DNA from: Streptomyces sp. RPA4-2
Lineage (GTDB): Bacteria > Actinomycetota > Actinomycetes > Streptomycetales > Streptomycetaceae
Length of the DNA: 64,000 bases
Direction of reading: 5' to 3'
NCBI RefSeq assembly: GCF_012273515.2
Contig: NZ_CP050975.2
Location: 8,866,001-8,930,000, forward strand
Below the pieces are notes generated by a model, which made no database searches, was not told the DNA's origin, and saw nothing but the letters and a program-made list of their open reading frames with translations. Of this stretch, positions 1-64,000 are shown piece by piece (positions within the stretch are counted from its first letter, which is position 1; the number at the start of each line of letters is the position of its first letter). A program made the position numbers and the translations under genes.

Positions 1-174
1 GCGTGGCACATCGCGCCAGGCCACGACGGTGCGCAGGACGTAGAGGATGCCCGCCGGCGCGATGCGGTCTGGTATCCGGCGCCGTCCCGCGTGGCGGTGT
101 CGCCGCTCCGCGCAAGGCGGCAGCAGGGGCGCCACGTGCGCCCAGAGGTCATCGGGCACAAGATCGCTGTTCAC
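1..174 (-). CDS. IS5-family transposase N-terminus, cut by window edge
   Basis: The frame opens at a GTG (174-172) and runs off the left edge. It reads as the typical start of an IS5-type transposase: LVPDDLWAHVAPLLPP followed by RRRIPDR, ILYVLRTVVAWRDVP. This DUF4096-like N-terminal region (a helix, then a W-RD-P loop) precedes the DDE catalytic domain, which lies outside the window. Whether the gene is intact cannot be judged. It belongs to the same broad family as the element at 690-1576 but is a different copy. Confidence 0.7.
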   Translation of the reverse strand, partial: MNSDLVPDDLWAHVAPLLPPCAERRHRHAGRRRIPDRIAPAGILYVLRTVVAWRDVPR

Positions 175-236
175 GCACGGAAGCGTGCCAGAACAACGCG
201 GTGGAGGTAGAGGGTTCCGCCCTGCATACTCGCCCG

Positions 237-596
237 ATGAGCGACAGCACGCAGCCGGGCAGCTGGGACGGCCCCTGGTACCGCATCCGCGCGGAGCAGT
301 TCGAGGCCGCATTCCTGCCGGATGCCGACGAGGACCTGGAGTCGGTGGACGACATCGACGTCGAAGTGAGGCTGCCCGACGGTTCGCGGTGGAGTGCGAC
401 CATGTGCACGGTTGCCCGGGTCGAGGTCCTGATGAAGCGGTGGGCCAAGAGCGGAGAGGCCCTGGAGGGCCGCTACTACTGGTGCTCGGACGGTCTCATC
501 GTCCGCGATGCCGGGGTCAGCAACATGGCCCAAGTCCTCGCCGGTCTCATCGAGAACGACGAATACAGACAGATCCTTCAGCGTCTGGAGGACTGA
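237..596 (+). CDS. Hypothetical protein, 119 aa
   Basis: The start is the ATG at 237, beginning MSDSTQPGSWDGPWYRI. The frame is open further upstream, but that part is antisense to the transposase start and lacks protein-like composition. The product is acidic and soluble, with no signal peptide or membrane segment. It contains a W-S-A-T-M strand and ends in an amphipathic helix (LAGLIENDEYRQILQRLED). I do not recognise a family. It could be a small immunity-type or regulatory protein, but nothing in the sequence proves this. It lies alone between two IS elements. Confidence 0.6.
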   Translation: MSDSTQPGSWDGPWYRIRAEQFEAAFLPDADEDLESVDDIDVEVRLPDGSRWSATMCTVARVEVLMKRWAKSGEALEGRYYWCSDGLIVRDAGVSNMAQVLAGLIENDEYRQILQRLED

Positions 597-689
597 AGGC
601 AACCACCCGGGTCTCCGCACCGCATTCTGAAACGATCAGTAAGTCAAGGCACTCTGACCAGCCCACACGACCCGTCCGACAGGCCCTAG

Positions 690-1576
690 GAGTTGTCGTC
701 AAATGTCACGCCCACATCGAGGCGAGGGTGACGGCTGCTTGGTAGGACTCGGCGGTCTTGTCGTAGCGGGTCGCGATGCCGCGCCATTGCTTGAGGCGGT
801 TGAAGCAGCGTTCCACGACGTTGCGCCGCTTGTAGACCTGCTTGTCGAAGGCCGGCGGACGCCCACCCCGGCTGCCGCGCCGGAGCCGGTTGCGGACTTG
901 GTCCGCCCGCTCGGGGATGGTGTGCGGGATGCCTCGGTGTCGCAGCCAGGTCCGTATCGCGCGGGAGCTGTAGCCCTTGTCGCCGAGGACGTGGGCGGGC
1001 CGCACCCGGGGCCGTCCCAGCCCGGGACGGGGCACCCGGATCGCTTCCATCACGGCGGTGAACTGCGTGCAGTCGTTGGTGTTCCCGCCCGTGAGAGTGA
1101 AGGCCAGCGGGCGGCCGAGCGCATCGCAGGCAAGGTGGATCTTGCTGGTCAGGCCACCCCGCGAGCGTCCGAGTGCCGGCGGACAGAGCCCCCTTTTCGG
1201 GCCCCGGCCGCGTGCTGGTGGGCCCGCACGACGGTGGAGTCGACCGACACCAGCCAGTCGATGTCCCCGGCCGCGTCCGCCTTGGCCTGCGCGGCCCGCA
1301 GCATCCGCTCGAAGGTGCCGTCCTTGGCCCACCGGCGGAAACGGGTGTGCAGCGTGGCCCAGGATCCGTACCGCTCGGGCACATCCCGCCAGGCCGTGCC
1401 GGTGCGGAACTTCCACACGATCCCGTTGAGGACCCTTCGGTCGTCCAACCGCTTGCGGCCCCGCAAGGACGCGGGCAGCAACGGCCGGACGAACTCCCAC
1501 TCGGCATCGGACAGTTCATGACGACGTATCACCCGACCATGATCCACCACTCAAGATCATCATTTGACGACAGGGC
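690..1576 (-). mobile_element. IS5-type insertion sequence, complete ends
   Basis: The element has matching ends: GAGTTGTCGTCAAATG at 690-705 and, reversed, GCCCTGTCGTCAAATG at 1576-1561. These are imperfect inverted repeats sharing TGTCGTCAAATG. Both ends are flanked by CTAG (686-689 and 1577-1580), consistent with a short target duplication at a palindromic site. The 887-bp length and one transposase in two overlapping frames fit the small IS5-family elements of Streptomyces that use frameshifting. Confidence 0.8.
706..1550 (-). CDS. IS5-family transposase, two overlapping frames
   Basis: The first frame starts at ATG 1550 (MVDHGRVIRRHELSDAEWEF) and carries the N-terminal domain and the first catalytic Asp in VDSTVVRAHQHAAGA. 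Around 1180-1200 the reading shifts to the frame that continues SRGGLTSKIHLACDALG, with the second Asp in LGDKGYSSR and the Glu in VVERCFNRLKQWRG, ending at 706. The shift falls after AAGARKG, where many IS5-family members use programmed frameshifting, so the element may still be active. A true mutation cannot be excluded. The enzyme acts on its own inverted repeats. Confidence 0.8.
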
Positions 1577-1882
1577 CTAGGCGGGAGGTGCGGTCCTCCT
1601 CATGCGCCGAACGTGCTGCCACCGGAGGACGGCTGCGGTTGCCAACAGGCCAACCGCTACAACCCCGGCTATGACCCGGCCCTCGAGCGGGCCCTGCCGC
1701 AGGACGAGGTAAGTCAGCCCCCCGAAACCCACGAGCAAGCACAACACGGACCTGGTGTAGGAGAACCTGATGACCCGGGTCCCCTTCGTCAACGTGACCT
1801 CGCCAGGGGTGTCCGATATCCCGCCTGAGCGGCCCGTTCTCCCGTCATCAGGCATCGAACCCTGCTTGTCGGACACGGCCAT
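1577..1882 (-). CDS. Small membrane protein, two TM segments
   Basis: The ATG at 1882 is preceded by an AGGGGAAGGGAAG-type ribosome site, which decides this start over the in-frame TTG at 1900. The 101-residue product has a hydrophilic N-terminus (MAVSDKQGSMPDD), then two hydrophobic segments (about YTRSVLCLLVGFGGLTYLVL and VIAGVVAVGLLATAAVL), and an arginine-rich cytoplasmic tail. No family is recognised. The TAG stop lies within the CTAG that flanks the IS5 element, so the insertion sits exactly at the end of this gene without changing its product. Confidence 0.6.
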   Translation of the reverse strand: MAVSDKQGSMPDDGRTGRSGGISDTPGEVTLTKGTRVIRFSYTRSVLCLLVGFGGLTYLVLRQGPLEGRVIAGVVAVGLLATAAVLRWQHVRRMRRTAPPA

Positions 1883-1947
1883 GTCTTCCCTTCCCCTCAA
1901 TGGGGCCGCATGGTCCTCGTGACCACCACCCCCTAGCCAAGCAGGGT

Positions 1948-2621
1948 ATGCCTGCCATCAGGTGCGCCGTTCAGCAGATGCAGTTTGTTTCCACCTCCTT
2001 CGGGGAGGGCGTGCTGTGCCTGATCGACCGCAACGGCTCCTTCCCCTCCGCCTGCTCGGCCGTCCCCCCCGCCCCGAACAAGCTCCTGCACACTGGCCCC
2101 CTCGACGCGTTCGACAGGGGCCAGGCCGGGATCTACCAGGCAGCATTCCGGAGTGGGACCACCCGGGCATGCCGCACCCGCTCGGGCGACTCACCGACCG
2201 GCCGGATGACCAGGGCAGGGCATGGGTGACCACCCCGCACATCAAACAGCTCGAACGCCTGCACCGCGACGGCCACCTCACCACGCCCGTGACCATCCAG
2301 GACTCGTGGACGGGAAGGCGAACGAGTCGCTGTTCAAGCCGTTCTACGCCGCGGCCCGCGAGGCCCGCACCGAGCTCATCCAGGCCGGCGGCGAGCCGTA
2401 CAAGCACTACAAGACCCGCCTGTCGATCGCACTGCGTCCGGCACTGGCTCAACGCCTTCAAGGCCGTCCAGGAAGGCCACACCCTTGTCGCTCTGCGCAA
2501 CGTCGACACTGCCATCTTCGGGACCCCCGACGAGACTCCGCCCGGCGCGTATCGGGTCGGGACAGGCTTCGACCAGGTGAAGGCCAAGTTCATCCAGCCC
2601 GGCCCCGAAGGTGACGACTGA
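1948..2621 (+). pseudogene. Decayed family-B-polymerase-like protein (Tap-like candidate)
   Basis: Protein-like sequence runs through three frames: about 1948-2135 (LIDRNGSFPSA), 2150-2315 (MPHPLGRLTDRPDD), 2315-2440 (ESLFKPFYAAAREA, YKHYKTRLSIALR) and 2440-2621 (LRNVDTAIFGTP, ending EGDD). I read DRNGSFPSA as resembling polymerase motif A (DxxSLYPS), KTRLSIAL as motif B, and NVDTAIF as motif C, in that order. About 220 residues remain, so the N-terminus is missing. Its stop overlaps the next start (TGATG), implying translational coupling. In Streptomyces telomere systems, a Tap/Tac protein is encoded beside a terminal protein. That assignment is my inference; no known gene was matched directly. 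Confidence 0.45.
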
Positions 2622-3193
2622 TGGCAGGCCCCACCGGACCGGGCCACTCCCTCGGCGCCGCACGCAACGACCTCCTGCGCGCCCAGGTCACCCCCTGCCA
2701 CCGCCTCGCCTCCTACAGCGCCAAGCACTGGCACGCCCAGCTCAGCCAGCTCACCGGCACCCGCCGCGGGTACGAAGCCCTGGAGAGCGCCGGCCTCGAC
2801 GTCCGCCCCGACACCCTCTTCAAGTGGCTGTCGGATCCTGAGCACAACATCCGCCGCAGTTACCGCGATCTCATCCACACCGCGTACGAGAACGTCGCCA
2901 TCGTCCCCGCCGACCCCATCTCCGGCACAGTCAAGGACGGGCAGTTCGAAATCAGTGGCCTCGTCAAGACGGGCGCCGACGAACGCGAACGCGGCACCGG
3001 CCGAGCCGCCCCTCTGCGCATCGACGCAAGCCGCGGGGACTGGAGCGACATCGAGGCGCTCTGGCTGGCCGGCGACCTGCGTGACGACGACTTCGAGGAC
3101 CGTTTCATCGACGACGTCATCGTGGCCGACATCGGTGAAGGCACCGACAGGTGGGAGTTCAGTGGAAGCTCGTATTCGGTCGAGCTCAGGTGA
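2621..3193 (+). CDS. 190-aa HTH protein, candidate terminal-protein-like partner
   Basis: The ATG at 2621 overlaps the upstream TGA by one base. After a linker, residues 45-90 read TGTRRGYEALESAGLDV then TLFKWLSDPEHNIRRSYRD, which looks like a helix-turn-helix with a basic flank. A middle segment (ISGLVKTGADERERGTG) and an acidic C-terminus follow (DVIVADIGEGTDRWEF, SSYSVELR). Size, coupling to a polymerase-like gene, and the order HTH then acidic beta-rich tail resemble Tpg-type terminal proteins. There is no clear sequence match I can name, so it could equally be a plasmid regulator. The frame is intact although the upstream partner is broken. Confidence 0.5.
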   Translation: MAGPTGPGHSLGAARNDLLRAQVTPCHRLASYSAKHWHAQLSQLTGTRRGYEALESAGLDVRPDTLFKWLSDPEHNIRRSYRDLIHTAYENVAIVPADPISGTVKDGQFEISGLVKTGADERERGTGRAAPLRIDASRGDWSDIEALWLAGDLRDDDFEDRFIDDVIVADIGEGTDRWEFSGSSYSVELR

Positions 3194-3528
3194 CATGCAG
3201 CCCGGAAGGACGGCCGACACGGGAACCCCGCAGACTGCTTCGGGGCAGAAGGCGCCGGTCTTCCCCCTCACTCAGCAGTGGGGCCGCCCGCTGTCAAAGC
3301 TGCTGCTCACCCCGGACGCTCCGGCGTCCACGGCGGGCCGGTCGTGACGTGGTGAGGCCCGCGGCCTGACAGGTAGGGACAGACCTGTTGCATCACCTGT
3401 TGCGAAGAGGGGGATCAGCCACCGGTGGGTCCGGTTGCGCGTTGGCGGGGCCTTTGCGCTCGCTCCGCGACGGGCTTGCCCGGGGCAAAGGACCCGCACC
3501 GAACAGCTCGCGAGCCTTGCGGCATTGG
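3194..3528. other. Gene-poor spacer after the HTH gene
   Basis: No reading frame here has convincing composition. A short segment around 3370-3420 (cctgttgcatcacctgttg) contains a local direct repeat of CCTGTTG. The spacer separates convergent genes (HTH protein on plus, STAS protein on minus). Confidence 0.4.
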
Positions 3529-3897
3529 TCAGGAGGCGAGGGCCTGGCGGAGGGTTTCACGGCAGTCGATGAAGGCGTCGGCGCCGACGAGCTGGATGGT
3601 GCGCAGGACTGGTGTGGTGGGGGCGGTCAGGCGCAGCCAACCGCTGGCCTCGGCGAGGTCACGGTGGGCGGCGATGAAGATGTTGATGCCCGTGGAGTCC
3701 ATGAAGCCGACACCGCGCATGTCGGCCACCACACGAGGGCCGGGGGGCGCGGTGACCTGCAGCGCCTGCCGGAGGACCTCGCCCGTCTGATGGTCGATCT
3801 CTCCGTGGAGAGTGACCACGCGGATGGGGGAAACGACCGACAGCCGCCCCGGCTCCTCCCAGGCTCTCAGCACCGAAGCCTGGCCCGCCCGGCCCAC
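3529..3897 (-). CDS. STAS-domain anti-sigma factor antagonist
   Basis: The 122-residue protein is a single STAS domain: strand PIRVVTLHGEIDHQTGE, then RVVADMRGVGFMDSTGINIF. The phosphorylatable serine should be Ser68 in MDSTG. Such proteins bind anti-sigma kinases (RsbW-like) in the unphosphorylated state and free a stress or development sigma factor. No kinase or phosphatase gene is adjacent. The nearest PP2C phosphatases in the window are at 40.2 and 47.6 kb, so its partner is probably elsewhere. An internal start near residue 20 is possible, because the first 20 residues are not part of the fold. Confidence 0.8.
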   Translation of the reverse strand: MGRAGQASVLRAWEEPGRLSVVSPIRVVTLHGEIDHQTGEVLRQALQVTAPPGPRVVADMRGVGFMDSTGINIFIAAHRDLAEASGWLRLTAPTTPVLRTIQLVGADAFIDCRETLRQALAS

Positions 3898-3923
3898 ACC
3901 CTCAGTCGTACCCGGGCACGGCA

Positions 3924-3956
3924 GAGGGCCCGAGACCGGGCGGGGATCGGGCCCTC
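3924..3956 (-). terminator. Perfect 10-bp hairpin GAGGGCCCGA / TCGGGCCCTC
   Basis: The arms are 3924-3933 and 3947-3956 with a 13-nt loop. The hairpin lies just upstream of the STAS gene on the minus strand. It may end transcripts arriving from the WhiB-like gene, or fold in the STAS leader. It has no T tract in the minus direction, which is common for Streptomyces terminators. Confidence 0.45.
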
Positions 3957-4159
3957 AAAAACCGCGCGCCTTCCCGTGGGGCGGTGCAGCACACGATGAC
4001 TCCTCAACGACAGCCGCACCCGAAAGACACGGACCGCGGCCTGGACGCTCTGGCACGTCTTCCGCCTGCGGAGTCCGCCTGTTCGGATCGATGCGGGGCG
4101 GATTACTACATCGAAGGAGGCGCTCCTGTGGGTGAGAGCGGCACGGTGCGTGAAGCGGC

Positions 4160-4185
4160 CCCCGCTCGTTGTTGCTCGAGCGGGG
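4160..4185 (-). terminator. Hairpin downstream of the WblA-like gene
   Basis: CCCCGCTCG (4160-4168) pairs with CGAGCGGGG (4177-4185) across an 8-nt loop. It lies about 117 nt past the stop of the minus-strand WhiB-like gene, a plausible intrinsic terminator position. Confidence 0.5.
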
Positions 4186-4301
4186 TGGAACTACACGTCT
4201 ACCGGATCAAGGTGACAGATGTTCGGCCGTGCCGGCGGGCCTGGCCCCGTAGGCCACGGTCAGCCAAGACCGGCGTTCGGCCAGCATGCGCAAAGCGCAC
4301 C

Positions 4302-4616
4302 TCAACTCGTCCTGGAAAGGACGGCAGCGGTGCTTTGTCTTTGCTCATGCTCGAAGCGGGCCGTTTCCAGAAGCCGTCGCCAGGAGACGACCATTGGTCG
4401 GCGCCGCAGCAAGGCTCGGCGCTCACGCTCTGTCATGCCTCCCCAAACGCCGTACTCGATGTGCTGGTCCAGGGCGTAGGAGAGGCACTCAGTGCGTACC
4501 ACGCAGCCGTTACATAGTGCTTTGGCGCGGTTCTGTGTAGCGCCCGGGACGAACAGGTCGTCAGGGTCAGCCGTCCGGCACAGTGCTCGTTTACCCCAGT
4601 CGGTGCCCGTCATCAT
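4302..4616 (-). CDS. WhiB-family iron-sulfur regulator, WblA-like
   Basis: Start ATG 4616 (an adjacent ATG at 4613 is equally possible), preceded by GGGGAGAGGACGG. The 104-aa product has the four WhiB cysteines that bind a 4Fe-4S cluster: Cys13 (ALCRTADPDDLF), Cys35, Cys38 (CNGC) and Cys44. The GVWGG turn and the basic DNA-contact tail ERERRALLRRRP follow. The C-terminal SWRRLLETARFEHEQ extension is characteristic of WblA, a developmental and antibiotic repressor of Streptomyces. WblA is normally a core gene, so this copy among IS elements is probably a divergent paralogue. The wide-open opposite strand is a GC artefact. Confidence 0.9.
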   Translation of the reverse strand: MMTGTDWGKRALCRTADPDDLFVPGATQNRAKALCNGCVVRTECLSYALDQHIEYGVWGGMTERERRALLRRRPMVVSWRRLLETARFEHEQRQSTAAVLSRTS

Positions 4617-5009
4617 GCGATGCCGTCCTCTCCCCTGGTCTGTTCCTGCGAGTTTTCCCCTCGCCTGAGCAACAGGCATATGACACTACGAGGGTCGGGT
4701 ACTGTCCGAGCCTTCGGGTGCACGACACCACCCATTCGAGTGAACGGCGCTTGTCCCCTGCGAACGGCAGCGCTATGCAAATGCCCCGGCGTGTCCAAGG
4801 GCCATGCTGTGAGTTCCCCGGCCCGATTGTGCGTGTATGCCCGTCCGGGCCCGAGACCGGCGCTGACCACGTCGACACCGGGTGCCGCCGCGTTCAGCAG
4901 ACCGGCAGGGGCTGCGAAACGCCCAGCGGAGCCCGGATGCTGCAAGCTCGGAACATCACGCTGTCCCAGTACACCCGTCTTGTCGGAGCTCATGCGAATG
5001 GCACCGCCA

Positions 5010-5118
5010 GCCCGCGCCTGCGTGACGACGACTTCGGGGACCGCCTCATCGCCGACATCAGCGAAGGCACCAACGGCTGGGAGTTCAGAGGAAGCTCGTA
5101 CTCCGGTCGAGCTGTGCC
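5010..5118 (+). repeat. Second, decayed copy of the 3' end of the HTH gene
   Basis: This segment encodes LRDDDFGDRLIADISEGTN and WEFRGSSYS, matching LRDDDFEDRFIDDVIV, GEGTDRWEF and SGSSYS at about 3078-3185. Relative to that copy it lacks about 9 bases. The nucleotide match includes GCGTGACGACGACTTCG and GAAGCTCGTA. Only the last third of the gene is present, and it stops at the edge of the IS5 element that begins near 5126. It is a remnant of a paralogue or of a duplicated segment. Confidence 0.75.
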
Positions 5119-5125
5119 CGAAGCT

Positions 5126-6040
5126 GGCAGAAACGGACTTCACCAAAGAAACGCTCTTCGCCACCCTCCGCCGCGCCAACCCGCCACAATGGTTGTCGAT
5201 CGAGGCGACGTGGATCATGGCTTCGGAACTGGCGGGCAGCGTCTCGTAGTCGCGGGCGAGACGCCGGTGCATCATGATCCATCCAATACTTCGCTCGACG
5301 ACCCAGCGCCTTTTGACAACGTGGAAGCCGCGAACTCCTGGAGTTCTGTTGACGACTTCGATGTCGATTCCGAGCTTGGCTCCGTGTTCGATGACGGCGT
5401 TTTTGAAGCCGGTGTCGACCCAGCTCTTGGAGATGGTCGGGTAGGTCTTTTTGGCATGGTCGAGGAGCTGGATTCCCACGGCGTTCTCGGACAGGCTCGC
5501 GGCGGTGACGGTCACGGTGAGGAGCAGGCCGAGTGTGTCGGTGAGGATGCCCCGCTTGCGGCCGACGATTTTCTTGGCGGCGTCGGTTCCCTGGCTGGTC
5601 AGTGGCGCGTTGGTGGAGGTCTTCACGCTCTGGGTGTCGATCACGGACGCGGTGGGTTCGGGCTTGCGTCCTTCCTTCACGCGGGCCAGGCCGGTGAGGT
5701 CGTGGTTGAGCTGGGTGAGGATTCCCTCGTCGCGCCAGGCGGCGTAGTAGGCGTAGACGGTGGCGTGGTTCGCGAAGTCGTGCGGGAGGTATTTCCAGGG
5801 GATTCCGGTGCGGTTGACGTAGAGGAGTGTGTTGAAGATGTCGCGCAGGTCGACCTTGGCCGGCTGCCCGGTGGGCCTGCGGTCGAGTCGGGCCTTTCTC
5901 CAGGCCGTCAATGTCGGTTCGAGTAAGGCCCATCGGGCGTCGGACAGGTCGCTGGGGTACGGCTTCCGCTGGCTCACGCCGTAGCGTGATCATGGATTGC
6001 GGTGGTCGGCGCTGTTCCGCTACTGCTGGGCGTTTCTGCC
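5126..6040 (-). mobile_element. IS5-family element (boundaries approximate)
   Basis: The short inverted repeat GGCAGAAACG occurs at 5126-5135 and, inverted, at 6031-6040, bracketing the transposase. About 915 bp fits an IS5-type element. The repeat is short and no clear target duplication was found, so the exact ends are uncertain. Confidence 0.4.
5150..5977 (-). CDS. IS5-family transposase, altered C-terminus
   Basis: Start ATG 5977 (MSQRKPYPSDLSDARWALLE). The N-terminal domain has WKYLPHDFANHATVY. Catalytic residues sit in VIDTQSVKTSTNAP (Asp), SWVDTGFKNAV (Asp) and VVERSIGWIMMHRRLARDY (Glu). The usual end of such proteins, after MIHVASID, is lost: here the frame reads NHCGGLARRRVAK and stays open to about 4613, running antisense across the HTH-gene remnant and the WblA-like gene. 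The end given is where recognisable transposase stops. The long tail is probably an artefact of a lost stop codon. Confidence 0.75.
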
Positions 6041-6199
6041 TGATCTTCAAACCAGACGGACTTCATGCTTGAGAACCGGAGCAAACGGGCGGGCAAGTCC
6101 GCAGCCCGATGGACGCGAGGGTGCACGCATAGGACAAACAGCCCAAGCGTGACGGCCGCGAAAGTTACTTACCGGCACAGTTCATCTCTAAATGCCCAC

Positions 6200-6499
6200 T
6201 CAGTCCTCGCCTGGCAGGTCATGACCCGCTAGCCAGTTCGGATGGTCCAGATCTTTGAGAGCCTGCTCCGACAGCCGGGCAAGTCCCGCACCTCGCCCGC
6301 GGGCGAAGCACGCGTGAGCCTCGCACCGGGCATGCTTTTTGGCAGCAGTTCGAGCGGCATCCTCGTTGTCGTACCGCGTCACGTTGTGCCGCTCGTAGCC
6401 CTCCTGCGAGTCTGCGGAAGCCTGTCCGCCTTCAAGGGCCCTGCAGCCCTCCCAGCCGTGGTACTTGTCACCCTGGCCGCTCACCCAGAAATCTGGCAT
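6200..6499 (-). CDS. Small hypothetical protein, 99 aa
   Basis: It begins MPDFWVSGQGDKYHGWEGCRAL, a pattern (YHG..C..L) like short metal-binding or nuclease-associated motifs. A second CxxHAC-type segment follows (KKHARCEAHACFARG). With His and Cys spaced in both halves it may bind zinc, but no family is recognised. It ends in a helical tail (SEQALKDLDHPNWLAGH). It lies alone between an IS5 element and a broken IS256 transposase. Confidence 0.45.
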   Translation of the reverse strand: MPDFWVSGQGDKYHGWEGCRALEGGQASADSQEGYERHNVTRYDNEDAARTAAKKHARCEAHACFARGRGAGLARLSEQALKDLDHPNWLAGHDLPGED

Positions 6500-6649
6500 G
6501 TCAGGGAGTCTGCCATGGGGGAGGGTTGCATCAAGGCTTGGCCCAGGTGGCCTGCTCCTGCCGCTCGTCCAGGACGCCCTTCTCGATCCCGGCGCCTGCC
6601 CGGGTCAGCGCGACCAGGTGGACACCGGTGATCGCCCGCCATCGGGCTT

Positions 6650-6821
6650 GAGCGGACTCGACAATTCCCAGGTCAGAACCCGCAATACAGCCGCCGTGCT
6701 TGCCGCAGTCCGCGACCTGATCCGCAGCACGCTCGAACTCGCCGAATACGTCTACACCGCACGCGGACGCCGAGCCCACACCGAACGCCACCGCGTCCTC
6801 GCCCTCTACGGCATCACATGA
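6650..6821 (+). pseudogene. C-terminal fragment of an unknown helical protein
   Basis: The last part of a plus frame reads TAAVLAAVRDLIRSTLELA then YVYTARGRRAHTERHRVLA and stops at 6821. Its helical, alanine/leucine-rich composition is more protein-like than the upstream part of the same frame. No family is recognised and the beginning is missing. Low certainty. Confidence 0.25.
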
Positions 6822-7760
6822 TCAACCAGACATCCGAGGCAAACGCCGGGGTCCTGGGATCCAGTGCTCGGCGGGGAAGTCGTAGAACGCCAGCAACTGC
6901 TCTTGGTAGTCGGTGATCTTCTTGACGGCCTTGGGGAGCTTCGCGCCGCAGAGCTTCTCGAACGTCTTGACCGCCGCCGCGGCGTGGTCACGGTCCTCGG
7001 TGTTGTAGATGTCCTGGATCGCTTTCTTCGCTCCGGGCTGCGCGGACTTCGGCATGGAGTCAAGGACGTTGGCCGTTTTATGAACCCAGTACCGCTGCTC
7101 GCGGGTGACGGGGAACACCTCGGCCAGGGCCTTCCAGAAGCCAAGAGCGCCGTCACCGACCGCCAAGACGGGGGCGCGCATGTCCCGGCGGGCGCAGTCG
7201 CGCATCAAGTCGGCCCATGATTCCGCCGATTCGCGGTAGCCGTCGGCCAGGGCGACCAGTTCCTCGGAACCGTCGGCGCGGACCCCGATGAGGACCAGGA
7301 CGCGGGCTTTGCCCTCCTGTAGGCGGATGTTGAGGTGGATGCCGTCGGCCCGCACTTACACGTAGTCGACTTGGGACAGGTCACGGTCCATGAAGGCGGC
7401 GTGGTCGGCATGCCACTGCTGGGTGAGCCGGCTGACCGAGGCCGGCGAGAGCCCGGCCACGCTGCCCAGGAACTGCTCCAAGGCCGGGACGAAATCCCTG
7501 GAGGAGAGACCATGCAGGTAGGGCAGCGGCAGCAACTTGCTGATCTTCGGGGACTTGCGGTACCACGGCGGCAGGATCGCCGAGCTGAACCGCTTGCGCT
7601 CGCCGGTTTTGGCATCGACGCGCTTGTCGTTCACCCGCGGGGCCTTCACCTCGACCGCCCCGGCCGCGGTGGTGACCTTCCTGGGCTGGTGGTAACCGTT
7701 GCGCACCTCAAGCCGTCGGCGGATGTCGTCGCGCTGGTCGGCCGGCTCCGTTGGTTTCGG
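6822..7760 (-). pseudogene. IS256-family (mutator) transposase, broken
   Basis: Two segments in one frame are split by an in-frame TAA at about 7357. The first is RNGYHQPRKVTTAAGAVEV then LPYLHGLSSRDFVPALEQFL and SQVDYV; the second is RADGIHLNIRLQEGKARVLV, the Asp-bearing VGDGALGFWKALAEVFP and QRYWVHKTANVLDSMPKS. IS256 transposases carry DDE residues at VDG-like, GDG and a later E. Here the C-terminal part with the Glu is gone, replaced by IPGPRRLPRMSG. The N-terminus is also missing. The protein cannot be active. Confidence 0.85.
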
Positions 7761-7769
7761 TCGCAGTTG

Positions 7770-8971
7770 TCAGGAGGCAGCGGGAGCGTGCTCCAGCTCG
7801 GAGACGGTTGTGGGCTCCTCGGTTCCTGCTTCGTGGCGTCGGGTGAGGTGGCGGTCCAGCAGAACGCTGCCCACGTGGGCGACCCCGAAGGCCGCGCCGA
7901 TCCAGGCCGTACCCGCCAGCCCCAGTCCCGTGTTGATCACGAGGCCGGATGCCAGGGGGGCGACGGCGATGCCGACGTTGAAGGCGGCGATGTTCACGGC
8001 GCCGCCGAGCGTCCTGGTCTCTCCGAGAATGGAGAAGACTCTGGCGTTGACTGCGGGGGTGACTCCGAAGTTGGCGGCGCCCAGGAGTACAACCAGCGAG
8101 ATCGTGACCCAGGCTACATGTGCGGTCACTGCGAGTGCCGCCGCGGTGACGATGAAGGCGGCCATGCCCACCAGCAGGAGTGTGAAGGGGGCGCGGTCGG
8201 CTACGCGTCCTCCGATGGTCAGGCCGATGAACGCGCCGACGCCGTAGAGTCCGAGCACGAGGGGTACCAGGCCTGTGCTGAGGCCGGTGACGTCCTCCAG
8301 CAGGGCTCCGAGGTAGGAGAAGATCGCGAATTGGGCGGCCACGGTCAGTGCGGTGGTGGCGTAGGCGACCCAGAGCCGCGGCTGCATCAGCGAGCGTACT
8401 TCCGTGGCCAGACGCGGCTGTGCCGTTGTCGTGTCCCGGCCGCCGGGCAGGGCGATGAGCAGTACGCTCGTGGACAGAGCGGTCATCGCGGCTACGGCCC
8501 AGAAGGCGGCTTCCCAGCCGCGTGCTGTGCGAGCAGGGTGCCGCCCGGGACACCGATGATCGTGGCCACGCTCAGTCCCGAGACGACCACTCCCATGGCC
8601 CGGCCCTGCTTGTCGGCGTCCACCAGCGAGATGGCCGCGACCGAGGCCATGGCCCAGAATCCGGCATATGCCACGGCCGACAGCACCCGCATGACCAGCA
8701 GGAATCCGAAGTGCGGGACGAGGGCGGCGCCGACGTGGGTCGCGATGAAGACGAGCTGGAAGCCGACCAGCGCGGCACGGCGCGGCATCTTCAGGGTCAC
8801 CAGGCTCATCAGCGGTGCTCCGACGAGCATGCCGATGGCGAAGGCGGACACCAGCATGCCAGCGGAGGTGAGGGGGATGTCGAGGTCCTGGGCGATGGAG
8901 GGCAGCACGCCGGAGAGCATGAATTCCGAGGTGCCCTGGGCGGAGATGCCCAGCCCAAGGACGTAGATCAC
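7770..8971 (-). pseudogene. MFS exporter (DHA1 type), frameshifted
   Basis: From GTG 8971 the frame reads IYVLGLGISAQGTSEFMLSG, the hallmark start of drug-efflux DHA1 transporters, with the loop motif LKMPRRAALVGFQ and several TM helices up to PGGTLLAQHAAG. At about 8520 one base is missing, and the rest continues in another frame (GWEAAFWAVAAMTALSTSVL) through the later TM helices to LEHAPAAS at 7770. Total length would be near 400 aa with 12 TM segments. There may be a second defect at the start, since an ATG 18 nt upstream (8989) is out of frame. The gene is divergent from the XRE regulator and probably was its target. Confidence 0.8.
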
Positions 8972-9134
8972 AAAGGGCGTGATTCATCTGCTTCGTGTGA
9001 GGAACGAGGGATAACCGGGTGCTGCGCTCGGCCGTGCGCGGCCCTTTCTCAGAAAGGGCCCGTTGCCGGCGAGGGCCACCTGTGGAGGCGGCGTTGCGTC
9101 CCGGTTCGCGTCCAGCATCCCGCCCGGGACAGGC

Positions 9135-9205
9135 GTGCGGACGCCTCGCGCGCGTCCTGCTGAACCTAGGTCTGGCTGGTCCACTCACCGGCCCGTCATG
9201 CCGCT
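9135..9205 (+). promoter_or_regulatory. Operator/promoter block shared by the two XRE regulators (copy 1)
   Basis: The core TGAACCTAGGTCTGGCTGG (from 9161) and CACCGGCCCGTCA recur upstream of the second regulator (11497-11570, opposite strand). The palindrome ACCTAGGT is at 9164-9171. Conservation continues through GTGCGGACGC on the outer side. The block sits between the divergent MFS gene and the regulator start at 9226, so it likely holds the promoters and the binding site of the regulator. Confidence 0.65.
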
Positions 9206-9225
9206 GTAGTGGTATCACTGGATGT

Positions 9226-10113
9226 ATGGATCAAAGCGACGAGCTCGGTGACTTCCTGCGCTCGCGGCGCGCCCGTCTGCGTCCCGAGGACGCGGGGGCG
9301 GCTTTCAGCGGCGGCGCGCGCCGGGTCCCGGGACTGCGCCGTGAAGAGGTCGCGCACCTGGCCGGGGTGAGCACGGACTACTACGCCCGTCTCGAACAGG
9401 GCCGGCACCCCCACGTCTCGGAGACGGTGCTGGAGGCGGTCGCCCGCGCGCTGCGCCTGGACGACACCGAACGCGGCTACCTCTTCGAACTCGCCCGACC
9501 CAAGTCCCCCAGCCCGGAACGGCGCCGTCCGGCCCCGCTGCCGCGCGTGCGTCCGGCGATCCACCAGATGCTGGACGTCCTCAACGCTGTCTCGCCAGCC
9601 CTGGTCCTCAACCACCGCAGCGACGTCCTGGCAGTTAACCATCTTGCCAAGGCGCTGATCACGGACTTCGACGCACTGCCGCACCGCGACCGCAACCTCG
9701 CCCGATTCATCCTGCTCCAGCCCGCCGCCCGTGACCTCTACCAGGACTGGGACCGGGTCGCGGAGGCGTTCGTCGCCAGTCTTCGTCTGGCTGCCGGACG
9801 TCATCCCGACGACCGCCTGCTGAACGAATTCGTGGGGGAGCTGTCCATCAAGGTTCCCGAGTTCTCCACCTGGTGGGCCGGCCACCGCGTGGACCAGTGC
9901 GCCCACGGCACCCGGCTCCTCGTTCACCCCGTGGTCGGCGAACTCACCCTCTCCTACGAGATTCTGGCCCTGCCCGCCGACCCTGACCTGAGTATCTGCC
10001 TCTACACCGCGGAACCTGGTTCGGCCTCTGCGGAGACGCTCAGCATGCTCGCCAGCTGGAGTGCCCCGACGGGCCTACGAGGGCGCAGCTCCTCCGAGGC
10101 ACCCTCAAGTTGA
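9226..10113 (+). CDS. XRE-family regulator with MmyB-like ligand domain (copy 1)
   Basis: Start ATG 9226 (MDQSDELGDFLRSRRARLRP). The N-terminal helix-turn-helix spans residues 35-62: VPGLRREEVAHLAGVSTDYY, then ARLEQGRHPHVS. A C-terminal MmyB-like sensor domain follows (LVLNHRSDVLAVNHLAKALI, FSTWWAGHRVDQCAHGT, HPVVGELTLSYEILALPAD). In Streptomyces these regulators usually repress an adjacent divergent oxidoreductase or exporter and respond to small molecules, possibly fatty-acid-like. The protein is about 85% identical to the product of 10589-11476. Its divergent neighbour is the frameshifted MFS exporter. Confidence 0.9.
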   Translation: MDQSDELGDFLRSRRARLRPEDAGAAFSGGARRVPGLRREEVAHLAGVSTDYYARLEQGRHPHVSETVLEAVARALRLDDTERGYLFELARPKSPSPERRRPAPLPRVRPAIHQMLDVLNAVSPALVLNHRSDVLAVNHLAKALITDFDALPHRDRNLARFILLQPAARDLYQDWDRVAEAFVASLRLAAGRHPDDRLLNEFVGELSIKVPEFSTWWAGHRVDQCAHGTRLLVHPVVGELTLSYEILALPADPDLSICLYTAEPGSASAETLSMLASWSAPTGLRGRSSSEAPSS

Positions 10114-10588
10114 CTCCCAAAGGTCGTCCGTAATTTCGGCTTCCGTGTGACCTGCGGCAGCAGTCCTGCCGCTGCCGCGATGTGTTGTGCCCTCGTCTGC
10201 GCGGTCCCGGGCGATGGCCGGCTCCTCTGCGGACTCCCAGGACCGCGCATGGAGACAGGTGTTCTGTACATTCCGGCGTCGAGGCCGTTCGCCACTGACG
10301 GGATATTCGAGACTCGATCCGATGATCAGGCCGACGCCCGTAACGGGGAGCCTGCGGGCCACGTTGCAGTGTCTTCGACTGCGTCCCGGTAGAACACCTC
10401 GTGCATGTCACGGCTCACATATGCGATGTGCGGGTCAGCACTGCGTCGATGAAATGGCGCTGGAATCGCTGCCGCGAGTTCAGTGCCGCATGACCTCGGC
10501 GGCCGTCGGCCCTCCTCCGAAGGGAGTCTGGATGAGCGTGGACGTCATGGTCTCAAGTCCTCGTCACTGATCGGCCGCCTGTTCCTCA
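10114..10588. other. Spacer between convergent XRE paralogues
   Basis: No supported gene. It contains the hairpin at 10154-10178 and otherwise unremarkable GC-rich sequence. Several short frames on both strands lack protein-like composition. Confidence 0.4.
10154..10178 (+). terminator. Hairpin after XRE copy 1
   Basis: GCGGCAGC (10154-10161) pairs with GCTGCCGC (10171-10178) across a 9-nt loop, 41 nt past the stop codon. There is no T tract. Confidence 0.4.
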
Positions 10589-11476
10589 TCAGCCGTACGG
10601 TGCCTGGGAGGGGGCGGCCTCGTGTGTGTTCGTCGGTGTGGTCCAGCTGGCGAGCAGGCGGAGTGTTTCCGCGGAGGCGGAGCCGGGTTCGGTGGTGTAG
10701 AGCACGATGCTCTGGTCAGGGTCGGCGGGCAGAGCCAGCGTTTCGTAGGAGAGGGTGAGCTCGCCGACCACGGGGTGAAAAAGGCGTTGGGTGCCGTGGG
10801 CGCACTGGTCCACGCGGTGGCCGGCCCACCAGGTGGAGAACTCGGGAACCTTGATGGACAGCTCCCCGACGAGTTCGTTCAGCAGGCGGTCGTCGGGATG
10901 GCGTCCGGAGGCCAGGCGCAGACTGGCGACGAAGGTCTCCGCCACCCGGTCCCAGTCCTGATAGAGGTCACGGGCGCCGGGGTGGAGCAGGATGAATCGG
11001 GCGAGGTTGCGGTCGCGGTGCGGCAGTGCGTCGAAGTCGGCGATCAGCGCCTTGGCCAGATCGTTAGCCCCCAGGACGTCGCTGCGGTGGTTGATGACGA
11101 CGGCCGGTGAGACGTCGTTCAGGACGTCCAGCACCTGGTGGATCGGCTGCCGCATGCGTGGTGCGCGGGCGGGACGGCTCCGGTGGCGTCCGGCTTCCCT
11201 GGGTCGGGCGAGTTCGAAGAGGTAGCCGCGTTCGGTGTCGTCCAGGCGCAGCGCGCGGGCGACCGCCTCCAGCACCGTCTCCGAGACGTGGGGGTGCCGG
11301 CCCTGTTCGAGACGGGCGTAGTAGTCCGTGCTCACCCCGGCCAGGTGCGCGACCTCTTCACGGCGCAGTCCCGGGACCCGGCGCGCGCCGCCGCTGAAAG
11401 CCGCCCCCGCGTCCTCGGGACGCAGACGGGCCCGCCGCGAGCGCAGGAAGTCACCCAGTTCGCCGTCGTCGTTCAT
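10589..11476 (-). CDS. XRE-family regulator with MmyB-like ligand domain (copy 2)
   Basis: Start ATG 11476 (MNDDGELGDFLRSRRARL). It has the same length and architecture as the gene at 9226-10113. The HTH region is identical, and substitutions cluster in the linker (REAGRHRSRPARAPRMR against KSPSPERRRPAPLPRVR) and at the C-terminus. The two genes form a large inverted repeat in convergent orientation. This copy is divergent from the MBL-fold hydrolase at 11811, its likely target. A recent duplication followed by relocation beside a different target gene would explain the pattern. Confidence 0.9.
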   Translation of the reverse strand: MNDDGELGDFLRSRRARLRPEDAGAAFSGGARRVPGLRREEVAHLAGVSTDYYARLEQGRHPHVSETVLEAVARALRLDDTERGYLFELARPREAGRHRSRPARAPRMRQPIHQVLDVLNDVSPAVVINHRSDVLGANDLAKALIADFDALPHRDRNLARFILLHPGARDLYQDWDRVAETFVASLRLASGRHPDDRLLNELVGELSIKVPEFSTWWAGHRVDQCAHGTQRLFHPVVGELTLSYETLALPADPDQSIVLYTTEPGSASAETLRLLASWTTPTNTHEAAPSQAPYG

Positions 11477-11496
11477 GCGGCCAGTGTGCTCCCCGT

Positions 11497-11570
11497 AGCG
11501 GCGTGACGGGCCGGTGAAGGTGGACCAGCCAGACCTAGGTTCAGCAAGGCGCCCTTGGAGCGTCCGCACC
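11497..11570 (-). promoter_or_regulatory. Operator/promoter block shared by the two XRE regulators (copy 2)
   Basis: Read on the minus strand, this matches 9135-9205: GTGCGGACGC, then TTGCTGAACCTAGGTCTGG, then CACCGGCCCGTCA, then GCCGCT. The palindrome ACCTAGGT lies at 11533-11540. It sits between the regulator and the divergent MBL-fold gene, whose start is 240 nt away. The rest of the spacer up to 11810 shows no gene. Confidence 0.65.
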
Positions 11571-11810
11571 CGCGCAAAGCAGGTCATGCTGACTGAAAAG
11601 CGACGGCCTTCTCCGGCGAGGAAGCCACAGGACCTCCCTGCACCGGGGCTGGGGAAAGGAGCGGCTGTCCTGCACCAGCCCGCTGTCGCCTCGAAGACCG
11701 CGCTGCCGCAGGCGCCAGGCCCGAGCCGGCCCTCACGCGGCCCCTGAGAACCCCACCACGAGACACCCCTCCGCCCCAGCCCTGGGGCGGGCCACCCAAA
11801 GGAGATCACC

Positions 11811-12719
11811 ATGACCGAGTTCGCGCCTGTACCCGACTTCGCCCTGGGCCCGGACATCCCGGAGTCCGGGTACGTCGTCCAGGACCTGGGCGGCGGTGCC
11901 CACTTCGTCACCCAGGGGATGATCAACACGATGTTCGTGGAGACGAAGAACGGTGTCGTCCTCGTGGACGCCTCACCGTTCCTGGGGGACAAACTGCTGA
12001 AGGCGATCGAGTCGGTCACCCCCAAGCCGGTCACCCACCTGATCTACAGCCACGCGCACGCCGACCACATCGGGGCAGCTCACCTGCTGAAGCGGGACGG
12101 CATGAAGATCATCTCGCATGAGATCACCGGCGAGTTCATCAAGGAGGTCAAGAACGACGACCGGCGTCCCCTGCCCACCGAGACCTTCAGTGGCCGACGC
12201 AAGGAGATGGACATCGACGGGGTGCGGTTCGTCCTCGACTACACGGGAGACTGGCACCAGGCCGGCAACCTGTTCATCCACCTGCCGGAGCTGAAGCTCA
12301 TGGGAGCGATGGACAGCTTCACTCCGAAGAACGCGCCGTTCTTCCGCCTGTACTTCTCCGCGCACGTGCCCGCGTACTTCGACGCCATGGACCAGTTGCT
12401 GGAGTACGACTACGAGACCATCGTCACCGGCCATATGGCCCTGCCCGGTACGCCCGAGGACGTGGCGACGAACCGGGAGTACATCCGGGACCTGCGCGCC
12501 GCCGCTTCCGAAGCACTGCGCACGGTCGACATGAAGGAAGCGTCGGCCGCCGCCAAGGTGCCGGCCAACAACAAGCAGGCGGAAATCAAGGTCTGGATGG
12601 ATGCGGTCACCGCCCGCGCGGTCGAACTCATGCCGTCCTGGGAAAAGCGCCTGGGAGGAACCGACATCTTCCTCACCGACAACCTCAACGCCACCGCGTG
12701 GAGCGCCTTCATCGACTAG
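11811..12719 (+). CDS. MBL-fold metallo-hydrolase
   Basis: A strong site (AAAGGAGATCACC) precedes ATG 11811. The metal-binding motif HAHADH is at residues 81-86, with the preceding strand VVLVDASPF and later histidines in DYTGDWHQAGNLF and VTGHMALPGTP. The 302-residue length fits single-domain MBL hydrolases of the lactonase/quinone-type group. There is no signal peptide, so it is cytoplasmic. It is divergent from XRE copy 2 and is followed 75 nt later by a DinB-like enzyme, so both may be under the same regulator. The substrate is unknown. Confidence 0.85.
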   Translation: MTEFAPVPDFALGPDIPESGYVVQDLGGGAHFVTQGMINTMFVETKNGVVLVDASPFLGDKLLKAIESVTPKPVTHLIYSHAHADHIGAAHLLKRDGMKIISHEITGEFIKEVKNDDRRPLPTETFSGRRKEMDIDGVRFVLDYTGDWHQAGNLFIHLPELKLMGAMDSFTPKNAPFFRLYFSAHVPAYFDAMDQLLEYDYETIVTGHMALPGTPEDVATNREYIRDLRAAASEALRTVDMKEASAAAKVPANNKQAEIKVWMDAVTARAVELMPSWEKRLGGTDIFLTDNLNATAWSAFID

Positions 12720-12794
12720 GACGACGCCCTACGAATGAGGGGCGAACCTCGGCGATTGCGTTCGTCGCAGTCGACTTCGCAGAAGGGATGCCGC

Positions 12795-13403
12795 ATGCTG
12801 CCGACGACGAGGGCGGAACAGTTGGCACAGAGCATCGATCTGGTCGTGGACGCCGTACGCGGTGCACCGGTCGACCAGTATCACAACCCGACGCCGTGTT
12901 CGGCGTGGACGGTGAAAGACCTCGTCAATCACATCGCCATGATGCTGCTGATGACGAGAGACGCGGGCACCCGCACTGCATCGGATCCGGGCCTGCTGAC
13001 CGCGAACCCGGTGCCCCTCCTCGCCGGGCGACCGGAGTCCGAGTGGACGTTGCTCCTGGCCGGCAGAGCGGAACCGGCGGCCGAGGCCTGGTCCGAGCCG
13101 GCAGCGTGGGAGGGCGAGGCCGGTCTCGGCGGACCGCCCATGCCCGCGACCGCGCTCGGCGGGATCCTGATCGCCGAATTCACCGTCCACGCCTGGGACA
13201 CGGCAGCAGCCACCGGACAACGGCGCATCATTCCGGCGGCCTTGGCCGAAGCCACGTTCGCGACATACTGGCGTGAGGCACCCCGCATGCGCAGTCTCGG
13301 CCTTCTGGGTGACGAAATACCCCAAGACACAGACGCACCCGTGCTCGACCGCGCACTGGCCCTCACTGGCAGAAACCCCCGATGGACACCTACGGCGCAT
13401 TAG
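12795..13403 (+). CDS. TIGR03086-type metal-binding (DinB/MDMPI) protein
   Basis: Start ATG 12795 after AGAAGGG, giving MLPTTRAEQLAQSIDLVVDA. It has the signature of mycothiol-dependent maleylpyruvate-isomerase-like proteins: NPTPCSAWTVKDLVNHIA, then AEFTVHAWDTAAATG. The metal-ligand histidines should be those in VNHIA and TVHAWD. The family is a four-helix DinB fold that uses mycothiol in actinobacteria. It follows the MBL hydrolase in the same direction and may act with it in detoxification; that is inference from position. Confidence 0.8.
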   Translation: MLPTTRAEQLAQSIDLVVDAVRGAPVDQYHNPTPCSAWTVKDLVNHIAMMLLMTRDAGTRTASDPGLLTANPVPLLAGRPESEWTLLLAGRAEPAAEAWSEPAAWEGEAGLGGPPMPATALGGILIAEFTVHAWDTAAATGQRRIIPAALAEATFATYWREAPRMRSLGLLGDEIPQDTDAPVLDRALALTGRNPRWTPTAH

Positions 13404-13404
13404 G

Positions 13405-14313
13405 GACCTGAGGTGGCTCGGCGGCTGCGGGTGAGCCGGAAGTCGGCCTACCAGTGGCACCAGATGTGGAAGGAAGCAGGGGCGGCGGCGCTGGTCTCCC
13501 GCGGGCCCGGCGGGCAGCGCAACAAGCTCTCGCCGTACTGCCTGAACAAGCTGGCCGAGTACCTCGACCAGGGCCCGGCCGCGCACGGCTGGGTGGAGGA
13601 CCAAACGTGGACCGCTGCCCGGGTGGCCACGCTGATCGGCCAGAAGTTCCACGTCTCCTACAGAGTCTCCGGGGCCACCCGCCTCATGCACCGCCTCGGG
13701 TTCAGCCCGCAGATGCCGGTACGGCGGGTGGCCGAGCGCGACGAGCAGGCCGTGGAGCGTGGAAGGAGGCGACCTGGGCGGAGGTAAAAGAGCACGGGCG
13801 GCCTGCGGAGGATGGATTTGCTTCGAGAACGAAGCAGAGTTCACGGGCCCGCCGCCCCGAGGACGGACCTGGGGTCGGCGCGGCGTCACCCCAGTGGTGA
13901 CGGTCAGCGGCCGCCGCTCCGGACGCCTGTCCGTCGCCGGACTCATCGCGATACGGCCCGGGTCCAGGACCCAACTGTGCCACCGACTGCGGGTGCACCG
14001 CGATGGCAAGAACGAGCGCCGCAGCATGGGCGAGCGCGACTACATCCGGCTGATCGACGGCGTGCACCAGCTGGTCAAGGCGCCCATCGTGCTGGTGTGG
14101 GACCGGTTGAACACCCACGTCTCCCGCGCGATGCGCAAGATGATCGACGAGCGGGACTGGCTGACGGTGTTCCTGCTGCCGGCCTACTTGCCGGAGCTGA
14201 ACCCGGTCGAAGGACTGTGGGCCCACGTCAAGCGCAGCCTGGCCAATCTCGCCTCGGTGGCCCTCGACAGACTCGAGGCCCTCGTCCGCAACCGGCTCAA
14301 ACGCTTGCAGTAG
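13405..14313 (+). pseudogene. IS630-family transposase, multiply frameshifted
   Basis: It starts abruptly at [20 protein letters not shown], so about 35 N-terminal residues are missing. The HTH part continues to [20 protein letters not shown], shifts frame near 13757 ([17 protein letters not shown]), then shifts again near 13800 (GGWICFENEAEFTGPPPRGR). The catalytic C-terminus keeps Asp in LVWDRLNTHVS and Glu in LPELNPVEGLWAHVKRSL. The first catalytic Asp, normally CFEDEA, is Asn here. It abuts the stop of the preceding gene. Confidence 0.85.
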
Positions 14314-14425
14314 CGCCCCGCCGTCCTCAACGGCTTTCTCGCCGGTACCGGACTCGCCCTCGACGCGCCACCGTCACCCTGAACTCCGATTTCGGAAATC
14401 GGGCTGCCCGAATCATGCTTCCGAG

Positions 14426-14902
14426 TCAGAGCAACTGATCCAGTCGCACATTCATGCGCCGAAAACCAGCGGTGTCGTAGAACGCACGAGCGCCTTCATT
14501 GAAGTCCCAGACTTCTGTGACCAGGCGCCGACACCCTGCCTCGCGTCCCACTTCACGCACTGCTTCGAGCAGCGCCGAGCCGACGCCCATGCCGCTGGCA
14601 TCAGGGACTACCGCGATCTGGTCAAGAAGAATGACCAGGTCCGACCGGACCAGTGCACTGGAATCCCAGCTGACGACTCGAGCCTGGGCGTACCCAAGAG
14701 TTCTGCCGTCTGAGCTCTCGGCGACGAAGGCGGTGACTGCGGGGTCGGTCAGCCGGTCCAGGAAGAACGCCTCAAGGACGTCCTGCTCGGGCGAGCCGAT
14801 GAACAAGTCAGGACGGTGTCCCGCATGCAACTCATGAACGATGCCGTTCAGGCTTGCAAGCACGGGAGCATCGTCGGAGGAGGCAGTTCGTATCTTGATC
14901 AC
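14426..14902 (-). CDS. GNAT-family N-acetyltransferase
   Basis: Start GTG 14902 (VIKIRTASSDDAPVLASLNG); no better start is seen, although the frame is open upstream. The acetyl-CoA signature is VVPDASGMGVGSALLEAVRE (R/QxxGxG/A type). It ends with the usual EVWDFNEGARAFYDTAGFRR motif. Length 158 aa fits a single-domain GNAT. The substrate cannot be predicted; MIKIRxA..DA..LxxL openings are typical of RimI-like or small-molecule acetyltransferases. It is monocistronic on the minus strand. Confidence 0.9.
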   Translation of the reverse strand: MIKIRTASSDDAPVLASLNGIVHELHAGHRPDLFIGSPEQDVLEAFFLDRLTDPAVTAFVAESSDGRTLGYAQARVVSWDSSALVRSDLVILLDQIAVVPDASGMGVGSALLEAVREVGREAGCRRLVTEVWDFNEGARAFYDTAGFRRMNVRLDQLL

Positions 14903-15372
14903 GGCGACATCCTGGGCCGCCGCTCCAGTTGCTGTCACGCGGTTTTGGTCTGAGCGAGCGCCTACCGCTCGGCCCTTCAACAAATCTTCACCCCGAAGAG
15001 CCAACGTCAGTAAGCGTGGCGGCTCCGGACCCCATGCAAGCGAGCGCTTCCGGAAGTCGCACTCTGCTGATGCCGCCCGACATGACGGGCATGGTGTCCG
15101 CAGGGCCCAGGAACTCCGTGGCCGTTCATCCGGATGACATGTCCACCCTCCAGCTGATCGAGGCCTCAGACATCCACTGAGGGTGCTGCGGGCCACTCGG
15201 AACCGGAGGCCGCAACATGGCATGTGCCTGCGGGACACTCGTGGCCACCCTCGGTGCCGAAGTTGATGCGGTACCTCGCCTACCTGCCCGAGGGCCCGGT
15301 GATCGACTGGGCTGCCACCGACTCGCCGCCTGGGTCCGAAGGGTAGGCCGATTGGCGGTGCCTTGCAGGGAG
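14903..15372. other. Spacer with possible gene fragments
   Basis: No intact gene is supported. A plus-strand stretch at 15268-15348 reads MRYLAYLPEGPVIDWAATDS and stops, which may be the tail of a lost protein. Another short plus frame ends at 15180 with DDMSTLQLIEASDIH. Neither can be assigned. Confidence 0.3.
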
Positions 15373-15834
15373 TCAGGTGGTCTGCATCTCCCACTGCTGG
15401 GAGTTGCCGCCTGAGCACGGGACGAGTTTGACGAGGTGCTTGGCGTCCGCCCCTTCGCCGAGACAGGTTTTGGTCACGTTGTTGACCAGCTGGAACTCGA
15501 CGGTCGTGGGGGCCAGGACCCACAGGGCTGCCGGGTCGCTGGACAGGCACGGCTTCATCGTGGCCGCACCGTTGCGGGCCACCAAGCAGAGTCGGTCGCC
15601 CGCGTTCTGCCGCATGGCGGAGAGCTGGAAGGCTTCGTTGTTGATTAGCCAGGTTTGGTAGCCGCTGCCGTTGCAGTCGGTCGCGTAGGGCCCGTAGTCG
15701 GCTCGGTAGTCCAGGCAGCGGCCCGTGGCCTTGTTCTTGAAGTGCACGTAGGCCGATGCCGCGTTCGCCGTCGTCGGACTCAGGCCCCACGCCAGCACAG
15801 CGGCCGTGCTCACCGCGATAACCCTCTTCAGCAA
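15373..15834 (-). CDS. Secreted ricin-type (R-type) lectin domain protein
   Basis: Start ATG 15834 with a Sec signal peptide (MLKRVIAVSTAAVLAWGLSP, cleavage probably after ANA near residue 25). The mature part is one beta-trefoil domain with RICIN hallmarks: TGRCLDYRADYGPYATDCNG with YQTWLI, CLVARNGAATMKPCLS, CLGEG then LVPCSGGNSQQWEM. The QxW-type motifs are YQTW and SQQW. Such small lectins bind galactose-type sugars. No catalytic domain is attached, so it may be a free extracellular lectin. Confidence 0.85.
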   Translation of the reverse strand: MLKRVIAVSTAAVLAWGLSPTTANAASAYVHFKNKATGRCLDYRADYGPYATDCNGSGYQTWLINNEAFQLSAMRQNAGDRLCLVARNGAATMKPCLSSDPAALWVLAPTTVEFQLVNNVTKTCLGEGADAKHLVKLVPCSGGNSQQWEMQTT

Positions 15835-16010
15835 CGCCGTCTCCCTCGACCTCGTCCGGTGCTCCCACTGACGCTGAACAGTAAAGCGCCTATGCCGGCC
15901 GCCGGGTGCGCCAATGGCGGATTTGGGGAGCTATTGGGTCAGCCTCTGCGTGTCGGGTCAGAAGGCAGTCAGGAGCCGGGCATGTGAACGGAACCCTGCC
16001 CAGCGGGGAT

Positions 16011-16231
16011 CTATCGCGCGCGTAGCTCGTACGGGTTGATCTCCTCGTATCGATCGTCGGACTCGTCCCGACCGAAGCTCTCTTCCCAGCGTTCCGGCCA
16101 GTTCGCGGGGCCGCCAACCCGGAACCGGTCGTCGGCCCAACAGGGTTCGCCCACGCAGAAGCGTGCACCTGGGGTTGGTCGTCACCACTCCGACGGACGA
16201 ACTGCTCGTCGTAGATCAGGATGTGACCCAT
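16011..16231 (-). pseudogene. Small hypothetical gene with a frameshift
   Basis: The frame opens MGHILIYDEQFVRRSGDDQP and then loses sense near 16150. An adjacent frame continues FCVGEPCWADDRFRVGG, PANWPERWEESFGRDESDDR and NPYELRAR, ending at TAG (16011). The join gives a coherent acidic protein of about 75 aa, so I infer a 1-2 base indel. Family unknown. An indel in the assembly could also produce this. Confidence 0.5.
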
Positions 16232-16699
16232 GTCGTCGCGGTCCTCACGGACCGCCCTCCGGAAGTTCCGCAGGATTCAGCACGCGGTCGACTCCGCCCG
16301 ATCGGCGTCGACGACCCGGACCGACGCCGCCAGCGTTGCCCGGAGCCCGCCGGCCGCTGAACGCCGTGCACGATGCCAGGCACGTCCTTGTGCGCGAAGG
16401 GCGTGCCCGGCACTCCGGCCTGACGGGTGGAACGGTGGGTACCGAGGTCCGACGCCGCCCTGACCGCTACGGCCTGCCTTTCTGGTCCGGCACTCTCCCC
16501 GTGGTGACGGACCAGGCCTCTTCACGTCAGGTTCAGTCGCCGCGTTCCATAGTCCGCTCGGCACAGTGCACTACGCCCGGAAGTCCGGTATCCGTATTGT
16601 CGTATGCACCCGGCTCGCTGACTGGACGGCGGGGCATGCGGTCCCGCGCTCCGTTCGCACGCCACGCGGGACCGCCCACCCTCTGCATCCAGACCCAGT

Positions 16700-17619
16700 C
16701 GCCAGCGCAGAGCGATCGATGGGCGGCGGGATGCGTCTGCGGCTGCACTCGCGGCATCGGCTTCAGGAACCCGAGAGCGAGGTGGACCGGGCGAGCGACG
16801 AGGAGGTCGTCGCGATGTTCCTGGCCTGTCGCTCGGCGGGGGACCGGCTGACCCTTCTCTTGCCGGCCCGGGTCGGTCTGCGACCGGGGCAAGTAGCGGA
16901 TCTGCACCGCTGCGATGCTCATCTGATGCCCGATTCGAGGTCGTTGGGATGTGATGTTGAAGGCGCTCATGTGCACGTTGTGCGTCGGCAGAACGAGAAC
17001 GGTGCCTGGTCGAAGTCGAAGAAGGCGTGGGCGATGCCGGTGGACTTCCTGGTGGTGCAGGCTTTCGACCTGTACGCGGTGGAGCGGCACGAGTGGCTGG
17101 GATCCGGCGGCAGCGACCACTGCTTGGTGAACCTGTTCCGCCCTCCCTGCGGGGCACCGATCACGACGGGAGCGATCGGCGAGTTGCTGGAGTCGCCGTC
17201 GCGTCGTGCTGGTCTGGGGCGGGTCCGTCACACCGCGGATGTGCCGGCACGGAATGGCCAGCAACGTCACAGACGCCGGTGGGTCCCTGGACGAGGTGCG
17301 GGCGCTGCTGGGTCAGAAGCACCCCGGCTCTCCCCGCCCGTATCTGCATCCTGCCACGGCCCGGTTGCGTGCGGCCGTTGACCAGGGCGGCACCGTCAGC
17401 GGCTTCAGAGAGTCCGTGCTGTGTCGAGTCTGCGATCGCGATGACTCGGCCGCCGCGCCGCTGATCGCCCTCTGTGAAGAGGATGGTTCCTTCCCTGCCG
17501 ACAAACTCGATGTCTTCGGGCCACTTGCCGAGGTATGGGTTGAAGACCGCCGGAACACCGCCGTCGACGAGGGACTCCTCAACGAGCAGGAGCGGCTGTG
17601 GCGAAACGGTGAGCTCTAG
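16700..17619 (+). pseudogene. Tyrosine recombinase/integrase, frameshifted twice
   Basis: Recombinase sequence runs in three blocks: CVCGCTRGIGFRNPRARW (frame 1), then DEEVVAMFLACRSAGDR, ARVGLRPGQVADLH and VRRQNENGAWSKSKKAWAMP (frame 3), then VTPRMCRHGMASNVTDAG, LDEVRALLGQKHPG and RPYLHPATARLRAAV (frame 1). Catalytic Arg is in GLRPGQV, the RH pair in MCRHGMA, and the Tyr in RPYLHP. Shifts occur near 16790 and 17215. An unfamiliar tail of about 75 residues follows to 17619; an antisense frame there is also fairly protein-like. Probably the dead integrase of a former mobile element. Confidence 0.8.
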
Positions 17620-18068
17620 CTTGCTAGCGCAAGCCCCTGCGGTCCAACGCATGCTGAAGGCACCGGGCGACGTACTTCGTCACTTACCCGGGGGCGGCAG
17701 TGCTTGCTCTCGAATCGGCTCCCGCAACGTTCGCGACGAACCGTACCCAACGGTCACATGGTGTGACGGGCGCCTGGTACTCACAGGGCTGCTTGGCCTG
17801 ACAGCGACAGCTTTGTGCTGCCTGTTGTTGTGGCGGACGAGCAACCCATGAAGCGGCGTGCCGGACGAGATCCCGGCCGGCCGCCCCGAACCGAAAGGCT
17901 CCCCGCCGCCGCCCCGCGCCATGAGCCAGCCGCGCGTGACCGAACACCGCTCCGGGCAGCCGCGCAGCACGGCCCACCCGGCTCCAGCCCTTGACGCCGA
18001 ATCCCTCAGCGCTCAGTACAGCGACTCACGGCGCGGTTCTGGTGGGTGCGGATCCCGCACGAGACGGG
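17620..18068. other. Spacer downstream of the integrase pseudogene
   Basis: No supported gene. One plus frame ends at 17851 in a hydrophobic stretch (LVLTGLLGLTATALCCLLLW), which could be the tail of a small membrane protein, but its upstream part is not convincing. Confidence 0.3.
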
Positions 18069-18470
18069 TCAGAGAACACTCCACGCCCGCAACTGGCGAC
18101 CAATCAGCCCGACGCCCATGGTCCCGGAGGCGGCCTCTGCTACCAGAGAGACCGCCTCTTTGGGCAGGTAGTCGAGGAGACACCCATTCAGGGTCAGGTA
18201 AGCCTCTGCGGAATGCCAGGCGAAGGCCTCGTTGGAGTGCTCCAGACACGGCAATTTCACCAGCGTCTGGAGCAGCGCGGCCGCCTTGAGATACAGCGAG
18301 CCGTAGACATCACGCTCCATGGCTCGGGCAATGACCCGGGCGACTGCTGCGTAGAGCGGCCCGTAGTCGTCAACCTGCGGATCACCAGGCAGCAATTGTG
18401 CGGCATGCAGCAAGAACGCCACCTCAAGAGGCTGGAGCGGTTCGTTCAGCGTCACGCGGTGTGGCTCCAT
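18069..18470 (-). CDS. Doc/Fic-like toxin of Streptomyces type
   Basis: The ATG at 18470 (MEPHRVTLNEPLQPLEVAFL) is preferred over the GTG at 18497. The layout matches the small Fic-family toxins common in Streptomyces: LLPGDPQVDDYGPLYAAVAR, VYGSLYLKAAALLQTLVK, then LEHSNEAFAWHSAEAYLTLN in place of the canonical HPFxxGNG/D/K-R loop. The active loop is degenerate, as in many members of this group, so AMP or phosphate transfer cannot be assumed. The antitoxin that normally precedes such toxins is not recognised upstream. It may be orphaned. Confidence 0.7.
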   Translation of the reverse strand: MEPHRVTLNEPLQPLEVAFLLHAAQLLPGDPQVDDYGPLYAAVARVIARAMERDVYGSLYLKAAALLQTLVKLPCLEHSNEAFAWHSAEAYLTLNGCLLDYLPKEAVSLVAEAASGTMGVGLIGRQLRAWSVL

Positions 18471-18571
18471 CGCCACCGCAACCACCACCGTCGACACGTA
18501 AATTGAGAAACGGCTGATGCCTACCGTGCACGAGCTCGTTAGGAAAGCACCGAAACACGCGCGAGATCACC

Positions 18572-18928
18572 TCAGTCCTGTGCGTCACCCTTTTCGAAAT
18601 GCAGCGCCAGCGCGCGCAGGATGTCAGCAGTCGACACATCCGCTGCGCCGTCGTCGTGCGCCTCAGCGAGAGTGACGAACGCCAGGGCGAATGCGGCTGC
18701 CATCTGCTCGATGGCCGGTGACCACTCGCGCTTGACGGCCATGGTCACGTCGCGGACGGTCGCGTCTGGAGCGAACGCCAGCTTCGGCATCAGCTCCGTC
18801 AGGAGCGAGGAGATCATCCCGGATGCCGGTTCGGCGCCCTGCTCCTGGCCTTCGCGGACCAGTCGCCGTCTCTCGAGGGCTTCCGTCAGTACGGCAACGA
18901 CTCCCTGCATTACCTCGCGGTGCTCCAT
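18572..18928 (-). CDS. Hypothetical helical protein, 118 aa
   Basis: Start ATG 18928 (MEHREVMQGVVAVLTEALER). The protein is mostly alpha-helical and acidic at the end (LALHFEKGDAQD), without TM segments or a signal peptide. No family is recognised. It lies about 100 nt upstream of the Fic-like toxin on the same strand, so it could be part of that unit, though it does not look like a Phd-type antitoxin. Its 5' end overlaps the possible start of the plus-strand gene at 18920. Confidence 0.5.
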   Translation of the reverse strand: MEHREVMQGVVAVLTEALERRRLVREGQEQGAEPASGMISSLLTELMPKLAFAPDATVRDVTMAVKREWSPAIEQMAAAFALAFVTLAEAHDDGAADVSTADILRALALHFEKGDAQD

Positions 18929-19792
18929 GTGCGGCAGCCTACGACTCCAGTGCGAAGCCACGATTCAGATGCGCGTGGGCTGTTCGTGTGCAGAGGTGAG
19001 CGCCGCGAGGGCGGCCGGTTCGACCTGGGCCGGGCATTGGAGCTGTGGCAGTCCCGGTATGCGCCCGTCCTGTATGTCGTGGACGCCTCCGGCCTGCCGA
19101 TGACTCCGGAGGCTGAGGTCCTTGCCGGACGGGACGCCTCCGATGTGCCGATGCTGCTGCTGGCCCGGGTGATCGCCCCGGTGGTCATCATCGGGACCGA
19201 CGCGGACCTGGTCGACAGCGGGCTCGCGGCCGGCGACTGGGTCGCCCTGCGCTCGGCTCTGGGAGACGTGGGGGTGACGGAGGGCCGGATGGCCGACCTG
19301 GAGAAGCAAGCCGGTGTCCTGGTGAACCTGACCGGCAGCCTGATCGAGGCGGCGGTGCAGTTCAGCAATCCGAAGCGGCTGGCGGTCGCGACGCTGGTGG
19401 CCGCAGTGGCGGCCGGGGCCCTGTACTGGCGGCGCCAGAGGCGCCCGCGTGTCCCCTCGCAGCGGCAGCCGGTGCTGCCTGTGATGCTGGAACACGCCTC
19501 GACACAGATGGCCGCGCTTACCACGCGGCACACGCGGGGTGAGGACCTGTGGCGGCAGGCGGAGCTGGGAACGCCCGGCGACACCCTGCTGCACCGGATC
19601 GCCCGGACGTTGGTCAAATCCCGGACGCCCCTGACCCGTACGGCGATTGTGGAGCGCCTGGGAGAGACCGTCCCCGGTGCGGGGCACACCACGCGGATGG
19701 CGGCCGTCCGGGACGTGCTGACCGCCCACGCGATGTTCGTGGACGTCACGGGCCGGGGGCACTGGCAGGTCGGCCGCCTCGGCGGCCCGTAA
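18920..19792 (+). CDS. PIN-like domain protein with TM segment and C-terminal winged helix
   Basis: The body from residue 32 looks like the second half of a PIN nuclease domain: DLGRALELWQSRYAPVLYVV, VLAGRDASDVPMLLLARVIA, VVIIGTDADLVDSGLAAGDW. A single TM helix follows (RLAVATLVAAVAAGALYW), then a cytoplasmic linker and a C-terminal winged-helix-like region (SRTPLTRTAIVERLGET to HWQVGRLG). The first strand with the conserved PIN Asp is absent, and the first 20 residues overlap the minus-strand gene, so the 5' end is probably truncated or rearranged. Confidence 0.5.
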   Translation: MLHVRQPTTPVRSHDSDARGLFVCRGERREGGRFDLGRALELWQSRYAPVLYVVDASGLPMTPEAEVLAGRDASDVPMLLLARVIAPVVIIGTDADLVDSGLAAGDWVALRSALGDVGVTEGRMADLEKQAGVLVNLTGSLIEAAVQFSNPKRLAVATLVAAVAAGALYWRRQRRPRVPSQRQPVLPVMLEHASTQMAALTTRHTRGEDLWRQAELGTPGDTLLHRIARTLVKSRTPLTRTAIVERLGETVPGAGHTTRMAAVRDVLTAHAMFVDVTGRGHWQVGRLGGP

Positions 19793-19957
19793 CTGGTGAG
19801 CGCTGAGCCCTGCAACCCGCACCGGTGCAGCCAGGCCGGCCGCTGCACGGTTGCACACTGGGGAGCTGCGCAGTCGGGGACGTGCCTGCGCATTGCACTC
19901 GGCGGCCCGGTGCGCAGTGTCCCGCAGCTGCACAACGGGAGAGCCGTTCGTGCGCGT

Positions 19958-20010
19958 GGTGTGGGCTCTGGTGTGGCCTCCCCACAGCCCACGCCGGTGC
20001 GGTCATCCCG
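19958..20010 (+). repeat. 53-bp hairpin repeat, copy 1
   Basis: It matches 20489-20541 at most positions: GGTGTGGGCTCTGGTGTGG followed by CCACAGCCCAC and GCCGGTGCGGTC. The inner palindrome pairs GTGGGCT with AGCCCAC around TGTGG. It lies within the TGCGCA array. Confidence 0.7.
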
Positions 20011-20066
20011 CCTGCGCCCGGTCATCGCGCAGTCTCGCCGGCCGGGCTGCGCATGTGGTGCGCATC

Positions 20067-20112
20067 GGCTGCGCAACGCGGTGACCTGCCGTGGTCGGGC
20101 CTGTGGTCGGGG
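20067..20112 (+). repeat. 46-bp direct repeat module, copy A
   Basis: It begins GGCTGCGCAACGCGGTGACC and ends CTGTGGTCGGGG. It differs from the copy at 21133-21178 at 4 of 46 positions. A shorter relative (GGCTGCGCACCGC, TGACC, GGTGGTCGGG) is at 20611-20641. Confidence 0.7.
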
Positions 20113-20488
20113 TCCTGGTCGGGCTCCGGTGGCGCCCGACCGGTGCGCAGGGCTCGATGCGCAATGGGGCGGTCTGGGAACCGTGTTGCGCAGTGGGCAG
20201 TCCGCTGTGGTCGGTCCTTTGCGCACCGGCTGCGCAGCGCCTCAATCGGACGTGTCGTCCGGATTGTATTCCGGTCGGCAGAAGCTGCAGGTCTTGATGT
20301 ACTCGGTGTCGCGGACAGCGACGTGGAACTGGGCTACGGAGATTGGCGACGTCTTCCGGCTGGCCCTGGTGCAGCTGTCGACGTGCGCGGATTGGTGCGC
20401 AGCGGGCCCGCGCAACACTCTCCGGGACTGCGCAGGGTCCCGCCGCCGCGGCCGGCGCCGAACGCGGCGGAAGGCCTCGCCTGTTCAT

Positions 20489-20541
20489 GGTGTGGGCGCT
20501 GGTGTGGCCTCACCACAGCCCACACCGGCGTGGTCGCCCCG
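20489..20541 (+). repeat. 53-bp hairpin repeat, copy 2
   Basis: Here the stem is perfect: GTGTGGGC pairs with GCCCACAC and, inside, TGTGG with CCACA. Conservation of the pairing between the two copies suggests that the hairpin itself matters. Confidence 0.7.
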
Positions 20542-20747
20542 ACCATGGCTGGGCTACTGCGCGATCACACCAGCTGACTACGCGGGGTCTGCGCAATGGG
20601 TGTGCCCCGGCTGCGCACCGCTGTGACCTGGGGTGGTCGGGTGCGCAGCCGGGGCGGAGGACATGACAGCCCGAGGGGTGCGGACGGCAGTCCTGGCTCC
20701 CTTTTCCGCGTGGCTGCGGTGGAGAGGCTTGTGACGCTGTGCGGTCG

Positions 20748-20945
20748 TCAGCGCTGGGGGCGCTTCGCCTGGCTTGCGCTACCGCCCTTGTGACCGGCTG
20801 CGCGGGCCTCTTCACTGCTGAAGTGCTGGGCTGCGCCCTTCTCCTGGGCCGTGTCGCCCCTGCGCGCGGCGGCAGCGCGCCGCTCTTCGGGGGTCATGTC
20901 CGCAAGGTTCTTCTTGTCCGCGCGGTCGCTCTGGTTCTCGGCCAT
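20748..20945 (-). CDS. KGG-domain protein
   Basis: Start ATG 20945 after CAGGAGACGTCACC. The 65-residue, highly charged protein contains the KGG motif (EEARAAGHKGGSASQAK) of YciG/stress-induced bacterial proteins, and a relative of it earlier (TPEERRAAAARRGDTAQEKG). Such proteins are small, disordered and induced by stress; their biochemical role is not established. It interrupts the TGCGCA array, and no other gene is co-directional with it. Confidence 0.8.
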   Translation of the reverse strand: MAENQSDRADKKNLADMTPEERRAAAARRGDTAQEKGAAQHFSSEEARAAGHKGGSASQAKRPQR

Positions 20946-21718
20946 GGTGACGTCTCCTGTGGGAAGAGAAACTGGGGGTGACATGAGAGTCACACACCGT
21001 GGACAGGCCCGCACCTTGGATCATTACCGTGGGTAGCGGCTCTGGGGGATGCCGCATCGGCGCTCTCCCACGCTCACGGGGCTGATTGCGCAGAGCCTGC
21101 ACAATCAGCCCGAGGGCTGCGCCTCGGCGCGAGGCTGCGCAACGCGCTGACCTGCTGTGGCCGGGTCTGTGGTCGGGGCGATGGCCAGGTGCGGCGGTGC
21201 CGGCAGTTGCGCACCCCGCGCCGTCCTTGAGACGTGTTGCCGCTGCGGTGTTGTCCGGGTGTGGGCGCGGGGTCTGTACTGGTACCTGGTGGCCCTCGGG
21301 GAGCATGGGCGTGCCGGTGATCATCGGGGCGCCCGGTGCTCGCTGCGCAGCGGTGGTGCGCACTTCCGACCTGGTCGCGGCCGTGGTGGTGTGGCCTGGT
21401 AGGGAGTCGACCGTTCCCCCTACCGTCTTCCCTACCGTTCCCCCTGCCAACTCCCCTACCGGCACGTGGAGTTGTCTCGCCGGTGTTCGTGCAGGTCAGG
21501 CCCCTTGACCAGGCCCGACCGCCGGTCTCGACAACCCTCTCTTCTCTCCTCCTGCCCCCTGCCTTGTGTGTGATGTCAGCGGCAGGTGGCAGGGTGGTGC
21601 GGCGTCGAGTCGAGAGGGTCCGGTGGGTTCGCGTGGGGTGCGCGGCCCGGCGCGGCCGGTCCGCGGCCCCGGGCGCCTGTCGGCGCCAGGGGCGGTGAGA
21701 CTGGGCTGGGGGAGGGGT
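20946..21718. other. Non-coding region upstream of the replication-relaxation gene
   Basis: It holds the last five TGCGCA sites, the 46-bp module copy B, and a pyrimidine-rich segment (21410-21461) with ACCGTTCCCCCT at a 24-bp period and CCCTACCG three times. Long open frames on both strands here have biased, non-protein composition. Confidence 0.5.
21133..21178 (+). repeat. 46-bp direct repeat module, copy B
   Basis: It begins GGCTGCGCAACGCGCTGACC and ends CTGTGGTCGGGG, with four mismatches to 20067-20112. It is separated from copy A by 1066 bp. Confidence 0.7.
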
Positions 21719-23140
21719 GTGGGTGTGGGTGGTTCGTTGACGTATCCGTACGGGTCGACCAGCTTGGTGCGCGGGCACGTGCTCGCCGCGCTCGGTGTGC
21801 TGAAGGTCGCGAGCGCGGATCAGATCCGCAGGCTGACCTGTCCGGGACACAAGGACAGCAAGGGTGTACGCAACGCCTGCCTGGATCTCGCCAAGCACGG
21901 ACTGACGCAGTCAGACGGCTTCGCCCGGGATGGGCAGAAGCTGTGGGGCCTGACCGCACTCGGCCTGACCGCCGCAGCGGAAGCCCTCGGGCGCCCTGCT
22001 GCGGACATGGGCGGCAACGCGCGCGGTGCGGCCCGCTCGGGTGCCCCGCACGCGATGGCCGTCAACGAGACGGTCATCGCCCTCACCGGCACCCAGCCTG
22101 TTGCCACCCGCCCGATCGCCCGCACCACCTCAACACCCGCCCCCGGGACGCTCATCGAGGCCGCCATGCCGGCCGTGCGGGCTGGCTCGCCGGTTCCGGC
22201 GGGGTCCGGGTCGGTGGGGTCGTGGGCGACGGAGGTGGTGCACAACATGCCGGGCACGAGCCGTACGCGTCCTTCGGTGCGTGCGGACGCGGTCCTGCGG
22301 GCTCCGGAGGCCGGCCTGCCGGTGCTGCTGGTGGAGGTCGACCGGTGCACGGAAGCGGATGAATTCCTGGCGGCCAAGTTCGCCCGCTACCACCAGTACT
22401 TCCGTGTGAAGGTCAAGGATCCCATGATCCCCGCGGCCCACGCGGTCCATGCGAGTCTGAGCGTCCCGTTGTGGCAGAGCCTTTACCCGCCGACGGGCCG
22501 GGGCGGGTATCCGCCGATTGCCGTGGTGTTCGACCCCGGCACCCGGCTGGGAGAGCAGGCGCTGAAGAACCGTATGAACCGGGTGCTGGATCTGACCCGC
22601 GAACACTGGTCGGGCAAGTACCAGAAACTCAGCGGCTTCGGTGGCGAACCGGACGGCTACGTCGACTTCAGCGACGCCATCCCGGTTCTCTTCACCACCC
22701 TGGACCGCATCCAGGAATCCGGCCCGCTCACACCGGTGTGGTGGCGCTGCGGACACCGCCGGTGGGAAACCCTTTTTGACGCCTTGGACAACCCCCAGGA
22801 CCGCAAAGCCTGGCGCCGGCGCGAGGACGAACGCAGCGCAGCCCGGGAAGGACAGGAAGCCCGCCAGCGGAAAGAAGGAACGGCCCCCGCCGGGAACTGG
22901 TCCCCGCGGCACCTTCCCGCGCAGCCCGAACCCGCACTCCCGCCCGCCCCACCCTGCGAGACCTGCGGCGGGCCGCTCAAGGGACTTGGCGGCGAAGGCC
23001 CCTCCGCCCCGCCGCCGGACGGACGCACCTGCGAGGCCTGCCGCATCACCGAAGCCTCGCGGCCGCCCACCGGACTGTTCAAAGCCCTCTTCGGCCGCCA
23101 GGACAAGAAGCCCCCACCAGAGCCCTCAGCCGGACTGTGA
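21719..23140 (+). CDS. Replication-relaxation family protein
   Basis: Start GTG 21719 (or 21725) after GGGGGAGGGG; the open frame further upstream is repeat-like. A winged-helix start (RGHVLAALGVLKVASADQIR) is typical of Replic_Relax proteins on actinobacterial plasmids and ICEs. The core (SVRADAVLRAPEAG, LLVEVDRCTEADEFLAAKFA, RYHQYFRVK) resembles a nuclease-like fold with an E-x-D strand. The C-terminal 130 residues are charged, with two CxxC pairs (CETCGGPLKG and CEACR) that could bind zinc. The gene lies directly next to the TGCGCA repeats. Confidence 0.8.
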   Translation: MGVGGSLTYPYGSTSLVRGHVLAALGVLKVASADQIRRLTCPGHKDSKGVRNACLDLAKHGLTQSDGFARDGQKLWGLTALGLTAAAEALGRPAADMGGNARGAARSGAPHAMAVNETVIALTGTQPVATRPIARTTSTPAPGTLIEAAMPAVRAGSPVPAGSGSVGSWATEVVHNMPGTSRTRPSVRADAVLRAPEAGLPVLLVEVDRCTEADEFLAAKFARYHQYFRVKVKDPMIPAAHAVHASLSVPLWQSLYPPTGRGGYPPIAVVFDPGTRLGEQALKNRMNRVLDLTREHWSGKYQKLSGFGGEPDGYVDFSDAIPVLFTTLDRIQESGPLTPVWWRCGHRRWETLFDALDNPQDRKAWRRREDERSAAREGQEARQRKEGTAPAGNWSPRHLPAQPEPALPPAPPCETCGGPLKGLGGEGPSAPPPDGRTCEACRITEASRPPTGLFKALFGRQDKKPPPEPSAGL

Positions 23141-23375
23141 CAGTGTCCCCGACCGTCGTGCCCCGCACTGTTCAACGGCGGCGACGCCGACCATGGCGCG
23201 TACCTCCCGGTTGGCCGGGGCAGCGCCAGGCCGCTTCAGACAGCGATGGCTCTGTTTGAGTGCCTGTTCCGAACATGCCAGGCGCGCCTTTGCCGATATT
23301 TCTCGGAGAAGGCCCAGTGGCTAGATCTTCTGGAGAGCGAGAGCTGCTGTGCCTGTCCCAGTACCGTGGCTTCGC

Positions 23376-24278
23376 ATGACCGACGCCGAGATCGAGATCA
23401 CCGCAGACCTGGTCCATGACCTGCTGCAGGAGCAGCATCCGGACCTTGCCGGGTTGGCCATCCGTGAGGTAGCGGGCGGTTGGGACAACCAAATGTGGCG
23501 GCTTGGGGACGAGTTGGCTGTGCGTATGCCGCGTACTGAAGGTGCCCCGGGTCTCCAGCGCAAGGAGCGCCGATGGCTGCCCGCCCTGGCCCCGCGCCTG
23601 CCGCTCCCGGTACCGACCCCTGTGCGGACCGGTGAACCTTCCGCGCGGTTCGCGAAGCCCTGGACGATCATGACGTGGGTTCCGGGTGAGCCACTGGACT
23701 ACTCCTCGATCAGCCGCGGCGACCACGCGGCCGACACCCTGGCGGGCTTCCTCAGGGCGCTCCACGTGGAGGCGCCCGTTGACGCGCCGGTCAGTGAGGA
23801 CCGCGGGGGCCACCCCAAGGAGTGCACGGACGGTTTCGACCACTTCTTCCAGGCCGTCGTCCCCGACGACCTCGCCGGCGATGTGCGAGCCGTCTGGGAC
23901 GACGCCGTCGCGGCGCCCGACTGGGAGGGGCCGCCGCTCTGGGTGCATGGCGACCTGCATCCGGCCAACGTCGTCGTCTCGGACGGGACGCTCTCGGGTG
24001 TGATCGATTTCGGTGCCATGTTCGCCGGTGATCCGGCGTGGGACCTCGCGGCCGCGTGGGTGGTGCTTCCCGCGGGCGCCGCCTCACCGTTCTTCGACGT
24101 GTACGCGCACGCGGACAAGGCGACGATCCGCCGCGCCCGCGGGCTGGCTGCTCTGAAGAGCCTGTTCCTCATGCTGATGGGCCAGAACGGAGATCGGGGC
24201 CTTCCTGGCGGCAAGCCGACATGGGGACCCGCTGGCCGCGCGGCGCTCGATCGTGTTCTGAGAGGCGATTTGGTGTAG
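23376..24278 (+). CDS. Aminoglycoside phosphotransferase-family kinase
   Basis: Start ATG 23376 (MTDAEIEITADLVHDLLQEQ). The N-lobe has VAGGWDNQMWRLGDELAVRM, with the ATP-binding Arg/Lys strand. The catalytic loop is VHGDLHPANVVVSDG (HxDxxxxN) near residue 191, and the metal-binding DFG is in VIDFGAMFAGDPAWDLA. The 300-aa length fits APH/macrolide-kinase relatives. The substrate is uncertain: such proteins phosphorylate aminoglycosides, macrolides or small metabolites, so resistance should not be assumed. It is monocistronic. Confidence 0.85.
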   Translation: MTDAEIEITADLVHDLLQEQHPDLAGLAIREVAGGWDNQMWRLGDELAVRMPRTEGAPGLQRKERRWLPALAPRLPLPVPTPVRTGEPSARFAKPWTIMTWVPGEPLDYSSISRGDHAADTLAGFLRALHVEAPVDAPVSEDRGGHPKECTDGFDHFFQAVVPDDLAGDVRAVWDDAVAAPDWEGPPLWVHGDLHPANVVVSDGTLSGVIDFGAMFAGDPAWDLAAAWVVLPAGAASPFFDVYAHADKATIRRARGLAALKSLFLMLMGQNGDRGLPGGKPTWGPAGRAALDRVLRGDLV

Positions 24279-25003
24279 ACACGGAGCGTCGCTCACGTGT
24301 TTTCCCCGTGGAGACAAATGGACCTCATTGCCCTCCGCAGACCTGTCGGGTGAAGCGAGGTTGTATGTGCATCGTGCTCTGGCCCGCGGACAGGACAGCC
24401 CACCGTGGAGCCAGTTGCTCGTCGGGCGCTCCGGCGTTGCCGGCCGGCCGCGGCGCGGCTCCCGGTCTGGCCGGGTGAGGACCCGTTGTTGCGCAAGCTG
24501 TTGCTCAGGCTGTTGACCTGGGTGTTGCAGAGGCTTCCGTCCGCGTGGAGGGAAACGGCTGATCAGGCCGTGTGTGCGGGCCTGGTGTGGGGTCAGACAT
24601 CCCCCTCAGCACTCTCGCACCCGCCCTCCCTGGTAATGGCGGTCGGGGCGGGAACGAGAGCCCCTCGGGGGATTCGGGGCGCCTACACGGTGTTGCTGTG
24701 CGTCGGCCCGGGGCCTCCGCGCTTCGATCGGTCGGTACCGCCAGCCCCGACTGCTCCGCCTCGCGAGCGGGTGATCGGCCCACCGTCTCCTGCTCGCAGG
24801 TCCATCCGACACGAACGGCGAACCGTGTTCGACTGTCGCTTGCCGGACTGCGGGCGGGACGCTCGTTCTTGGCGAGCGCGGCCCGCCAGGAACGGGGCAC
24901 GAACGTGCGGGGCCTATGTGCAGCGGCCGCCGGGTCGCGGCTCGTGTGTCGACGGCTTGCTGAGCTTTTGAAGAATGAACTTCAGGTCCGGCTCCCTGCC
25001 GCG
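24279..25003. other. 725-bp spacer without a supported gene
   Basis: Several frames are open on both strands but are proline- and arginine-rich with no conserved-looking blocks. One plus-strand segment around 24480-24530 is rich in GTTG (GTTGTTGCGCAAGCTGTTG). No repeat or hairpin stood out otherwise. Confidence 0.35.
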
Positions 25004-25840
25004 CTACACGGCGTCGTCGAGGGCGTGCAGGTCGCGGCTGCGCGGCAGGCCTTCGACCAGGTCCAGCATCGCTTCGTGGAGTAGGCCGTTGGTGGCCAGC
25101 ACCGTCATGTCGCCTTGCAGCACGGACGTGCCGTCCAGGTCGGTCACTCGGCCGCCGGCTTCCGACACGATGACCGGCAGGGGAGCCACGTCCTCGTACC
25201 CCATCGGAGGACCGGCGATCACTACGGCGTCCGCGCGGCCAGTGACGAGGTCAACGATGCAGCCCATGGATGCCATCAGGAAGACCTGGCGGTGGAGAGC
25301 GGTGAGGAGTTCCTCCGGCCAGCCGGCCGGATTGAGCGCCTGGGTCCTTGCCCCGCGCGTGCTGGTCCGCTCGGTGACGTGGGCGCGGTGGCCCGACTTC
25401 AGGTCCGGATTCTCCCTGATCAGCACCCAACACCCGAGACCTCGCCCGGCTACGACCATCTGTCGGCTCATGGGCATGTTGATCACCCCGACGGCGGGAC
25501 CGTACTCGTCCTCGTAGGCGATGTCGTTCGAGAACAGTGGCCACCGGCGGGTGAATGACGTGGTGCCGTTGATAGGGTCGCGTCTCCCTGACACTCCGGC
25601 GGTCGATCCCTTCTCCTCGCCGTAGATGCCGTCCTCGGGCATGTGGCGGGCCAGCTCGTTCCTGACCGACTCCTCGACCGCGAGGTCGATCTCCGTGACC
25701 TCGCTGCCGTCTTCCTTGCGGTGGCTTCCCCACTCCCCGAAGAAGCCCTGCGCGGACATCTGCCCGGCACGCGTGGCCAATCCGACGGCGAAGTCGAGGA
25801 CCTCTCGGTCAACGGGTGGAGCGTCGAATGTGTGATCCAT
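25004..25840 (-). CDS. Inositol monophosphatase-like protein with altered metal motif
   Basis: Start ATG 25840 (MDHTFDAPPVDREVLDFAVG). It has the family order: TEIDLAVEESVRNELAR, the GEE motif at residues 74-76, RRDPINGTTSF at 86-96, and a C-terminal GYEDVAPLPVIVSEAGG. Family members such as HisN use Mg2+ bound by the GEE Glu, both Asp of DPIDGT and a later Asp in WDxAA. Here the second Asp of DPIDGT is Asn91, which should weaken metal binding. It may be a degraded or specialised phosphatase. Confidence 0.8.
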   Translation of the reverse strand: MDHTFDAPPVDREVLDFAVGLATRAGQMSAQGFFGEWGSHRKEDGSEVTEIDLAVEESVRNELARHMPEDGIYGEEKGSTAGVSGRRDPINGTTSFTRRWPLFSNDIAYEDEYGPAVGVINMPMSRQMVVAGRGLGCWVLIRENPDLKSGHRAHVTERTSTRGARTQALNPAGWPEELLTALHRQVFLMASMGCIVDLVTGRADAVVIAGPPMGYEDVAPLPVIVSEAGGRVTDLDGTSVLQGDMTVLATNGLLHEAMLDLVEGLPRSRDLHALDDAV

Positions 25841-26162
25841 CCGGTGAGCCTGCCACGACATCCGGGACCAAGATGCACTCTCCCTCAGGCGACCAGTTCA
25901 CGACGGTGTTCGGAGCCGCGTAGGCAGGTGATGTTGCCGGCGCGGGTATGACGGCCAACGATGAATCCGCCGGCAGGTTCCCTGAAGCCAGGCCGTCACA
26001 CAGATGCTCTCTTCGACGCGGCAGGGTCTCAGGGCGGTGCCACGATGCTGGCGGGTGCCCTGCCACGCACTGCATACCACCGGGGCGCCCTCATACCGTG
26101 CGCGGCCACCCCCTCGTCCAGGCTGCGCACGGCATCCCCGCCTACCATCCCCGGCGCCCCTC
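25841..26162. other. Spacer between phosphatase and helicase remnant
   Basis: No supported gene; short frames on both strands look non-coding. Confidence 0.35.
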
Positions 26163-26710
26163 AGTCCCAGTTGAGTCCGAGTGCAGCGAGTGCGGCGAGC
26201 TTGTCCGCGGTGAGCGTGGCCCGCCTGCTCTTGCTGTTCGACAGGAACACCCCCAGCCGAACCTGAGTCCCGTCCGGCAACGTCTCTACATGCCGCCTGG
26301 GGACGGTCACGGAGCCCGTGTGGACCCCTTGTACTGCGCGAGGGCCGCTACGCCCGTCTCGAAGGCGCTCACGGCTGCCGTGGACGGCTTCACCTCCTCT
26401 ACCGGTTCCGGGGCGAGCGCCATGATGCCGAGCTGTTCCAGGCGCTCATGCTGTCCGTCCGTCAGGGCTGCCCAGACTGCAGGTTTCCGTTGCCGGGCCA
26501 GCCGCTTCCCGACGTCCATGCCGCGCACGGTGACCCCGGACAGGACCTGCGTCTCCCCGGCCTGGCCTTGCTCGTCGGCGACGAGCTCGCGTAGTGCGGC
26601 GTAGTGACGCTGCCGGTCAGCGGGCCCAATCCAGGTTCCCGTCCGCGTCGACCTCTCGCAGCACCGTCAGGACCCGTAGGCCTGTGACGGTGCAGGTGTC
26701 ACAGCGTGTT
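26163..26710 (-). pseudogene. C-terminal helicase-associated domains of a decayed helicase
   Basis: Reading down the minus strand: TVTGLRVLTVLREVDADG then NLDWA, a shift near 26620, PADRQRHYAALRELVADE, VTVRGMDVGKRLARQRK and GQHERLEQLGIMALAPE. A one-base loss after ALAQYK (near 26325) is followed by VTVPRRHVETLPDGTQVRLG and LAALAALGLNWD, stopping at 26163. This matches the tandem HA (helicase-associated) repeats at the end of large Streptomyces SNF2/DEAD-like helicases. The motor domains are absent. Confidence 0.75.
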
Positions 26711-26836
26711 AGCTGCTGTGGCCATTGCTGCTGTTGTGGTAGCTGTGACGGCCGAAGGGGAGCCGTCGCACGCTGCGGTCGGGGTGTCTGCTCCCGGGTG
26801 CCGGGCGACATGCCGGCGCAGAGGGGGAACTTGACC

Positions 26837-26935
26837 ATGCCCACGCCCGAGCCGGATACCGACGAGTCGTCAGCAGAGCCTTACGAGCAGTGGGTGTACG
26901 AAATCCTCTGCGGGGCACGGACAGGGGGCCGGTGA
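26837..26935 (+). CDS. Possible 32-aa small protein
   Basis: ATG 26837 follows AGAGGGGGAACTTGACC, a plausible ribosome site, and encodes MPTPEPDTDESSAEPYEQWV ending CGARTGGR. It is short, acidic and lies between two pseudogenes, so it may be a chance frame or the start of a truncated gene. Confidence 0.25.
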   Translation: MPTPEPDTDESSAEPYEQWVYEILCGARTGGR

Positions 26936-27240
26936 TGGCGCCGACGATCGCTTCGGTGGTCTCACGGACCTTGTACTTCAACCAGCCCCGGACCGCGGGC
27001 CGGTAGGGATCGTCCAGCCGTGCGAAGACGACGCCCTCCACGCCAACCGTCGTCCAGGTGAGCCATTCGCGGACGGTGTCGGGGTTGGGGTCGACGGGGA
27101 CAGCGCCCACGGGGCGGCCAGCTGCCGCGCGGTGAACATCGACACTCCAATGCCGCCCGGCGGCGCCGGTAGGGCCAGGGCGTCGTGTCCGTCCCGGACA
27201 AGCGCAGCAGATCGAACGCGGAAGCGCGCGGGTTTGCAGA
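26934..27240 (-). pseudogene. ATP-dependent DNA ligase fragment, frameshifted
   Basis: Minus-strand pieces in three frames join into a ligase adenylation-domain segment: FDLLRLSGTDTTPWPYRRRR, then SMFTARQLAAPWALSP, then REWLTWTTVGVEGVVF, DDPYRPAVRGWLKYKVRETT and EAIVGAITGPL. The block VEGVVF...YRP..RGWLKYK is the ligase motif IV-V region, and WLKYK contains the conserved Lys. The N-terminal KxDG nucleotidyl site and the OB domain are missing. At least two indels separate the pieces. It sits next to the helicase remnant on the same strand. Confidence 0.75.
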
Positions 27241-27608
27241 ATCCTGGACCGAAGGTGCCCGGAACCCTTACATAGACGCCTGCTCTGCGGAGGTCGGCGT
27301 ACGGGTTCCGGGTCGGGCTGCCTGCCATCAGCCGACTCACCGGTAGGACCCCGGAGAACCCTCTGTGCGAGCGGTGCCGCGAGGAACTGGGCGGGGAGCA
27401 GGGGCGTGTACGGCCGTAGCGGCCGCGTCATTCGGACGAGCCGGAGGCCGAGACGCCGCGAGATCCCGCGCACGAAGATCCCGAACCCGTGATGTGGACG
27501 CAGCCCCGCGGCTCAGGCCCCGCACTCCTACCGCCATCGCCCACCGGCGGCTGTCGCCCGAGCCGGTTACCCGTCACTGGCAAAGCCGCCGCCCGCACGA
27601 CACACCCC
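27241..27608. other. Spacer between ligase remnant and tetR
   Basis: No supported gene was found in 368 bp. Frames are arginine- and alanine-rich with no conserved blocks. Confidence 0.35.
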
Positions 27609-28184
27609 TCAGCGGGGGCGGGTGCTCAGTCCGTCGAGGGTGAGGTCGAGGAGGCGTTCGGCCTGTTCGCGCTGGTCGGGCTTGCCGGAGGTGAGGGCGA
27701 TGCCGCTGAGGGCGGCGTACATGTCGGTCGCGCTGATGTCGGTGCGGATGGTGCGGGCCGTGACGGCGGCCTCCATGAGCGAGGTGAGCGCTTCGAGCAT
27801 CATCTCGCGGCTGTGGGCGTAGGGGTTGACGCCGGATTCGACGACGGCGCGCAGGGCTTCGGCCATGCCGATTTTGGCGGTCGCGTAGTCGATGAAGCGG
27901 CCCATCCAGTCCCGCAGGGCGTCGCGGGGCTCCATCGCCGCTAGGAGGCCGGGGGCGGCGTCGCACAGCCGGGCCAGTTCTCCCCGGTAAGCAGCCTCGA
28001 TCAGCAGTTCCCGAGTGGGGAAGTTGCGGTAGAGGGTGCCGCTGCCGACGCCGGCTTCCTTCGCGATGCGTTCGAAGTGGGCGTCGAGGCCCTCCTCGGC
28101 GAACACGCGGGCCGCTGCGGCGAGGATCTTGTCCCGGTTGCGCTGCGCGTCGGCCCGCAAGGGACGCCCTGCCTCTGTGGCCAT
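27609..28184 (-). CDS. TetR-family repressor
   Basis: Start ATG 28184 after GGCAGGAGATTTGAA; the frame is open upstream but crosses the operator repeats. The N-terminal HTH spans residues 18-62 (DKILAAAARVFAEEGLDAHF, ERIAKEAGVGSGTLYRNFPT). The C-terminal ligand domain is about 130 residues (DWMGRFIDYATAKIGMAEAL), like SbtR/YbiH-type regulators. It is divergent from the SDR gene at 28454, with two tandem operator-like repeats between them, so it probably represses itself and the SDR genes and is released by an SDR substrate. Confidence 0.9.
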   Translation of the reverse strand: MATEAGRPLRADAQRNRDKILAAAARVFAEEGLDAHFERIAKEAGVGSGTLYRNFPTRELLIEAAYRGELARLCDAAPGLLAAMEPRDALRDWMGRFIDYATAKIGMAEALRAVVESGVNPYAHSREMMLEALTSLMEAAVTARTIRTDISATDMYAALSGIALTSGKPDQREQAERLLDLTLDGLSTRPR

Positions 28185-28212
28185 TTCAAATCTCCTGCCG
28201 TCTCCGTTTGCT

Positions 28213-28262
28213 AAATGGCGACGCCTCCACTTACAGTTGCGGAAATGGCGGCGCCTCCACTT
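28213..28262. promoter_or_regulatory. Tandem operator-like repeats between tetR and SDR
   Basis: Two 20-bp direct repeats AAATGGCGrCGCCTCCACTT begin at 28213 and 28243, exactly 30 bp apart (about three helical turns). Each has an internal GGCGrCGCC near-palindrome. They lie just upstream of the TetR start and are good candidates for its binding sites. Confidence 0.7.
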
Positions 28263-28453
28263 CCACTGTAGGGCATGCACCGCCACCACTCGCCCCCCGA
28301 GACGGGGCGGCATTCCACCGCAGTCTCCAGCCGCAGGTCCGGAATGCAGCACGTGACTACCACCTGCGTATGACTCGCGACGTTGCGTGCGCCCACATGT
28401 CCCTGTTCCCCGCCGTCCGGCGGGAAGCGAAGCAATGCCTCAGGAGATACGAA

Positions 28454-29215
28454 ATGACTCGCTCGCTCGAAGGAAAGACCGCTGTCGTCACTGGTGGCGC
28501 GTCAGGCATCGGCCTGGCCATCGCCAAGGAGTTCGTGCTCAACGGCGCTGACGTCGTCATCACCGACCTCCAGCAGGAGCAGGTCGACGCAGCAGTCGCC
28601 GAGATCGGGCCGAAGAGCTCGGGCGTCGTTGCGAACGTCGCCAAGCTCGCCGACATGGAAGCGGTCTACGCACAGGTCATGGCCCGCCACGGCCGCCTGG
28701 ACACGGTGGTGGCCAACGCCGGCATCGGCGCCCACGCTCCCCTTCAGAGGATTACCGAGGATGAGTTCGACCGGACCTTCAACGTCAACGTCAAGGGCGT
28801 CCTGTTCACCGTGCAGCCGGCCCTGCCGCTGCTCAAGCCCGGCGGCACGATCACCGTCATCGGCTCCACCGCCTCCATCCAGCCCCCGGCTGGCATGAGC
28901 CTGTACGGCGGCGCGAAGGCAGCCGTGCGCAACTGCGTGCGCGGCTGGATCCAGGACGTCAAGGGTTCCGGCATCCGCATCAACGTCCTGAGTCCCGGCG
29001 CGGTCGACACTGAATCCCTGCGCCGCGCCCTGGCGCTCGCCCAGGGTGCCGACGCCGTCCCCGCCGCGGTAGCGAAGATGGGCGAGGGCAACCCCACCGG
29101 CCGCATCGCCGCCCCCAGCGAGATGGGCACCGCCGCGGTGTTCCTTGCCAGCGACGCCGCCAGCTTCATCACCGGCGTCGAGCTCTTCGTCGACGGCGGC
29201 ATGGCCCAGGTCTGA
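28454..29215 (+). CDS. SDR-family oxidoreductase (1)
   Basis: CAGGAGATACGAA precedes ATG 28454. The 253-aa protein is a classical short-chain dehydrogenase: TGGASGIG (residues 13-20) binds NAD(P), NAG at 88-90, the catalytic triad Ser138 or 141 in GSTAS, and Tyr151/Lys155 in YGGAK. Asp38 (ITDLQ) suggests NAD(H) preference. The C-terminus has the usual SFITGVELFVDGG. It is divergent from tetR and is followed, after a strong hairpin, by a second SDR. The substrate is unknown. Confidence 0.9.
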   Translation: MTRSLEGKTAVVTGGASGIGLAIAKEFVLNGADVVITDLQQEQVDAAVAEIGPKSSGVVANVAKLADMEAVYAQVMARHGRLDTVVANAGIGAHAPLQRITEDEFDRTFNVNVKGVLFTVQPALPLLKPGGTITVIGSTASIQPPAGMSLYGGAKAAVRNCVRGWIQDVKGSGIRINVLSPGAVDTESLRRALALAQGADAVPAAVAKMGEGNPTGRIAAPSEMGTAAVFLASDAASFITGVELFVDGGMAQV

Positions 29216-29297
29216 CGGCCCCCGCCATCCCGAGCGGCGCCCCACCGGCATCCCCGGCCCGGCACACACACCGCCGCGCGCGGTGACGCATTCGAAT

Positions 29298-29351
29298 CCG
29301 TCCCGTCGGCCGGCAGGCACATCGCTGCCTGCCTGCCGGCCGACGGGACGG
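29298..29351 (+). terminator. Perfect 22-bp stem between the two SDR genes
   Basis: The arms 29298-29319 (starting CCGTCCCGTCGGCCGGC) and 29330-29351 are exact complements across a 10-nt loop. It lies 83 nt after the first SDR stop and 35 nt before the second start. It would terminate or attenuate read-through. It could also fold in the leader of the second SDR. Confidence 0.8.
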
Positions 29352-29385
29352 GACCCAGCGACAGGATCCGAAAGGAAAAATCACC

Positions 29386-30123
29386 ATGCAGGAGATCGAG
29401 AACAAGGTCATAGCCATCACCGGGGCAGGCGGCGGCATCGGAGCGGCCACCGCGCTACTGCTGGCCGAGCGCGGTGCGAAGGTCGTCCTCGGCGACCTCA
29501 ACACAGACGCGCTCGGTGCCCTGGCGACCCGCATCACGGACGCCGGCGGCGACGTAGCCTTCGTCCGCACCGACGTGACCCGGCAGCAGGACCTGGCCGA
29601 CCTCGTCACGCTGGCACGCGAGCGCTACGGCAAGCTCGACGTCCTGGTCAGCAACGCCGGAGTAGGTCCCATCTCCCCGCTGGACGACCTGCGGGTCACC
29701 GAATGGGAGCTGATGATCGACGTCAACCTCAAGGGCGTCCTGTACGGCATCGCGGCGGCGCTGCCGGTCTTCCGCGAGCAGGGCTTTGGACAGTTCGTGA
29801 ACACCGCCTCCACCGCCGCCTACACCACCGTCCCCAACCAGGCGGTCTACTCCGGTACGAAATACGCGGTGCGCGCCATCTCCGAGGGACTGCGCAAGGA
29901 GGCGGGCGAGAACCTGCGCGTGACGATCGTCTCGCCAGGCTTCGTCCGCACGAGCTTCGTCGAAGCCGTCGACAACCCCGAGGTGCGAGCCCAGCTCATC
30001 GAAGCCAGGGACAAGTTCGCCGTGGAACCGGAGGCCATCGCCCGTGCCATCGCCTTCGCGATCGAGCAGCCGGACGACGTCGATGTCAACGAACTCATCG
30101 TCCGTCCCACCGCCCAGGCTTGA
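29386..30123 (+). CDS. SDR-family oxidoreductase (2)
   Basis: CGAAAGGAAAAATCACC precedes ATG 29386. Motifs: TGAGGGIG (12-19), NAG (90-92), Ser142 in NTASTAAY, Tyr155/Lys159 in YSGTK. Asp37 in LGDLN again suggests NAD(H). The C-terminus (VEPEAIARAIAFAIEQPDDV, DVNELIVRPTAQ) is typical of the YdfG/clavaldehyde-dehydrogenase-like group. It lies in the same direction as SDR 1 and upstream of an MFS fragment, so the original locus may have been tetR-SDR-SDR-MFS. Confidence 0.9.
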   Translation: MQEIENKVIAITGAGGGIGAATALLLAERGAKVVLGDLNTDALGALATRITDAGGDVAFVRTDVTRQQDLADLVTLARERYGKLDVLVSNAGVGPISPLDDLRVTEWELMIDVNLKGVLYGIAAALPVFREQGFGQFVNTASTAAYTTVPNQAVYSGTKYAVRAISEGLRKEAGENLRVTIVSPGFVRTSFVEAVDNPEVRAQLIEARDKFAVEPEAIARAIAFAIEQPDDVDVNELIVRPTAQA

Positions 30124-30340
30124 CGGCAGCCGGACTGCTGCGCAGGCGCGGGAGTCCTCCCGGCCAGGCCACAATTCACCCCACGGAGGTCTGGCCGCGC
30201 GCGTAGCAGTGCGCCGGCCGGCCTCACCCTTCCCGTCGTCGGCGCCCACGCCCCTCAACCTCACGGGCCATATGCCGGCGTGAGTGGCAGCGCCCAATGC
30301 CCATTTCTCCTTCTCCGCCCTGAACAGGATGCGCGCTAGT

Positions 30341-30610
30341 CATGCCACTTTCCCCCTCTCTGACTCGAAGCAGCTCCGCGGCTGCCTCCACCGGGCCCCG
30401 GCCGGGCCGTCCGGGCGCGCCGGCATCGGCATCGGCATCATGATCGTGCTCGTCGCCCAGCTGATGCTGACGCTGGACACGACCATCGCCAACGTCGCGC
30501 TTCCGCAGATCGCGGGCGGCCTTGGCTTCGGCCACGCGTCCCTGTCATGGGTCCTCAACGCCTATACCCTCGCCTTCGGTGGCCTGCTTCTCACCGGTGG
30601 CCCCCGGTGA
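30341..30610 (+). pseudogene. N-terminal fragment of a DHA2-type MFS exporter
   Basis: After a frame change near 30440 the sequence reads IVLVAQLMLTLDTTIANVAL, then PQIAGGLGFGHASLSWVLNA and YTLAFGGLLLTGG, the first TM helices of EmrB/QacA-type 14-TM exporters. It stops at TGA 30608. The ATG at 30341 (MPLSPSLTRSSSAAAST) would be the original start in another frame. About 85% of the protein is missing, so the Dyp operon that follows begins next to a deletion point. Confidence 0.7.
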
Positions 30611-30731
30611 ACCACGCGCCGACGGACCGCCCTGGCTCTCCTCCGCCTCGCTGCTCCCGAGGCGGGTGGATGTGGTCCGTGGGAATATGAGACGAATTGT
30701 TTCCGGCCAGTAGATGGCGGCAGGAGCGGAC

Positions 30732-31265
30732 ATGGAGATCAAGCCGCAGGCGGCGGTCATCCCCAAGGACACCGCCCAGTTCGAGCAGGGGAAGTACGGC
30801 CCCGTTTTTCCGAAGACACCGGCGTGCTACGGGTTCACCATCGTCGCCAAGGTCAAGCCCGGCCGCGCCGACGCGATGCGCGAGTACGGCTATGCCTTGG
30901 CCAAGGCTTTGGAGGGAGACCCCCACCTTCTCGCACCATTGAAGTTGCACTATCTGCGCTGGGTGCTTTTCGACGACGACACGCGCTTCATGTATCAGGG
31001 GATCTTCGACACCGACTTCGACAAGTACACCGAGGACGCCGTCGCGCTTTTCAGCAAGGCGGGGGTGAACACGGCCTTCGAGAACCTCGAAGGATTCCCC
31101 GAGGACTGGCGGACCAATCCCGATGCGTTCGTCCGGTTCGTGCGTGAACACCACTGTCCCAGCTTCATCGAATACGGGGAGTACCCGTACGTGACCGCTG
31201 ATGAGATCAAGAAGGCTCTGCGGATCAAGAACGCCCTGTCGGAGATGCTCGACCAGCTGCAGTGA
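30732..31265 (+). CDS. Uncharacterised protein A of the Dyp peroxidase operon
   Basis: Start ATG 30732 with GGCAGGAGCGGAC five bases away; the ATG at 30714 has no site. The 177-aa protein begins MEIKPQAAVIPKDTAQFEQG. The sequence YGFTIVAKVKPGRADAMREY and LHYLRWVLFDDDTRFMYQGI looks like a ferredoxin-like dimeric alpha/beta barrel (ABM/Dyp-like) half. It has many aromatic and acidic residues and no signal peptide. No family name can be given. It is the first gene of the operon with 31310, 32343 and 33736; the gap to the next start is 44 nt. Confidence 0.7.
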   Translation: MEIKPQAAVIPKDTAQFEQGKYGPVFPKTPACYGFTIVAKVKPGRADAMREYGYALAKALEGDPHLLAPLKLHYLRWVLFDDDTRFMYQGIFDTDFDKYTEDAVALFSKAGVNTAFENLEGFPEDWRTNPDAFVRFVREHHCPSFIEYGEYPYVTADEIKKALRIKNALSEMLDQLQ

Positions 31266-31309
31266 GAGCGGGCCGCCGTGTGCTCGTCCCACTGCGGATC
31301 GGAGACGAG

Positions 31310-32323
31310 ATGAGCGAGGTCAGGACGGCACGCACCTACAACCAGAACCACATCCCGCGCGAACGCACCCCTGGCCGGCGACGGGTGAGCATCTACGTCG
31401 CGTGGAGCTATCCGGCCGAGGCGGGCAGGAATCCGGCTGAGCTGGACAACAGGTTCTCCACGCTGACGGAGGTCAGGCGGGTGGCGTGGCCTGCCTACGA
31501 GGACCCGAAGTGGTCCGACCCGATGCATTTCCAGCAGGGCATCGCCGGCTCGCTGGAATTGTTCTTCTGGGCCTGGGTGCCGTTCCAGGAGTTCGTCGAG
31601 GGGGTCACCGGGCACCCCGTCCCGGTGTATCAGCGCATCGACCAGGCCGGCTTTCGGACTCCGCTCGACGAGCGCGTACTGGCCGACACCGACACCCTGT
31701 TCGTGTTCGGGCTGGACCACATGGTCACCGGGCAGGAAGCCCAGCCCGAGGAGGTCGAGGCACTGCGGGCCTTCCTCGGCCGAGAGGACGCCTGTCTGGT
31801 CCTGGGGCCCCACCATGACGTCGGGGCATCGGACGATCTGGCCGCGCGGGACGTGGAGTACCACCATCACGGCGATCCCCTGGTCCCCCGCCAGCAGCGG
31901 TTCGCCACATACGTCCGGGGCTTGATGCACGGCCTCGGAGTGCCGGTCGAGAACCGTTACGGACTGCGCCCCGCGGTGCGGGAGAAGAACAAGATCGCCC
32001 CGCTGTCCACCATCGGGGACCTGGACGCCAAAGGGTGGCTGGAGGGGGTGACGAACTTCAACTTCCACATGCATCTGCCGCACTACGCCGTGACGACCGA
32101 CGAGCCGGATGCCATCCATGTCCTGGCAAGGCAGCCGATCGACACCTCTAGGCCGCACCCGTTCACCGATGCCGGCAACACCGAGTTCAACATGTTTCTG
32201 TGGATGCCGCCGAGCGGTGAGCGGGCCGGCGATGTGCTGCTGGCGGACTCCACGATCTTCAGTTCGCTGTTCGGAGGCGACGAGAGTCTCAGGAACTTCT
32301 GGCGGAACCTCGTCTCGAAGTAG
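31310..32323 (+). CDS. Uncharacterised protein B of the Dyp peroxidase operon
   Basis: Start ATG 31310 (MSEVRTARTYNQNHIPRERT) after GGAGACGAG. In the 337-aa product, TDTLFVFGLDHMVTGQEAQP, EVEALRAFLGREDACLVLGP and, near the end, AGDVLLADSTIFSSLFGG resemble a glutamine-amidotransferase-like (ThuA/DUF4350-type) Rossmann fold. Unusual His clusters (GPHHDVG, YHHHGDP, NFHMHLPHY) could bind metal or haem. There is no signal peptide. It is followed 19 nt later by the Dyp peroxidase, so the two are surely co-expressed. The function is unknown. Confidence 0.7.
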   Translation: MSEVRTARTYNQNHIPRERTPGRRRVSIYVAWSYPAEAGRNPAELDNRFSTLTEVRRVAWPAYEDPKWSDPMHFQQGIAGSLELFFWAWVPFQEFVEGVTGHPVPVYQRIDQAGFRTPLDERVLADTDTLFVFGLDHMVTGQEAQPEEVEALRAFLGREDACLVLGPHHDVGASDDLAARDVEYHHHGDPLVPRQQRFATYVRGLMHGLGVPVENRYGLRPAVREKNKIAPLSTIGDLDAKGWLEGVTNFNFHMHLPHYAVTTDEPDAIHVLARQPIDTSRPHPFTDAGNTEFNMFLWMPPSGERAGDVLLADSTIFSSLFGGDESLRNFWRNLVSK

Positions 32324-32342
32324 CGCCACATGGAGGTGGACC

Positions 32343-33677
32343 GTGAGCGAGCCCACGCAAGTCGCGTTGGAACTCGACGACGTCCAGCGCGGGGCTCTCA
32401 GCCCGCGGCCGACTCCCTACGCGGCGACATATCTTGTGTTCCGCGTCGATGACCGGGCCGACGGTCGGGAACTGATGCGACGCGCGAGCGCGGTGGTGAC
32501 CCCTGCCGTCGACCCGGTCAGCCCCTTGGGGGACACGTGGGTCAGTGTCGCCGTCACCTGTTACGGCCTGGCGGCGCTGGGCGTGCCGCGCGGATCATTG
32601 GACACGTTCGCCTGGGAATTCCGGCAAGGGATGGCCGCCCGGGCCACAGCGCTCGGCGATGTCGGCGAGAGCAGCCCCGCGAACTGGGAAGCGCCGCTGG
32701 GCACGCCGGATGTCCATGTGGTGCTCGCGGCGGTCGCGCCCGACGTCCCGCGGTTGGAGGAGGCCGTCGATCGGGCCCGGCCCGCGTACGACCGCCTCGC
32801 CGGTGTGACCGCGATCTGGCGGCAGGACTGCTACGCACTGCCCACCGAGACCGAGCACTTCGGCTATCGCGACGGCGTCAGCCATCCGGCCGTCGAAGGA
32901 AGCGGCATCCCCGGGTCCAACCAGCTGGAGGTGCCGTTGAAGGCCGGGGAGTTCGTGCTCGGCTATCGGGACGAGATCGGCGGGATCCAGACCCCGCAGC
33001 CGGAGGTGCTCGGGCGCAACGGCAGCTACGCGGTCTTCCGCAAGCTCCACCAGGACGTCGCTGCGTTCCGGCGCTATCTGCGGGACAACGCCACCGACCC
33101 CGACGACGAGGAACTGCTCGCGGCCAAGATCATGGGACGCTGGCGCAGCGGAGCCCCCCTCGCTCTCAGTCCGCAGCACGACGACCCCGCTCTCGGTGCC
33201 GACCCGCACCGCCGCAACACCTTCCTGTACGAGCGCGACGATCCGGCGGGATTCATCACGCCCGGCGGCTGCCACATCCGCCGGGCCAACCCCCGCGACG
33301 CCTCGGTGGCGGGAGAGGTGCGTCTGCACCGCATGATCAGACGCGGCGCCGTCTACGGTCCGCCGTTGCCCGAAGGAGTTCTGGAGGACGACGGGACCGA
33401 CCGCGGCCTGATGTTCGCGTTCATCGGAGCCCACCTCGGGCGGCAGTTCGAGTTCGTCCAGTCGCAATGGATGAACGACGGCGTCTTCTTCGGCTCGGGC
33501 GACGCCGAAGACCCCGTCACCGGATCCCACGACGGCGTCACCGGCTTCACGATCCCCAGACGGCCGGTGCGACGACGCCTTGCGGCCCTGCCGCGGTTCG
33601 TCGTCACCCGCGGCGGCGAGTACTGCTTTCTGCCGAGCCTGAGCGCCCTGCGCTGGCTCGGCGACCTCCGGGACTGA
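32343..33677 (+). CDS. Dyp-type haem peroxidase
   Basis: The GTG at 32343 follows ATGGAGGTGGACC. The 444-aa protein has the family fingerprints: GYRDG at residues 174-178 (distal Asp and Arg), the proximal haem ligand His311 in GGCHIRRANPRDA, and the C-terminal FVVTRGGEYCFLPSL. Length and the lack of a Tat signal place it with the larger cytoplasmic Dyp classes rather than the Tat-exported EfeB type. It uses H2O2 to oxidise dyes or phenolics; the natural substrate is unknown. It is the third gene of a four-gene unit. Confidence 0.92.
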   Translation: MSEPTQVALELDDVQRGALSPRPTPYAATYLVFRVDDRADGRELMRRASAVVTPAVDPVSPLGDTWVSVAVTCYGLAALGVPRGSLDTFAWEFRQGMAARATALGDVGESSPANWEAPLGTPDVHVVLAAVAPDVPRLEEAVDRARPAYDRLAGVTAIWRQDCYALPTETEHFGYRDGVSHPAVEGSGIPGSNQLEVPLKAGEFVLGYRDEIGGIQTPQPEVLGRNGSYAVFRKLHQDVAAFRRYLRDNATDPDDEELLAAKIMGRWRSGAPLALSPQHDDPALGADPHRRNTFLYERDDPAGFITPGGCHIRRANPRDASVAGEVRLHRMIRRGAVYGPPLPEGVLEDDGTDRGLMFAFIGAHLGRQFEFVQSQWMNDGVFFGSGDAEDPVTGSHDGVTGFTIPRRPVRRRLAALPRFVVTRGGEYCFLPSLSALRWLGDLRD

Positions 33678-33735
33678 CAGGGCGGCGACGCGCACGCCGG
33701 CACCGCGGCCGCTCCGCCGACCGAGGGGAATGCTC

Positions 33736-34620
33736 ATGGACACCCTGCACATGCTGTTCAACGCCGTCACCGTGATCTTCATCGCGGCGACCATGTTCGC
33801 CGCCGGGCTCGGGGCCACCATCCCGGCGCTGCGCGGCATCTTCACCAACGTCCCGCTGCTGGTGCTCGCGCTGCTCACCAACATGGTCGTCATCCCGCTG
33901 CTGGGCTGGGGCATCGGTGCACTCTTCAGCCTCCCCTCGGCAGCGTTCATCGCACTCGTCCTGGTCGCCTCGTCCCCGGGTGGGCCCTTCGGGGCGAAGC
34001 TCGCCATGGTGCAGAGCGGCGACGTCGTCGCGGGCGCGGCCATGCAGGTGCTGCTCGCCACCGTCGGCAGCCTCACCTTCGCCCCGACCGTCAACGGCAT
34101 CCTCACCGCCGCCGACCTCGGCAAGGACATCTCCCTCGATGTCGCGACGCTGGTGCGGACCGTGGCCCTCCTGCAACTCGTACCGTTCGTCATCGGCCTG
34201 CTGCTGCGCCGCTACGCCGCGACCACCGCACGGTCGTGGCACCCCGCGGCGGCCGCGGTGTCGAACGTGACCTTCCTGATCGTGCTGGCGGGCATGCTGC
34301 TCGGTAACTGGAGTGACGTGGTGGCACTCCTCGGCTCACTCGCCCTCCTCGCGGGCTTCGTGCTCGCAGCCGCCGCCTTCGCCGTCGGGACCCTGCTGGC
34401 GACAGGTCCGTCGGTGCGCCGCACCACCATGGGCGGCGTCGCCGCAGTACGCAACGCGGGGCCCGCCCTGGCCGCGATCGGCATCGCCTTCGGCGACCAG
34501 CCCGCCGTCCTGGGCGCGCTCGCCGCAATCCTGCTCAGCGGCCTGGCAGCAGCCCTCCCCATCGCCACCGTGCTCAGTGGCCGCCGAAGCCGCCCCGCAG
34601 CACCAGACGACACGCGCTGA
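33736..34620 (+). CDS. BASS-type (bile acid:Na+ symporter-like) membrane transporter
   Basis: Start ATG 33736 with GAGGGG eight bases upstream (ATG 33730 is too close). About 294 residues form nine or ten TM helices. The sequence ALVLVASSPGGPFGAKLAM is the crossed-helix motif of SBF/BASS proteins, and RNAGPALAAIGIAFGDQPAV the second repeat. These carriers move organic anions with sodium. As the last gene of the Dyp operon it may import a peroxidase substrate or export its product. That link is inferred from position. Confidence 0.8.
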   Translation: MDTLHMLFNAVTVIFIAATMFAAGLGATIPALRGIFTNVPLLVLALLTNMVVIPLLGWGIGALFSLPSAAFIALVLVASSPGGPFGAKLAMVQSGDVVAGAAMQVLLATVGSLTFAPTVNGILTAADLGKDISLDVATLVRTVALLQLVPFVIGLLLRRYAATTARSWHPAAAAVSNVTFLIVLAGMLLGNWSDVVALLGSLALLAGFVLAAAAFAVGTLLATGPSVRRTTMGGVAAVRNAGPALAAIGIAFGDQPAVLGALAAILLSGLAAALPIATVLSGRRSRPAAPDDTR

Positions 34621-34778
34621 CCAGGCTGCACGCTGCCTGAGACGCAGAACGAGCGGCCGCGCAACCCCGCGAATCGAGCCGAACTACTGCATTTTGTTGC
34701 CACCTGACTATCTTCGAGGTGCCTCTCGCTGCCCGTGCCCGCTACATCTGAACCAGGTGTGTTCGGGGAGGGGTTCTC

Positions 34779-34991
34779 ATGGTGCTGACGATCAACCTGG
34801 CGGTGCTCCTGGCTGTCATCATCGTTCTGCGGCTTCGGCGCCGCACTCAGGCGCGGAAACGATCCGATGAGCAGTTCACTGTGCTCATCGTGTTGGTGTT
34901 CGGCGTGCTGGTCGCCCCTACAGCCTTCGGGCAGGGGATCCTGAACGTGGTCGGACAGCTCGCCGACGGGATCACTCAGGCCGGCCACTGA
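34779..34991 (+). CDS. Small membrane protein, 70 aa
   Basis: GGGGAGGGGTTCTC precedes ATG 34779. Two TM helices (MVLTINLAVLLAVIIVLRL and FTVLIVLVFGVLVAPTAFGQ) flank a basic loop RRRTQARKRSDEQ. Similar small two-TM proteins occur on Streptomyces plasmids and ICEs, but I cannot name the family. It lies 118 nt upstream of the next gene on the same strand. Confidence 0.7.
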   Translation: MVLTINLAVLLAVIIVLRLRRRTQARKRSDEQFTVLIVLVFGVLVAPTAFGQGILNVVGQLADGITQAGH

Positions 34992-35109
34992 GAACGAGTG
35001 AGCACAGGCGGCTCTGCGAGGTGAGGGTCGGCGCGGGGGGCGGTGGCCCTATGTGGTTCGTCAAGGAAATCGGGCTGCATCGGGGACAGGCGCCGGGGAG
35101 CATGGCGGG

Positions 35110-35595
35110 GTGTCTGATCTGCTGTGGGACGACGTTCAGTACTTCTTCGACCTTGATGAGGTGGGGGCGCTGCCGGACGTGCGTGTCCCTGATACCTCGG
35201 TGGAGGACTGGCAGGCGGTTCTCGACCTTATCGGCGCGAGTGGCTGGAAGCGCCAGTACTCCGAGAGCGAGGTCGTGATGCCGGTGCTCCGGGCGGAGGC
35301 AGTGTTGTCCCGTCCGGCTGACGCCGAGTGCCCGGACCTGCGGGTCTGGCTGACAGCCGATGTGCTGGTGATCTTTCGCTTCCAGGCGCTGGAGGAGATC
35401 GACTTCGATGTTGATCTGCGTGAGCTGCAGGGGCAGGAGCGACTCGATGTGTTCTGCGGCTTCCCGCGGGCGATCGGGCGACGGCTGGGCAAGCCGGTCC
35501 TGATGGATCCGGAGGGCGACTACGGGCATCCGGTCCTCGGGTTCGATGTTGAAGCCGATCGGGTCGTTCTCCTGGCTGAACCGCCGGTCAGCTGA
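35110..35595 (+). CDS. Hypothetical acidic protein, 161 aa
   Basis: Start GTG 35110 (VSDLLWDDVQYFFDLDEVGA) is chosen because the upstream frame lacks coding character. The protein is acidic and soluble, with a beta-rich centre (LRVWLTADVLVIFRFQ) and the end GFDVEADRVVLLAEP. It resembles immunity-type proteins in size and charge, but no family is assigned. Its stop overlaps the end of an IS110 remnant on the other strand. Confidence 0.6.
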   Translation: MSDLLWDDVQYFFDLDEVGALPDVRVPDTSVEDWQAVLDLIGASGWKRQYSESEVVMPVLRAEAVLSRPADAECPDLRVWLTADVLVIFRFQALEEIDFDVDLRELQGQERLDVFCGFPRAIGRRLGKPVLMDPEGDYGHPVLGFDVEADRVVLLAEPPVS

Positions 35596-35745
35596 CTGCT
35601 GACGCTGGCTGTGGTTCGTAGAAGGTGCCGTCGCGGAGCATCGCGAAGAGCACATCGGCCCGGCGGCGGGCGAGGCAGAGCAGGGCCTGGGTGTGGCCCG
35701 TATTTGGCCAGGAGGCCGTTGAAGACGGTCACCCCGATCACGGAT
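35588..35745 (-). pseudogene. IS110-family transposase C-terminal remnant
   Basis: The minus strand reads FNGLLAK, a frame shift near 35697, then GHTQALLCLARRRADVLFAM and LRDGTFYEPQ before TGA at 35588. HTQALLALARRR..VLxxMxRDG is the usual end of IS110-type transposases. Only about 45 residues remain. Confidence 0.65.
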
Positions 35746-35899
35746 CGATCGGACGAAGCGAGAACGCGTCAAGAATCCTGAAGCTTCGTCACCAGCTCGA
35801 AGAGCACCCCAAAGAGATAGAACGCCCTGGCCACGGGGACAAGGACTCGGCAGGACTCAGGGAAACTCACGGGATGTCGCACGGACGGCAACAACGGCC

Positions 35900-37474
35900 T
35901 CAGCCGATCGCGTACGCCCGGTACACCGTCTCCACCGAGCGGTCCCCAACGGAGTCGGTCACCTCGGAGCGCAGGGCGACGACGCCAGAGGCCGGGTTGT
36001 GGACCGACGCTTGCCAGGTCGAGCCGGAGTGCTTGACGGCCGCCGCCTTCCAGGTCTTGCCGCCGTCGGCGGACGACCAGACCCGGACGGACTTGGCGGA
36101 CACCGTGGTGAATTTCACGTCGGGGCCCTGGGAGCCGCGCCCGGCACTCACGCCGACCGTCGTGGTGCTGTTCGGTGCGGCCTGGTTGTGGCTGTTCAGC
36201 CCGGTGGGCAGGAAGCGGGTCAGGAAGACGGGCGCGACCACCGACTTGGCTGGGTCAGCCTTGAAATACCAGTCGAGGGTGGCACGCGACGACAGCATTC
36301 CGGTAGGGAATGTGATGCCGGGACGGTAGCGATGGGCGTCGACGGTCAGGTGGTACCAGCCGACCGAGCGGATGTCGGCGGAGAACTCGGCATCGGAAGA
36401 GCCCCAGTTGGTCAGGGTCTGCTTCTTGATGGTGGTGCCGCCCTTGGACAGGATCACCGTCTCCTTCGTCGGGTCGGCCCCGCTGACGCCGACGTCGGGG
36501 TCGCCGATCAGGGCGTCCGGAAAGAAGGTGACGGACTTGTGCCCGACCATCGGCAGATAGTGCATCGGACTCCAGGCGGCCCGGCCGAAGTACTGGGTGA
36601 AACTCTGCCCTGCCTTCAGCGTCCTGACCTTCGGAAAACCGCCGCCGACGTCGTCGCCGTTGCTCGCGAAGATGTCGTCGCGCGGCTGCCAAGTCCCCGG
36701 AGTCACATGGGCGACGGCGCTGTACGGTGCGCTGTCGTCGTGGACCCCGGCCATGAGGTCGGTCGTGCAGTCGTCGACCTTCGGCTGTGCCTGGAGCGCG
36801 ATGCTGTTCTGACGGCCTATCTGCGTACCGCTGCGTACCGAGAAGCGCATCGTCGCCAGCTTCGACCGCGTGAACGACCCACCGGGCGCGGCCGGGATGC
36901 CCGTGGTGTTCTTCACGGTGACGTAGCTGTCGTTTCCCGACCACTGCGCCATGTACCCGAACTGCAGCAGTTTGGAGGAATTCGGGATGGCGTAGAGGGC
37001 TCCCTGTTCGTTCCAGCCGCCCGCGCTGAAAGCGGAGGGCATGTTGCCAACGGTGGCGGCGCAGACCTGCGCGCTGATCTGCGGCGGTCCGGTCACGTCG
37101 GCGGGCGTGTCGAGCGATACCTTGACGGCCTTGCCCTTGCGTGCGTCGAGCGTCACCGATGTGCTGCCGGACACCTGCACGACCTGCGCGCCGATGGTGT
37201 CGGTGCCCGAACCGTCCGTGGCGCTCTCATAGATGTCGGTCATCGCGATGTAGCGTCCCGACGGCAGGCTGATCCGCTTGCCGGACTTCACCCGGTACGT
37301 CTGCCCAGACGGCACGGCGACGACCGTGACCGTCGTCGAGACCTTACCGCCGTGCCGCCCCAGCGTGGTGACGGCCAGTGAGCCCGACGCCGCCTGCGCG
37401 GAAGCGGCGGACACGACCAGCGGTGCCAGTATGGCCACGCCAACGAATGCGAGCGATCTCCGTCGCACCATCAT
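35900..37474 (-). CDS. Large secreted protein of unknown function
   Basis: Start ATG 37474 (ATG 37471 adjacent) after GGAGGGGGAGTTG. A Sec signal peptide (MMVRRRSLAFVGVAILAPLV, cut after AQA) leads into about 495 mature residues. The N-terminal beta-rich part (GSLAVTTLGRHGGKVSTTVT, LPSGRYIAMTDIYES) resembles an adhesion or carboxypeptidase-regulatory-like domain. The rest has repeated strands and a late VRVWSSADGGKTWKAA, as in sialidase/BNR-type repeats. No catalytic motif was recognised. It is monocistronic. Confidence 0.7.
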   Translation of the reverse strand: MMVRRRSLAFVGVAILAPLVVSAASAQAASGSLAVTTLGRHGGKVSTTVTVVAVPSGQTYRVKSGKRISLPSGRYIAMTDIYESATDGSGTDTIGAQVVQVSGSTSVTLDARKGKAVKVSLDTPADVTGPPQISAQVCAATVGNMPSAFSAGGWNEQGALYAIPNSSKLLQFGYMAQWSGNDSYVTVKNTTGIPAAPGGSFTRSKLATMRFSVRSGTQIGRQNSIALQAQPKVDDCTTDLMAGVHDDSAPYSAVAHVTPGTWQPRDDIFASNGDDVGGGFPKVRTLKAGQSFTQYFGRAAWSPMHYLPMVGHKSVTFFPDALIGDPDVGVSGADPTKETVILSKGGTTIKKQTLTNWGSSDAEFSADIRSVGWYHLTVDAHRYRPGITFPTGMLSSRATLDWYFKADPAKSVVAPVFLTRFLPTGLNSHNQAAPNSTTTVGVSAGRGSQGPDVKFTTVSAKSVRVWSSADGGKTWKAAAVKHSGSTWQASVHNPASGVVALRSEVTDSVGDRSVETVYRAYAIG

Positions 37475-37951
37475 CAACTCCCCCTCCAGCCCCCAAAGTC
37501 GGCCCATCTTAGTCATGTCACGGACACAGTCGATCAAGGCGAGGACATACAGCTGATCAAGCTGCGGCAAAGAAAGATCCCAGAATGCGAGTCCCTGCTC
37601 GACAGCGGGGGAGTCTCCGAGGCCGGCTCGCGGCCACCCGCGACGAACAACGCGCCAACATCCGTGACGCGGCTGGACGGTGATGTCCCTTGCGGTGGTG
37701 CAACCGAGGATTCGACCCCGGCGACAGTCGCTGGCGGACGGGTTGCGATGGCGGTTGAATGCCCTGGTGAGTGCCTACTGGACACCCGCCCATCACGCGG
37801 TCGAGCACGACGATGCGGAGGCCCTGGCTCGGTTGCTAGTGCTCTGACCGCATAGGTTCGCCGGGTTGGTCAAGCGTGGTGGGGTCCGCTCCCAGCGGGT
37901 GCCCTTGGTCGCCACGGAGCAGGGCGTGTTTTCGGGGTCTAACCTGGCTCC
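37475..37951. other. Spacer with an ankyrin-type remnant
   Basis: Apart from the remnant at 37727-37847, nothing is supported. The sequence GTTTTCGGGGTCTAACC just before the P-loop gene could hold its promoter, but no consensus is clear. Confidence 0.3.
37727..37847 (+). pseudogene. Ankyrin-repeat-like fragment
   Basis: QSLADGLRWRLNALVSAYWT then PAHHAVEHDDAEALARLLVL resembles the start of an ankyrin repeat (TPLHxAV..DDxEALARLL). It ends at TGA 37845 with no repeats following. Confidence 0.35.
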
Positions 37952-38455
37952 GTGACGCAGCGATTGAGCACGGTGGTGCTGATGTGCGGACTTCCGGGAG
38001 CGGGCAAGACCACCTACGCGATGGAGCTGGTGCGACGCGGTTACGTTCGGCTCTCCATCGACGAGGTGGTCTGGCAGCGACTCGGGCAGCGCGACGCTGG
38101 CTTGGTGCTGGAGGCCGAGGCATTCGACCAGCTCAAGGAAGAGGTCCGTCGCGAGCAGCGGCAGGAGCTGGTCGAGCTGATGCTGGCCGGGCGCGATGTG
38201 GTGGTGGACTACAGCTTCTGGAGTCGCGCCGCCCGCGACAGCTACAAGGCGCTGATCGAAAGTCACGGCTGCCGCTGGGAACTGGTCCACCTCAAGGCCG
38301 ACCGGACGACGCTGGAGCGTCGCCTCGAGGTCCGAAATGGCAAGGAAGGTGCTAACTCCGTCACCGTGGATGAGACGCTGTTCAACCGGTACCTGGCCAA
38401 CTTCGAGGAACCGAGTGGAGAGGGCGAGCGGGTCTTCACGCAGTCCTCGACCTGA
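37952..38455 (+). CDS. P-loop (AAA/zeta-like) kinase
   Basis: Start GTG 37952. Walker A is GLPGAGKTT (residues 13-21), followed by YVRLSIDEVVW and the Walker B-like strand DVVVDYSFWSRAARDSY. A lid-type Arg pair is in TTLERRLEVRNGKEG. The length (167 aa) and pattern fit small ATP-binding kinases related to polynucleotide kinase, chloramphenicol phosphotransferase or zeta toxin. No antitoxin is adjacent. Its last 20 bases overlap a transposase remnant on the other strand. Confidence 0.8.
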   Translation: MTQRLSTVVLMCGLPGAGKTTYAMELVRRGYVRLSIDEVVWQRLGQRDAGLVLEAEAFDQLKEEVRREQRQELVELMLAGRDVVVDYSFWSRAARDSYKALIESHGCRWELVHLKADRTTLERRLEVRNGKEGANSVTVDETLFNRYLANFEEPSGEGERVFTQSST

Positions 38456-38960
38456 AGACCTGGAGCCGTTCGGCGGGGAGGGGACGCCCTCCCCGGTGGA
38501 GGCCCTTCTCGCTGCGGATCCGGGCGCGCTCGCGGCGTTGGGCTGCCAGCACGTCAGGATGCCGGGCGTTGCTGTTCCGCCAGCGAAGGTACGCGTGCAG
38601 CGCCCGGTTCTGCACGGTGTGGTTGTGGTGGTTGGAGTTGGTGATGGTGAACTGCCGCAGCGGTCCGAAGTGGGCTTCGATCGGGTTGGCCCATGACGCG
38701 TAGGTCGGGGTGAAGCACAGCTCGACCCGGCTCTTCTTCGCCCAGCGACGGATGGTGTCGCCCTTGTGGGCGGAGAGATTGTCCAGGACCACATAGATCG
38801 GGGCGCCGCCCGGACGGGCCGCGCGGATCGATCTCAACGCGGCCAGGGTGTTGGCGCCCTTCTTACGGCGGCTGACGCCCCAGAGCTTGTCGTCGCCGAC
38901 GGAGCAGCAGCCGTGGAAGTAGCGGATCCCGTGAGCGCGGTGGTAGGTCGCGGGGCGCCG
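38436..38960 (-). pseudogene. IS630-type transposase C-terminal half
   Basis: On the minus strand, from about 38945: [40 protein letters not shown] (second catalytic Asp), [20 protein letters not shown] (Glu), then a basic tail to TGA at 38436. The N-terminal HTH and first Asp are missing. The break point abuts the ABC transporter remnant at about 38965, so the transposase fragment marks a deletion junction. Confidence 0.75.
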
Positions 38961-38969
38961 CTCGGGGTG

Positions 38970-39608
38970 GCTGGCAGGGGCCTGCTGCTGCGGATGACGG
39001 ACGTCGACGCCGGCCGCATCCTGATCGGCGGGCAGGACATCAGCAGACTCCGCCAGGCCGACCTGCGCAGCACCATCGCCTATGTGCCGCAGGATCCGGC
39101 TATGTTCCACCGCACACTGCGGGACAACATCGCCTTCGCCCGGCCGGACGCCACCGACACCGAGATCCGGCGCGCGGCCGAGGCGGCACACGTCACCGAG
39201 TTCAGCGACGCGCTGCCGGACGGATTCGACACCGTCGTCGGCGAGCGCGGAGTCAAGCTGTCCGGCGGACAGCGCCAGCGGGTCGCCCTCGCCCGCGCCA
39301 TCCTGCGTGACGCGCCGATCCTGCTGCTCGACGAGGCGACCAGCGCCCTGGACTCGGAGAGTGAACGCCTGATCCAAGAGGCGCTGTGGCGGCTGATGGA
39401 CGGCAGGACGGCGCTTGTGGTGGCGCACCGGCTCAGTACGGTCGCCAAGATGGACAGGCTCGTCGTCATCGACCATGGACGGGTCGTCGAACAGGGCGCC
39501 CACCGGGAACTGCTCGCGACCGACGGCGCCTACGCGAGGCTGTGGCAGCACCAGTCCGGCGGATTCCTCGACGACAGCCCAGCCAGGAGCGCCGGCAGGT
39601 CTGGCTGA
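38970..39608 (+). pseudogene. ABC exporter ATPase domain lacking Walker A
   Basis: From [20 protein letters not shown], with the Q-loop [20 protein letters not shown], the signature [15 protein letters not shown], Walker [16 protein letters not shown] and the H-loop [12 protein letters not shown]. Order and sequence match the end of an MsbA/lipid- or drug-type half-transporter. The TM domain and Walker A are deleted, so the protein cannot hydrolyse ATP. The frame continues upstream only as antisense of the IS630 remnant. Confidence 0.8.
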
Positions 39609-39785
39609 CCGCCGGCCGAGGTGACCTCCCGTGCTCCGGCCGGGTGGGAGTCGGGGTGTGGCAGGCGTTCGGAGGTGCTCGTATGGTGAGAGCAGGACGA
39701 CATCCGTCGCCCCGGGGACAGTCGTGGTCGTGCCACGCGTCGCGGGTCGCGTGAGCTGTCCCGATCTCCGGAGAGAGAGCCGGCG

Positions 39786-40172
39786 ATGCGAACCAACATC
39801 ATCCGGAATCAAGCCCTGTCCATCAGCCATCACCGCCTGAACGGCTGGACCGTCTTCGAGGTCGACGGCGAGTTCGACGCCCACACCGCGCCGCAGGTGC
39901 GCGAGGCGGCGATCGGTCTCCTCGACCATGGACACCGGCATTTCGTACTGGACCTGTGCTTCGTCCCGTTCCTGGACTCCACGGCACTCGGAGCCATGGT
40001 CGCCATCAGCAAACAGATCACGGCTCATCAGGGCTCTCTGCGCATCGCATGCCCTTCGTCGCGAATGCGCAAGGTCTTCGAGATCGGCGGCCTGCAGCAG
40101 ATCTTCGACTTCTACGACTCACCCCAGGACGCCGCCGAACAGGCTCCGAGGACCGGGGCACCCGCCCCGTAG
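39786..40172 (+). CDS. STAS-domain anti-sigma factor antagonist
   Basis: Start ATG 39786 after CCGGAGAGAGAGCCGGCG. The 128-residue protein is a single STAS domain: WTVFEVDGEFDAHTAPQVRE, then FVLDLCFVPFLDSTALGAMV with the phosphorylatable Ser65. It lies tail to tail with the PP2C phosphatase at 40194-41345. Together they form an antagonist/phosphatase half of a partner-switching circuit; the RsbW-like kinase and sigma factor are not in the window. It is distinct from the STAS protein at 3529. Confidence 0.85.
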   Translation: MRTNIIRNQALSISHHRLNGWTVFEVDGEFDAHTAPQVREAAIGLLDHGHRHFVLDLCFVPFLDSTALGAMVAISKQITAHQGSLRIACPSSRMRKVFEIGGLQQIFDFYDSPQDAAEQAPRTGAPAP

Positions 40173-40193
40173 GCGGAGCACGCGCAACGGAAC

Positions 40194-41345
40194 TCAGCCG
40201 ACGAGGGAAGGATCCCGGTCCCGCTGGACAACGACCATCGCCATGTCGTCGTCCAGCCGGCCACCCGTGTGCTCCCGCACGTCGGTGGCAAGGCCGGCGA
40301 CGAGCGCGCCCGGCGGCTGCTCCTGCCGGAGGGCGACACGTTCGGCGAGGGGGTAGAAGGCACCCTCGCGGTCCCGGGCCTCGGTGACGCCGTCCGTGTA
40401 GAGCAGCAACCGGTCGCCGCGGTCGAACGGGAAGGTCGCCGGGGCGTGGACGATGTCGTCGGACAACCTTCCGAGCCCGAGCGGCGGCGACGGCTCGGGC
40501 ACCACGAGGGGGATCACCGTGGAGGTAGCGACGGAGAGCAGGAGGGGCGGCGGGTGACCACAGCTGATCACGCGCACGACCGGCTCGTCGTCCGGGATGT
40601 CGAGCACCGCGGCCGTCACGAATCGCTCGGCTACGTCGTCCTCCGGCTCCGCGAACTCCCCGAGACCCCAGCAGACGGTGTCCTCGATGTAGGCGACCAG
40701 CTCCGGCAACGGCAGCTGACGGTGCGCCGCGGCGCGGAAGGCGCCCAGCACGATCGCCGTGTCACTGATCGAGGCCAGCCCCTTGCCCCGAACGTCCCCG
40801 ATCAGCAGCCGGGTGGAACCGGGAACCCGGGCCACCGCGTACAGGTCACCGCCGATGCACGTGTCCGCGTCGGCGCTTCGGTACGCGGAGGCGAGCGAGA
40901 CCGGCCCGGCCCGGTCCGGCAGTGGTCGCAGGACGACGCGCTGTGTCGCGTCGGACACCCGGCGTACCCGCGCGAGCTCCCCTTCGCGCCGGTCCCGCAG
41001 GCGGGTGAAGAAGACGAGGAAGGCGACCGCGAGGACGAGCGAGTTGAGTTCGATGACGACACTCTCGGTGGTCAGGGTGTGCCGCTCGGCTCCGGCCTCG
41101 ATCAGCGCCAGCACCGCCAGCAGCCCGACCAGCGACGTGACGCGCGGGCCGGCGTGGACGGCGGTGACGGCCACGGCCACGACCAGCAGATGGGCCAGAT
41201 GGATGTTCGGCGGGAGGAACAGGTCGGCCACCGGGATGGCGACGATCAGCAGGAGCGCCCCGGCCGGCCACAAGGGTTCCGGCGTGGCCCGACGCCAGGT
41301 CCGCAGGGTCCCGGTCACCGACGTACCGATGCTGGTAGCGCTCAC
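40194..41345 (-). CDS. Membrane-anchored PP2C (SpoIIE-type) phosphatase
   Basis: Start ATG 41345. Residues 25-115 hold four hydrophobic segments (LLIVAIPVADLFL, LVVAVAVTAVHAG, LVGLLAVLALIEA, LVLAVAFLVFF). The PP2C domain follows with CIGGDLYAVARVPGSTRLLI (metal-binding GGD), IGDVRGKGL, SCGHPPPLLL, LLLYTDGVTEARD and the final DDDMAMVVV. It should dephosphorylate a phospho-STAS antagonist, most simply the convergent neighbour at 39786. There is no HATPase domain, unlike the phosphatase at 47629. Confidence 0.9.
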   Translation of the reverse strand: MSATSIGTSVTGTLRTWRRATPEPLWPAGALLLIVAIPVADLFLPPNIHLAHLLVVAVAVTAVHAGPRVTSLVGLLAVLALIEAGAERHTLTTESVVIELNSLVLAVAFLVFFTRLRDRREGELARVRRVSDATQRVVLRPLPDRAGPVSLASAYRSADADTCIGGDLYAVARVPGSTRLLIGDVRGKGLASISDTAIVLGAFRAAAHRQLPLPELVAYIEDTVCWGLGEFAEPEDDVAERFVTAAVLDIPDDEPVVRVISCGHPPPLLLSVATSTVIPLVVPEPSPPLGLGRLSDDIVHAPATFPFDRGDRLLLYTDGVTEARDREGAFYPLAERVALRQEQPPGALVAGLATDVREHTGGRLDDDMAMVVVQRDRDPSLVG

Positions 41346-41549
41346 AGCGTTCTCCCGTGCTCAACGTTCTGCCTAGGGGAACGCGTGGCCCTTCGTGCGT
41401 CATTCCCCTGGGGTCTTCGACGCCCGTCGTCCGGTGCCCGTCGCCGGTGCTCGCCGCCGGGCCGAACGCGAGCCGCGGAGCCGCGGAGCCGCGGCAGAGG
41501 CCCTGACCCGACCCGGGTAGGACGGGGGGATCGGGCCCACGCCACACTC

Positions 41550-41579
41550 GTGCGCCCCGGCCGAGCTGCCGGGGCGCAC
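41550..41579 (-). terminator. Terminator of the GH2 gene
   Basis: GTGCGCCCCGG (41550-41560) pairs perfectly with CCGGGGCGCAC (41569-41579) around an 8-nt loop. It starts 11 nt after the GH2 stop codon on the minus strand. The adjacent 41470-41500 holds GCGGAGCC tandem repeats. Confidence 0.75.
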
Positions 41580-41590
41580 GGGGTGACGGC

Positions 41591-44500
41591 TCAGCCGCGC
41601 AGCGTGGCGACCGGGCTGTTGTAGGCCTCCGCCGTCAGCACCGGGTGGCGGGACGAGCAGGCCTCCGCCGGCCAGGACAGCCGGACCGTCCGGGACTCGC
41701 CGGGCAGCAGCCACAGATAGTTGTCGCTGTACAGCGTCGGCAGTACACGACGGCCGTGCGCGTCCTCCAGCAGGGACAGCCGCACCATGGCGGCCACTGA
41801 CGACCCCTGGTTGCGGATGACCGCCGTCAGCTCGTGACGGTCACCTGAGCGCGAGACCTGGGTGATCCCGCCGGTCAGCTTCACCTGCTTCACCTTGTTC
41901 AGCCCGCGCAGCGCGTCGGCCTCGCGATAACGCCAGTAGGTGTTCCGCGACAGCTCCCGGCCCTTGGCGTCCTCCAGGGTCAGCCGGAGCAGGTGCAGGT
42001 CCGGAAGTCCGTCCGTCCACGCGGCGGTGAACGCCTTCGCGGTGTTCGCCCGCTCGACGTCCACCCTGGCTGTCACCGACCTGCCCAGCTGCCTGCCGGA
42101 CAGGTCGAACGTCCGGGCGGTCACCGTGGCCCCGCGCAGGTCTGCCGAGGTGTGGTTCACCGCGATCACCTGCCACTTGAGCGGATCGGCCTGCACATGC
42201 AGCGGTTCACAGGCCGAACGGGCGCCGTAGTAGGTGCCGTTGACGTCGAAGTCGTAGTCGTAGGTCTGCCAGACGGTGCTGTGCCAGGCCGGGTGGGACA
42301 TCCACAGCATCAGACCGGACGCGTTGTCCCAGAGGTTGGCGTTCCACGCCTCGAACATGGCGCGCGTGTTCTCGTAGTTGACGAACTGCGCCTTGCGCGC
42401 GAAGTCGTCCAGGTCTCCCGCCTCGCCGAGGCGTTCCTCGATGGCCGCCCGGTAGTTCTGCGGAGCCTGGTTCCCGTGCTCGCTCCAGTCGTGGTAGTAC
42501 CACGCCCCGCGGATCGGCCACTCCGGCTCGTCGCCCGTCATGCTGCGGGTGCTCGCCGCGGTGGACACGACCGGCATCCCGATCTCGGTGTGGAAACCGA
42601 AGTCGCGGCTGCCGTACGTGAGCGGATCGAAGTACTTCTCCGGCTCGACCCAGCCGTAGGGGCCGCCACCCGTGATGATGCCCCCCGCCGAGTTGTTCTG
42701 GTAGAGCAGGCCGGGCACCTGCCGTTCCACCGCCTCGCGCATCCCCTGGTCGATGGCGGCCGGCGGGTTGCCCTCGTTGGCACCGCACCACACGACCACA
42801 CTCGGGTGGATGCGGTACCGCAGCACGGTGTCGCGGGCGAGGGAGTTGAACGCCTCGTGGTCCGGCGGGTCCATGCCCCACGCGTTGGGGAAGTCGTTCC
42901 ACACCAGGATGCCGTGCCGGTCGCAGGCGGCGAAGAACTCCTCCCGGTCGCTGGAACCGACCCAGTTGCGGATCATGGTGAAGTTCATGTCCCGGTGCAT
43001 CCGGACCGCCGCGTCCATCCGCTCCGCCGGCATCCGGCGCAACAGTTCGTCCCAGCCCCAGTTGCCTCCCCGGGCAAGCACACGCACCCCGTTGACACTG
43101 ATCTTCAGCGGGTCCGGCGTGTTCGAGACGGACTTGACGTCAGTCCACTTCTGGCCGTCGTCGGACACCTGGATCACGTACGTCTTCGGGTACGCGGTCT
43201 CCCAGACGACGGCCACCCGGTCGAACGCGCGTGAGGAGCCGAGGTCCACCTGGATCCACTGGTTGTCCTCGTAGGCGGAGGACCAGCGGGTGCCCGCGTT
43301 CCCGTCGGTGGCGTGCGACGCGGGGTTGTCGCTCTCCTCGGTGGAGGCGGTGGCCTTCTGGCGCAGGGCGAGGTCGGTTCCGGGGTCGGAGCGGTCGACG
43401 ACCCCGAAGGACCACAGCGAGTTGCCCCAACTGGTGTTTCGCAGACCACAGTTCAAGCGCACATAGCGTGCCGTCTGCCGGTCGAAGTCCTCCACCTGAA
43501 GGCTGGCGTTGCCGTTGTTGAACGGCAACGGCACCGCCCCGTTGTCCACCGACTTCACGTCGGCCCAGTCCGAGCCGTTCGCGGAGACCTGCACCACGAA
43601 GCTCTTGGCGTACGCCTGCTCCCAGGTGAGGTCCACCCGGTCGAACGACTGGACGGAGCCGAGATCCACCCGGATCCACTGGTCGTCCTCGTAGGCGGAG
43701 GACCAGCGGGTGCCCGCGTTCCCGTCGGTGGCGTTGCCCGCGCCGTTGCCGTCCTGGTCGTTGCTGGAGGACTCGGCCGGGGCGTGCAGCGCGAGGTCGG
43801 TGCCCGGCCGCGTGCTGTCCCCCACGGACAGGGTCCAGAGCGAACTGCCCCAGGAGGTGGCCCGGGTCAGGCATCTGATGCGCACGTGGCGTGCCTGCTG
43901 CCGGTCGAAGGTGACCGTCTGCGTGTAGGCGTCGCCGGACGCGGTGAACACCAGCGGGATCTCGTACTCGTAGCCGAACTGCCGGATGCCGAAACGGGTG
44001 GTGCGCCGGTCGCTCTCCTGGCCGTCGGCGGACGCGGTGAGCGTGAGGTCGTGCAGGTGCGCCTCGCCGAGGCCGTTGGGCCACCACAGCTTGGGGCTGC
44101 GCACCTTCAACTGCGCGTAGGCGTCGGAGGTGAAGACGACGTCGACGCTCTCGCCGGCCTTCACGGTGACGCTCTTCGACACCCGCACGCCCTCGAAGGC
44201 GGCGGTGACCGTCACCCGACGGTCGGCCGAGTCGGCGTTGCGGACCGGGACGACCACGGTCAGCTCGGCGACCGACACGTCCGGGAGCGAGGGCAGCGCG
44301 GTGTCCACGCGCGGATCGCCGAGGACCACATGACCGGTCGACCGCAGCCGGACGTGGTTCCAGATGCCGGCCGCCCGGTCCCGGACGGCAGGCATCCAGT
44401 CCCAGCCCGAAGACGCCAGATAGGTGGGCGAGTTGAGGTTCATCTGCTGCGCGCCCGCATCCACCCAGGACTCGCCCAGCGGACCCTTGTCGCCGGGGCT

Positions 44501-45676
44501 GCCGGGGACGGGTATCGGAGTGATGCGCACGGCGAGCGCGTTGTCGCCGCTCCCGGTGAGCTGCTTGGTGACGTCGAAGGCGGCGCGCGCGAACGGATAC
44601 GTCAGGTCGCCGACCTGCTGGCCGTTGAGCCACACGTCGGCCTTGTGGTTGACGCCGTCGAACTCCAGCCACACGTGGCGCCCCGCACCGGTGCGCAGGC
44701 CCCGCGGCAGCGCGAAGTCCCGCTTGTACCACCAGGAGTGGCGCGAGAGCGCTTCCGGGACGTGCAGGTTGTTCAGACCCGACACCGGATCGGGGAGCTT
44801 GCCCTGTTCCACGAGCGAGCCGAGCACCGTACCGGGAACGGTCGCGGGCAGCCAGGTGCTGGTGTCGAAGGACGCCCGCGACAGACCGGCGCCGTCCGCA
44901 TTCGCCCAGTCGTCCATGGTGAGCCGCCAGCCCGACTCCAGGGGCACGGTCCCGTCGTCGGCGACCGAGAGCTTCGGGACGGGGCCGTGCTGGGTCTCCC
45001 AGTCGGTCCAGCCGGTGGCATCCGGGCGGTGCCCCTTGGAGCGGCCGTACACCTCGAAGCCGTTGAGGCCGAGCGGCAGCGGACTGGAGCGCTTCTGCGA
45101 GGTCATCCGCACCCAGCGCGCCGTCACCGGGCGGGCGAGCTGGATGTTCACCGCACCCCCGGTGCCCGCCGTGGTGCGGTGCACGGTGGTCCACGACTTA
45201 TTGTCCAGGGACGTCTCGACGACGAAGATCAGCGAATAGCTCGACTGGATCTCGTTGCCGGTGGTGCCGCTGTGGACGTTTCCGGAGGTCGGCGGAGTGT
45301 ACACCGGGTCGGAGGCGTCGGCCTCGAAGGTCAGGATGACCTGGTCGACGTCGCAGGCGGCCTGGAGGTCGATGGATATCCACTGCGGGTCGCCGTCCTC
45401 GGCCCGCCAGCCGCTGCCGCGGACACCGGGGGAGGAGAGGCGGTCGACGACGAACGAGCCGGGAGTCGCGGCGTAGGCCGTCGAGGAGACCGTGACGGGG
45501 CGGTGGAGCGCCAGCTCGCCATGGGTCGAGGAGGTGGCTGGTGCGCCGGTGGGGGCGGCGGCAGCGGTCGACACGGGGAGCGCGGTACCGAGACCGAAAC
45601 CGGCCAGCAGCGTGGTACCCGTGGTGACGATGGTCCGGCGCGACGGGTGGCGCGACGAGCCCGACTGATCAGTCAT
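41591..45676 (-). CDS. Tat-exported GH2 glycoside hydrolase with nested F5/8C domains
   Basis: The 1361-aa protein starts MTDQSGSSRHPSRRTIVTTG, a twin-Arg signal. An N-terminal F5/8C domain (about residues 50-212) is followed by GH2 sugar-binding (WWYKRDFALPRGLRTG) and Ig-like (LWWPNGLGEAHLHDLTL) domains. At about residue 570, two further F5/8C domains interrupt the protein; the GH2 scaffold resumes near 855 with SVNGVRVLARGGNWGWDELL. Catalytic acid/base Glu968 is in VWCGANEGNPP and nucleophile Glu1031 in FHTEIGMP. It resembles exo-beta-glucosaminidase or mannosidase types. Confidence 0.88.
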   Translation of the reverse strand: MTDQSGSSRHPSRRTIVTTGTTLLAGFGLGTALPVSTAAAAPTGAPATSSTHGELALHRPVTVSSTAYAATPGSFVVDRLSSPGVRGSGWRAEDGDPQWISIDLQAACDVDQVILTFEADASDPVYTPPTSGNVHSGTTGNEIQSSYSLIFVVETSLDNKSWTTVHRTTAGTGGAVNIQLARPVTARWVRMTSQKRSSPLPLGLNGFEVYGRSKGHRPDATGWTDWETQHGPVPKLSVADDGTVPLESGWRLTMDDWANADGAGLSRASFDTSTWLPATVPGTVLGSLVEQGKLPDPVSGLNNLHVPEALSRHSWWYKRDFALPRGLRTGAGRHVWLEFDGVNHKADVWLNGQQVGDLTYPFARAAFDVTKQLTGSGDNALAVRITPIPVPGSPGDKGPLGESWVDAGAQQMNLNSPTYLASSGWDWMPAVRDRAAGIWNHVRLRSTGHVVLGDPRVDTALPSLPDVSVAELTVVVPVRNADSADRRVTVTAAFEGVRVSKSVTVKAGESVDVVFTSDAYAQLKVRSPKLWWPNGLGEAHLHDLTLTASADGQESDRRTTRFGIRQFGYEYEIPLVFTASGDAYTQTVTFDRQQARHVRIRCLTRATSWGSSLWTLSVGDSTRPGTDLALHAPAESSSNDQDGNGAGNATDGNAGTRWSSAYEDDQWIRVDLGSVQSFDRVDLTWEQAYAKSFVVQVSANGSDWADVKSVDNGAVPLPFNNGNASLQVEDFDRQTARYVRLNCGLRNTSWGNSLWSFGVVDRSDPGTDLALRQKATASTEESDNPASHATDGNAGTRWSSAYEDNQWIQVDLGSSRAFDRVAVVWETAYPKTYVIQVSDDGQKWTDVKSVSNTPDPLKISVNGVRVLARGGNWGWDELLRRMPAERMDAAVRMHRDMNFTMIRNWVGSSDREEFFAACDRHGILVWNDFPNAWGMDPPDHEAFNSLARDTVLRYRIHPSVVVWCGANEGNPPAAIDQGMREAVERQVPGLLYQNNSAGGIITGGGPYGWVEPEKYFDPLTYGSRDFGFHTEIGMPVVSTAASTRSMTGDEPEWPIRGAWYYHDWSEHGNQAPQNYRAAIEERLGEAGDLDDFARKAQFVNYENTRAMFEAWNANLWDNASGLMLWMSHPAWHSTVWQTYDYDFDVNGTYYGARSACEPLHVQADPLKWQVIAVNHTSADLRGATVTARTFDLSGRQLGRSVTARVDVERANTAKAFTAAWTDGLPDLHLLRLTLEDAKGRELSRNTYWRYREADALRGLNKVKQVKLTGGITQVSRSGDRHELTAVIRNQGSSVAAMVRLSLLEDAHGRRVLPTLYSDNYLWLLPGESRTVRLSWPAEACSSRHPVLTAEAYNSPVATLRG
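43250..43314 (-). repeat. Internal repeat of the F5/8C domains, copy 1
   Basis: It matches 43670-43734 nearly base for base at an offset of exactly 420 bp (one mismatch in the 62 bases compared). It encodes NATDGNAGTRWSSAYEDNQW-like sequence in each domain. Such identity at synonymous positions implies recent tandem domain duplication or gene conversion. Confidence 0.8.
43670..43734 (-). repeat. Internal repeat of the F5/8C domains, copy 2
   Basis: Partner of 43250-43314. Flanking domain sequence is less similar, so the identical part is a conserved patch rather than the whole domain. Confidence 0.8.
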
Positions 45677-46279
45677 GTGTGTGACGTCCCATCAAATTGC
45701 GGCGCAAGCCGAACCTGCTCCGCGTGTCCCGTGCGGAGCAGGAATGACAACGTTGCCAAAGGCTGTGTCGCGAAGCCGCTCATGTCAACCCCCGAACTCC
45801 CGACCGGCGGGTGACGGCTCGTCTGGTCCGTGTGGCGACCTCGACGGATGATGGCTGCAGCGAACTCATCGGGCCCCGGCTTCCGTTCCGCGTGTCGGCG
45901 GCCCGCTCGGAGTGGCCGCGTCGGCCCGCCGCGCGGCGGGCCGACGGGCGTGCGTCACCCGCGCGACGCCGGGGCGCCGGGCCGTCTTGCTACCAGACGT
46001 GAGCGCTCCCGCCGCGAAATAGAAGGTTTCGTACGGATCCCAGGAGCGATTCATTCACCTTGCGTGATCGGTGTGCCGTCACCGTGCCCGACCGTCGGCA
46101 TCGCAGCGTCGGCCGTCCCGCCGCGAACAGCCGTCGCTGCCGGCCCTCCGGCGGCGCGGGAGTGGGAGTCGTCGGATCCGGGGAGGACGGTCGGCGGTCC
46201 CCCGAACGGCGGGGGAGCATTGCGATCGCGATCACGATCACGTGCGGCGGTCCGAAGCCAAGGTTGTTTGGTTCGAGGT
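45677..46279. other. Spacer upstream of the GH2 gene
   Basis: No supported gene in about 600 bp. GH2 promoter elements should lie near 45680-45800. Segments around 46195-46250 have repeated GCGATC (GCGATCGCGATCACGATCAC at 46220). Open frames here on either strand look non-coding. Confidence 0.4.
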
Positions 46280-46430
46280 TCAGGTGTCGCGCCAGTTGGG
46301 GGTGGATTCGCGGGTGAGTCGGGGGCTTATGAGGTCGATCATCGCGACGTGGATTATGGCTTCGGAGCGGTGGGGGCGGGTTTCGTAGTCGCGGGCCAGG
46401 CGGCGGTGATGCATGAGCCGGCCGGTTGGG
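46280..46430 (-). pseudogene. IS5 transposase C-terminal fragment (exon-like flank of intron)
   Basis: It reads GRLMHHRRLARDYETRPHRS, EAIIHVAMIDLISPRLTRES, TPNWRDT and stops at 46280. It corresponds to GWIMMHRRLARDYETLPASS, EAMIHVASID of the element at 5150-5977, here with the proper C-terminus. The upstream part is replaced by group II intron sequence. Confidence 0.75.
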
Positions 46431-46487
46431 TCGGCCGCGCGGTGAGGTGCCTGCCGTGGCAGGTCCTGTTCCGGGCGGCCTCCCACC

Positions 46488-46522
46488 GAACCGGACATGA
46501 CGGTTTCCCTGTCATCCGGCTC
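46488..46522 (-). ncRNA. Group II intron domain V
   Basis: On the minus strand, GAGCCGGATGACAGG GAAA CCGTCATGTCCGGTTC forms the canonical 34-35-nt domain V hairpin: GAGCCG... pairs with ...CGGTTC, with a GAAA tetraloop and the catalytic AGC in the 5' strand. This is the most conserved part of group II introns. Confidence 0.8.
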
Positions 46523-46530
46523 TCCAGTGA

Positions 46531-47085
46531 CTACTGCGTGTGTGGTCTGGCCGGCCTTTCCGCATGGATGCGGTCGTGGCAGGTGTCGCAGGCCACGACC
46601 GTCTTGCGGCGCCGGTGGAGCATGACGCGCGCCCAGTCGGAAGGCTGCCATCCGGCATGTGCGAGGTCGGCGAGAGCGCGGACGTGGTGCACTTGCACGT
46701 TGCCCTTGCTTCCGCGGATCTCGCAGGTATCCGCCAGGAGTCTCGCGATGAGTTCCTTCTGCGGATAGTCCACCCGGATCGGCTCCCGATCGGCGAGTTC
46801 CGCCGCTCGTTGCCGTTGGAGGGTAATTCCGCCGAACCGTGCCACCAGTGGCTTTCTGTTCTTCCGCTCGATTCGGGCGTCGAAGCAGACGCGAGGCCCG
46901 TTGGGGGTATCGACTCTGACCCTGTGCTTGGCAGCCATCTTCGATACTGACGAACGGTGCTTGGCGGCAAGGGTCTTGAGCATTGCTGTCTCCATGACCC
47001 ATTGCAGTCGGTGCAGCCGGAAGACATCTCCGGCGAGCAGGTAGTACTGGACAACGCCCCGGTAAACGGTCCCGAACGTCGTCTG
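46531..47085 (-). pseudogene. Group II intron maturase C-terminus (domain X and HNH)
   Basis: It reads TVYRGVVQYYLLAGDVFRLH, RLQWVMETAMLKTLAAKHRS, SVSKMAAKHRVRVDTPNGPR (domain X), then ARFGGITLQRQRAAELADRE and the HNH-type block NVQVHHVRALADLAHAG, RRKTVVACDTCHDRIHAERP. Reverse-transcriptase domains 0-7, normally about 400 residues before this, are absent. HNH residues (HH of VQVHH, CxxCH) are preserved. The intron cannot retrotranspose without the missing part. Confidence 0.85.
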
Positions 47086-47502
47086 GGTCGGCCGACGACG
47101 CCGGCCACGGCCGGGATCTTGTCGAGCAGGGGCAGGAGTTGGGTGACGTCGTTGCGTTTTCCGTCGGTCAGTGACACCGCGAGCGGGATGCCCTGGGCGT
47201 CGGTGATGATGTGGTGCTTGCTGCCCCGACGTGTGCGGTCGACTGGGCTGGGTCCACTTTTGGGCCCAGCCGAGCGGCCCGCACGTGGGAGGAGTCGATC
47301 ACCGCCCGCGACCAGTCCAGCTTCTGCGCGGCCCGCAGCTTCTTCAGCAGCACCAGGTGCAGTTCGTCCCACAGGCCGGCGTCGTTCCATGCGGCCAGGC
47401 GCCGCCAGCAGGTCATGGCCGAGCCGAAGCCCAGCTCCTGGGGCAGGTACTCCCACTGGATGCCGGTGTGCAGGACGAACAGGATCATCAACAGCTTCTG
47501 TT
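47086..47502 (-). pseudogene. IS5-family transposase central fragment
   Basis: It reads MILFVLHTGIQWEYLPQELG, FGSAMTCWRRLAAWNDAGLW, SRAVIDSSHVRAARLGPKVD (first Asp), then after a frameshift near 47220 RRGSKHHIITDAQGIPLAVS, LTDGKRNDVTQLLPLLDKI, ending at GRP where intron sequence begins. The N-terminus is cut near an in-frame TAA at 47503 and the C-terminal Glu is lost. Confidence 0.8.
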
Positions 47503-47628
47503 AGGACCTCTCAGTGCCGGCGGCACGGTCCGAGCTGCGCCACCTCGCCAGCGCCTACGGAGCCGTCAGGGCCGCGTGACCGATCGCCCCGGTCGACCAG
47601 GAGCGCGAGGTTGCGGCAAGGGTTGCGC

Positions 47629-49890
47629 CTATCTGTTCGCGCTAGGGGTTGCGCCTACTGGTGCGCGGCCCGCAGGACCGTCCCTGTGTCCGTGCAGGTC
47701 ACCACGCTGCTTTGCCGTGGTCGGCCTGCTGACATCCCCGTTGCGGCTGCTCTGCGCATCTCCCTGGGCGCGGGGGCCGGTGGCTGGTGGGAGGGCGAGT
47801 TCGGCCCAGATGGTCTTTCCGTCGGACTGCTGCCGGGTGCCCCAGCGCTCGGCGAGTTGCGCCACGATGAACAGTCCGCGTCCGCCCTCGTCGAAGGTGC
47901 GGGCCCGGCGCAGGTGAGGGGCGGTGTTGGAGCTGTCGGACACTTCGCAGATCAGGGTGTCGTGTCGGATCAGGCGCAGCTGCACGGGGCTGCCGCCGTA
48001 GCGGATGGCGTTGGTGACCAGCTCGCTGACTACGAGTTCCGCGAGGAACGCCGCCTCCGGCAGCCCCCAGCGAGCCACCTGCAGCGAGGCCAGATCGCGG
48101 GCGCGGGCGACCTCGGAGAGGTCGTCCAGCAGCTCCCAGGCGATGGTGTGCCCGTCGTCCAGGGCCCGGGTGCGGGCGACGACGAGGGCGATGTCGTCGC
48201 GGGTGCGGTCGTCGCGGGTGCGGTCGTCGACCAGCAGGTCCAGTACGTGGTCGCAGGCCTCCTGCAACGTGGGCTTCGACTCGGACAGGACTTCGAGCAG
48301 GCGCTCGAGGCGTTCGTCCAGGCCGTGGCGGGGAGATTCGACGAGGCCGTCGGTGTACAGAGCGAGGAGACTGCCCTCAGGCAGCTGGATCTCGGCGGTC
48401 TCGAAGGGCAGGCCGCCCACGCCCAGCGGGGGACCGGCCGGGAGGTCGAGGAAGCGGGCGCCCTCCCCGGGGCGCACCACGGCCGGCGGGGGGTGGCCGG
48501 CCCGGGCGGCGGTGCACCGCCGCGAGATCGGGTCGTAGACCATGTATAGGCAGGTCGCGACGAACTCGCCGACATCCGCATCGGCGACCGCGTCCTCGCC
48601 CGAGCCCGCCGGGGTGGGGGCAGTCTCGCTCTGCAGCCGGATGACGATGTCGTCGAGGTGGGTGAGTAGCTCGTCGGGCGGCAGGTCGATGTCGGCGAGG
48701 GTGCGCACCGCGGTACGCAGCCGCCCCATCGCCGCCGAGGCGCGGATGCCGTGCCCGACCACGTCGCCCACGACCAGGGCGACCCGGGCCCCGGACAGCG
48801 GGATCACGTCGTACCAGTCGCCCCCCACGCCCGCCTCGATATCCGCGGGCAGATAGCGGGCGACCGCCTGCACGGCCGGCTGCGGCGGGACTGCCTGGGG
48901 CAGCAGGCTGCGCTGCAGTGCTACCGAGGTGGCGCGCTCGTGGGTGTAGCGGCGGGCGTTGTCCACGCACACCGCGGCCCGCGCCGCGATCTCCTGCGCG
49001 AGCAGCACGTCGTCGGCGTCGAAGGGGTCCCGGTGCCGGGACCGGGTGAACAGCGCCGCACCGAGGGTCACCCCGCGGGCGCGCAGCGGGACCGCCAGCG
49101 TGGAGTGCGGCGCCTGCGTGCCGGTGCCGTTCGGATCGGCGGGCCAGCACTCCTCGCCGTCTGCGGCGTCGGTGAACTGCCCGTGCATGGGGACGCCCCG
49201 CAACAGGCTCAGGGCCGGCATCGAACCCCTGCGGTAGGTGACGGTACTGCTGTCGGGCGGTGCGGCGGCTGCGAGCGCGGCCGGCACCGACCGGCGGGCG
49301 GCGCGGCGAAGGGTGACCGGGCCTGCGTGCGGCCCCCGCGCGGGCTCCTCGCCCTTGAGGACGGGATCGAAGAGGTCGACCGCGGCTTGGTCCGCGAAGC
49401 GGCGCACGGCGACCTCGGCGAGCTCCTCGGCGGTGCGGGCAACGTCCAGGGTGCCGCCGACCCGGGTGCTGGCCTCGCTGAGCAGCGTGAGCCGCTCCCG
49501 GGCGACCATCAGGCCTTTCAGGCTTCTTTCCGCGGCGATACGGGCGCGGCAGACGGCCAGGCTGACCAGGATCGAGGCGACCAGCGCGGTGACGACGGTG
49601 ATCCGGCTGGCGTGGGACATGGACGGCAGCAGAATGCCGTAGGCAAGGATGGCGACGACCAGGTTCGCCAGGCCCACGATCAGGGTCTGCCGTAGCGGCA
49701 GCAGAGCGGCGGCCACGACCGGGATCAGCGTGGAGTACTCGGCCATCCCCATGACCTGCATGCCCGCGGCGGCCAGGACCAACCGCGCGCCCGCGACCAC
49801 CACCACGGCGATCAGCAGGGTGATGAAGGCGGCCCGGACGGACGGGGCGGCGGTCCCGGTTCGACGGGGGACCAGCGGGGTGCGGTGCAT
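47629..49890 (-). CDS. Sensor PP2C phosphatase (TM-GAF-PP2C-HATPase)
   Basis: Start ATG 49890 after GAGGAGGACGTC. Order: four TM helices (residues 15-125), a GAF domain (about 140-320, VRRFADQAAVDLFDPVLKGE), PP2C (GVGGDWYDVIPLSGARVALV, VGDVVGHGIRASAAMG, LYTDGLVESPRHGLDERLE), and a C-terminal HATPase_c anti-sigma domain (FLAELVVSELVTNAIRYGG, DEGGRGLFIV). Between them DDRTRDDRTRDD marks a short in-frame duplication. It likely couples a membrane or cytosolic signal to partner switching. It may target STAS proteins such as those at 3529 or 39786. Confidence 0.9.
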   Translation of the reverse strand: MHRTPLVPRRTGTAAPSVRAAFITLLIAVVVVAGARLVLAAAGMQVMGMAEYSTLIPVVAAALLPLRQTLIVGLANLVVAILAYGILLPSMSHASRITVVTALVASILVSLAVCRARIAAERSLKGLMVARERLTLLSEASTRVGGTLDVARTAEELAEVAVRRFADQAAVDLFDPVLKGEEPARGPHAGPVTLRRAARRSVPAALAAAAPPDSSTVTYRRGSMPALSLLRGVPMHGQFTDAADGEECWPADPNGTGTQAPHSTLAVPLRARGVTLGAALFTRSRHRDPFDADDVLLAQEIAARAAVCVDNARRYTHERATSVALQRSLLPQAVPPQPAVQAVARYLPADIEAGVGGDWYDVIPLSGARVALVVGDVVGHGIRASAAMGRLRTAVRTLADIDLPPDELLTHLDDIVIRLQSETAPTPAGSGEDAVADADVGEFVATCLYMVYDPISRRCTAARAGHPPPAVVRPGEGARFLDLPAGPPLGVGGLPFETAEIQLPEGSLLALYTDGLVESPRHGLDERLERLLEVLSESKPTLQEACDHVLDLLVDDRTRDDRTRDDIALVVARTRALDDGHTIAWELLDDLSEVARARDLASLQVARWGLPEAAFLAELVVSELVTNAIRYGGSPVQLRLIRHDTLICEVSDSSNTAPHLRRARTFDEGGRGLFIVAQLAERWGTRQQSDGKTIWAELALPPATGPRAQGDAQSSRNGDVSRPTTAKQRGDLHGHRDGPAGRAPVGATPSANR

Positions 49891-50326
49891 GACGTCGTCC
49901 TCCTCGGGCCGGCTGCCGTACGGCGAGGCGACCGGGAAACGGGCGGGCAGTGGCATCCACGCGGGGCTACCGGTGACCGGTGAAAGTGCTGGTCACAGGC
50001 CGGTGATCAGACCGATAGCCGAAAGCAGCCAAGAATTCTTGATATGTCGCCTGATAGTAGAAATTTACGCCGTGTCGGTGGGCCGCTTCCACAGCGAACG
50101 TGCCCGGCCCGCCGCGGCCGGCCGGAAGGAGCAGCGATACGGCAGAGGCGGCCGTTGCGTGCCGGGTGCGGCATGGGTGTGACGCCGACTGGAGCCTGTA
50201 CGTTCCCGTGCCCCCCGCGACCGGCATTGTCCTGGCGGAGGCCCGGGTCACCGTCCCGAGCCGCCGGTAGCCGACCCCCGGGCGCCCGCTGCAACACCTG
50301 ATCGGAGTTTTTCCGGTCAGGTGTGC
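49891..50326. other. Spacer after the phosphatase start
   Basis: No supported gene. It carries the phosphatase promoter region and a hairpin at 50294-50324. The AT-rich stretch near 50030-50075 (AAGAATTCTTGATATGTCG) is unusual for this GC-rich window and may be a promoter or foreign DNA. Confidence 0.4.
50294..50324. terminator. Hairpin ACACCTGATCGG / CCGGTCAGGTGT
   Basis: The arms (50294-50305, 50313-50324) pair with one G-T mismatch around the loop AGTTTTT. It lies just before the IS110 remnant, so it may be part of that element's end. Function uncertain. Confidence 0.4.
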
Positions 50327-50403
50327 AACGCGGCATCGTCAAACGCCGCGGCCACATGAAAGCCCTCGTCGCCGTCGCCCGCTCCATCCTGGTCTCTAAA
50401 TGA
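50327..50403 (+). pseudogene. IS110-type transposase tail
   Basis: QRGIVKRRGHMKALVAVARS followed by ILVSK and a stop at 50403 resembles the very end of IS110-family transposases (RRGHK.A..AVARS.L). Only 25 residues remain. Confidence 0.5.
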
Positions 50404-50449
50404 TCTCTGAGTGGCCTCGGGCATGTGGGCTGCTGTACGGCTTGGTGGT

Positions 50450-50585
50450 CTATCCGGCGAGGGCGTGGTTATGCATCCGTGCGACGCCGAGCATGGCGTG
50501 GTGGACGCCGTCGCCTTTGAGTCGACAGTCGCGGAGAATCTTCCAGGTCTTCATGCGTGCGAAGACGTGTTCGACGCGGGGTTAG
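50450..50585 (-). pseudogene. IS5-family transposase tail
   Basis: Minus strand: RVEHVFARMKTWKILRDCRL, KGDGVHHAMLGVARMHNHAL, AG then TAG at 50450. VEHVFARMK..K.LRDCR.KGDGVHHA is the typical end of one group of Streptomyces IS5 transposases. It contains the catalytic Glu region only. Confidence 0.75.
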
Positions 50586-50617
50586 CTCCGCAACTCCCGT
50601 CGGGCGATCACGGAGGA

Positions 50618-51052
50618 TCACTCAGCTTCCGGCCACCCGTCCAGAGCGGCAGCCAGGCGGTAGCGAAGAGCCGGATCCGTCAACTCGCCAGCCAGACGGT
50701 AAGCGATCGGCCCCACCTGCCAGCCTGCGTGATAATCGAAAGGCGGAGGCGGACCAGCCGCATTGTGCGCGAGCTTGGCTACGAGCTCCGCGAGCCGGAA
50801 ACACAGGTCCTCCGCAGCCGTCAGGGGCTTGTCCTTGTCGAGCCCGCGCTGACGGATCCGATCGAAGACCGCCCGACCCTCCGGCCATTGCGTGCTGTCT
50901 GCGGCAAGAGCCAACGCAGCTTGGATCTCCAGGGGCTTTCCCAGCGTCACCGAAGCAGCCTCGAGCACCCCGCCCGCCCACACCACCGGGTCCCGCTGAC
51001 GCTCAAACAGTGAACGCCCCCACAAGGCTATTTGGTCCGCGCTTCCACTCAT
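50618..51052 (-). CDS. Hypothetical protein, 144 aa
   Basis: ATG 51052 (MSGSADQIALWGRSLFERQR), with no obvious ribosome site. It is all-helical by composition: PVVWAGGVLEAASVTLGKPL, RAVFDRIRQRGLDKDKPLTA, PLTAAEDLCFRLAELVAKLA and HNAAGPPPPFDYHAGWQVG. There is no signal or TM segment. No family is recognised. The ordered hydrophobic pattern argues for a real gene. It is co-directional with DUF6192, about 310 nt downstream of it. Confidence 0.55.
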   Translation of the reverse strand: MSGSADQIALWGRSLFERQRDPVVWAGGVLEAASVTLGKPLEIQAALALAADSTQWPEGRAVFDRIRQRGLDKDKPLTAAEDLCFRLAELVAKLAHNAAGPPPPFDYHAGWQVGPIAYRLAGELTDPALRYRLAAALDGWPEAE

Positions 51053-51361
51053 TTCGCGATCATGCCAAGACCGTCAGCCAGCGGCGGCTGCGATGGACGC
51101 CGGCGCCGTCTCGGTGCCGCGGCGGGAGCGGAGCACCATCCGCCCTTCTTCGGTGTGGAGCAGGGCGCAGAAGGTGTTCCCTTTCGGTTTGCCCGCTCAT
51201 CCCCTCCGCAGATCGGTCCATGGGTACGGGCGCGGTCAGCGTCGGCTCGGGCAGCGACCAGGTCACCCCTGATCTCTTCCACCCGGCGGCCGCGGCGTCC
51301 CGCCCCCGAACAGTTGCGGGCGGACAGGGTGACGAGGTTGGTGGTCACCGCGGCGGCAGGA
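51053..51361. other. Spacer between DUF6192 and hypothetical gene
   Basis: A minus-strand frame reads TTNLVTLSARNCSGAG and VEEIRGDLVAARADADRART, which is helix-like, but the rest is not convincing. I leave it unannotated. Confidence 0.3.
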
Positions 51362-51829
51362 TCAGGCTCCGGGCCGGGGAGTAATGACGGTGGTTGTCCC
51401 CTGCTGGGCGGCCGGTGTTTTCCCCTGGGTTCCGAGCCGCTGCGTGGCGTCGTCCACGGTCCAGCGGGTCTTGCCGTCAGGGAGCTCGTCGATCGCGGCG
51501 AACCGTTCCCGTTCGTCGTCGATGCCGGCCAGCACGCGGTGGACGGTGAACGACTCCGTTTTCCGGCGCCGGTCGGCCGGCCAGCGTGAGGCGGTCCAGC
51601 GCGCCTGCTGGATGGTGGTCACGGGCAGGCCGAGGTCCTCGGCCAGCCGGGCCAGGGACTGCGCCGCCGGCCGTGTGGCACCCGTGGCCCGGCTGCTGCA
51701 GGGCCGTATCGGTTCGATCTCCAGAGCCCGGTCACCGATCGTGAACTGCCCTTGTGTCTGTTGTCCGGTCACGCCGCGCAGCTCGGCAACGATCTGCGCG
51801 TAGCGGGACCGGCTGACGGCTCCGACCAC
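51362..51829 (-). CDS. DUF6192-family protein
   Basis: GTG 51829 follows GAGGAGAACGAG, which fixes the start (VVGAVSRSRYAQIVAELRGV). The layout matches the Streptomyces DUF6192 family: RSRYAQIVAELRG, GQFTIGDRALEIEPIRP, LARLAEDLGLPVTTIQQARW, SFTVHRVLAGIDDERERFAA, and TRWTVDDATQRLG. The middle segment may be HTH-like and ParB-related. Such genes are frequent on plasmids and mobile elements; their role is not established. Confidence 0.75.
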   Translation of the reverse strand: MVGAVSRSRYAQIVAELRGVTGQQTQGQFTIGDRALEIEPIRPCSSRATGATRPAAQSLARLAEDLGLPVTTIQQARWTASRWPADRRRKTESFTVHRVLAGIDDERERFAAIDELPDGKTRWTVDDATQRLGTQGKTPAAQQGTTTVITPRPGA

Positions 51830-52498
51830 CTCGTTCTCCTCGGATATGGCTTCCCCTGCCCACGAGCGCGGTTCGTGGCACAGCACTTCGGGCCATGACA
51901 GGCCAACGCCCACACCCATGACGGAGCGTCACGCACCATCAGTCGAGATCGCAATGCGTGCACATTACTGCTCGTTCTGGGTGGAAGTGGTCCACTGTGG
52001 CGTCCGATGATCCGTTCACTCTGAGCGATCTGCGATCGGCCTCTTCCGGTGTCTTCGAGTCCTCGCCCCACCGGGTCGGGAGCGATGGGTGGCGCCGGAC
52101 GGGCGATCCATGCGCCTCGCTGCTCCGCCGCTTGCCGACCAGGACCGGGCAGGACGCTGTGTGTCTGGAAGGCCGCGCCGGGGCCCAGTGGCCCGTGGCC
52201 TGCGCGCGCCGGCGAGTGTGCGTCAACGCTCCTGCGGGCTGGGGAGCGGGCTCGTACGGGGTTCTGGCGTCCGTGTCGGCTGAGGCCCGGTCCCGCCCGC
52301 TCCTCGCGACCCGCGTCGTGTCCTTTGATCCGGCAGGGGCCGATTACCTCTCCGTTGATCAAGCGGAAATCTATGTTCGCCAGAGTAGACATTTGGGAGT
52401 GGGGTGGTTATGGTTTCTCTCGTAGCCGAGATCGAGCAAGGCCCGGCAGACAGGAACTGCCAGGCAGCAGTACGCAGTTGCAGTGCGCAGGACGGTGC

Positions 52499-52549
52499 GG
52501 TGGTGGAGCTTCGAAGCCAGGGTTGCTGCAGGACGGCGACGGGGCTGAC
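52499..52549 (+). repeat. Imperfect direct repeat, copy 1
   Basis: GGTGGTGGAGCTTCGAAGCC followed by GCAGGACGGCGACGGGGCTG aligns with 52711-52761. It is followed by GCAGTACC-type motifs about 60-100 bp later, as is the second copy. Confidence 0.55.
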
Positions 52550-52710
52550 GACCGGACCGGGTGGCCCGCAGTGATCAGGGGCCGCCGTGAGCAGGACCGC
52601 GGTCAATGCGGTGGCAGTACCGGAAAAGTGCAGGTCGCAGTACCAGCAGCGAGGTTGTCAGTGGTTCCTCGGTGAAGGCGTCGGCTGCGGGCGCGCGTGC
52701 CGGGAAGTTC

Positions 52711-52761
52711 GGTAGTGGGGTTCCAAGCCAGAGCAGACGCAGGATGGGCGACGGGGCTGGC
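52711..52761 (+). repeat. Imperfect direct repeat, copy 2
   Basis: GGTAGTGGGGTTCCAAGCC followed by GCAGGATGGGCGACGGGGCT; offset from copy 1 is 212 bp. Confidence 0.55.
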
Positions 52762-53051
52762 TGCTGAAGAGTGACGCTGGCACGGGTCACCGAGCAGGTC
52801 GTATTACCGGCAGTACGCAGTAGAGCAGTACCAGCAGTTGGTAGATCCCAGAGGGATGAACGGAGGGGCCGAGCGCCATCAGGATCGCCCGGGCGTGATT
52901 GTTGAGTCCGGGTACCGCAGGACATCGATAGTGAGGTGGTCTCCGGTCGAGCAACCGCGATCCCCGCATTCCCCGTCCTCTCCCGGGCGGGCGTGCGGAC
53001 ACAGAAGGCCGGCGCAGTATCAGGGCCGGCAGATGGTGTAGAAGTTCCTTC

Positions 53052-53084
53052 GGGGCCCTGGTGCCAGTACGGCACCAGGGCCCC
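53052..53084 (+). terminator. Perfect 14-bp hairpin in the merR leader
   Basis: GGGGCCCTGGTGCC (53052-53065) pairs exactly with GGCACCAGGGCCCC (53071-53084) around AGTAC. It ends 25 nt before the MerR start codon, so it can act as a terminator/attenuator for the leader or as insulation from upstream transcription. Confidence 0.8.
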
Positions 53085-53109
53085 TCGACGCGTTCCGTAG
53101 AGAGGTGCA

Positions 53110-53442
53110 ATGACAGCAGACGATTCGTTCGGCCGGCTCGATGACGACGACTACCCCGCCTACACGATGGGCCGGGCCGCCGAGATGCTCGGCACCACCC
53201 AGGGCTTCCTGCGCGCCATCGGCGAAGCCCGCCTGATCACCCCGTTGCGCTCCGCGGGCGGCCACCGCCGCTACTCCCGCTACCAGCTGCGCATCGCCGG
53301 CCGCGCCCGGGAACTCGTCGACCAGGGCACACCGATCGAGGCCGCCTGCCGCATCATCATCCTCGAAGACCAGCTCGAAGAAGCCCAGCGCATCAACGCC
53401 GAGTACCGGCACACCGCATCCCGACCCAAGGCCGGCACCTGA
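53110..53442 (+). CDS. MerR-type HTH regulator, short form
   Basis: AGAGAGGTGCA precedes ATG 53110. The DNA-binding domain is [40 protein letters not shown], then the helix [21 protein letters not shown] short coiled-coil-like dimerisation helix follows ([18 protein letters not shown]) with no ligand domain (110 aa), as in the small MerR-like Streptomyces regulators. It lies downstream of a long leader with a perfect hairpin, so premature termination may control it. Confidence 0.85.
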
Positions 53443-53982
53443 CCCGCAATCCGCGGCGACGTGCCGGCCCGGCGCCGGTCCACCGATTTCAGAAAATGAG
53501 CGGATGATCGCCGAAGATTCCCAGCCGCGGGCCTATGGACAGCAACCCCCGCCCCGCCCCGCCACCACATCCGACGCCCTCCGGACCTCCGTGGTTGATA
53601 CGCCGTCAGGCACAGCCGGCACGCAGGCTGCCGGGCAGAGGCCTGCGTTGCTGGCCGCCGCGCGCAGCATGTATGAAGCCTGGTCCGGCCGGGTCACACC
53701 AAGAGTCGTCGACATAGACGCAAGTCAAGCAGGCTCGACCAGCTTCGAAACACCAGGCCGTTCTGGCGAGCCGGTGGGGCCCAGAAACTGCTCGACGGAC
53801 CGACCTCGCCTCAGTGCTCCAACGGCGAAGGCGTCTAACAAATAGCGCATCTGTGCACCGTAGAGGATGGTCTCGTGCTGTCTGAAGCCGACCAGGGCAA
53901 AGGGCCAGGCACAGGTGAAATCCGGCTCCTGAGGATCCGAATCCTCACCCGGCTTTGAGTCGGCTCGCCATTCGACCAGCCG
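53443..53982. other. Spacer between merR and SUKH-like gene
   Basis: No supported gene in 540 bp. Plus-strand frames are proline-rich and not convincing. Confidence 0.35.
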
Positions 53983-54486
53983 TCAGAGCTGGCCGCTGAT
54001 CTGCCGAGAGAGCCCCTCGAAGAACTCCTGAAGACTGGCCGCGGCAAGGTCGAACTGATCGAACCACGAGGCGGTGGTCGACCTCCAGACCCGCCCGGAG
54101 CCCGCCAGTGCGAACAGATGCCCGCCCCCGTCGCTGGCGAAGACCAGGGCGGGCTCTTCCCCGTCGATCTGGATGGCCCCGTACTCACGGAAGTGGTCCG
54201 CGACCAGCGAGGCCGGGTGGACGAAGTAGCCGTTCTCCACATTGGGCAAGCAGACCTCGTCGATCACCCAGTACATCGTGGTCAGGTCCGAGGGAATCGG
54301 CGTCAGCTCCACGAGCACGACGGTGGCCTGATGGCTCGCCTCCGAAGCCTGCACGACCACGTTGCTTCCCGGCTCGAAGCCAAACCGTGCCTGGAACGAC
54401 TCCATCAGCTTCGCGAGCGCCGCACCCACCTGCTCACACCAGCCGCGAAGCCACTCGGCATCAAGCCGTTCGTCAGCCACGGTCAC
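53983..54486 (-). CDS. SMI1/KNR4 (SUKH)-like protein
   Basis: GGAGG lies eight bases before GTG 54486, the preferred start; an ATG at 54492 is too close to it. The pattern fits SUKH-type immunity/scaffold proteins: ELTPIPSDLTTMYWVIDEVC, LPNVENGYFVHPASLVADHF, then PALVFASDGGGHLFALAGSG (DGGG-x-x-F/Y signature). Many SUKH proteins neutralise polymorphic toxins, but no toxin gene is adjacent. It stands alone on the minus strand. Confidence 0.65.
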   Translation of the reverse strand: MTVADERLDAEWLRGWCEQVGAALAKLMESFQARFGFEPGSNVVVQASEASHQATVVLVELTPIPSDLTTMYWVIDEVCLPNVENGYFVHPASLVADHFREYGAIQIDGEEPALVFASDGGGHLFALAGSGRVWRSTTASWFDQFDLAAASLQEFFEGLSRQISGQL

Positions 54487-54701
54487 TCCCATTTCCTCCG
54501 CCGAGGGCCCGCCCACGCGAGTCCGGAAGAACCTACAGGAGCGTTCACGCCGATCCGGTCAGAGCCATTTCAACGAGCCCCATCACGGGCCGCCACCAAC
54601 CAGGGATGAACTCCGTGATGAGAGAACGGCTCTCAGCTGGCCGTCCTCGCTGACCGACGCGACAACCGGCGCATCCCGCCGCAACAGGGCAGCGGCGTCT
54701 C

Positions 54702-55097
54702 ATGAGAGTTACAAACGGTGGAGAACATTTCCGCGGTCCCTACTGGGACCGAGGCCTGCGCGAGCTGACCGCCCGGGACCGGCGCGTGATCCGTGCCGTA
54801 CTTGGCACGCCCGGCATCCGGCAGCTGCTCGCCGCGACCATCACCCAAGCCCACGCCTACACCCGCAGCCCCGGAGCTGGGCAGCACACGCTGTCCATCG
54901 CTGTGGGCTGTGCAGGCGGGAGGCACCCTGCCGGTGTTACGGCCTACGTCCTTGCCCGGCGTCTGCGCCGTCGCGGCCACCAGGTCGCCCTGGTCCACCG
55001 TGACCTGCACATGCCCGCACCTGCCGCGTTACCCCGGCCTCACCGCACGCTGCACAGCGCGGCGCCCCCGCGGCCGGTTCCCGTACCGATCAACTAA
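54702..55097 (+). CDS. Stand-alone RapZ C-terminal-domain protein
   Basis: Start ATG 54702. The central part HTLSIAVGCAGGRHPAGVTA followed by YVLARRLRRRGHQVALVHRD is the RapZ C-terminal domain (IAxGCTGGxHRSV...LAxxL). RapZ in other bacteria binds small RNA and RNase E with this domain. Here the N-terminal P-loop kinase half is absent. The tail is proline-rich (LPRPHRTLHSAAPPRPVPVP). Stand-alone versions exist in actinobacteria; their role is not clear. Confidence 0.75.
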   Translation: MRVTNGGEHFRGPYWDRGLRELTARDRRVIRAVLGTPGIRQLLAATITQAHAYTRSPGAGQHTLSIAVGCAGGRHPAGVTAYVLARRLRRRGHQVALVHRDLHMPAPAALPRPHRTLHSAAPPRPVPVPIN

Positions 55098-55480
55098 CCC
55101 GACCGACTGGACCGGTTGGACGTCCATCGAGGTGACCGACTTGGTGGCGTCTCCACGAGTACGCACATGCGGCCTGACCAGCTCGGACGTAATAATCGGC
55201 GCCCACAGGCAACCAGCCCCCGTTCGGCCGGGTGCCCCCCTGCGGGACGTACCTCGGCTGCGGTGCTCTGGCCGGCCTCCCTTCAGGCGGTGTCCGCCAG
55301 TGACACCATGGTGGATGTCAACGGAGCTTCGTGCCTGCCAAGTCGAGAGTCTCCCGCTCCGCTCGCGGGCGACTGGACCGCAGCGGGTGGGGGCCACGCG
55401 GCGGGCATGCCGCACCTGGGTGCGTGAAGCGGGCGGGTGTGCGTTGCCAACCTGCCTCGTTCTGCGAAAGGTTGATGGGC
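55098..55480. other. Spacer upstream of the kinase-WD40 gene
   Basis: No supported gene. The promoter of the kinase operon should be here, but I see no unambiguous -35/-10. Confidence 0.35.
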
Positions 55481-58400
55481 ATGGCGACGGGGAGGTGGCG
55501 GCGCGGGGACCTCGTCCTCGGTCTCTACGAGGTGCGCGAGGTGCTGGAAGGCGGAGGCATGGGCCTGGTGTACAGGGTCCGCCACCGTTCCTGGAACACG
55601 GACCTTGCCGTCAAGGTGCCCCGGCCCGAGCTGGTCGCCACGGCCGCGGGGCGGGGCGGGTTCGAGCGGGAGGCGGGCACCTGGGTCGGCCTGGGCCTGC
55701 ACCCGCACGTCGTCGCCTGTCTGTACGTCCGCCAAGTGGACGCCGTGCCCTGCGTGTTCGCCGAGTGGGTGCCGGGGGGCTCGCTCGCCGAACTGGTGAG
55801 GGACGGGCGGCTGTACGCCCGGGGCGGCGACGGCCTGCTCGCACGGCTGCTCGACCTGGCTGTGCAGATGGCCCGGGGCATCGGCCACGCACACGAGCAG
55901 GGGCTGATCCACCAGGACGTCAAGCCTGCGAACATCATGGTCGACCCGACCGACGGCTGGACAGCGAAGGTGACCGATTTCGGACTTGCCGGTGCCCGCG
56001 CCGCAGCCGGGGAGAGCGCACTGGCACCGCCTCAGGCAAGCCTGCTGGCCAGCTTCGGCGGAATGACGCCCGCGTACTGCTCCCCGGAGCAGGCGGACGC
56101 GGTGTACGGCGCCCCCGTCACGCTCACTCGCGCCACCGACATCTGGTCCTGGGCGCTGAGCGTGCTGGAGATGTTCACCGGCGGGCCGCCGTGCGAGTAC
56201 GGGCAGTCGGCACCCGAGGTGTTGGCCGCCTTTGTGGCCTCGGGGCGCCCGGCCCCGGGCGCGCCCGCCATGCCGACGGCCCTGGCCGATCTGCTGATGC
56301 GGTGCTTCGAGGTCGACCGGGACCGGCGCCCGCGCTGTATGGACGAGATCGCGGCGGCCGTGGCGGAGATCTACCAGGACGCCGTCGGCAGGCCGTATCC
56401 GCGGGTGCCTGCACAGGCCGTGCGACTGCTCGCCGACTCGCTCTCCAACCAGGCGCTGTCGCTGCTCGACCTGGACCGCGCTCAGGAGGCGGAGGGCCTC
56501 TGGGGCGAGGCCAGGGACATCGACCCGCACCACCTGCCCACCGTCTACAACCAGTCCCTCTACCGGTGGCGGCGGGCCTCGTTCTCGGACGAGGACGTGC
56601 TGTCCGGCCTGCGGACGGCGAAGGCCCTGGGCGAGCCCGGCCAGGAGGCCGACCGGCTGCTGGGCCTCGTGCAGGTGGAACGGGGGGACGACACCGCTGC
56701 CCGCGCGCTCCTCGCGGACGCGCCGGATGGTCCCGAGGTGCAGGCCGCACGGGCGGAGTTGAGCCGCCGCGGCCCCGCACGCAGACCCGAGCGGCTCACC
56801 GGCCACCAGGGCGAGGTACGGGCTGTCGCGGTGAACGCGGCGGGAACGGTGGTGCTCACCGGCGGTGCGGACGGCCGGGCCCGGGTGTGGGACACAGCCA
56901 CCGGCCGCTGCCGGTACGAACTGCCGCCCGGGGCAGCCGGCGCCCTCCATGACGATCCGGTCCCGGTGACCGCCGTCGCCGTCGCCCCCGACGGCAGGGC
57001 CGGTCTGGTGGGCCACCGCTACGGGCCCGTCGAGCTGTGGGACCTGACCGCCGGCACCCTGCTGGGCACGATCGGTCAGCGGGGCCCGGAGATCGTCGCG
57101 CTGGCGCTGAACGGCTCGGGCGGCGCCGCGGTGACCTACCGCACGGGGCAGGTGGAGGTGTGGGACGCGCGGGCCGGGCGGCTGCGGCGGACGCTGGAGC
57201 ACCCGCCCGCATCGCACCAGAAGATGGACCCCGACACCTGGCAGGTACTGCCTCGGATCCACTACGAGCCGGCCCTGGTCTCCCACGTCGCCCTCGCCGA
57301 GGACGGCAGCACGGCGGTGTCCGCGGCCCCGCGCAGCGGCAGCGTGGTGACCTGGGACATCGCCCAGGGCCGCCCGCTGCACCAGTTGGTCATGTCCGCG
57401 GACCGGCACAGCACCGGCATCGACGAGGTGGCGTTGAGCCCCGGCGGCACGGCAGCCCTGCTGTTGGGCCGCTGGTCGACCACGGCCCGCATATGGGAGT
57501 GCGCCACCGACCGGGTCCGCGCCACCGTGCCCGACCAGATCGGCCGCCACGATCGGGTCGTGCTCAGCGACGACGCCACGATCGCCGCTTCGGCTTCCCT
57601 GAGCGGAACGGAGCCGCTGCGGATCTGGGAACTGTCCTCCGGCCGCTGCCTGCACACGATCAGTACGCAGATCGTCCCGAGCACCCGGCCCGATCTGCCC
57701 GTTCCGCTGAGTCTGACCTCTCTGGCCCTCAGCGGCGACGGCCGTCTCGCCGTCCTCGGCGACAGGGAAGGCGGCATCCAGATCCACCGTCTGGCCCCGG
57801 CCGGGTTCCGCGCCGGGTGGCACTATGGGCGGCCCGCCGCCGCGCTCGCCCTGGCCCGGCGCGAGGTGGACAGGGCACGCTTCGCCGCGCGGGCCACGGC
57901 ACTGGCGGAGCAGGGTGATCCGGCGGCGGCTGCGGAACAGCTCCGGGCAGCCCGCGCCGTCCCCGGCTTCGAGCGCCATCCCGAACTGCGGCGGCAGTGG
58001 GAGGAGCTGGGCAGAGCCGCGGGCAGACGTACCGGTCTGCTCGGCATCTGGGACTGCTACAGCTTCAGCGGCACGGTGCTCGCCCAGAACGTCCTGGTGG
58101 CCCCGACGCCCGACGGCACACGGATGGTGATCCCCGGCGCCTTCGGCCGAGTCCATGTGTGCGACCTGGCGACGGGCCGGGTCCAGTACACCTTTCCCGA
58201 AGTCCTTCCGGGCAACACGCACACCGTCGCGGTCGCCGACGACGGCCTCCTTGCCGTCACCGCCGACTGGGCGGGCACCGCACACCTGTGGGACCTCGAC
58301 GCCGGCACCAGGAGCTGCGAGCTGCACGGCGACCACGGCCTGGTGAGGGCGCTCGCCATGGACCCGGCCGGCCGGTACGCGCTGGTCGGCGACGAGGACG

Positions 58401-59074
58401 GGGCCCTGTGCCTGTGGCGGCTGCGCCCGGCCTTCTTGCAGCGCACGATGGTGGGGCACGACGGCGCCGTGCGCCTGGTGCGCTTGTCGCCCGACGCGCG
58501 CTATGCCGCGTCGGTCGGCCGGGAGGACGGCACGGGCAGGCTGTGGGACACCGGTACCGGCCGCCCGTTGCTCGCCTTCCCGGTCGCGTTCGGCAATCCC
58601 GATCTGCGGTTCACACCGGACAGCAGGCGGCTCTTCGTCTACACCGGCTTCCGGATGTCGGTGTGGGACGTGCGCGGGCGCCGCCTGCTGTACGAGCGGG
58701 ACGGGCACTCCGAGTCCTTCGCGCTGAGCGCCGACGGCGGCACGGCGGCAACCGCGGGCACCGACGGCACCCTTGAGGTGTGGGAGACGGGCAGCGGCCG
58801 GACCGTGTGCGAGGTGCCCTGGTTCAGCCATCTGTTCGAGGTGAGCCCCGACGGGCGCCACGTGGTCTCGGCTTCCGACCGGGCGCTCCACGTGTGGGAC
58901 GTGCGCACGGGGCAGCGTGTGCACACGCTGGAGGGCCACCCCGAGGCCGTGTGCCTGGTGATGTTCGCCGCCGACGGCCGGCACCTTATCTCGGCCGACC
59001 ACCGGCCCGGCCTGCGGCTGTGGGAGCTCGACTACGACTACGACTTCACCGCCGAGAGGACGGACGACACGTGA
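55481..59074 (+). CDS. Ser/Thr protein kinase fused to a WD40 propeller region
   Basis: ATG 55481 has GAAAGG nine bases upstream. The 1197-aa product starts with a Hanks-type kinase: GGGMGLVYRVRH (loop, 24-35), Lys45 in DLAVKVPRP, HQD (144-146) in LIHQDVKPANIMVD where HRD is usual, DFG (166-168) and YCSPEQA. A linker of TPR-like helices (about 300-435) leads to two groups of WD40 repeats (VRAVAVNAAGTVVLTGGADG, RARVWDTATGRC, and others) filling the rest. No transmembrane helix is seen, so it is cytosolic. Its last codons overlap the FHA-kinase gene. Confidence 0.9.
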   Translation: MATGRWRRGDLVLGLYEVREVLEGGGMGLVYRVRHRSWNTDLAVKVPRPELVATAAGRGGFEREAGTWVGLGLHPHVVACLYVRQVDAVPCVFAEWVPGGSLAELVRDGRLYARGGDGLLARLLDLAVQMARGIGHAHEQGLIHQDVKPANIMVDPTDGWTAKVTDFGLAGARAAAGESALAPPQASLLASFGGMTPAYCSPEQADAVYGAPVTLTRATDIWSWALSVLEMFTGGPPCEYGQSAPEVLAAFVASGRPAPGAPAMPTALADLLMRCFEVDRDRRPRCMDEIAAAVAEIYQDAVGRPYPRVPAQAVRLLADSLSNQALSLLDLDRAQEAEGLWGEARDIDPHHLPTVYNQSLYRWRRASFSDEDVLSGLRTAKALGEPGQEADRLLGLVQVERGDDTAARALLADAPDGPEVQAARAELSRRGPARRPERLTGHQGEVRAVAVNAAGTVVLTGGADGRARVWDTATGRCRYELPPGAAGALHDDPVPVTAVAVAPDGRAGLVGHRYGPVELWDLTAGTLLGTIGQRGPEIVALALNGSGGAAVTYRTGQVEVWDARAGRLRRTLEHPPASHQKMDPDTWQVLPRIHYEPALVSHVALAEDGSTAVSAAPRSGSVVTWDIAQGRPLHQLVMSADRHSTGIDEVALSPGGTAALLLGRWSTTARIWECATDRVRATVPDQIGRHDRVVLSDDATIAASASLSGTEPLRIWELSSGRCLHTISTQIVPSTRPDLPVPLSLTSLALSGDGRLAVLGDREGGIQIHRLAPAGFRAGWHYGRPAAALALARREVDRARFAARATALAEQGDPAAAAEQLRAARAVPGFERHPELRRQWEELGRAAGRRTGLLGIWDCYSFSGTVLAQNVLVAPTPDGTRMVIPGAFGRVHVCDLATGRVQYTFPEVLPGNTHTVAVADDGLLAVTADWAGTAHLWDLDAGTRSCELHGDHGLVRALAMDPAGRYALVGDEDGALCLWRLRPAFLQRTMVGHDGAVRLVRLSPDARYAASVGREDGTGRLWDTGTGRPLLAFPVAFGNPDLRFTPDSRRLFVYTGFRMSVWDVRGRRLLYERDGHSESFALSADGGTAATAGTDGTLEVWETGSGRTVCEVPWFSHLFEVSPDGRHVVSASDRALHVWDVRTGQRVHTLEGHPEAVCLVMFAADGRHLISADHRPGLRLWELDYDYDFTAERTDDT

Positions 59075-60321
59075 CGGCGCAGGTGACAGTTTCGGTGCAC
59101 ACCGGCGACGAGGTCGGCGACCACGTTTTCGAGGCACCCGTCACTTGCGAGGTGGGCCGGTCGGACGCTTGCCGTATCCGCATCCCCGAACGGCACCGCA
59201 GCGTGTCCAGGCGGCACTGCCGACTGGATATCGACCCGCCGCGGCTGCGGGTGCGGGACCTGGGCAGCAGTTACGGCACTTTCGTCAACGACGGCCGTCT
59301 TGGCCGGCTCACCGAGCAGCCCCTGGCCGACGGTGACGAGATCCGCATCGGCGACGTACGGCTGCGGATCACGGTGACCCTGCCGCCCGATCGGGAACCG
59401 GACGGGGGCCGCGCACCGTTCGACCCCCTCGCCTCCTTCGTGCCTCCGGAGGTGCCCGGCTACCGCCTCGTGCGCGAACTGGGCCGCGGATCCCAGGGCG
59501 TCGTCCAGCTGGCCCGCAGTCTGGCGACGGGCGATCTCGTCGCACTCAAACAGGTGCCGGTCACCCGCCACGCCGACGACCATGCCCGCTTCGCCCTGCG
59601 GCGCGAGCTGGAGAGCGTCCGCGCGCTGCGCCACCGGAACATCGTGGAGTTCCGCGACAGCGGCGACGACCACCGCGCCTTCTACTTCGCCGGCGAGTAC
59701 TGTCCCGGCGGCAGCCTCGAAGGGTTCTCCGAGCGGCACGGGGGGAGGGTGCCGGTGGCCGAGGCGCTGTGCGTCGTCCGGCAGGTGCTGGCGGGGCTGG
59801 CCCATGCCCACCGGGCGGAGCTGCCCGCGCTGCGGCAGCAGGACGGTACGGCCACCTTGGTGCGCGGTCTGGTGCACCGCGATGTGAAGCCCGCCAACAT
59901 CCTGCTGTCCGGTTCCGGATCCGACGGCCGGCCCGTGGTCAAGCTCGCCGACTTCGGTCTGGCCAAGGCCTTCGAGCGGGCGGGTCTGTCCGGCCACACC
60001 AGGACGGGGGCGATGGGCGGCACGATCCCGTTCATGGCGCGCACCCAGCTGATCGGCTACAAGTACGCCGGACCGGAGGTCGACGTGTGGGCGAGCGCTG
60101 CCTGTCTGTACTGGATGCTCACCGGCGCCACGCCGCGCGACTTCCCGCAGCACAAGGACCCCATCGCGGTGGCGCTGCGCGAGCCCGTGGTCCCGGTCAG
60201 GGAGCGCGATCCGTCCCTGCCGCCCCGACTGGCGAAGGTCATCGACGAGGCGCTGAACGACAACCCGGCCATCACGGTCCGTACGGCGGACGAACTGACC
60301 GCGGCGCTGGCGGACTTCTGA
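59071..60321 (+). CDS. FHA-domain Ser/Thr protein kinase
   Basis: The GTG at 59071 overlaps the preceding TGA (GTGA), implying translational coupling. The N-terminal FHA domain (residues 20-100: VGRSDACRIRIPERHRSVSR, DLGSSYGTFVNDGRLGRL) binds phosphothreonine. The kinase (about 130-410) has GRGSQGVVQLARS, Lys160 in ALKQVP, GLVHRDVKPANILLSGSGSD (HRD) and KLADFGLAKAF. No TM segment. It probably reads phosphorylation made by the WD40 kinase, or by itself, so the pair may be a two-step signalling relay. Confidence 0.9.
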   Translation: MTAQVTVSVHTGDEVGDHVFEAPVTCEVGRSDACRIRIPERHRSVSRRHCRLDIDPPRLRVRDLGSSYGTFVNDGRLGRLTEQPLADGDEIRIGDVRLRITVTLPPDREPDGGRAPFDPLASFVPPEVPGYRLVRELGRGSQGVVQLARSLATGDLVALKQVPVTRHADDHARFALRRELESVRALRHRNIVEFRDSGDDHRAFYFAGEYCPGGSLEGFSERHGGRVPVAEALCVVRQVLAGLAHAHRAELPALRQQDGTATLVRGLVHRDVKPANILLSGSGSDGRPVVKLADFGLAKAFERAGLSGHTRTGAMGGTIPFMARTQLIGYKYAGPEVDVWASAACLYWMLTGATPRDFPQHKDPIAVALREPVVPVRERDPSLPPRLAKVIDEALNDNPAITVRTADELTAALADF

Positions 60322-60375
60322 CGATCGCGCAGGCCGCGCCGGTGGCCGTGCCTGCCGGACGGGAGAACGGTCTGC

Positions 60376-61125
60376 TCAGGTTCCGCCGTCACGCAGACAG
60401 GCATACCCGGTGCGGACGTGAAACCCCGTTCGGCCCGTCTGCTCCCATTGCTGTCCGCTGTACAGGGCCTGGCGCAGGGCCTCGTCGTGCACCGCCCGCT
60501 GCTTACGGGTGCAGCCGCTCCGGTCGATGTCGAGGGTGGCGACGACCGGTGGGACGGCGGCCCGGAACTCCTCGGGAAGGGAATCCGCGCGTGCCTCGTC
60601 GTAGTCCGGGTCGTCGGGGTAGCTCAGTGCCAGGGTGACGGGCGGCTCCGCGCCGAGGCGCCGCCCCGCGGTGCGCAGCGACTCCGCCAGCTGCTGCAGG
60701 GCCAGGCGGATGTCGCTGCTGAGCGTCACCTGGCCGCGCGGTGGCACGAACAGATCCGGTGGCACGGCCTCCGGCACCACATAGCGCACGGCGACCTGCT
60801 CGGCGTGGAACTGCGCCAGCAGTCCCGGCCATCTTCCACCGCCCTCGACGGTGAACTCGGGCTGCGGCCGAGGCGACCAGCGCAGCAGCACGAGATCCAC
60901 CATCTCCAGGGCCTCGGGCGGCAGGTTGTCCGGGCTGTACGGCCCCCGGCTGCGGGTCAGCAGGGCGCTGTCGTTCATCATGGCCGACATCCGCGCACCG
61001 CCGGCGTCGATGTCGAGGGCCAGCGGGTGGATGCCGAACGTCAGCATGATGCCCTGTGCCGCATCGATCCGCGACGACACGACCGGCCCCCGGGGATCCG
61101 GTGCGCGCTCGCCCCGCCACCTCAT
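60376..61125 (-). CDS. Uncharacterised protein coupled to DUF7019
   Basis: The ATG at 61125 overlaps the stop of the upstream gene (ATGA). The 249-aa product contains IMLTFGIHPLALDIDAGGAR, PEALEMVDLVLLRWSPRPQP, and VTLALSYPDDPDYDEARAD, then an arginine-rich helical end ALYSGQQWEQTGRTGFHVRT. It appears alpha/beta and soluble. I do not recognise a family. Coupling to DUF7019 and convergence with the kinases imply a joint role, perhaps as a substrate or effector. Confidence 0.65.
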   Translation of the reverse strand: MRWRGERAPDPRGPVVSSRIDAAQGIMLTFGIHPLALDIDAGGARMSAMMNDSALLTRSRGPYSPDNLPPEALEMVDLVLLRWSPRPQPEFTVEGGGRWPGLLAQFHAEQVAVRYVVPEAVPPDLFVPPRGQVTLSSDIRLALQQLAESLRTAGRRLGAEPPVTLALSYPDDPDYDEARADSLPEEFRAAVPPVVATLDIDRSGCTRKQRAVHDEALRQALYSGQQWEQTGRTGFHVRTGYACLRDGGT

Positions 61126-61757
61126 TCGGCCAGTGCCACGTACAGGGGGCTGCCGAGCAGGACCGCCATGTCCCCCGCCGGGTACAGCTCCGGGTAGGGG
61201 CAGGGCCCGCACACCAGCCGCTTGGCCACGAACTCGACGTTCTGGACGGGCCCGCGGAGGACGGCATTGGCCTGGACGACGGTGGTCAGGGCGTCGGGCA
61301 GCACGGTGTCCCCGACTGCCAGGGTGGCCAGTTGGGCCAGCATCATCGGTGTCATGGAACCGCTCATCTGGTGCCGCTCGGGGTTCGCGGCCTGCTGGGC
61401 GCCCAGCACGTGCCCCGTCGAGCCGCCGAGGCCCACGATCGTCCGGTCGCTGCGCCCGCCGAAGTACACGGTGCCACTGTTGCCGACGGGGCCCCACTGC
61501 ATCGGCAGCACCCCGTACACATACTGCCCGGCTTCGTCCACGTCCCCCAGATCTCCGTGGTCCTCCAGATGGCGCACCACCCGCTCGAGACGGGCGACGC
61601 GCTCCGTGCCCGCGCTCTCGACACTGTGCCGGGCACCCAGCATCTTCAGCCCGAAACTGAACTCGGTGACCCGCTTGCGCCCCCACCCCGGGTCGATCTG
61701 GGCCAGCATCATGTCGACCTTGGCGTCACTGATGTACAGGTAATAGCGGAACGGCAC
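61122..61757 (-). CDS. DUF7019-like protein
   Basis: GTG 61757 follows GGGGAAGGGGCGCGG. The sequence VPFRYYLYISDAKVDMMLAQ, IDPGWGRKRVTEFSFGLKML, VARLERVVRHLEDHGDLGDV, YFGGRSDRTIVGLGGSTGHV, NVEFVAKRLVCGPCP and LLGSPLYVALAE matches a Streptomyces family annotated DUF7019, of unknown function. It begins with FRYYLYISDAKVDML, which marks the fold. It is translated with the following gene (ATGA overlap), and the pair converges on the kinase genes. Confidence 0.75.
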   Translation of the reverse strand: MPFRYYLYISDAKVDMMLAQIDPGWGRKRVTEFSFGLKMLGARHSVESAGTERVARLERVVRHLEDHGDLGDVDEAGQYVYGVLPMQWGPVGNSGTVYFGGRSDRTIVGLGGSTGHVLGAQQAANPERHQMSGSMTPMMLAQLATLAVGDTVLPDALTTVVQANAVLRGPVQNVEFVAKRLVCGPCPYPELYPAGDMAVLLGSPLYVALAE

Positions 61758-61809
61758 CCGCGCCCCTTCCCCCACGTCACAGGACGCCGACTCTACTCCC
61801 CGGCACGGG

Positions 61810-61990
61810 AGCAGGGGAGCACCGAGTTGGACTTCCCCTGGTGGCGGGTGGTGTACGACTTCTTCCGGCGCTGGTGCCGCCACGGCTACGTGCGCGAGCT
61901 CTACCAGCGGCTGCGACGCCTCGAACGCAAGCGGCAGGGCCGGGTGGCGGAACCGACGGCCGCGGTCAGAGAGCGGGTCCGGTTGGCAAG
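61810..61990 (+). pseudogene. IS5-family transposase fragment
   Basis: Plus frame STELDFPWWRVVYDFFRRW, CRHGYVRELYQRLRRLERKR, QGRVAEPTAAV matches the N-domain of IS5-type transposases (WWxVYxxFRRW...AEPTAxxIDSQSV), ending before the catalytic Asp. Confidence 0.55.
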
Positions 61991-62095
61991 TTTGTCTCGG
62001 TAGGCGGAGACACCCAAGCCTGGGTGGTCGAGGTAGGCGGCTGCCTGGGACAGCGCCAACGGCAGGCATCCCAACTCCTCAGCCAGCGCCACGCC
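61975..62095 (-). pseudogene. NB-ARC-like ATPase fragment
   Basis: VALAEELGCLPLALSQAAAY followed by LDHPGLGVSAYRDKLANRT is the GLPLAL/arm segment of NB-ARC/STAND proteins (LAEaLG.LPLALsQAAAYL). Only about 40 residues are left, ending in the transposase remnant. Confidence 0.6.
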
Positions 62096-62159
62096 GTATC
62101 AGGCGCTCGCGGAGCTCGCCGCCGAGTACGAGCTGCCCGGCTTGGGCGATGTCGCGTCG

Positions 62160-62317
62160 GCCGCGACACCTACCGTGACGTGTACCAGGACCGCCGCAAC
62201 TACGTCTGGGACAACCGCTCCGACACCGCCACCCTCCGCAACGACCACGGCCGCTTCATCGACGACGCCTCCTGGGGCCGCCACCACGACGGCGGCCACC
62301 ACGGCCGCCGCGCCTGA
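62160..62317 (+). pseudogene. Lamin-tail-domain-like C-terminal fragment
   Basis: RDTYRDVYQDRRNYVWDNRS followed by DTATLRNDHGRFIDDASWG and a His-rich tail resembles the end of a bacterial lamin tail domain (YVWDNxxDTATLRxxxGxxxDxxSW). The beginning is in another frame or missing. Stop at 62315. Confidence 0.45.
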
Positions 62318-62553
62318 ACCCCCACCCACCGGTGACCACAACGCCGGACACCGAACCGGTCAACACCCCGCGGTGCACGGCGCCCCACGCGGCCGCCGCG
62401 CACCGCCGACGTGTCACCGGTATCCGGTGAATGCGAGCGTGGTCCGCCCCGGCCGCTCCGCTGAGGCAGCCGGTGTCCTCGCCGGGAGGCTGTGCTTCTT
62501 GAGTCGGCCGTGTTCCAGGGCTTCGTCGTAGTCGGCTGACATCCGTTTTGTGA

Positions 62554-62655
62554 TCATGCGAGGCCGAGGAGCGCGAGAGGGCGGCGGGCGTCACGCGCGT
62601 TTGTGGCGGAGAGCGGCGGCGATGTTCCTGACATCGCCTCACTCAACGACGACCA
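62554..62655 (-). pseudogene. ISAs1-type transposase tail
   Basis: GDVRNIAAALRHKRA, a one-base shift, then RDARRPLALLGLA and TGA at 62554. This resembles the end of ISAs1-family transposases (NIAAALRHxARDxxRPLxLLGI). It lies directly downstream of the monooxygenase stop. Confidence 0.5.
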
Positions 62656-62660
62656 CCGCT

Positions 62661-63917
62661 CTACCCTGGTCCACCTCCGGGGTCGCCCGCGAGGCCGCCC
62701 CGACCCCCTGATGCCGCGGGCGGCGGGTAGTCCTCGACGGTCATGGAGTTGTAGAGGCGTGCGCTCTTGGTGGTGAGGCGGACGAGGGCGCGGCTGGGGC
62801 CCGCGGGCAGCGCGGAGATCAGGCGGGCGCCCTGGGCCAGTCCCAGCACGCCGAGGCGTGAGGTGGGGATCAGGGTCTTCGCCGCGCTCAGCGCGGCCGC
62901 GCGGCTGCCGCGCACGTGCTCCACCATCGCGCGCTCGTAGGCGGGGAAGGCGCGCTCGTGGTTGCCGCCTGCCCGTGCCAGCTCTCCGGCGAGGACGTAC
63001 GCGCCGACGACGGCCAGGCTGGTGCTGCCGCCGACGGCTGGGCCGGGGCAGTAGCCCGCGTCGCCGACGAGCGTCACCCTCCCTTGCGACCAGGTGTCCA
63101 TGCGGAGCTGGGTGATTGAGTCGAAGTAGAACGCCGGGGTGCGGTCGAGCTCGTCCAGCCAGCGGTCCACCTGGGGGTGCATGCTGGCGAACGCACTGCG
63201 CAGCAGCTCCTTCTGCAGGGGTACGTCGTGGTGGTGGTAGTCGAGTTCGCGCTCGCTCCGGAACAGGAACAACGCCCGCGCGTCGCCGAGGTGCCGCGCG
63301 CCGTACATGCCAGCAGTGCGGCCGACGCCGACGTGGATGAGGAGCTCGCGGTCGAGGTCGGAGATGTTCGGCAGGGTCAGCACCCCGAGGTAGGCCCCGA
63401 TGAAGGCGTTGCAGCGGGACTCGTCATCGAAGACGAGGCGGCGCACGTTGGAGTGCAGCCCGTCCGCGCCGACGACCAGGTCGAAGCGGCGCGGCGCGGC
63501 GTTTTCGAACCGCACCTCGCCGTCGGGTGAGATCGCGGTGATCGAGTCGCCGAAGATGTACTCGACGTCGTCGTGTGCGGCGTCGTAGTAGATCTCGCTC
63601 AGGTCGTCACGCATGATCTCGGCGTGCCGGTCGGAGGTGGCGCTGAAGATCTTGGAGAGGTCCGCCCGGACGGGACGTCGTGAGCCCTCCCGGTGGACGG
63701 TCATCCGGTTGGTGCCGGTGGCCCGCTCCTCGACGCGCGAGAGTACGCCCATCTTCTCCGAGATGTTCATCGCGGGCCGAAACAGGTCGACCGCGTGGCC
63801 GCCGGTCTTGCGCAGAGCCGGCGCGCGTTCGACGACGGTGACGGAGAATCCGTGTCTGGTGAGCCAGTAGGCCAGCACCGGACCGGCGACGCTGGCGCCG
63901 GAGACAAGAATCCGCAT
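62661..63917 (-). CDS. FAD-dependent monooxygenase (aromatic hydroxylase type)
   Basis: Start ATG 63917 after ACAAGGAGGGGTGCC. The 418-aa protein has the three FAD signatures of flavin hydroxylases: GASVAGPVLAYWLTRHG (GxGxxG-type, residues 7-23), the DG-type motif LVVGADGLHSNVRRL, and GD in VTLVGDAGYCPGPAVGG. It is close to TetX/RebC-like and polyketide hydroxylases. There is no signal peptide. The natural substrate cannot be told; such enzymes hydroxylate aromatic compounds or antibiotics. Confidence 0.9.
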   Translation of the reverse strand: MRILVSGASVAGPVLAYWLTRHGFSVTVVERAPALRKTGGHAVDLFRPAMNISEKMGVLSRVEERATGTNRMTVHREGSRRPVRADLSKIFSATSDRHAEIMRDDLSEIYYDAAHDDVEYIFGDSITAISPDGEVRFENAAPRRFDLVVGADGLHSNVRRLVFDDESRCNAFIGAYLGVLTLPNISDLDRELLIHVGVGRTAGMYGARHLGDARALFLFRSERELDYHHHDVPLQKELLRSAFASMHPQVDRWLDELDRTPAFYFDSITQLRMDTWSQGRVTLVGDAGYCPGPAVGGSTSLAVVGAYVLAGELARAGGNHERAFPAYERAMVEHVRGSRAAALSAAKTLIPTSRLGVLGLAQGARLISALPAGPSRALVRLTTKSARLYNSMTVEDYPPPAASGGRGGLAGDPGGGPG

Positions 63918-63935
63918 GGCACCCCTCCTTGTCAT

Positions 63936-64000
63936 TCAGTCCACCCGTACGGCGTGGATCGCGGTGAAGGCCAGCAGGGGGGTGGCAGTCCGTGGCGGAT
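63936..64000 (-). CDS. C-terminal end of an unknown upstream gene (partial)
   Basis: A minus frame ends TATPLLAFTAIHAVRVD with TGA at 63936-63938, just upstream of the monooxygenase ribosome site. Its protein-like hydrophobic pattern suggests the tail of a co-transcribed gene. Only about 20 residues are in the window. Confidence 0.35.
   Translation of the reverse strand, partial: PPRTATPLLAFTAIHAVRVD

Follow-up and report, generated by a model that had tools for sequence, protein, structure and literature searches.

The window, a stretch of 64,000 nucleotides (64 kb) from the chromosome of Streptomyces sp. RPA4-2, contains an array of the palindrome TGCGCA followed by a gene for a Replic_Relax (PF13814) protein. 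The array is built of units consisting of a hairpin, TGCGCA boxes and TGGTCGGG boxes, and such units were also detected in a second chromosomal copy and in several linear plasmids. The chromosome has two copies of the module, at 8.797 and 8.886 Mb, and the distance to its right end is about 0.97 Mb. The features of the region are as follows (window coordinates, with strand where assigned).

18920–19792, plus strand: ORF X, 290 aa, of unknown family, upstream of the array (ORF list)
19867–19916: three TGCGCA preceding unit 1 (site count)
19958–19995: unit 1 hairpin (repeat D2), candidate nic region (single-strand DNA fold, z = -2.15)
20048–20236: unit 1 array, eight TGCGCA with spacings 11, 11, 74, 14, 29, 33 and 11 (site positions)
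20092–20123, plus strand: three TGGTCGGG boxes at 12-bp pitch, within and just past repeat D1
20248–20385, minus strand: DUF6233 gene remnant, 46 aa matched (76–80% identity to intact relatives)
20396–20434: two TGCGCA (site count)
20489–20526: unit 2 hairpin (D2) (fold z = -2.84)
20590–20647: unit 2, three TGCGCA and a TGGTCGGG box at 20634
20751–20960, minus strand: ORF of about 70 codons with a KGG motif below Pfam's cut-off, kept beside the array in NBC_01176
21079–21111: unit 3 hairpin, with a TGCGCA inside (fold z = -5.57)
21087–21213: unit 3, TGCGCA at 21087, 21136 and 21208
21344–21362: final two TGCGCA, 13 bp apart (site count)
21410–21457, plus strand: CCCTACCG-type 12-bp direct repeats, between the array and the Replic_Relax gene
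21725–23140, plus strand: Replic_Relax (PF13814) gene, 471 aa, MOBC-type relaxase candidate
26221–26618, minus strand: remnant matching a subtelomeric helicase gene (here named TtrA-like)

ORF X had no Pfam match above the cut-off and no NCBIfam match, and tblastn found no relatives in the loci collected up to that point. An Rfam search of 18900–21800 with E up to 1 gave no match to an RNA gene. The hairpins and long direct repeats reported by the first-pass annotation are real, and its placement of the array in non-coding DNA holds in part: the sites avoid the ORF at 20751–20960, but this small conserved ORF and the DUF6233 remnant lie inside the array region.

A recount gave the same figures as the first pass, with 21 TGCGCA in 1.5 kb (19867–21362), 13 of them packed into 568 bp (19867–20434). 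The whole window has 50 copies, so that the array accounts for 21 of the 50, and none of 100 shuffles reached this number (mean 26.8, sd 5.35). The expectation of less than one site was borne out by Markov models of order 1–3 trained on the window (0.42–0.68 per 1496 bp), while models of order 1–2 trained on the array region itself gave 1.1–1.5 and a region-trained model of order 3, which learns the word, gave 7.0. To assess density across the genome, a pattern of three TGCGCA with gaps of 1–40 bp was used, with the reversed pattern as control. The pattern has 16 matches in the 9.86-Mb genome against 0 for the reversed pattern; six of the 16 belong to this array, one to the chromosomal copy and four to a further array near the left end, at 11.2 kb.

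The TGCGCA sites are helically phased in the window alone (P-value = 0.0012). With one array locus per lineage, in a set without MobF-type and TnsA-like loci, the power was 9.1 against a null mean of 2.0 (P-value = 0.001), and in the four Replic_Relax-linked lineages alone the P-value was only 0.02. All 30 de-duplicated arrays together gave 25.3 against 2.5; the MobF-type arrays are the strongest phased group (27.3) and supply much of this pooled signal. The flank preference R-n-TGCGCA-n-Y was 0.75 in the window family and 0.59 at isolated sites. Array sites are largely retained in a relative with 74% identity. Comparison with pRLB1-9.2 revealed preservation of 8/11 TGCGCA versus 50/194 control hexamers, while the values against NBC_01176 (10/12), NBC_01455 plasmid 1 (9/15) and the chromosomal copy (11/13) are not, or not shown to be, significant. 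Preservation between L104 and L105 (8/9) comes mainly from an array within a tcpC-like gene and was not counted as non-coding evidence. The palindromic core, the flanks, the phasing and the preserved sites support the earlier proposal that the array is bound by a symmetric (dimeric) protein.

The TGGTCGGG boxes and the hairpins were compared across loci. Among 36 chosen loci, TGGTCGGG density was 2.90/kb within 400 bp of arrays versus 0.19/kb elsewhere. The boxes accompany most Replic_Relax-linked arrays, but are absent from those of L137 and L130. The last five spacings of unit 1 are the same in NBC_01455 plasmid 2. TGCGCA boxes begin 53 and 64 bp past the hairpins of units 1 and 2, and 30 bp past the hairpin in NBC_01455 plasmid 2. 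A hairpin with adjacent phased boxes is present, which may correspond to the inverted repeat and neighbouring repeats of an oriT; inspection by eye revealed no compensatory changes in the hairpin.

The 471-aa protein, whose start codon was set by a ribosome-site-like sequence and by relatives, matches PF13814 with E = 3.1e-18 (67 bits, cut-off 25.3). The domain that defines assignment to MOBC was found in 28 of 28 aligned members, and residues D188, E204-x-D206 and K218, which may be the acidic and lysine residues of a PD-(D/E)XK-type fold, are invariant in 15 of 15. PF13814 is listed as a MobC relaxase in the available text of PMC5357655, on which the equation of PF13814 with MOBC rests; one table row of PMC11104534 pairs Replic_Relax with MOBT. 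The protein is thus a candidate MOBC-type relaxase. Its N-terminus can be read as a winged helix, and no convincing relative of solved structure was found (best E = 0.36). As judged from dN/dS values of 0.26 and 0.21 against two relatives, the gene is under purifying selection. Replic_Relax appears to be the best single candidate for the ligand of the array, and the tandem-wHTH protein of conjugative relatives would be a serious alternative.

The array (19867–21362) lies next to the Replic_Relax gene (21725–23140), as an oriT lies next to its relaxase gene, and adjoins Replic_Relax also in L037, L047 and L048. In a count that left out 14 further Replic_Relax search matches, TGCGCA was present no more than 420 bp upstream of Replic_Relax in 11 of the 13 loci with at least 50% Replic_Relax identity, versus 2 of 37 loci of more distant Replic_Relax (35 of 37 without). 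Conservation of the array at homologous loci, a check proposed in the first pass, therefore holds for close Replic_Relax relatives but not for all Replic_Relax loci. The possibility that distant Replic_Relax proteins use CGGCCG instead was rejected, because CGGCCG there belongs to one shared leader. PF13814 was found in 27/32 array-rich versus 9/32 array-free genomes, and co-residence on plasmids and chromosome arms could cause part of this association. NBC_01455 plasmid 2 (30.9 kb) has a nine-site array and no Replic_Relax; another plasmid of the strain has Replic_Relax. A class of pattern-found arrays without Replic_Relax nearby was also considered and rejected, as several have Replic_Relax about 12–14 kb away on the same element.

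Some relatives lie in conjugation operons. In four annotated plasmids, Replic_Relax immediately follows an ATPase in the coupling-protein position, although no Pfam or NCBIfam model matched this ATPase. Three of the four also have VirB4-like genes and a gene annotated as 'conjugal transfer protein', which is TcpC-like in the single operon scanned, and carry TGCGCA arrays at the start of the operon; among these three loci, one array is inside an annotated tcpC-like gene and one locus has no array in the gap. No VirB4 relative was found in the RPA4-2 genome, and no coupling-protein gene was recognised among the scanned genes beside the window's Replic_Relax.

We tentatively propose, as a reading that falls somewhat short of being probable, that the region is an oriT-like relaxosome-binding array, the cis-acting half of a plasmid-derived mobilisation module whose trans-acting half is Replic_Relax. 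The TGCGCA palindromes, and possibly the TGGTCGGG boxes too, would be bound on one helix face by a dimeric protein, most likely either the relaxase or an accessory protein of the relaxosome. The bound complex would bring a nuclease to its nick site, within the neighbouring hairpin or close to it, and the nicked DNA would be passed to the conjugation machine from a helper element. The module itself would derive from a linear plasmid and now reside in the chromosome arm. The first-pass annotation had named a plasmid origin, a centromere or a transfer site; of these, the transfer site agrees best with the findings, since published work uses PF13814 as a relaxase family and conjugation operons contain some of the relatives. 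The other two are weakened as described below.

Several other explanations were weighed against the oriT-like reading. An operator array, in which TGCGCA is bound by a tandem winged-helix (HTH_36) protein that controls the transfer operon and the window holds a stray or captured operator, is unlikely. It is suggested by eight of nine other loci and by L134, where the array is located between the HTH_36 gene and the tra operon, 180–330 bp upstream of the former. However, no HTH_36 relative was detected at an E cut-off of 1e-4 in either the window or the sequence retrieved around window-type arrays, the array of NBC_01455 plasmid 2 is located between two convergent 3' ends and not at a promoter, L136 has an HTH_36 relative and no array, and L135 has no array in the gap. 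NBC_01455 plasmid 1 was found to carry an HTH_36 relative 480 kb from its array. A replication origin with iterons bound by Replic_Relax appears improbable. An array with direct and inverted repeats adjoining the gene of a DNA-binding protein resembles the rep/iteron loci of pFP1, pFP11 and pWTY27 (available text of PMC3583192), and TGCGCA lies within 100 bp of the Replic_Relax start in 7 of 13 close-relative loci. This reading is weakened because three array-bearing plasmids have a DnaB-type replication locus elsewhere, 22–58 kb from the array, where an iteron origin would have its initiator adjacent; in addition, the adjoining gene here belongs to a family handled as relaxases (PMC5357655). 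For a plasmid centromere, with a static ParB-type complex on the repeat array, the chance seems very small. On NBC_01455 plasmid 2 the array is just past a ParA-like/283-aa operon, the only case of parAB linkage. Both this plasmid and pRLB1-9.2 have the array as their sole cluster of at least three sites, compared with two such clusters on S. phaeoluteigriseus plasmid 1. The centromere is weakened because pRLB1-9.2 and S. phaeoluteigriseus plasmid 1 have their parAB genes at least 10 kb away from the array, and because contig L070, with the same par operon (95%/131 aa, 80%/291 aa), has no TGCGCA array in 14.7 kb; moreover, those ParB-type proteins of Streptomyces plasmids that have been characterised act at one or a few parS sites of 13–19 bp (available text of PMC13245405 and PMC12260392).

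Further TGCGCA clusters are found next to MobF relaxase genes, next to a TnsA-like gene and in Kitasatospora, with flank preferences of 0.94, 0.88 and 0.57, respectively, and strong phasing in the MobF clusters. They favour a site for a DNA-binding protein of the host that many unrelated mobile elements have recruited, but array-rich genomes tend to carry PF13814, and the TGGTCGGG boxes found at most Replic_Relax-linked arrays are absent from MobF, TnsA-like and Kitasatospora ones, which leaves this explanation with a low probability. One ligand for all TGCGCA clusters was considered, as the MobF-linked clusters first looked alike; they were then set apart, because their TGCGCA sites are kept about as often as other hexamers and none of the three MobF-type arrays tested has TGGTCGGG boxes nearby. 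In seven pairs of five MobF-type loci, TGCGCA was kept in 3/7, 4/6, 4/7, 4/5, 3/5, 1/5 and 2/5 cases, and other hexamers in 43, 47, 36, 61, 49, 17 and 45%, respectively. Within this group the TrwC domain was shown for L056 and L074 and is annotated for pSGRIFU2 (= L072/L098), while L055, L076, L083 and L085 were assigned by position only, and the genes scanned in L083 and L085 had no Pfam match. Finally, a decaying repeat with no present function in the RPA4-2 chromosome is highly improbable. It is favoured by the remnant state of the neighbouring DUF6233 and helicase genes and by the genome, in which no VirB4 relative was found, but the selection on Replic_Relax argues against it, as does non-coding DNA that diverges far less than synonymous sites (90–92% identity to plasmid NBC_01176, while gene dS = 0.32); gene conversion between copies may explain part of this low divergence.

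A wider proposition, which we consider somewhat unlikely, is that Streptomyces has, on its linear plasmids and in its chromosome arms, a relaxase-dependent transfer origin of new architecture, with helically phased TGCGCA, 12-bp-pitched TGGTCGGG boxes and hairpins read by MOBC (Replic_Relax). Chromosome arms would then be mobilisable from oriT-like sites of their own, in parallel with double-strand transfer by TraB. If true, it would give a role to the common, functionally vague 'replication-relaxation family protein' of linear plasmids and arms, and a sequence signature for mobilisable linear replicons, which are often classed as non-mobilizable by MOB-suite. The MOB-suite calls themselves, non-mobilizable for 14/21 and 80/147 matching plasmids, count against the oriT-like reading. 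Relaxase-driven transfer of chromosome arms would also become directly testable. Among the matches listed, the literature on TGCGCA/Streptomyces plasmids and on Replic_Relax held no report of such an array.

Transfer by TraB is not known to need a relaxase. Plasmid and chromosome transfer in Streptomyces has been described mainly via TraB, a mover of double-stranded DNA (PMC12857230), whose recognition sequences, like clt, are short cis-acting repeats (available text of PMC3583192 and PMC12857230). The array shares short repeats with these sites, but a clt would be expected beside traB, while on three plasmids the traB/ftsK-like gene is 12–40 kb from the array. Relaxase-type ICEs of Streptomyces, one of them on a plasmid, combine a relaxase, a coupling protein and VirB4 in the same genus, whereas the available text of PMC9513070 reports no array in them. 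Streptococcal IMEs with Rel_PF13814/MobC use the same Pfam relaxase family as the window gene and encode a VirD4 coupling protein (available text of PMC5357655 and PMC12479173), unlike the window copy, beside which none was recognised, and the Streptomyces relatives, whose ATPase matches no model. MOBC comprises PD-(D/E)XK-related relaxases, and in pAD1 the binding site of TraX consists of five direct repeats 70–120 bp from nic (available text of PMC12857230). The module would resemble such MOBC oriTs (pAD1 TraX, CloDF13 MobC) in its relaxase family and in repeats near nic, which here would be the candidate hairpin. It differs from them in that its boxes are helically phased 6-bp palindromes, with 21 copies in 1.5 kb, that these form several units in which boxes of a second type also occur, and that it is found on linear plasmids and a chromosome arm.

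The first-pass annotation had described a dense cluster of the palindrome TGCGCA, with less than one site expected, beside a Replic_Relax gene. Recounting confirmed this density: 21 sites lie at 19867–21362, 13 of them within 568 bp, while 0.42–0.68 are expected per 1496 bp under models of order 1–3 trained on the window, which holds 50 sites in total. Over the whole source genome (a single 9.86-Mb contig in which the window spans 8,866,001–8,930,000), a three-site pattern gave 16 matches vs 0 with a reversed control word. Eleven of the 16 belong to the window array, to its copy at 8.797 Mb or to an array situated 11.2 kb in from the left end. In the genus, 265 of 392 genomes contain one or more three-site matches with gaps of no more than 25 bp, and the reversed control likewise clusters in some genomes, so a TGCGCA cluster by itself is not specific. 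All plasmid records matching the array region (21/21) are from Streptomyces.

Three related units, spaced at about 530 bp, make up the array region. Its features and neighbours are as follows.

Features of the array region (window coordinates)
19867–21362: TGCGCA array
Units 1 and 2: hairpin D2, 19-nt arms, 84% complementary in unit 2
Unit 3: hairpin unlike D2 (z −5.6)
20248–20385: DUF6233 remnant
20751–20960: small conserved ORF without TGCGCA sites (the array skips it)
21410–21457: CCCTACCG-type repeats, 11–12 bp pitch
About 21530–21560: ACAACCCTCT(T)CTCTC leader motif
21725–23140 (+): Replic_Relax (PF13814) gene, 471 aa
23349–24278: APH (PF01636) phosphotransferase-family gene, directly downstream of Replic_Relax

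The D2 hairpin is followed by TGCGCA boxes and a D1 segment, 53 bp on in unit 1 and 64 bp in unit 2, and TGGTCGGG boxes with a 12-bp pitch also occur within D1. Spacings of TGCGCA are 11, 11, 74, 14, 29, 33 and 11 bp in unit 1, and 22, 11, 22, 74, 14, 29, 33 and 11 in the 30.9-kb linear plasmid of NBC_01455. The CCCTACCG-type repeats between array and Replic_Relax gene are common to many of the 15 loci shown and stand upstream of Replic_Relax genes close to that of the window (e.g. L036, L038, L044, L045, L049, L069, L103); they were not seen at L037, L047 and L048, where the gene is immediately preceded by the TGCGCA array. The leader motif is conserved upstream of both close and distant Replic_Relax genes (e.g. 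L056, L072), whose proteins are only about 35–40% identical.

Judged from sequence, the array appears to behave like protein-binding DNA in its phasing and flank preference. Taken alone, the TGCGCA sites of the window show phasing near 10.5 bp (p = 0.0012), and a period of 10.7 bp was found over 30 arrays (34 minus four duplicate or tandem ones; power 25.3 vs a null mean of 2.5). The best-phased arrays are of MobF type (power 27.3), regarded as different from the window kind. When MobF-type and TnsA-like loci were removed and each lineage was represented by a single locus (10 loci, 13 arrays), power was 9.1 vs 2.0 (p = 0.001); phasing was also detected in Replic_Relax-proximal loci (p = 0.002), in the conjugative family (p = 0.002, best period 11.2 bp) and in four Replic_Relax-linked lineages alone (p = 0.02). 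Among other palindromic hexamers in the same 81 loci, only four gave enough arrays, with power 0.9 to 6.3 at 10–11.5 bp; some of these loci had been picked for TGCGCA clusters, a bias greater on array number than on phase. The flanks favoured by array sites are R at −2 and Y at +2, with 75% for the window family vs 59% for isolated sites.

Other TGCGCA clusters were also observed. At about 5.4–5.9 kb in L056 and L072, a MobF (TrwC) relaxase gene is followed by a hairpin with 20-bp arms and by an array of GGTGCG/CGCACC repeats in which TGCGCA is strongly phased, and this DNA may be an oriT of its own type; L076 and L085 carry similar DNA. Four TGCGCA spaced 20-11-20 bp with diverged spacers were found in two genomes (L109:6743–6799, adjoining a TnsA-like gene, and L110:6860–6916), possibly transposase sites at a Tn7-like end.

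Linkage to Replic_Relax was compared in 54 loci found with the window protein, plus plasmid loci, leaving out 14 mostly partial or duplicate hits and grouping by identity, not by tree. Conservation of the array at homologous loci held for the close group (at least 50% identity; 36 TGCGCA copies within 420 bp upstream in 11 of 13 non-redundant loci) but not for the distant group (two copies in 2 of 37). In at least nine of 34 plasmid records with D1, a Replic_Relax gene lies no more than 1 kb from the best D1 match; in several of these nine or more, only the TGGTCGGG half matches. PF13814 was present in 27/32 array-rich genomes (six or more three-site matches, coding matches counted too), 9/32 array-free and 4/9 control-word-rich ones; since larger size is a tendency of the array-rich genomes, replicon content may account for part of this association. 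In 36 chosen, partly homologous loci, 127 TGGTCGGG boxes lie within 400 bp of arrays (2.90/kb) vs 129 elsewhere (0.19/kb). They accompany most Replic_Relax-linked arrays (exceptions L130 and L137), and among these loci none was near MobF-type, TnsA-like or Kitasatospora clusters, L108 or L133.

Comparison with the array-bearing relative pRLB1-9.2 (74% identity, 493 aligned bp) revealed that 8/11 TGCGCA are intact vs 50/194 control hexamers (p = 0.002). The less diverged pairs (NBC_01176, 10/12; NBC_01455 plasmid 1, 9/15; chromosomal copy, 11/13) did not discriminate site preservation; the region aligned with NBC_01176 is about 90–92% identical, and dS in the Replic_Relax gene is 0.32. The second chromosomal array and Replic_Relax copy (G000:C1:8797427–8800184, i.e. 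L016:11427–14184) is 97% identical to the window in its upstream part and only 88% in protein. DNA identity per 200 bp is 92.5–100% up to about 21.8 kb and 78–94% within the gene (dS = 0.26), and this abrupt fall suggests gene conversion of array and leader as well as constraint. On several linear plasmids, the gene next after Replic_Relax, close to the end, is a helicase gene pointing inward, and remnants of such a helicase gene lie downstream of both chromosomal copies; we therefore read both as probably derived from a plasmid end by recombination into the arm. A third PF13814 copy (G000:C1:8786631–8787155) has a stop codon within the match. The left-end array (L020:10900–11320, 11 kb from the chromosome end) contains 10 TGCGCA with TGGTCGGG boxes nearby, and a Replic_Relax-like ORF lies at L020:18573–19310.

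In relatives, a conjugative element was reached from TGCGCA clusters found by pattern alone. Genes for a TcpC-like (PF12642) 'conjugal transfer protein', a VirB4-like ATPase (AAA_10 match; NCBIfam TcpF far under its cut-off), an NlpC/P60 protein, a large ATPase and Replic_Relax follow in one direction, and a tandem winged-helix (HTH_36) gene points the opposite way (domains scanned in L104 and L134, remaining loci by homology or annotation). The nearest rival to an oriT-like site is that the array is an operator for this tandem winged-helix protein. In nine of 13 loci an array lies no further than 330 bp from the start of the HTH_36 gene, in three it is 0.7–1.2 kb away and in one there is none; in L134, L135 and L137 the annotated tcpC-like gene itself contains one array. 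A relative of the VirB4-like protein was not detected in the source genome, an empty search result being weak as evidence, so transfer would need a helper.

Our own reading, to which we give slightly less than even credence, is that the array region is an oriT-like site beside a PF13814 relaxase candidate, with ligand, nick and transfer putative. D188, E204, D206 and K218 are kept in 15/15 aligned Replic_Relax proteins, and the N-terminus may be a winged helix; Pfam showed no separate HTH there. In excerpts of the literature, Rel_PF13814 is a MobC relaxase recognised by CONJscan, with two IMEs carrying a VirD4 coupling protein (PMC5357655); PF13814 is also termed a relaxase, with VirD4, in PMC12479173, and is among the relaxase models of PMC11104534, paired with MOBT in one table row. 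A hairpin, boxes that set in 30–65 bp on and extend about 240 bp, and an adjoining gene of a relaxase family whose studied member binds distant repeats form a layout to be expected of an oriT. An excerpt of PMC12857230 describes MOBC as related to PD-(D/E)XK restriction endonucleases and gives five direct repeats, 70–120 bp from nic, as the binding site of TraX of pAD1.
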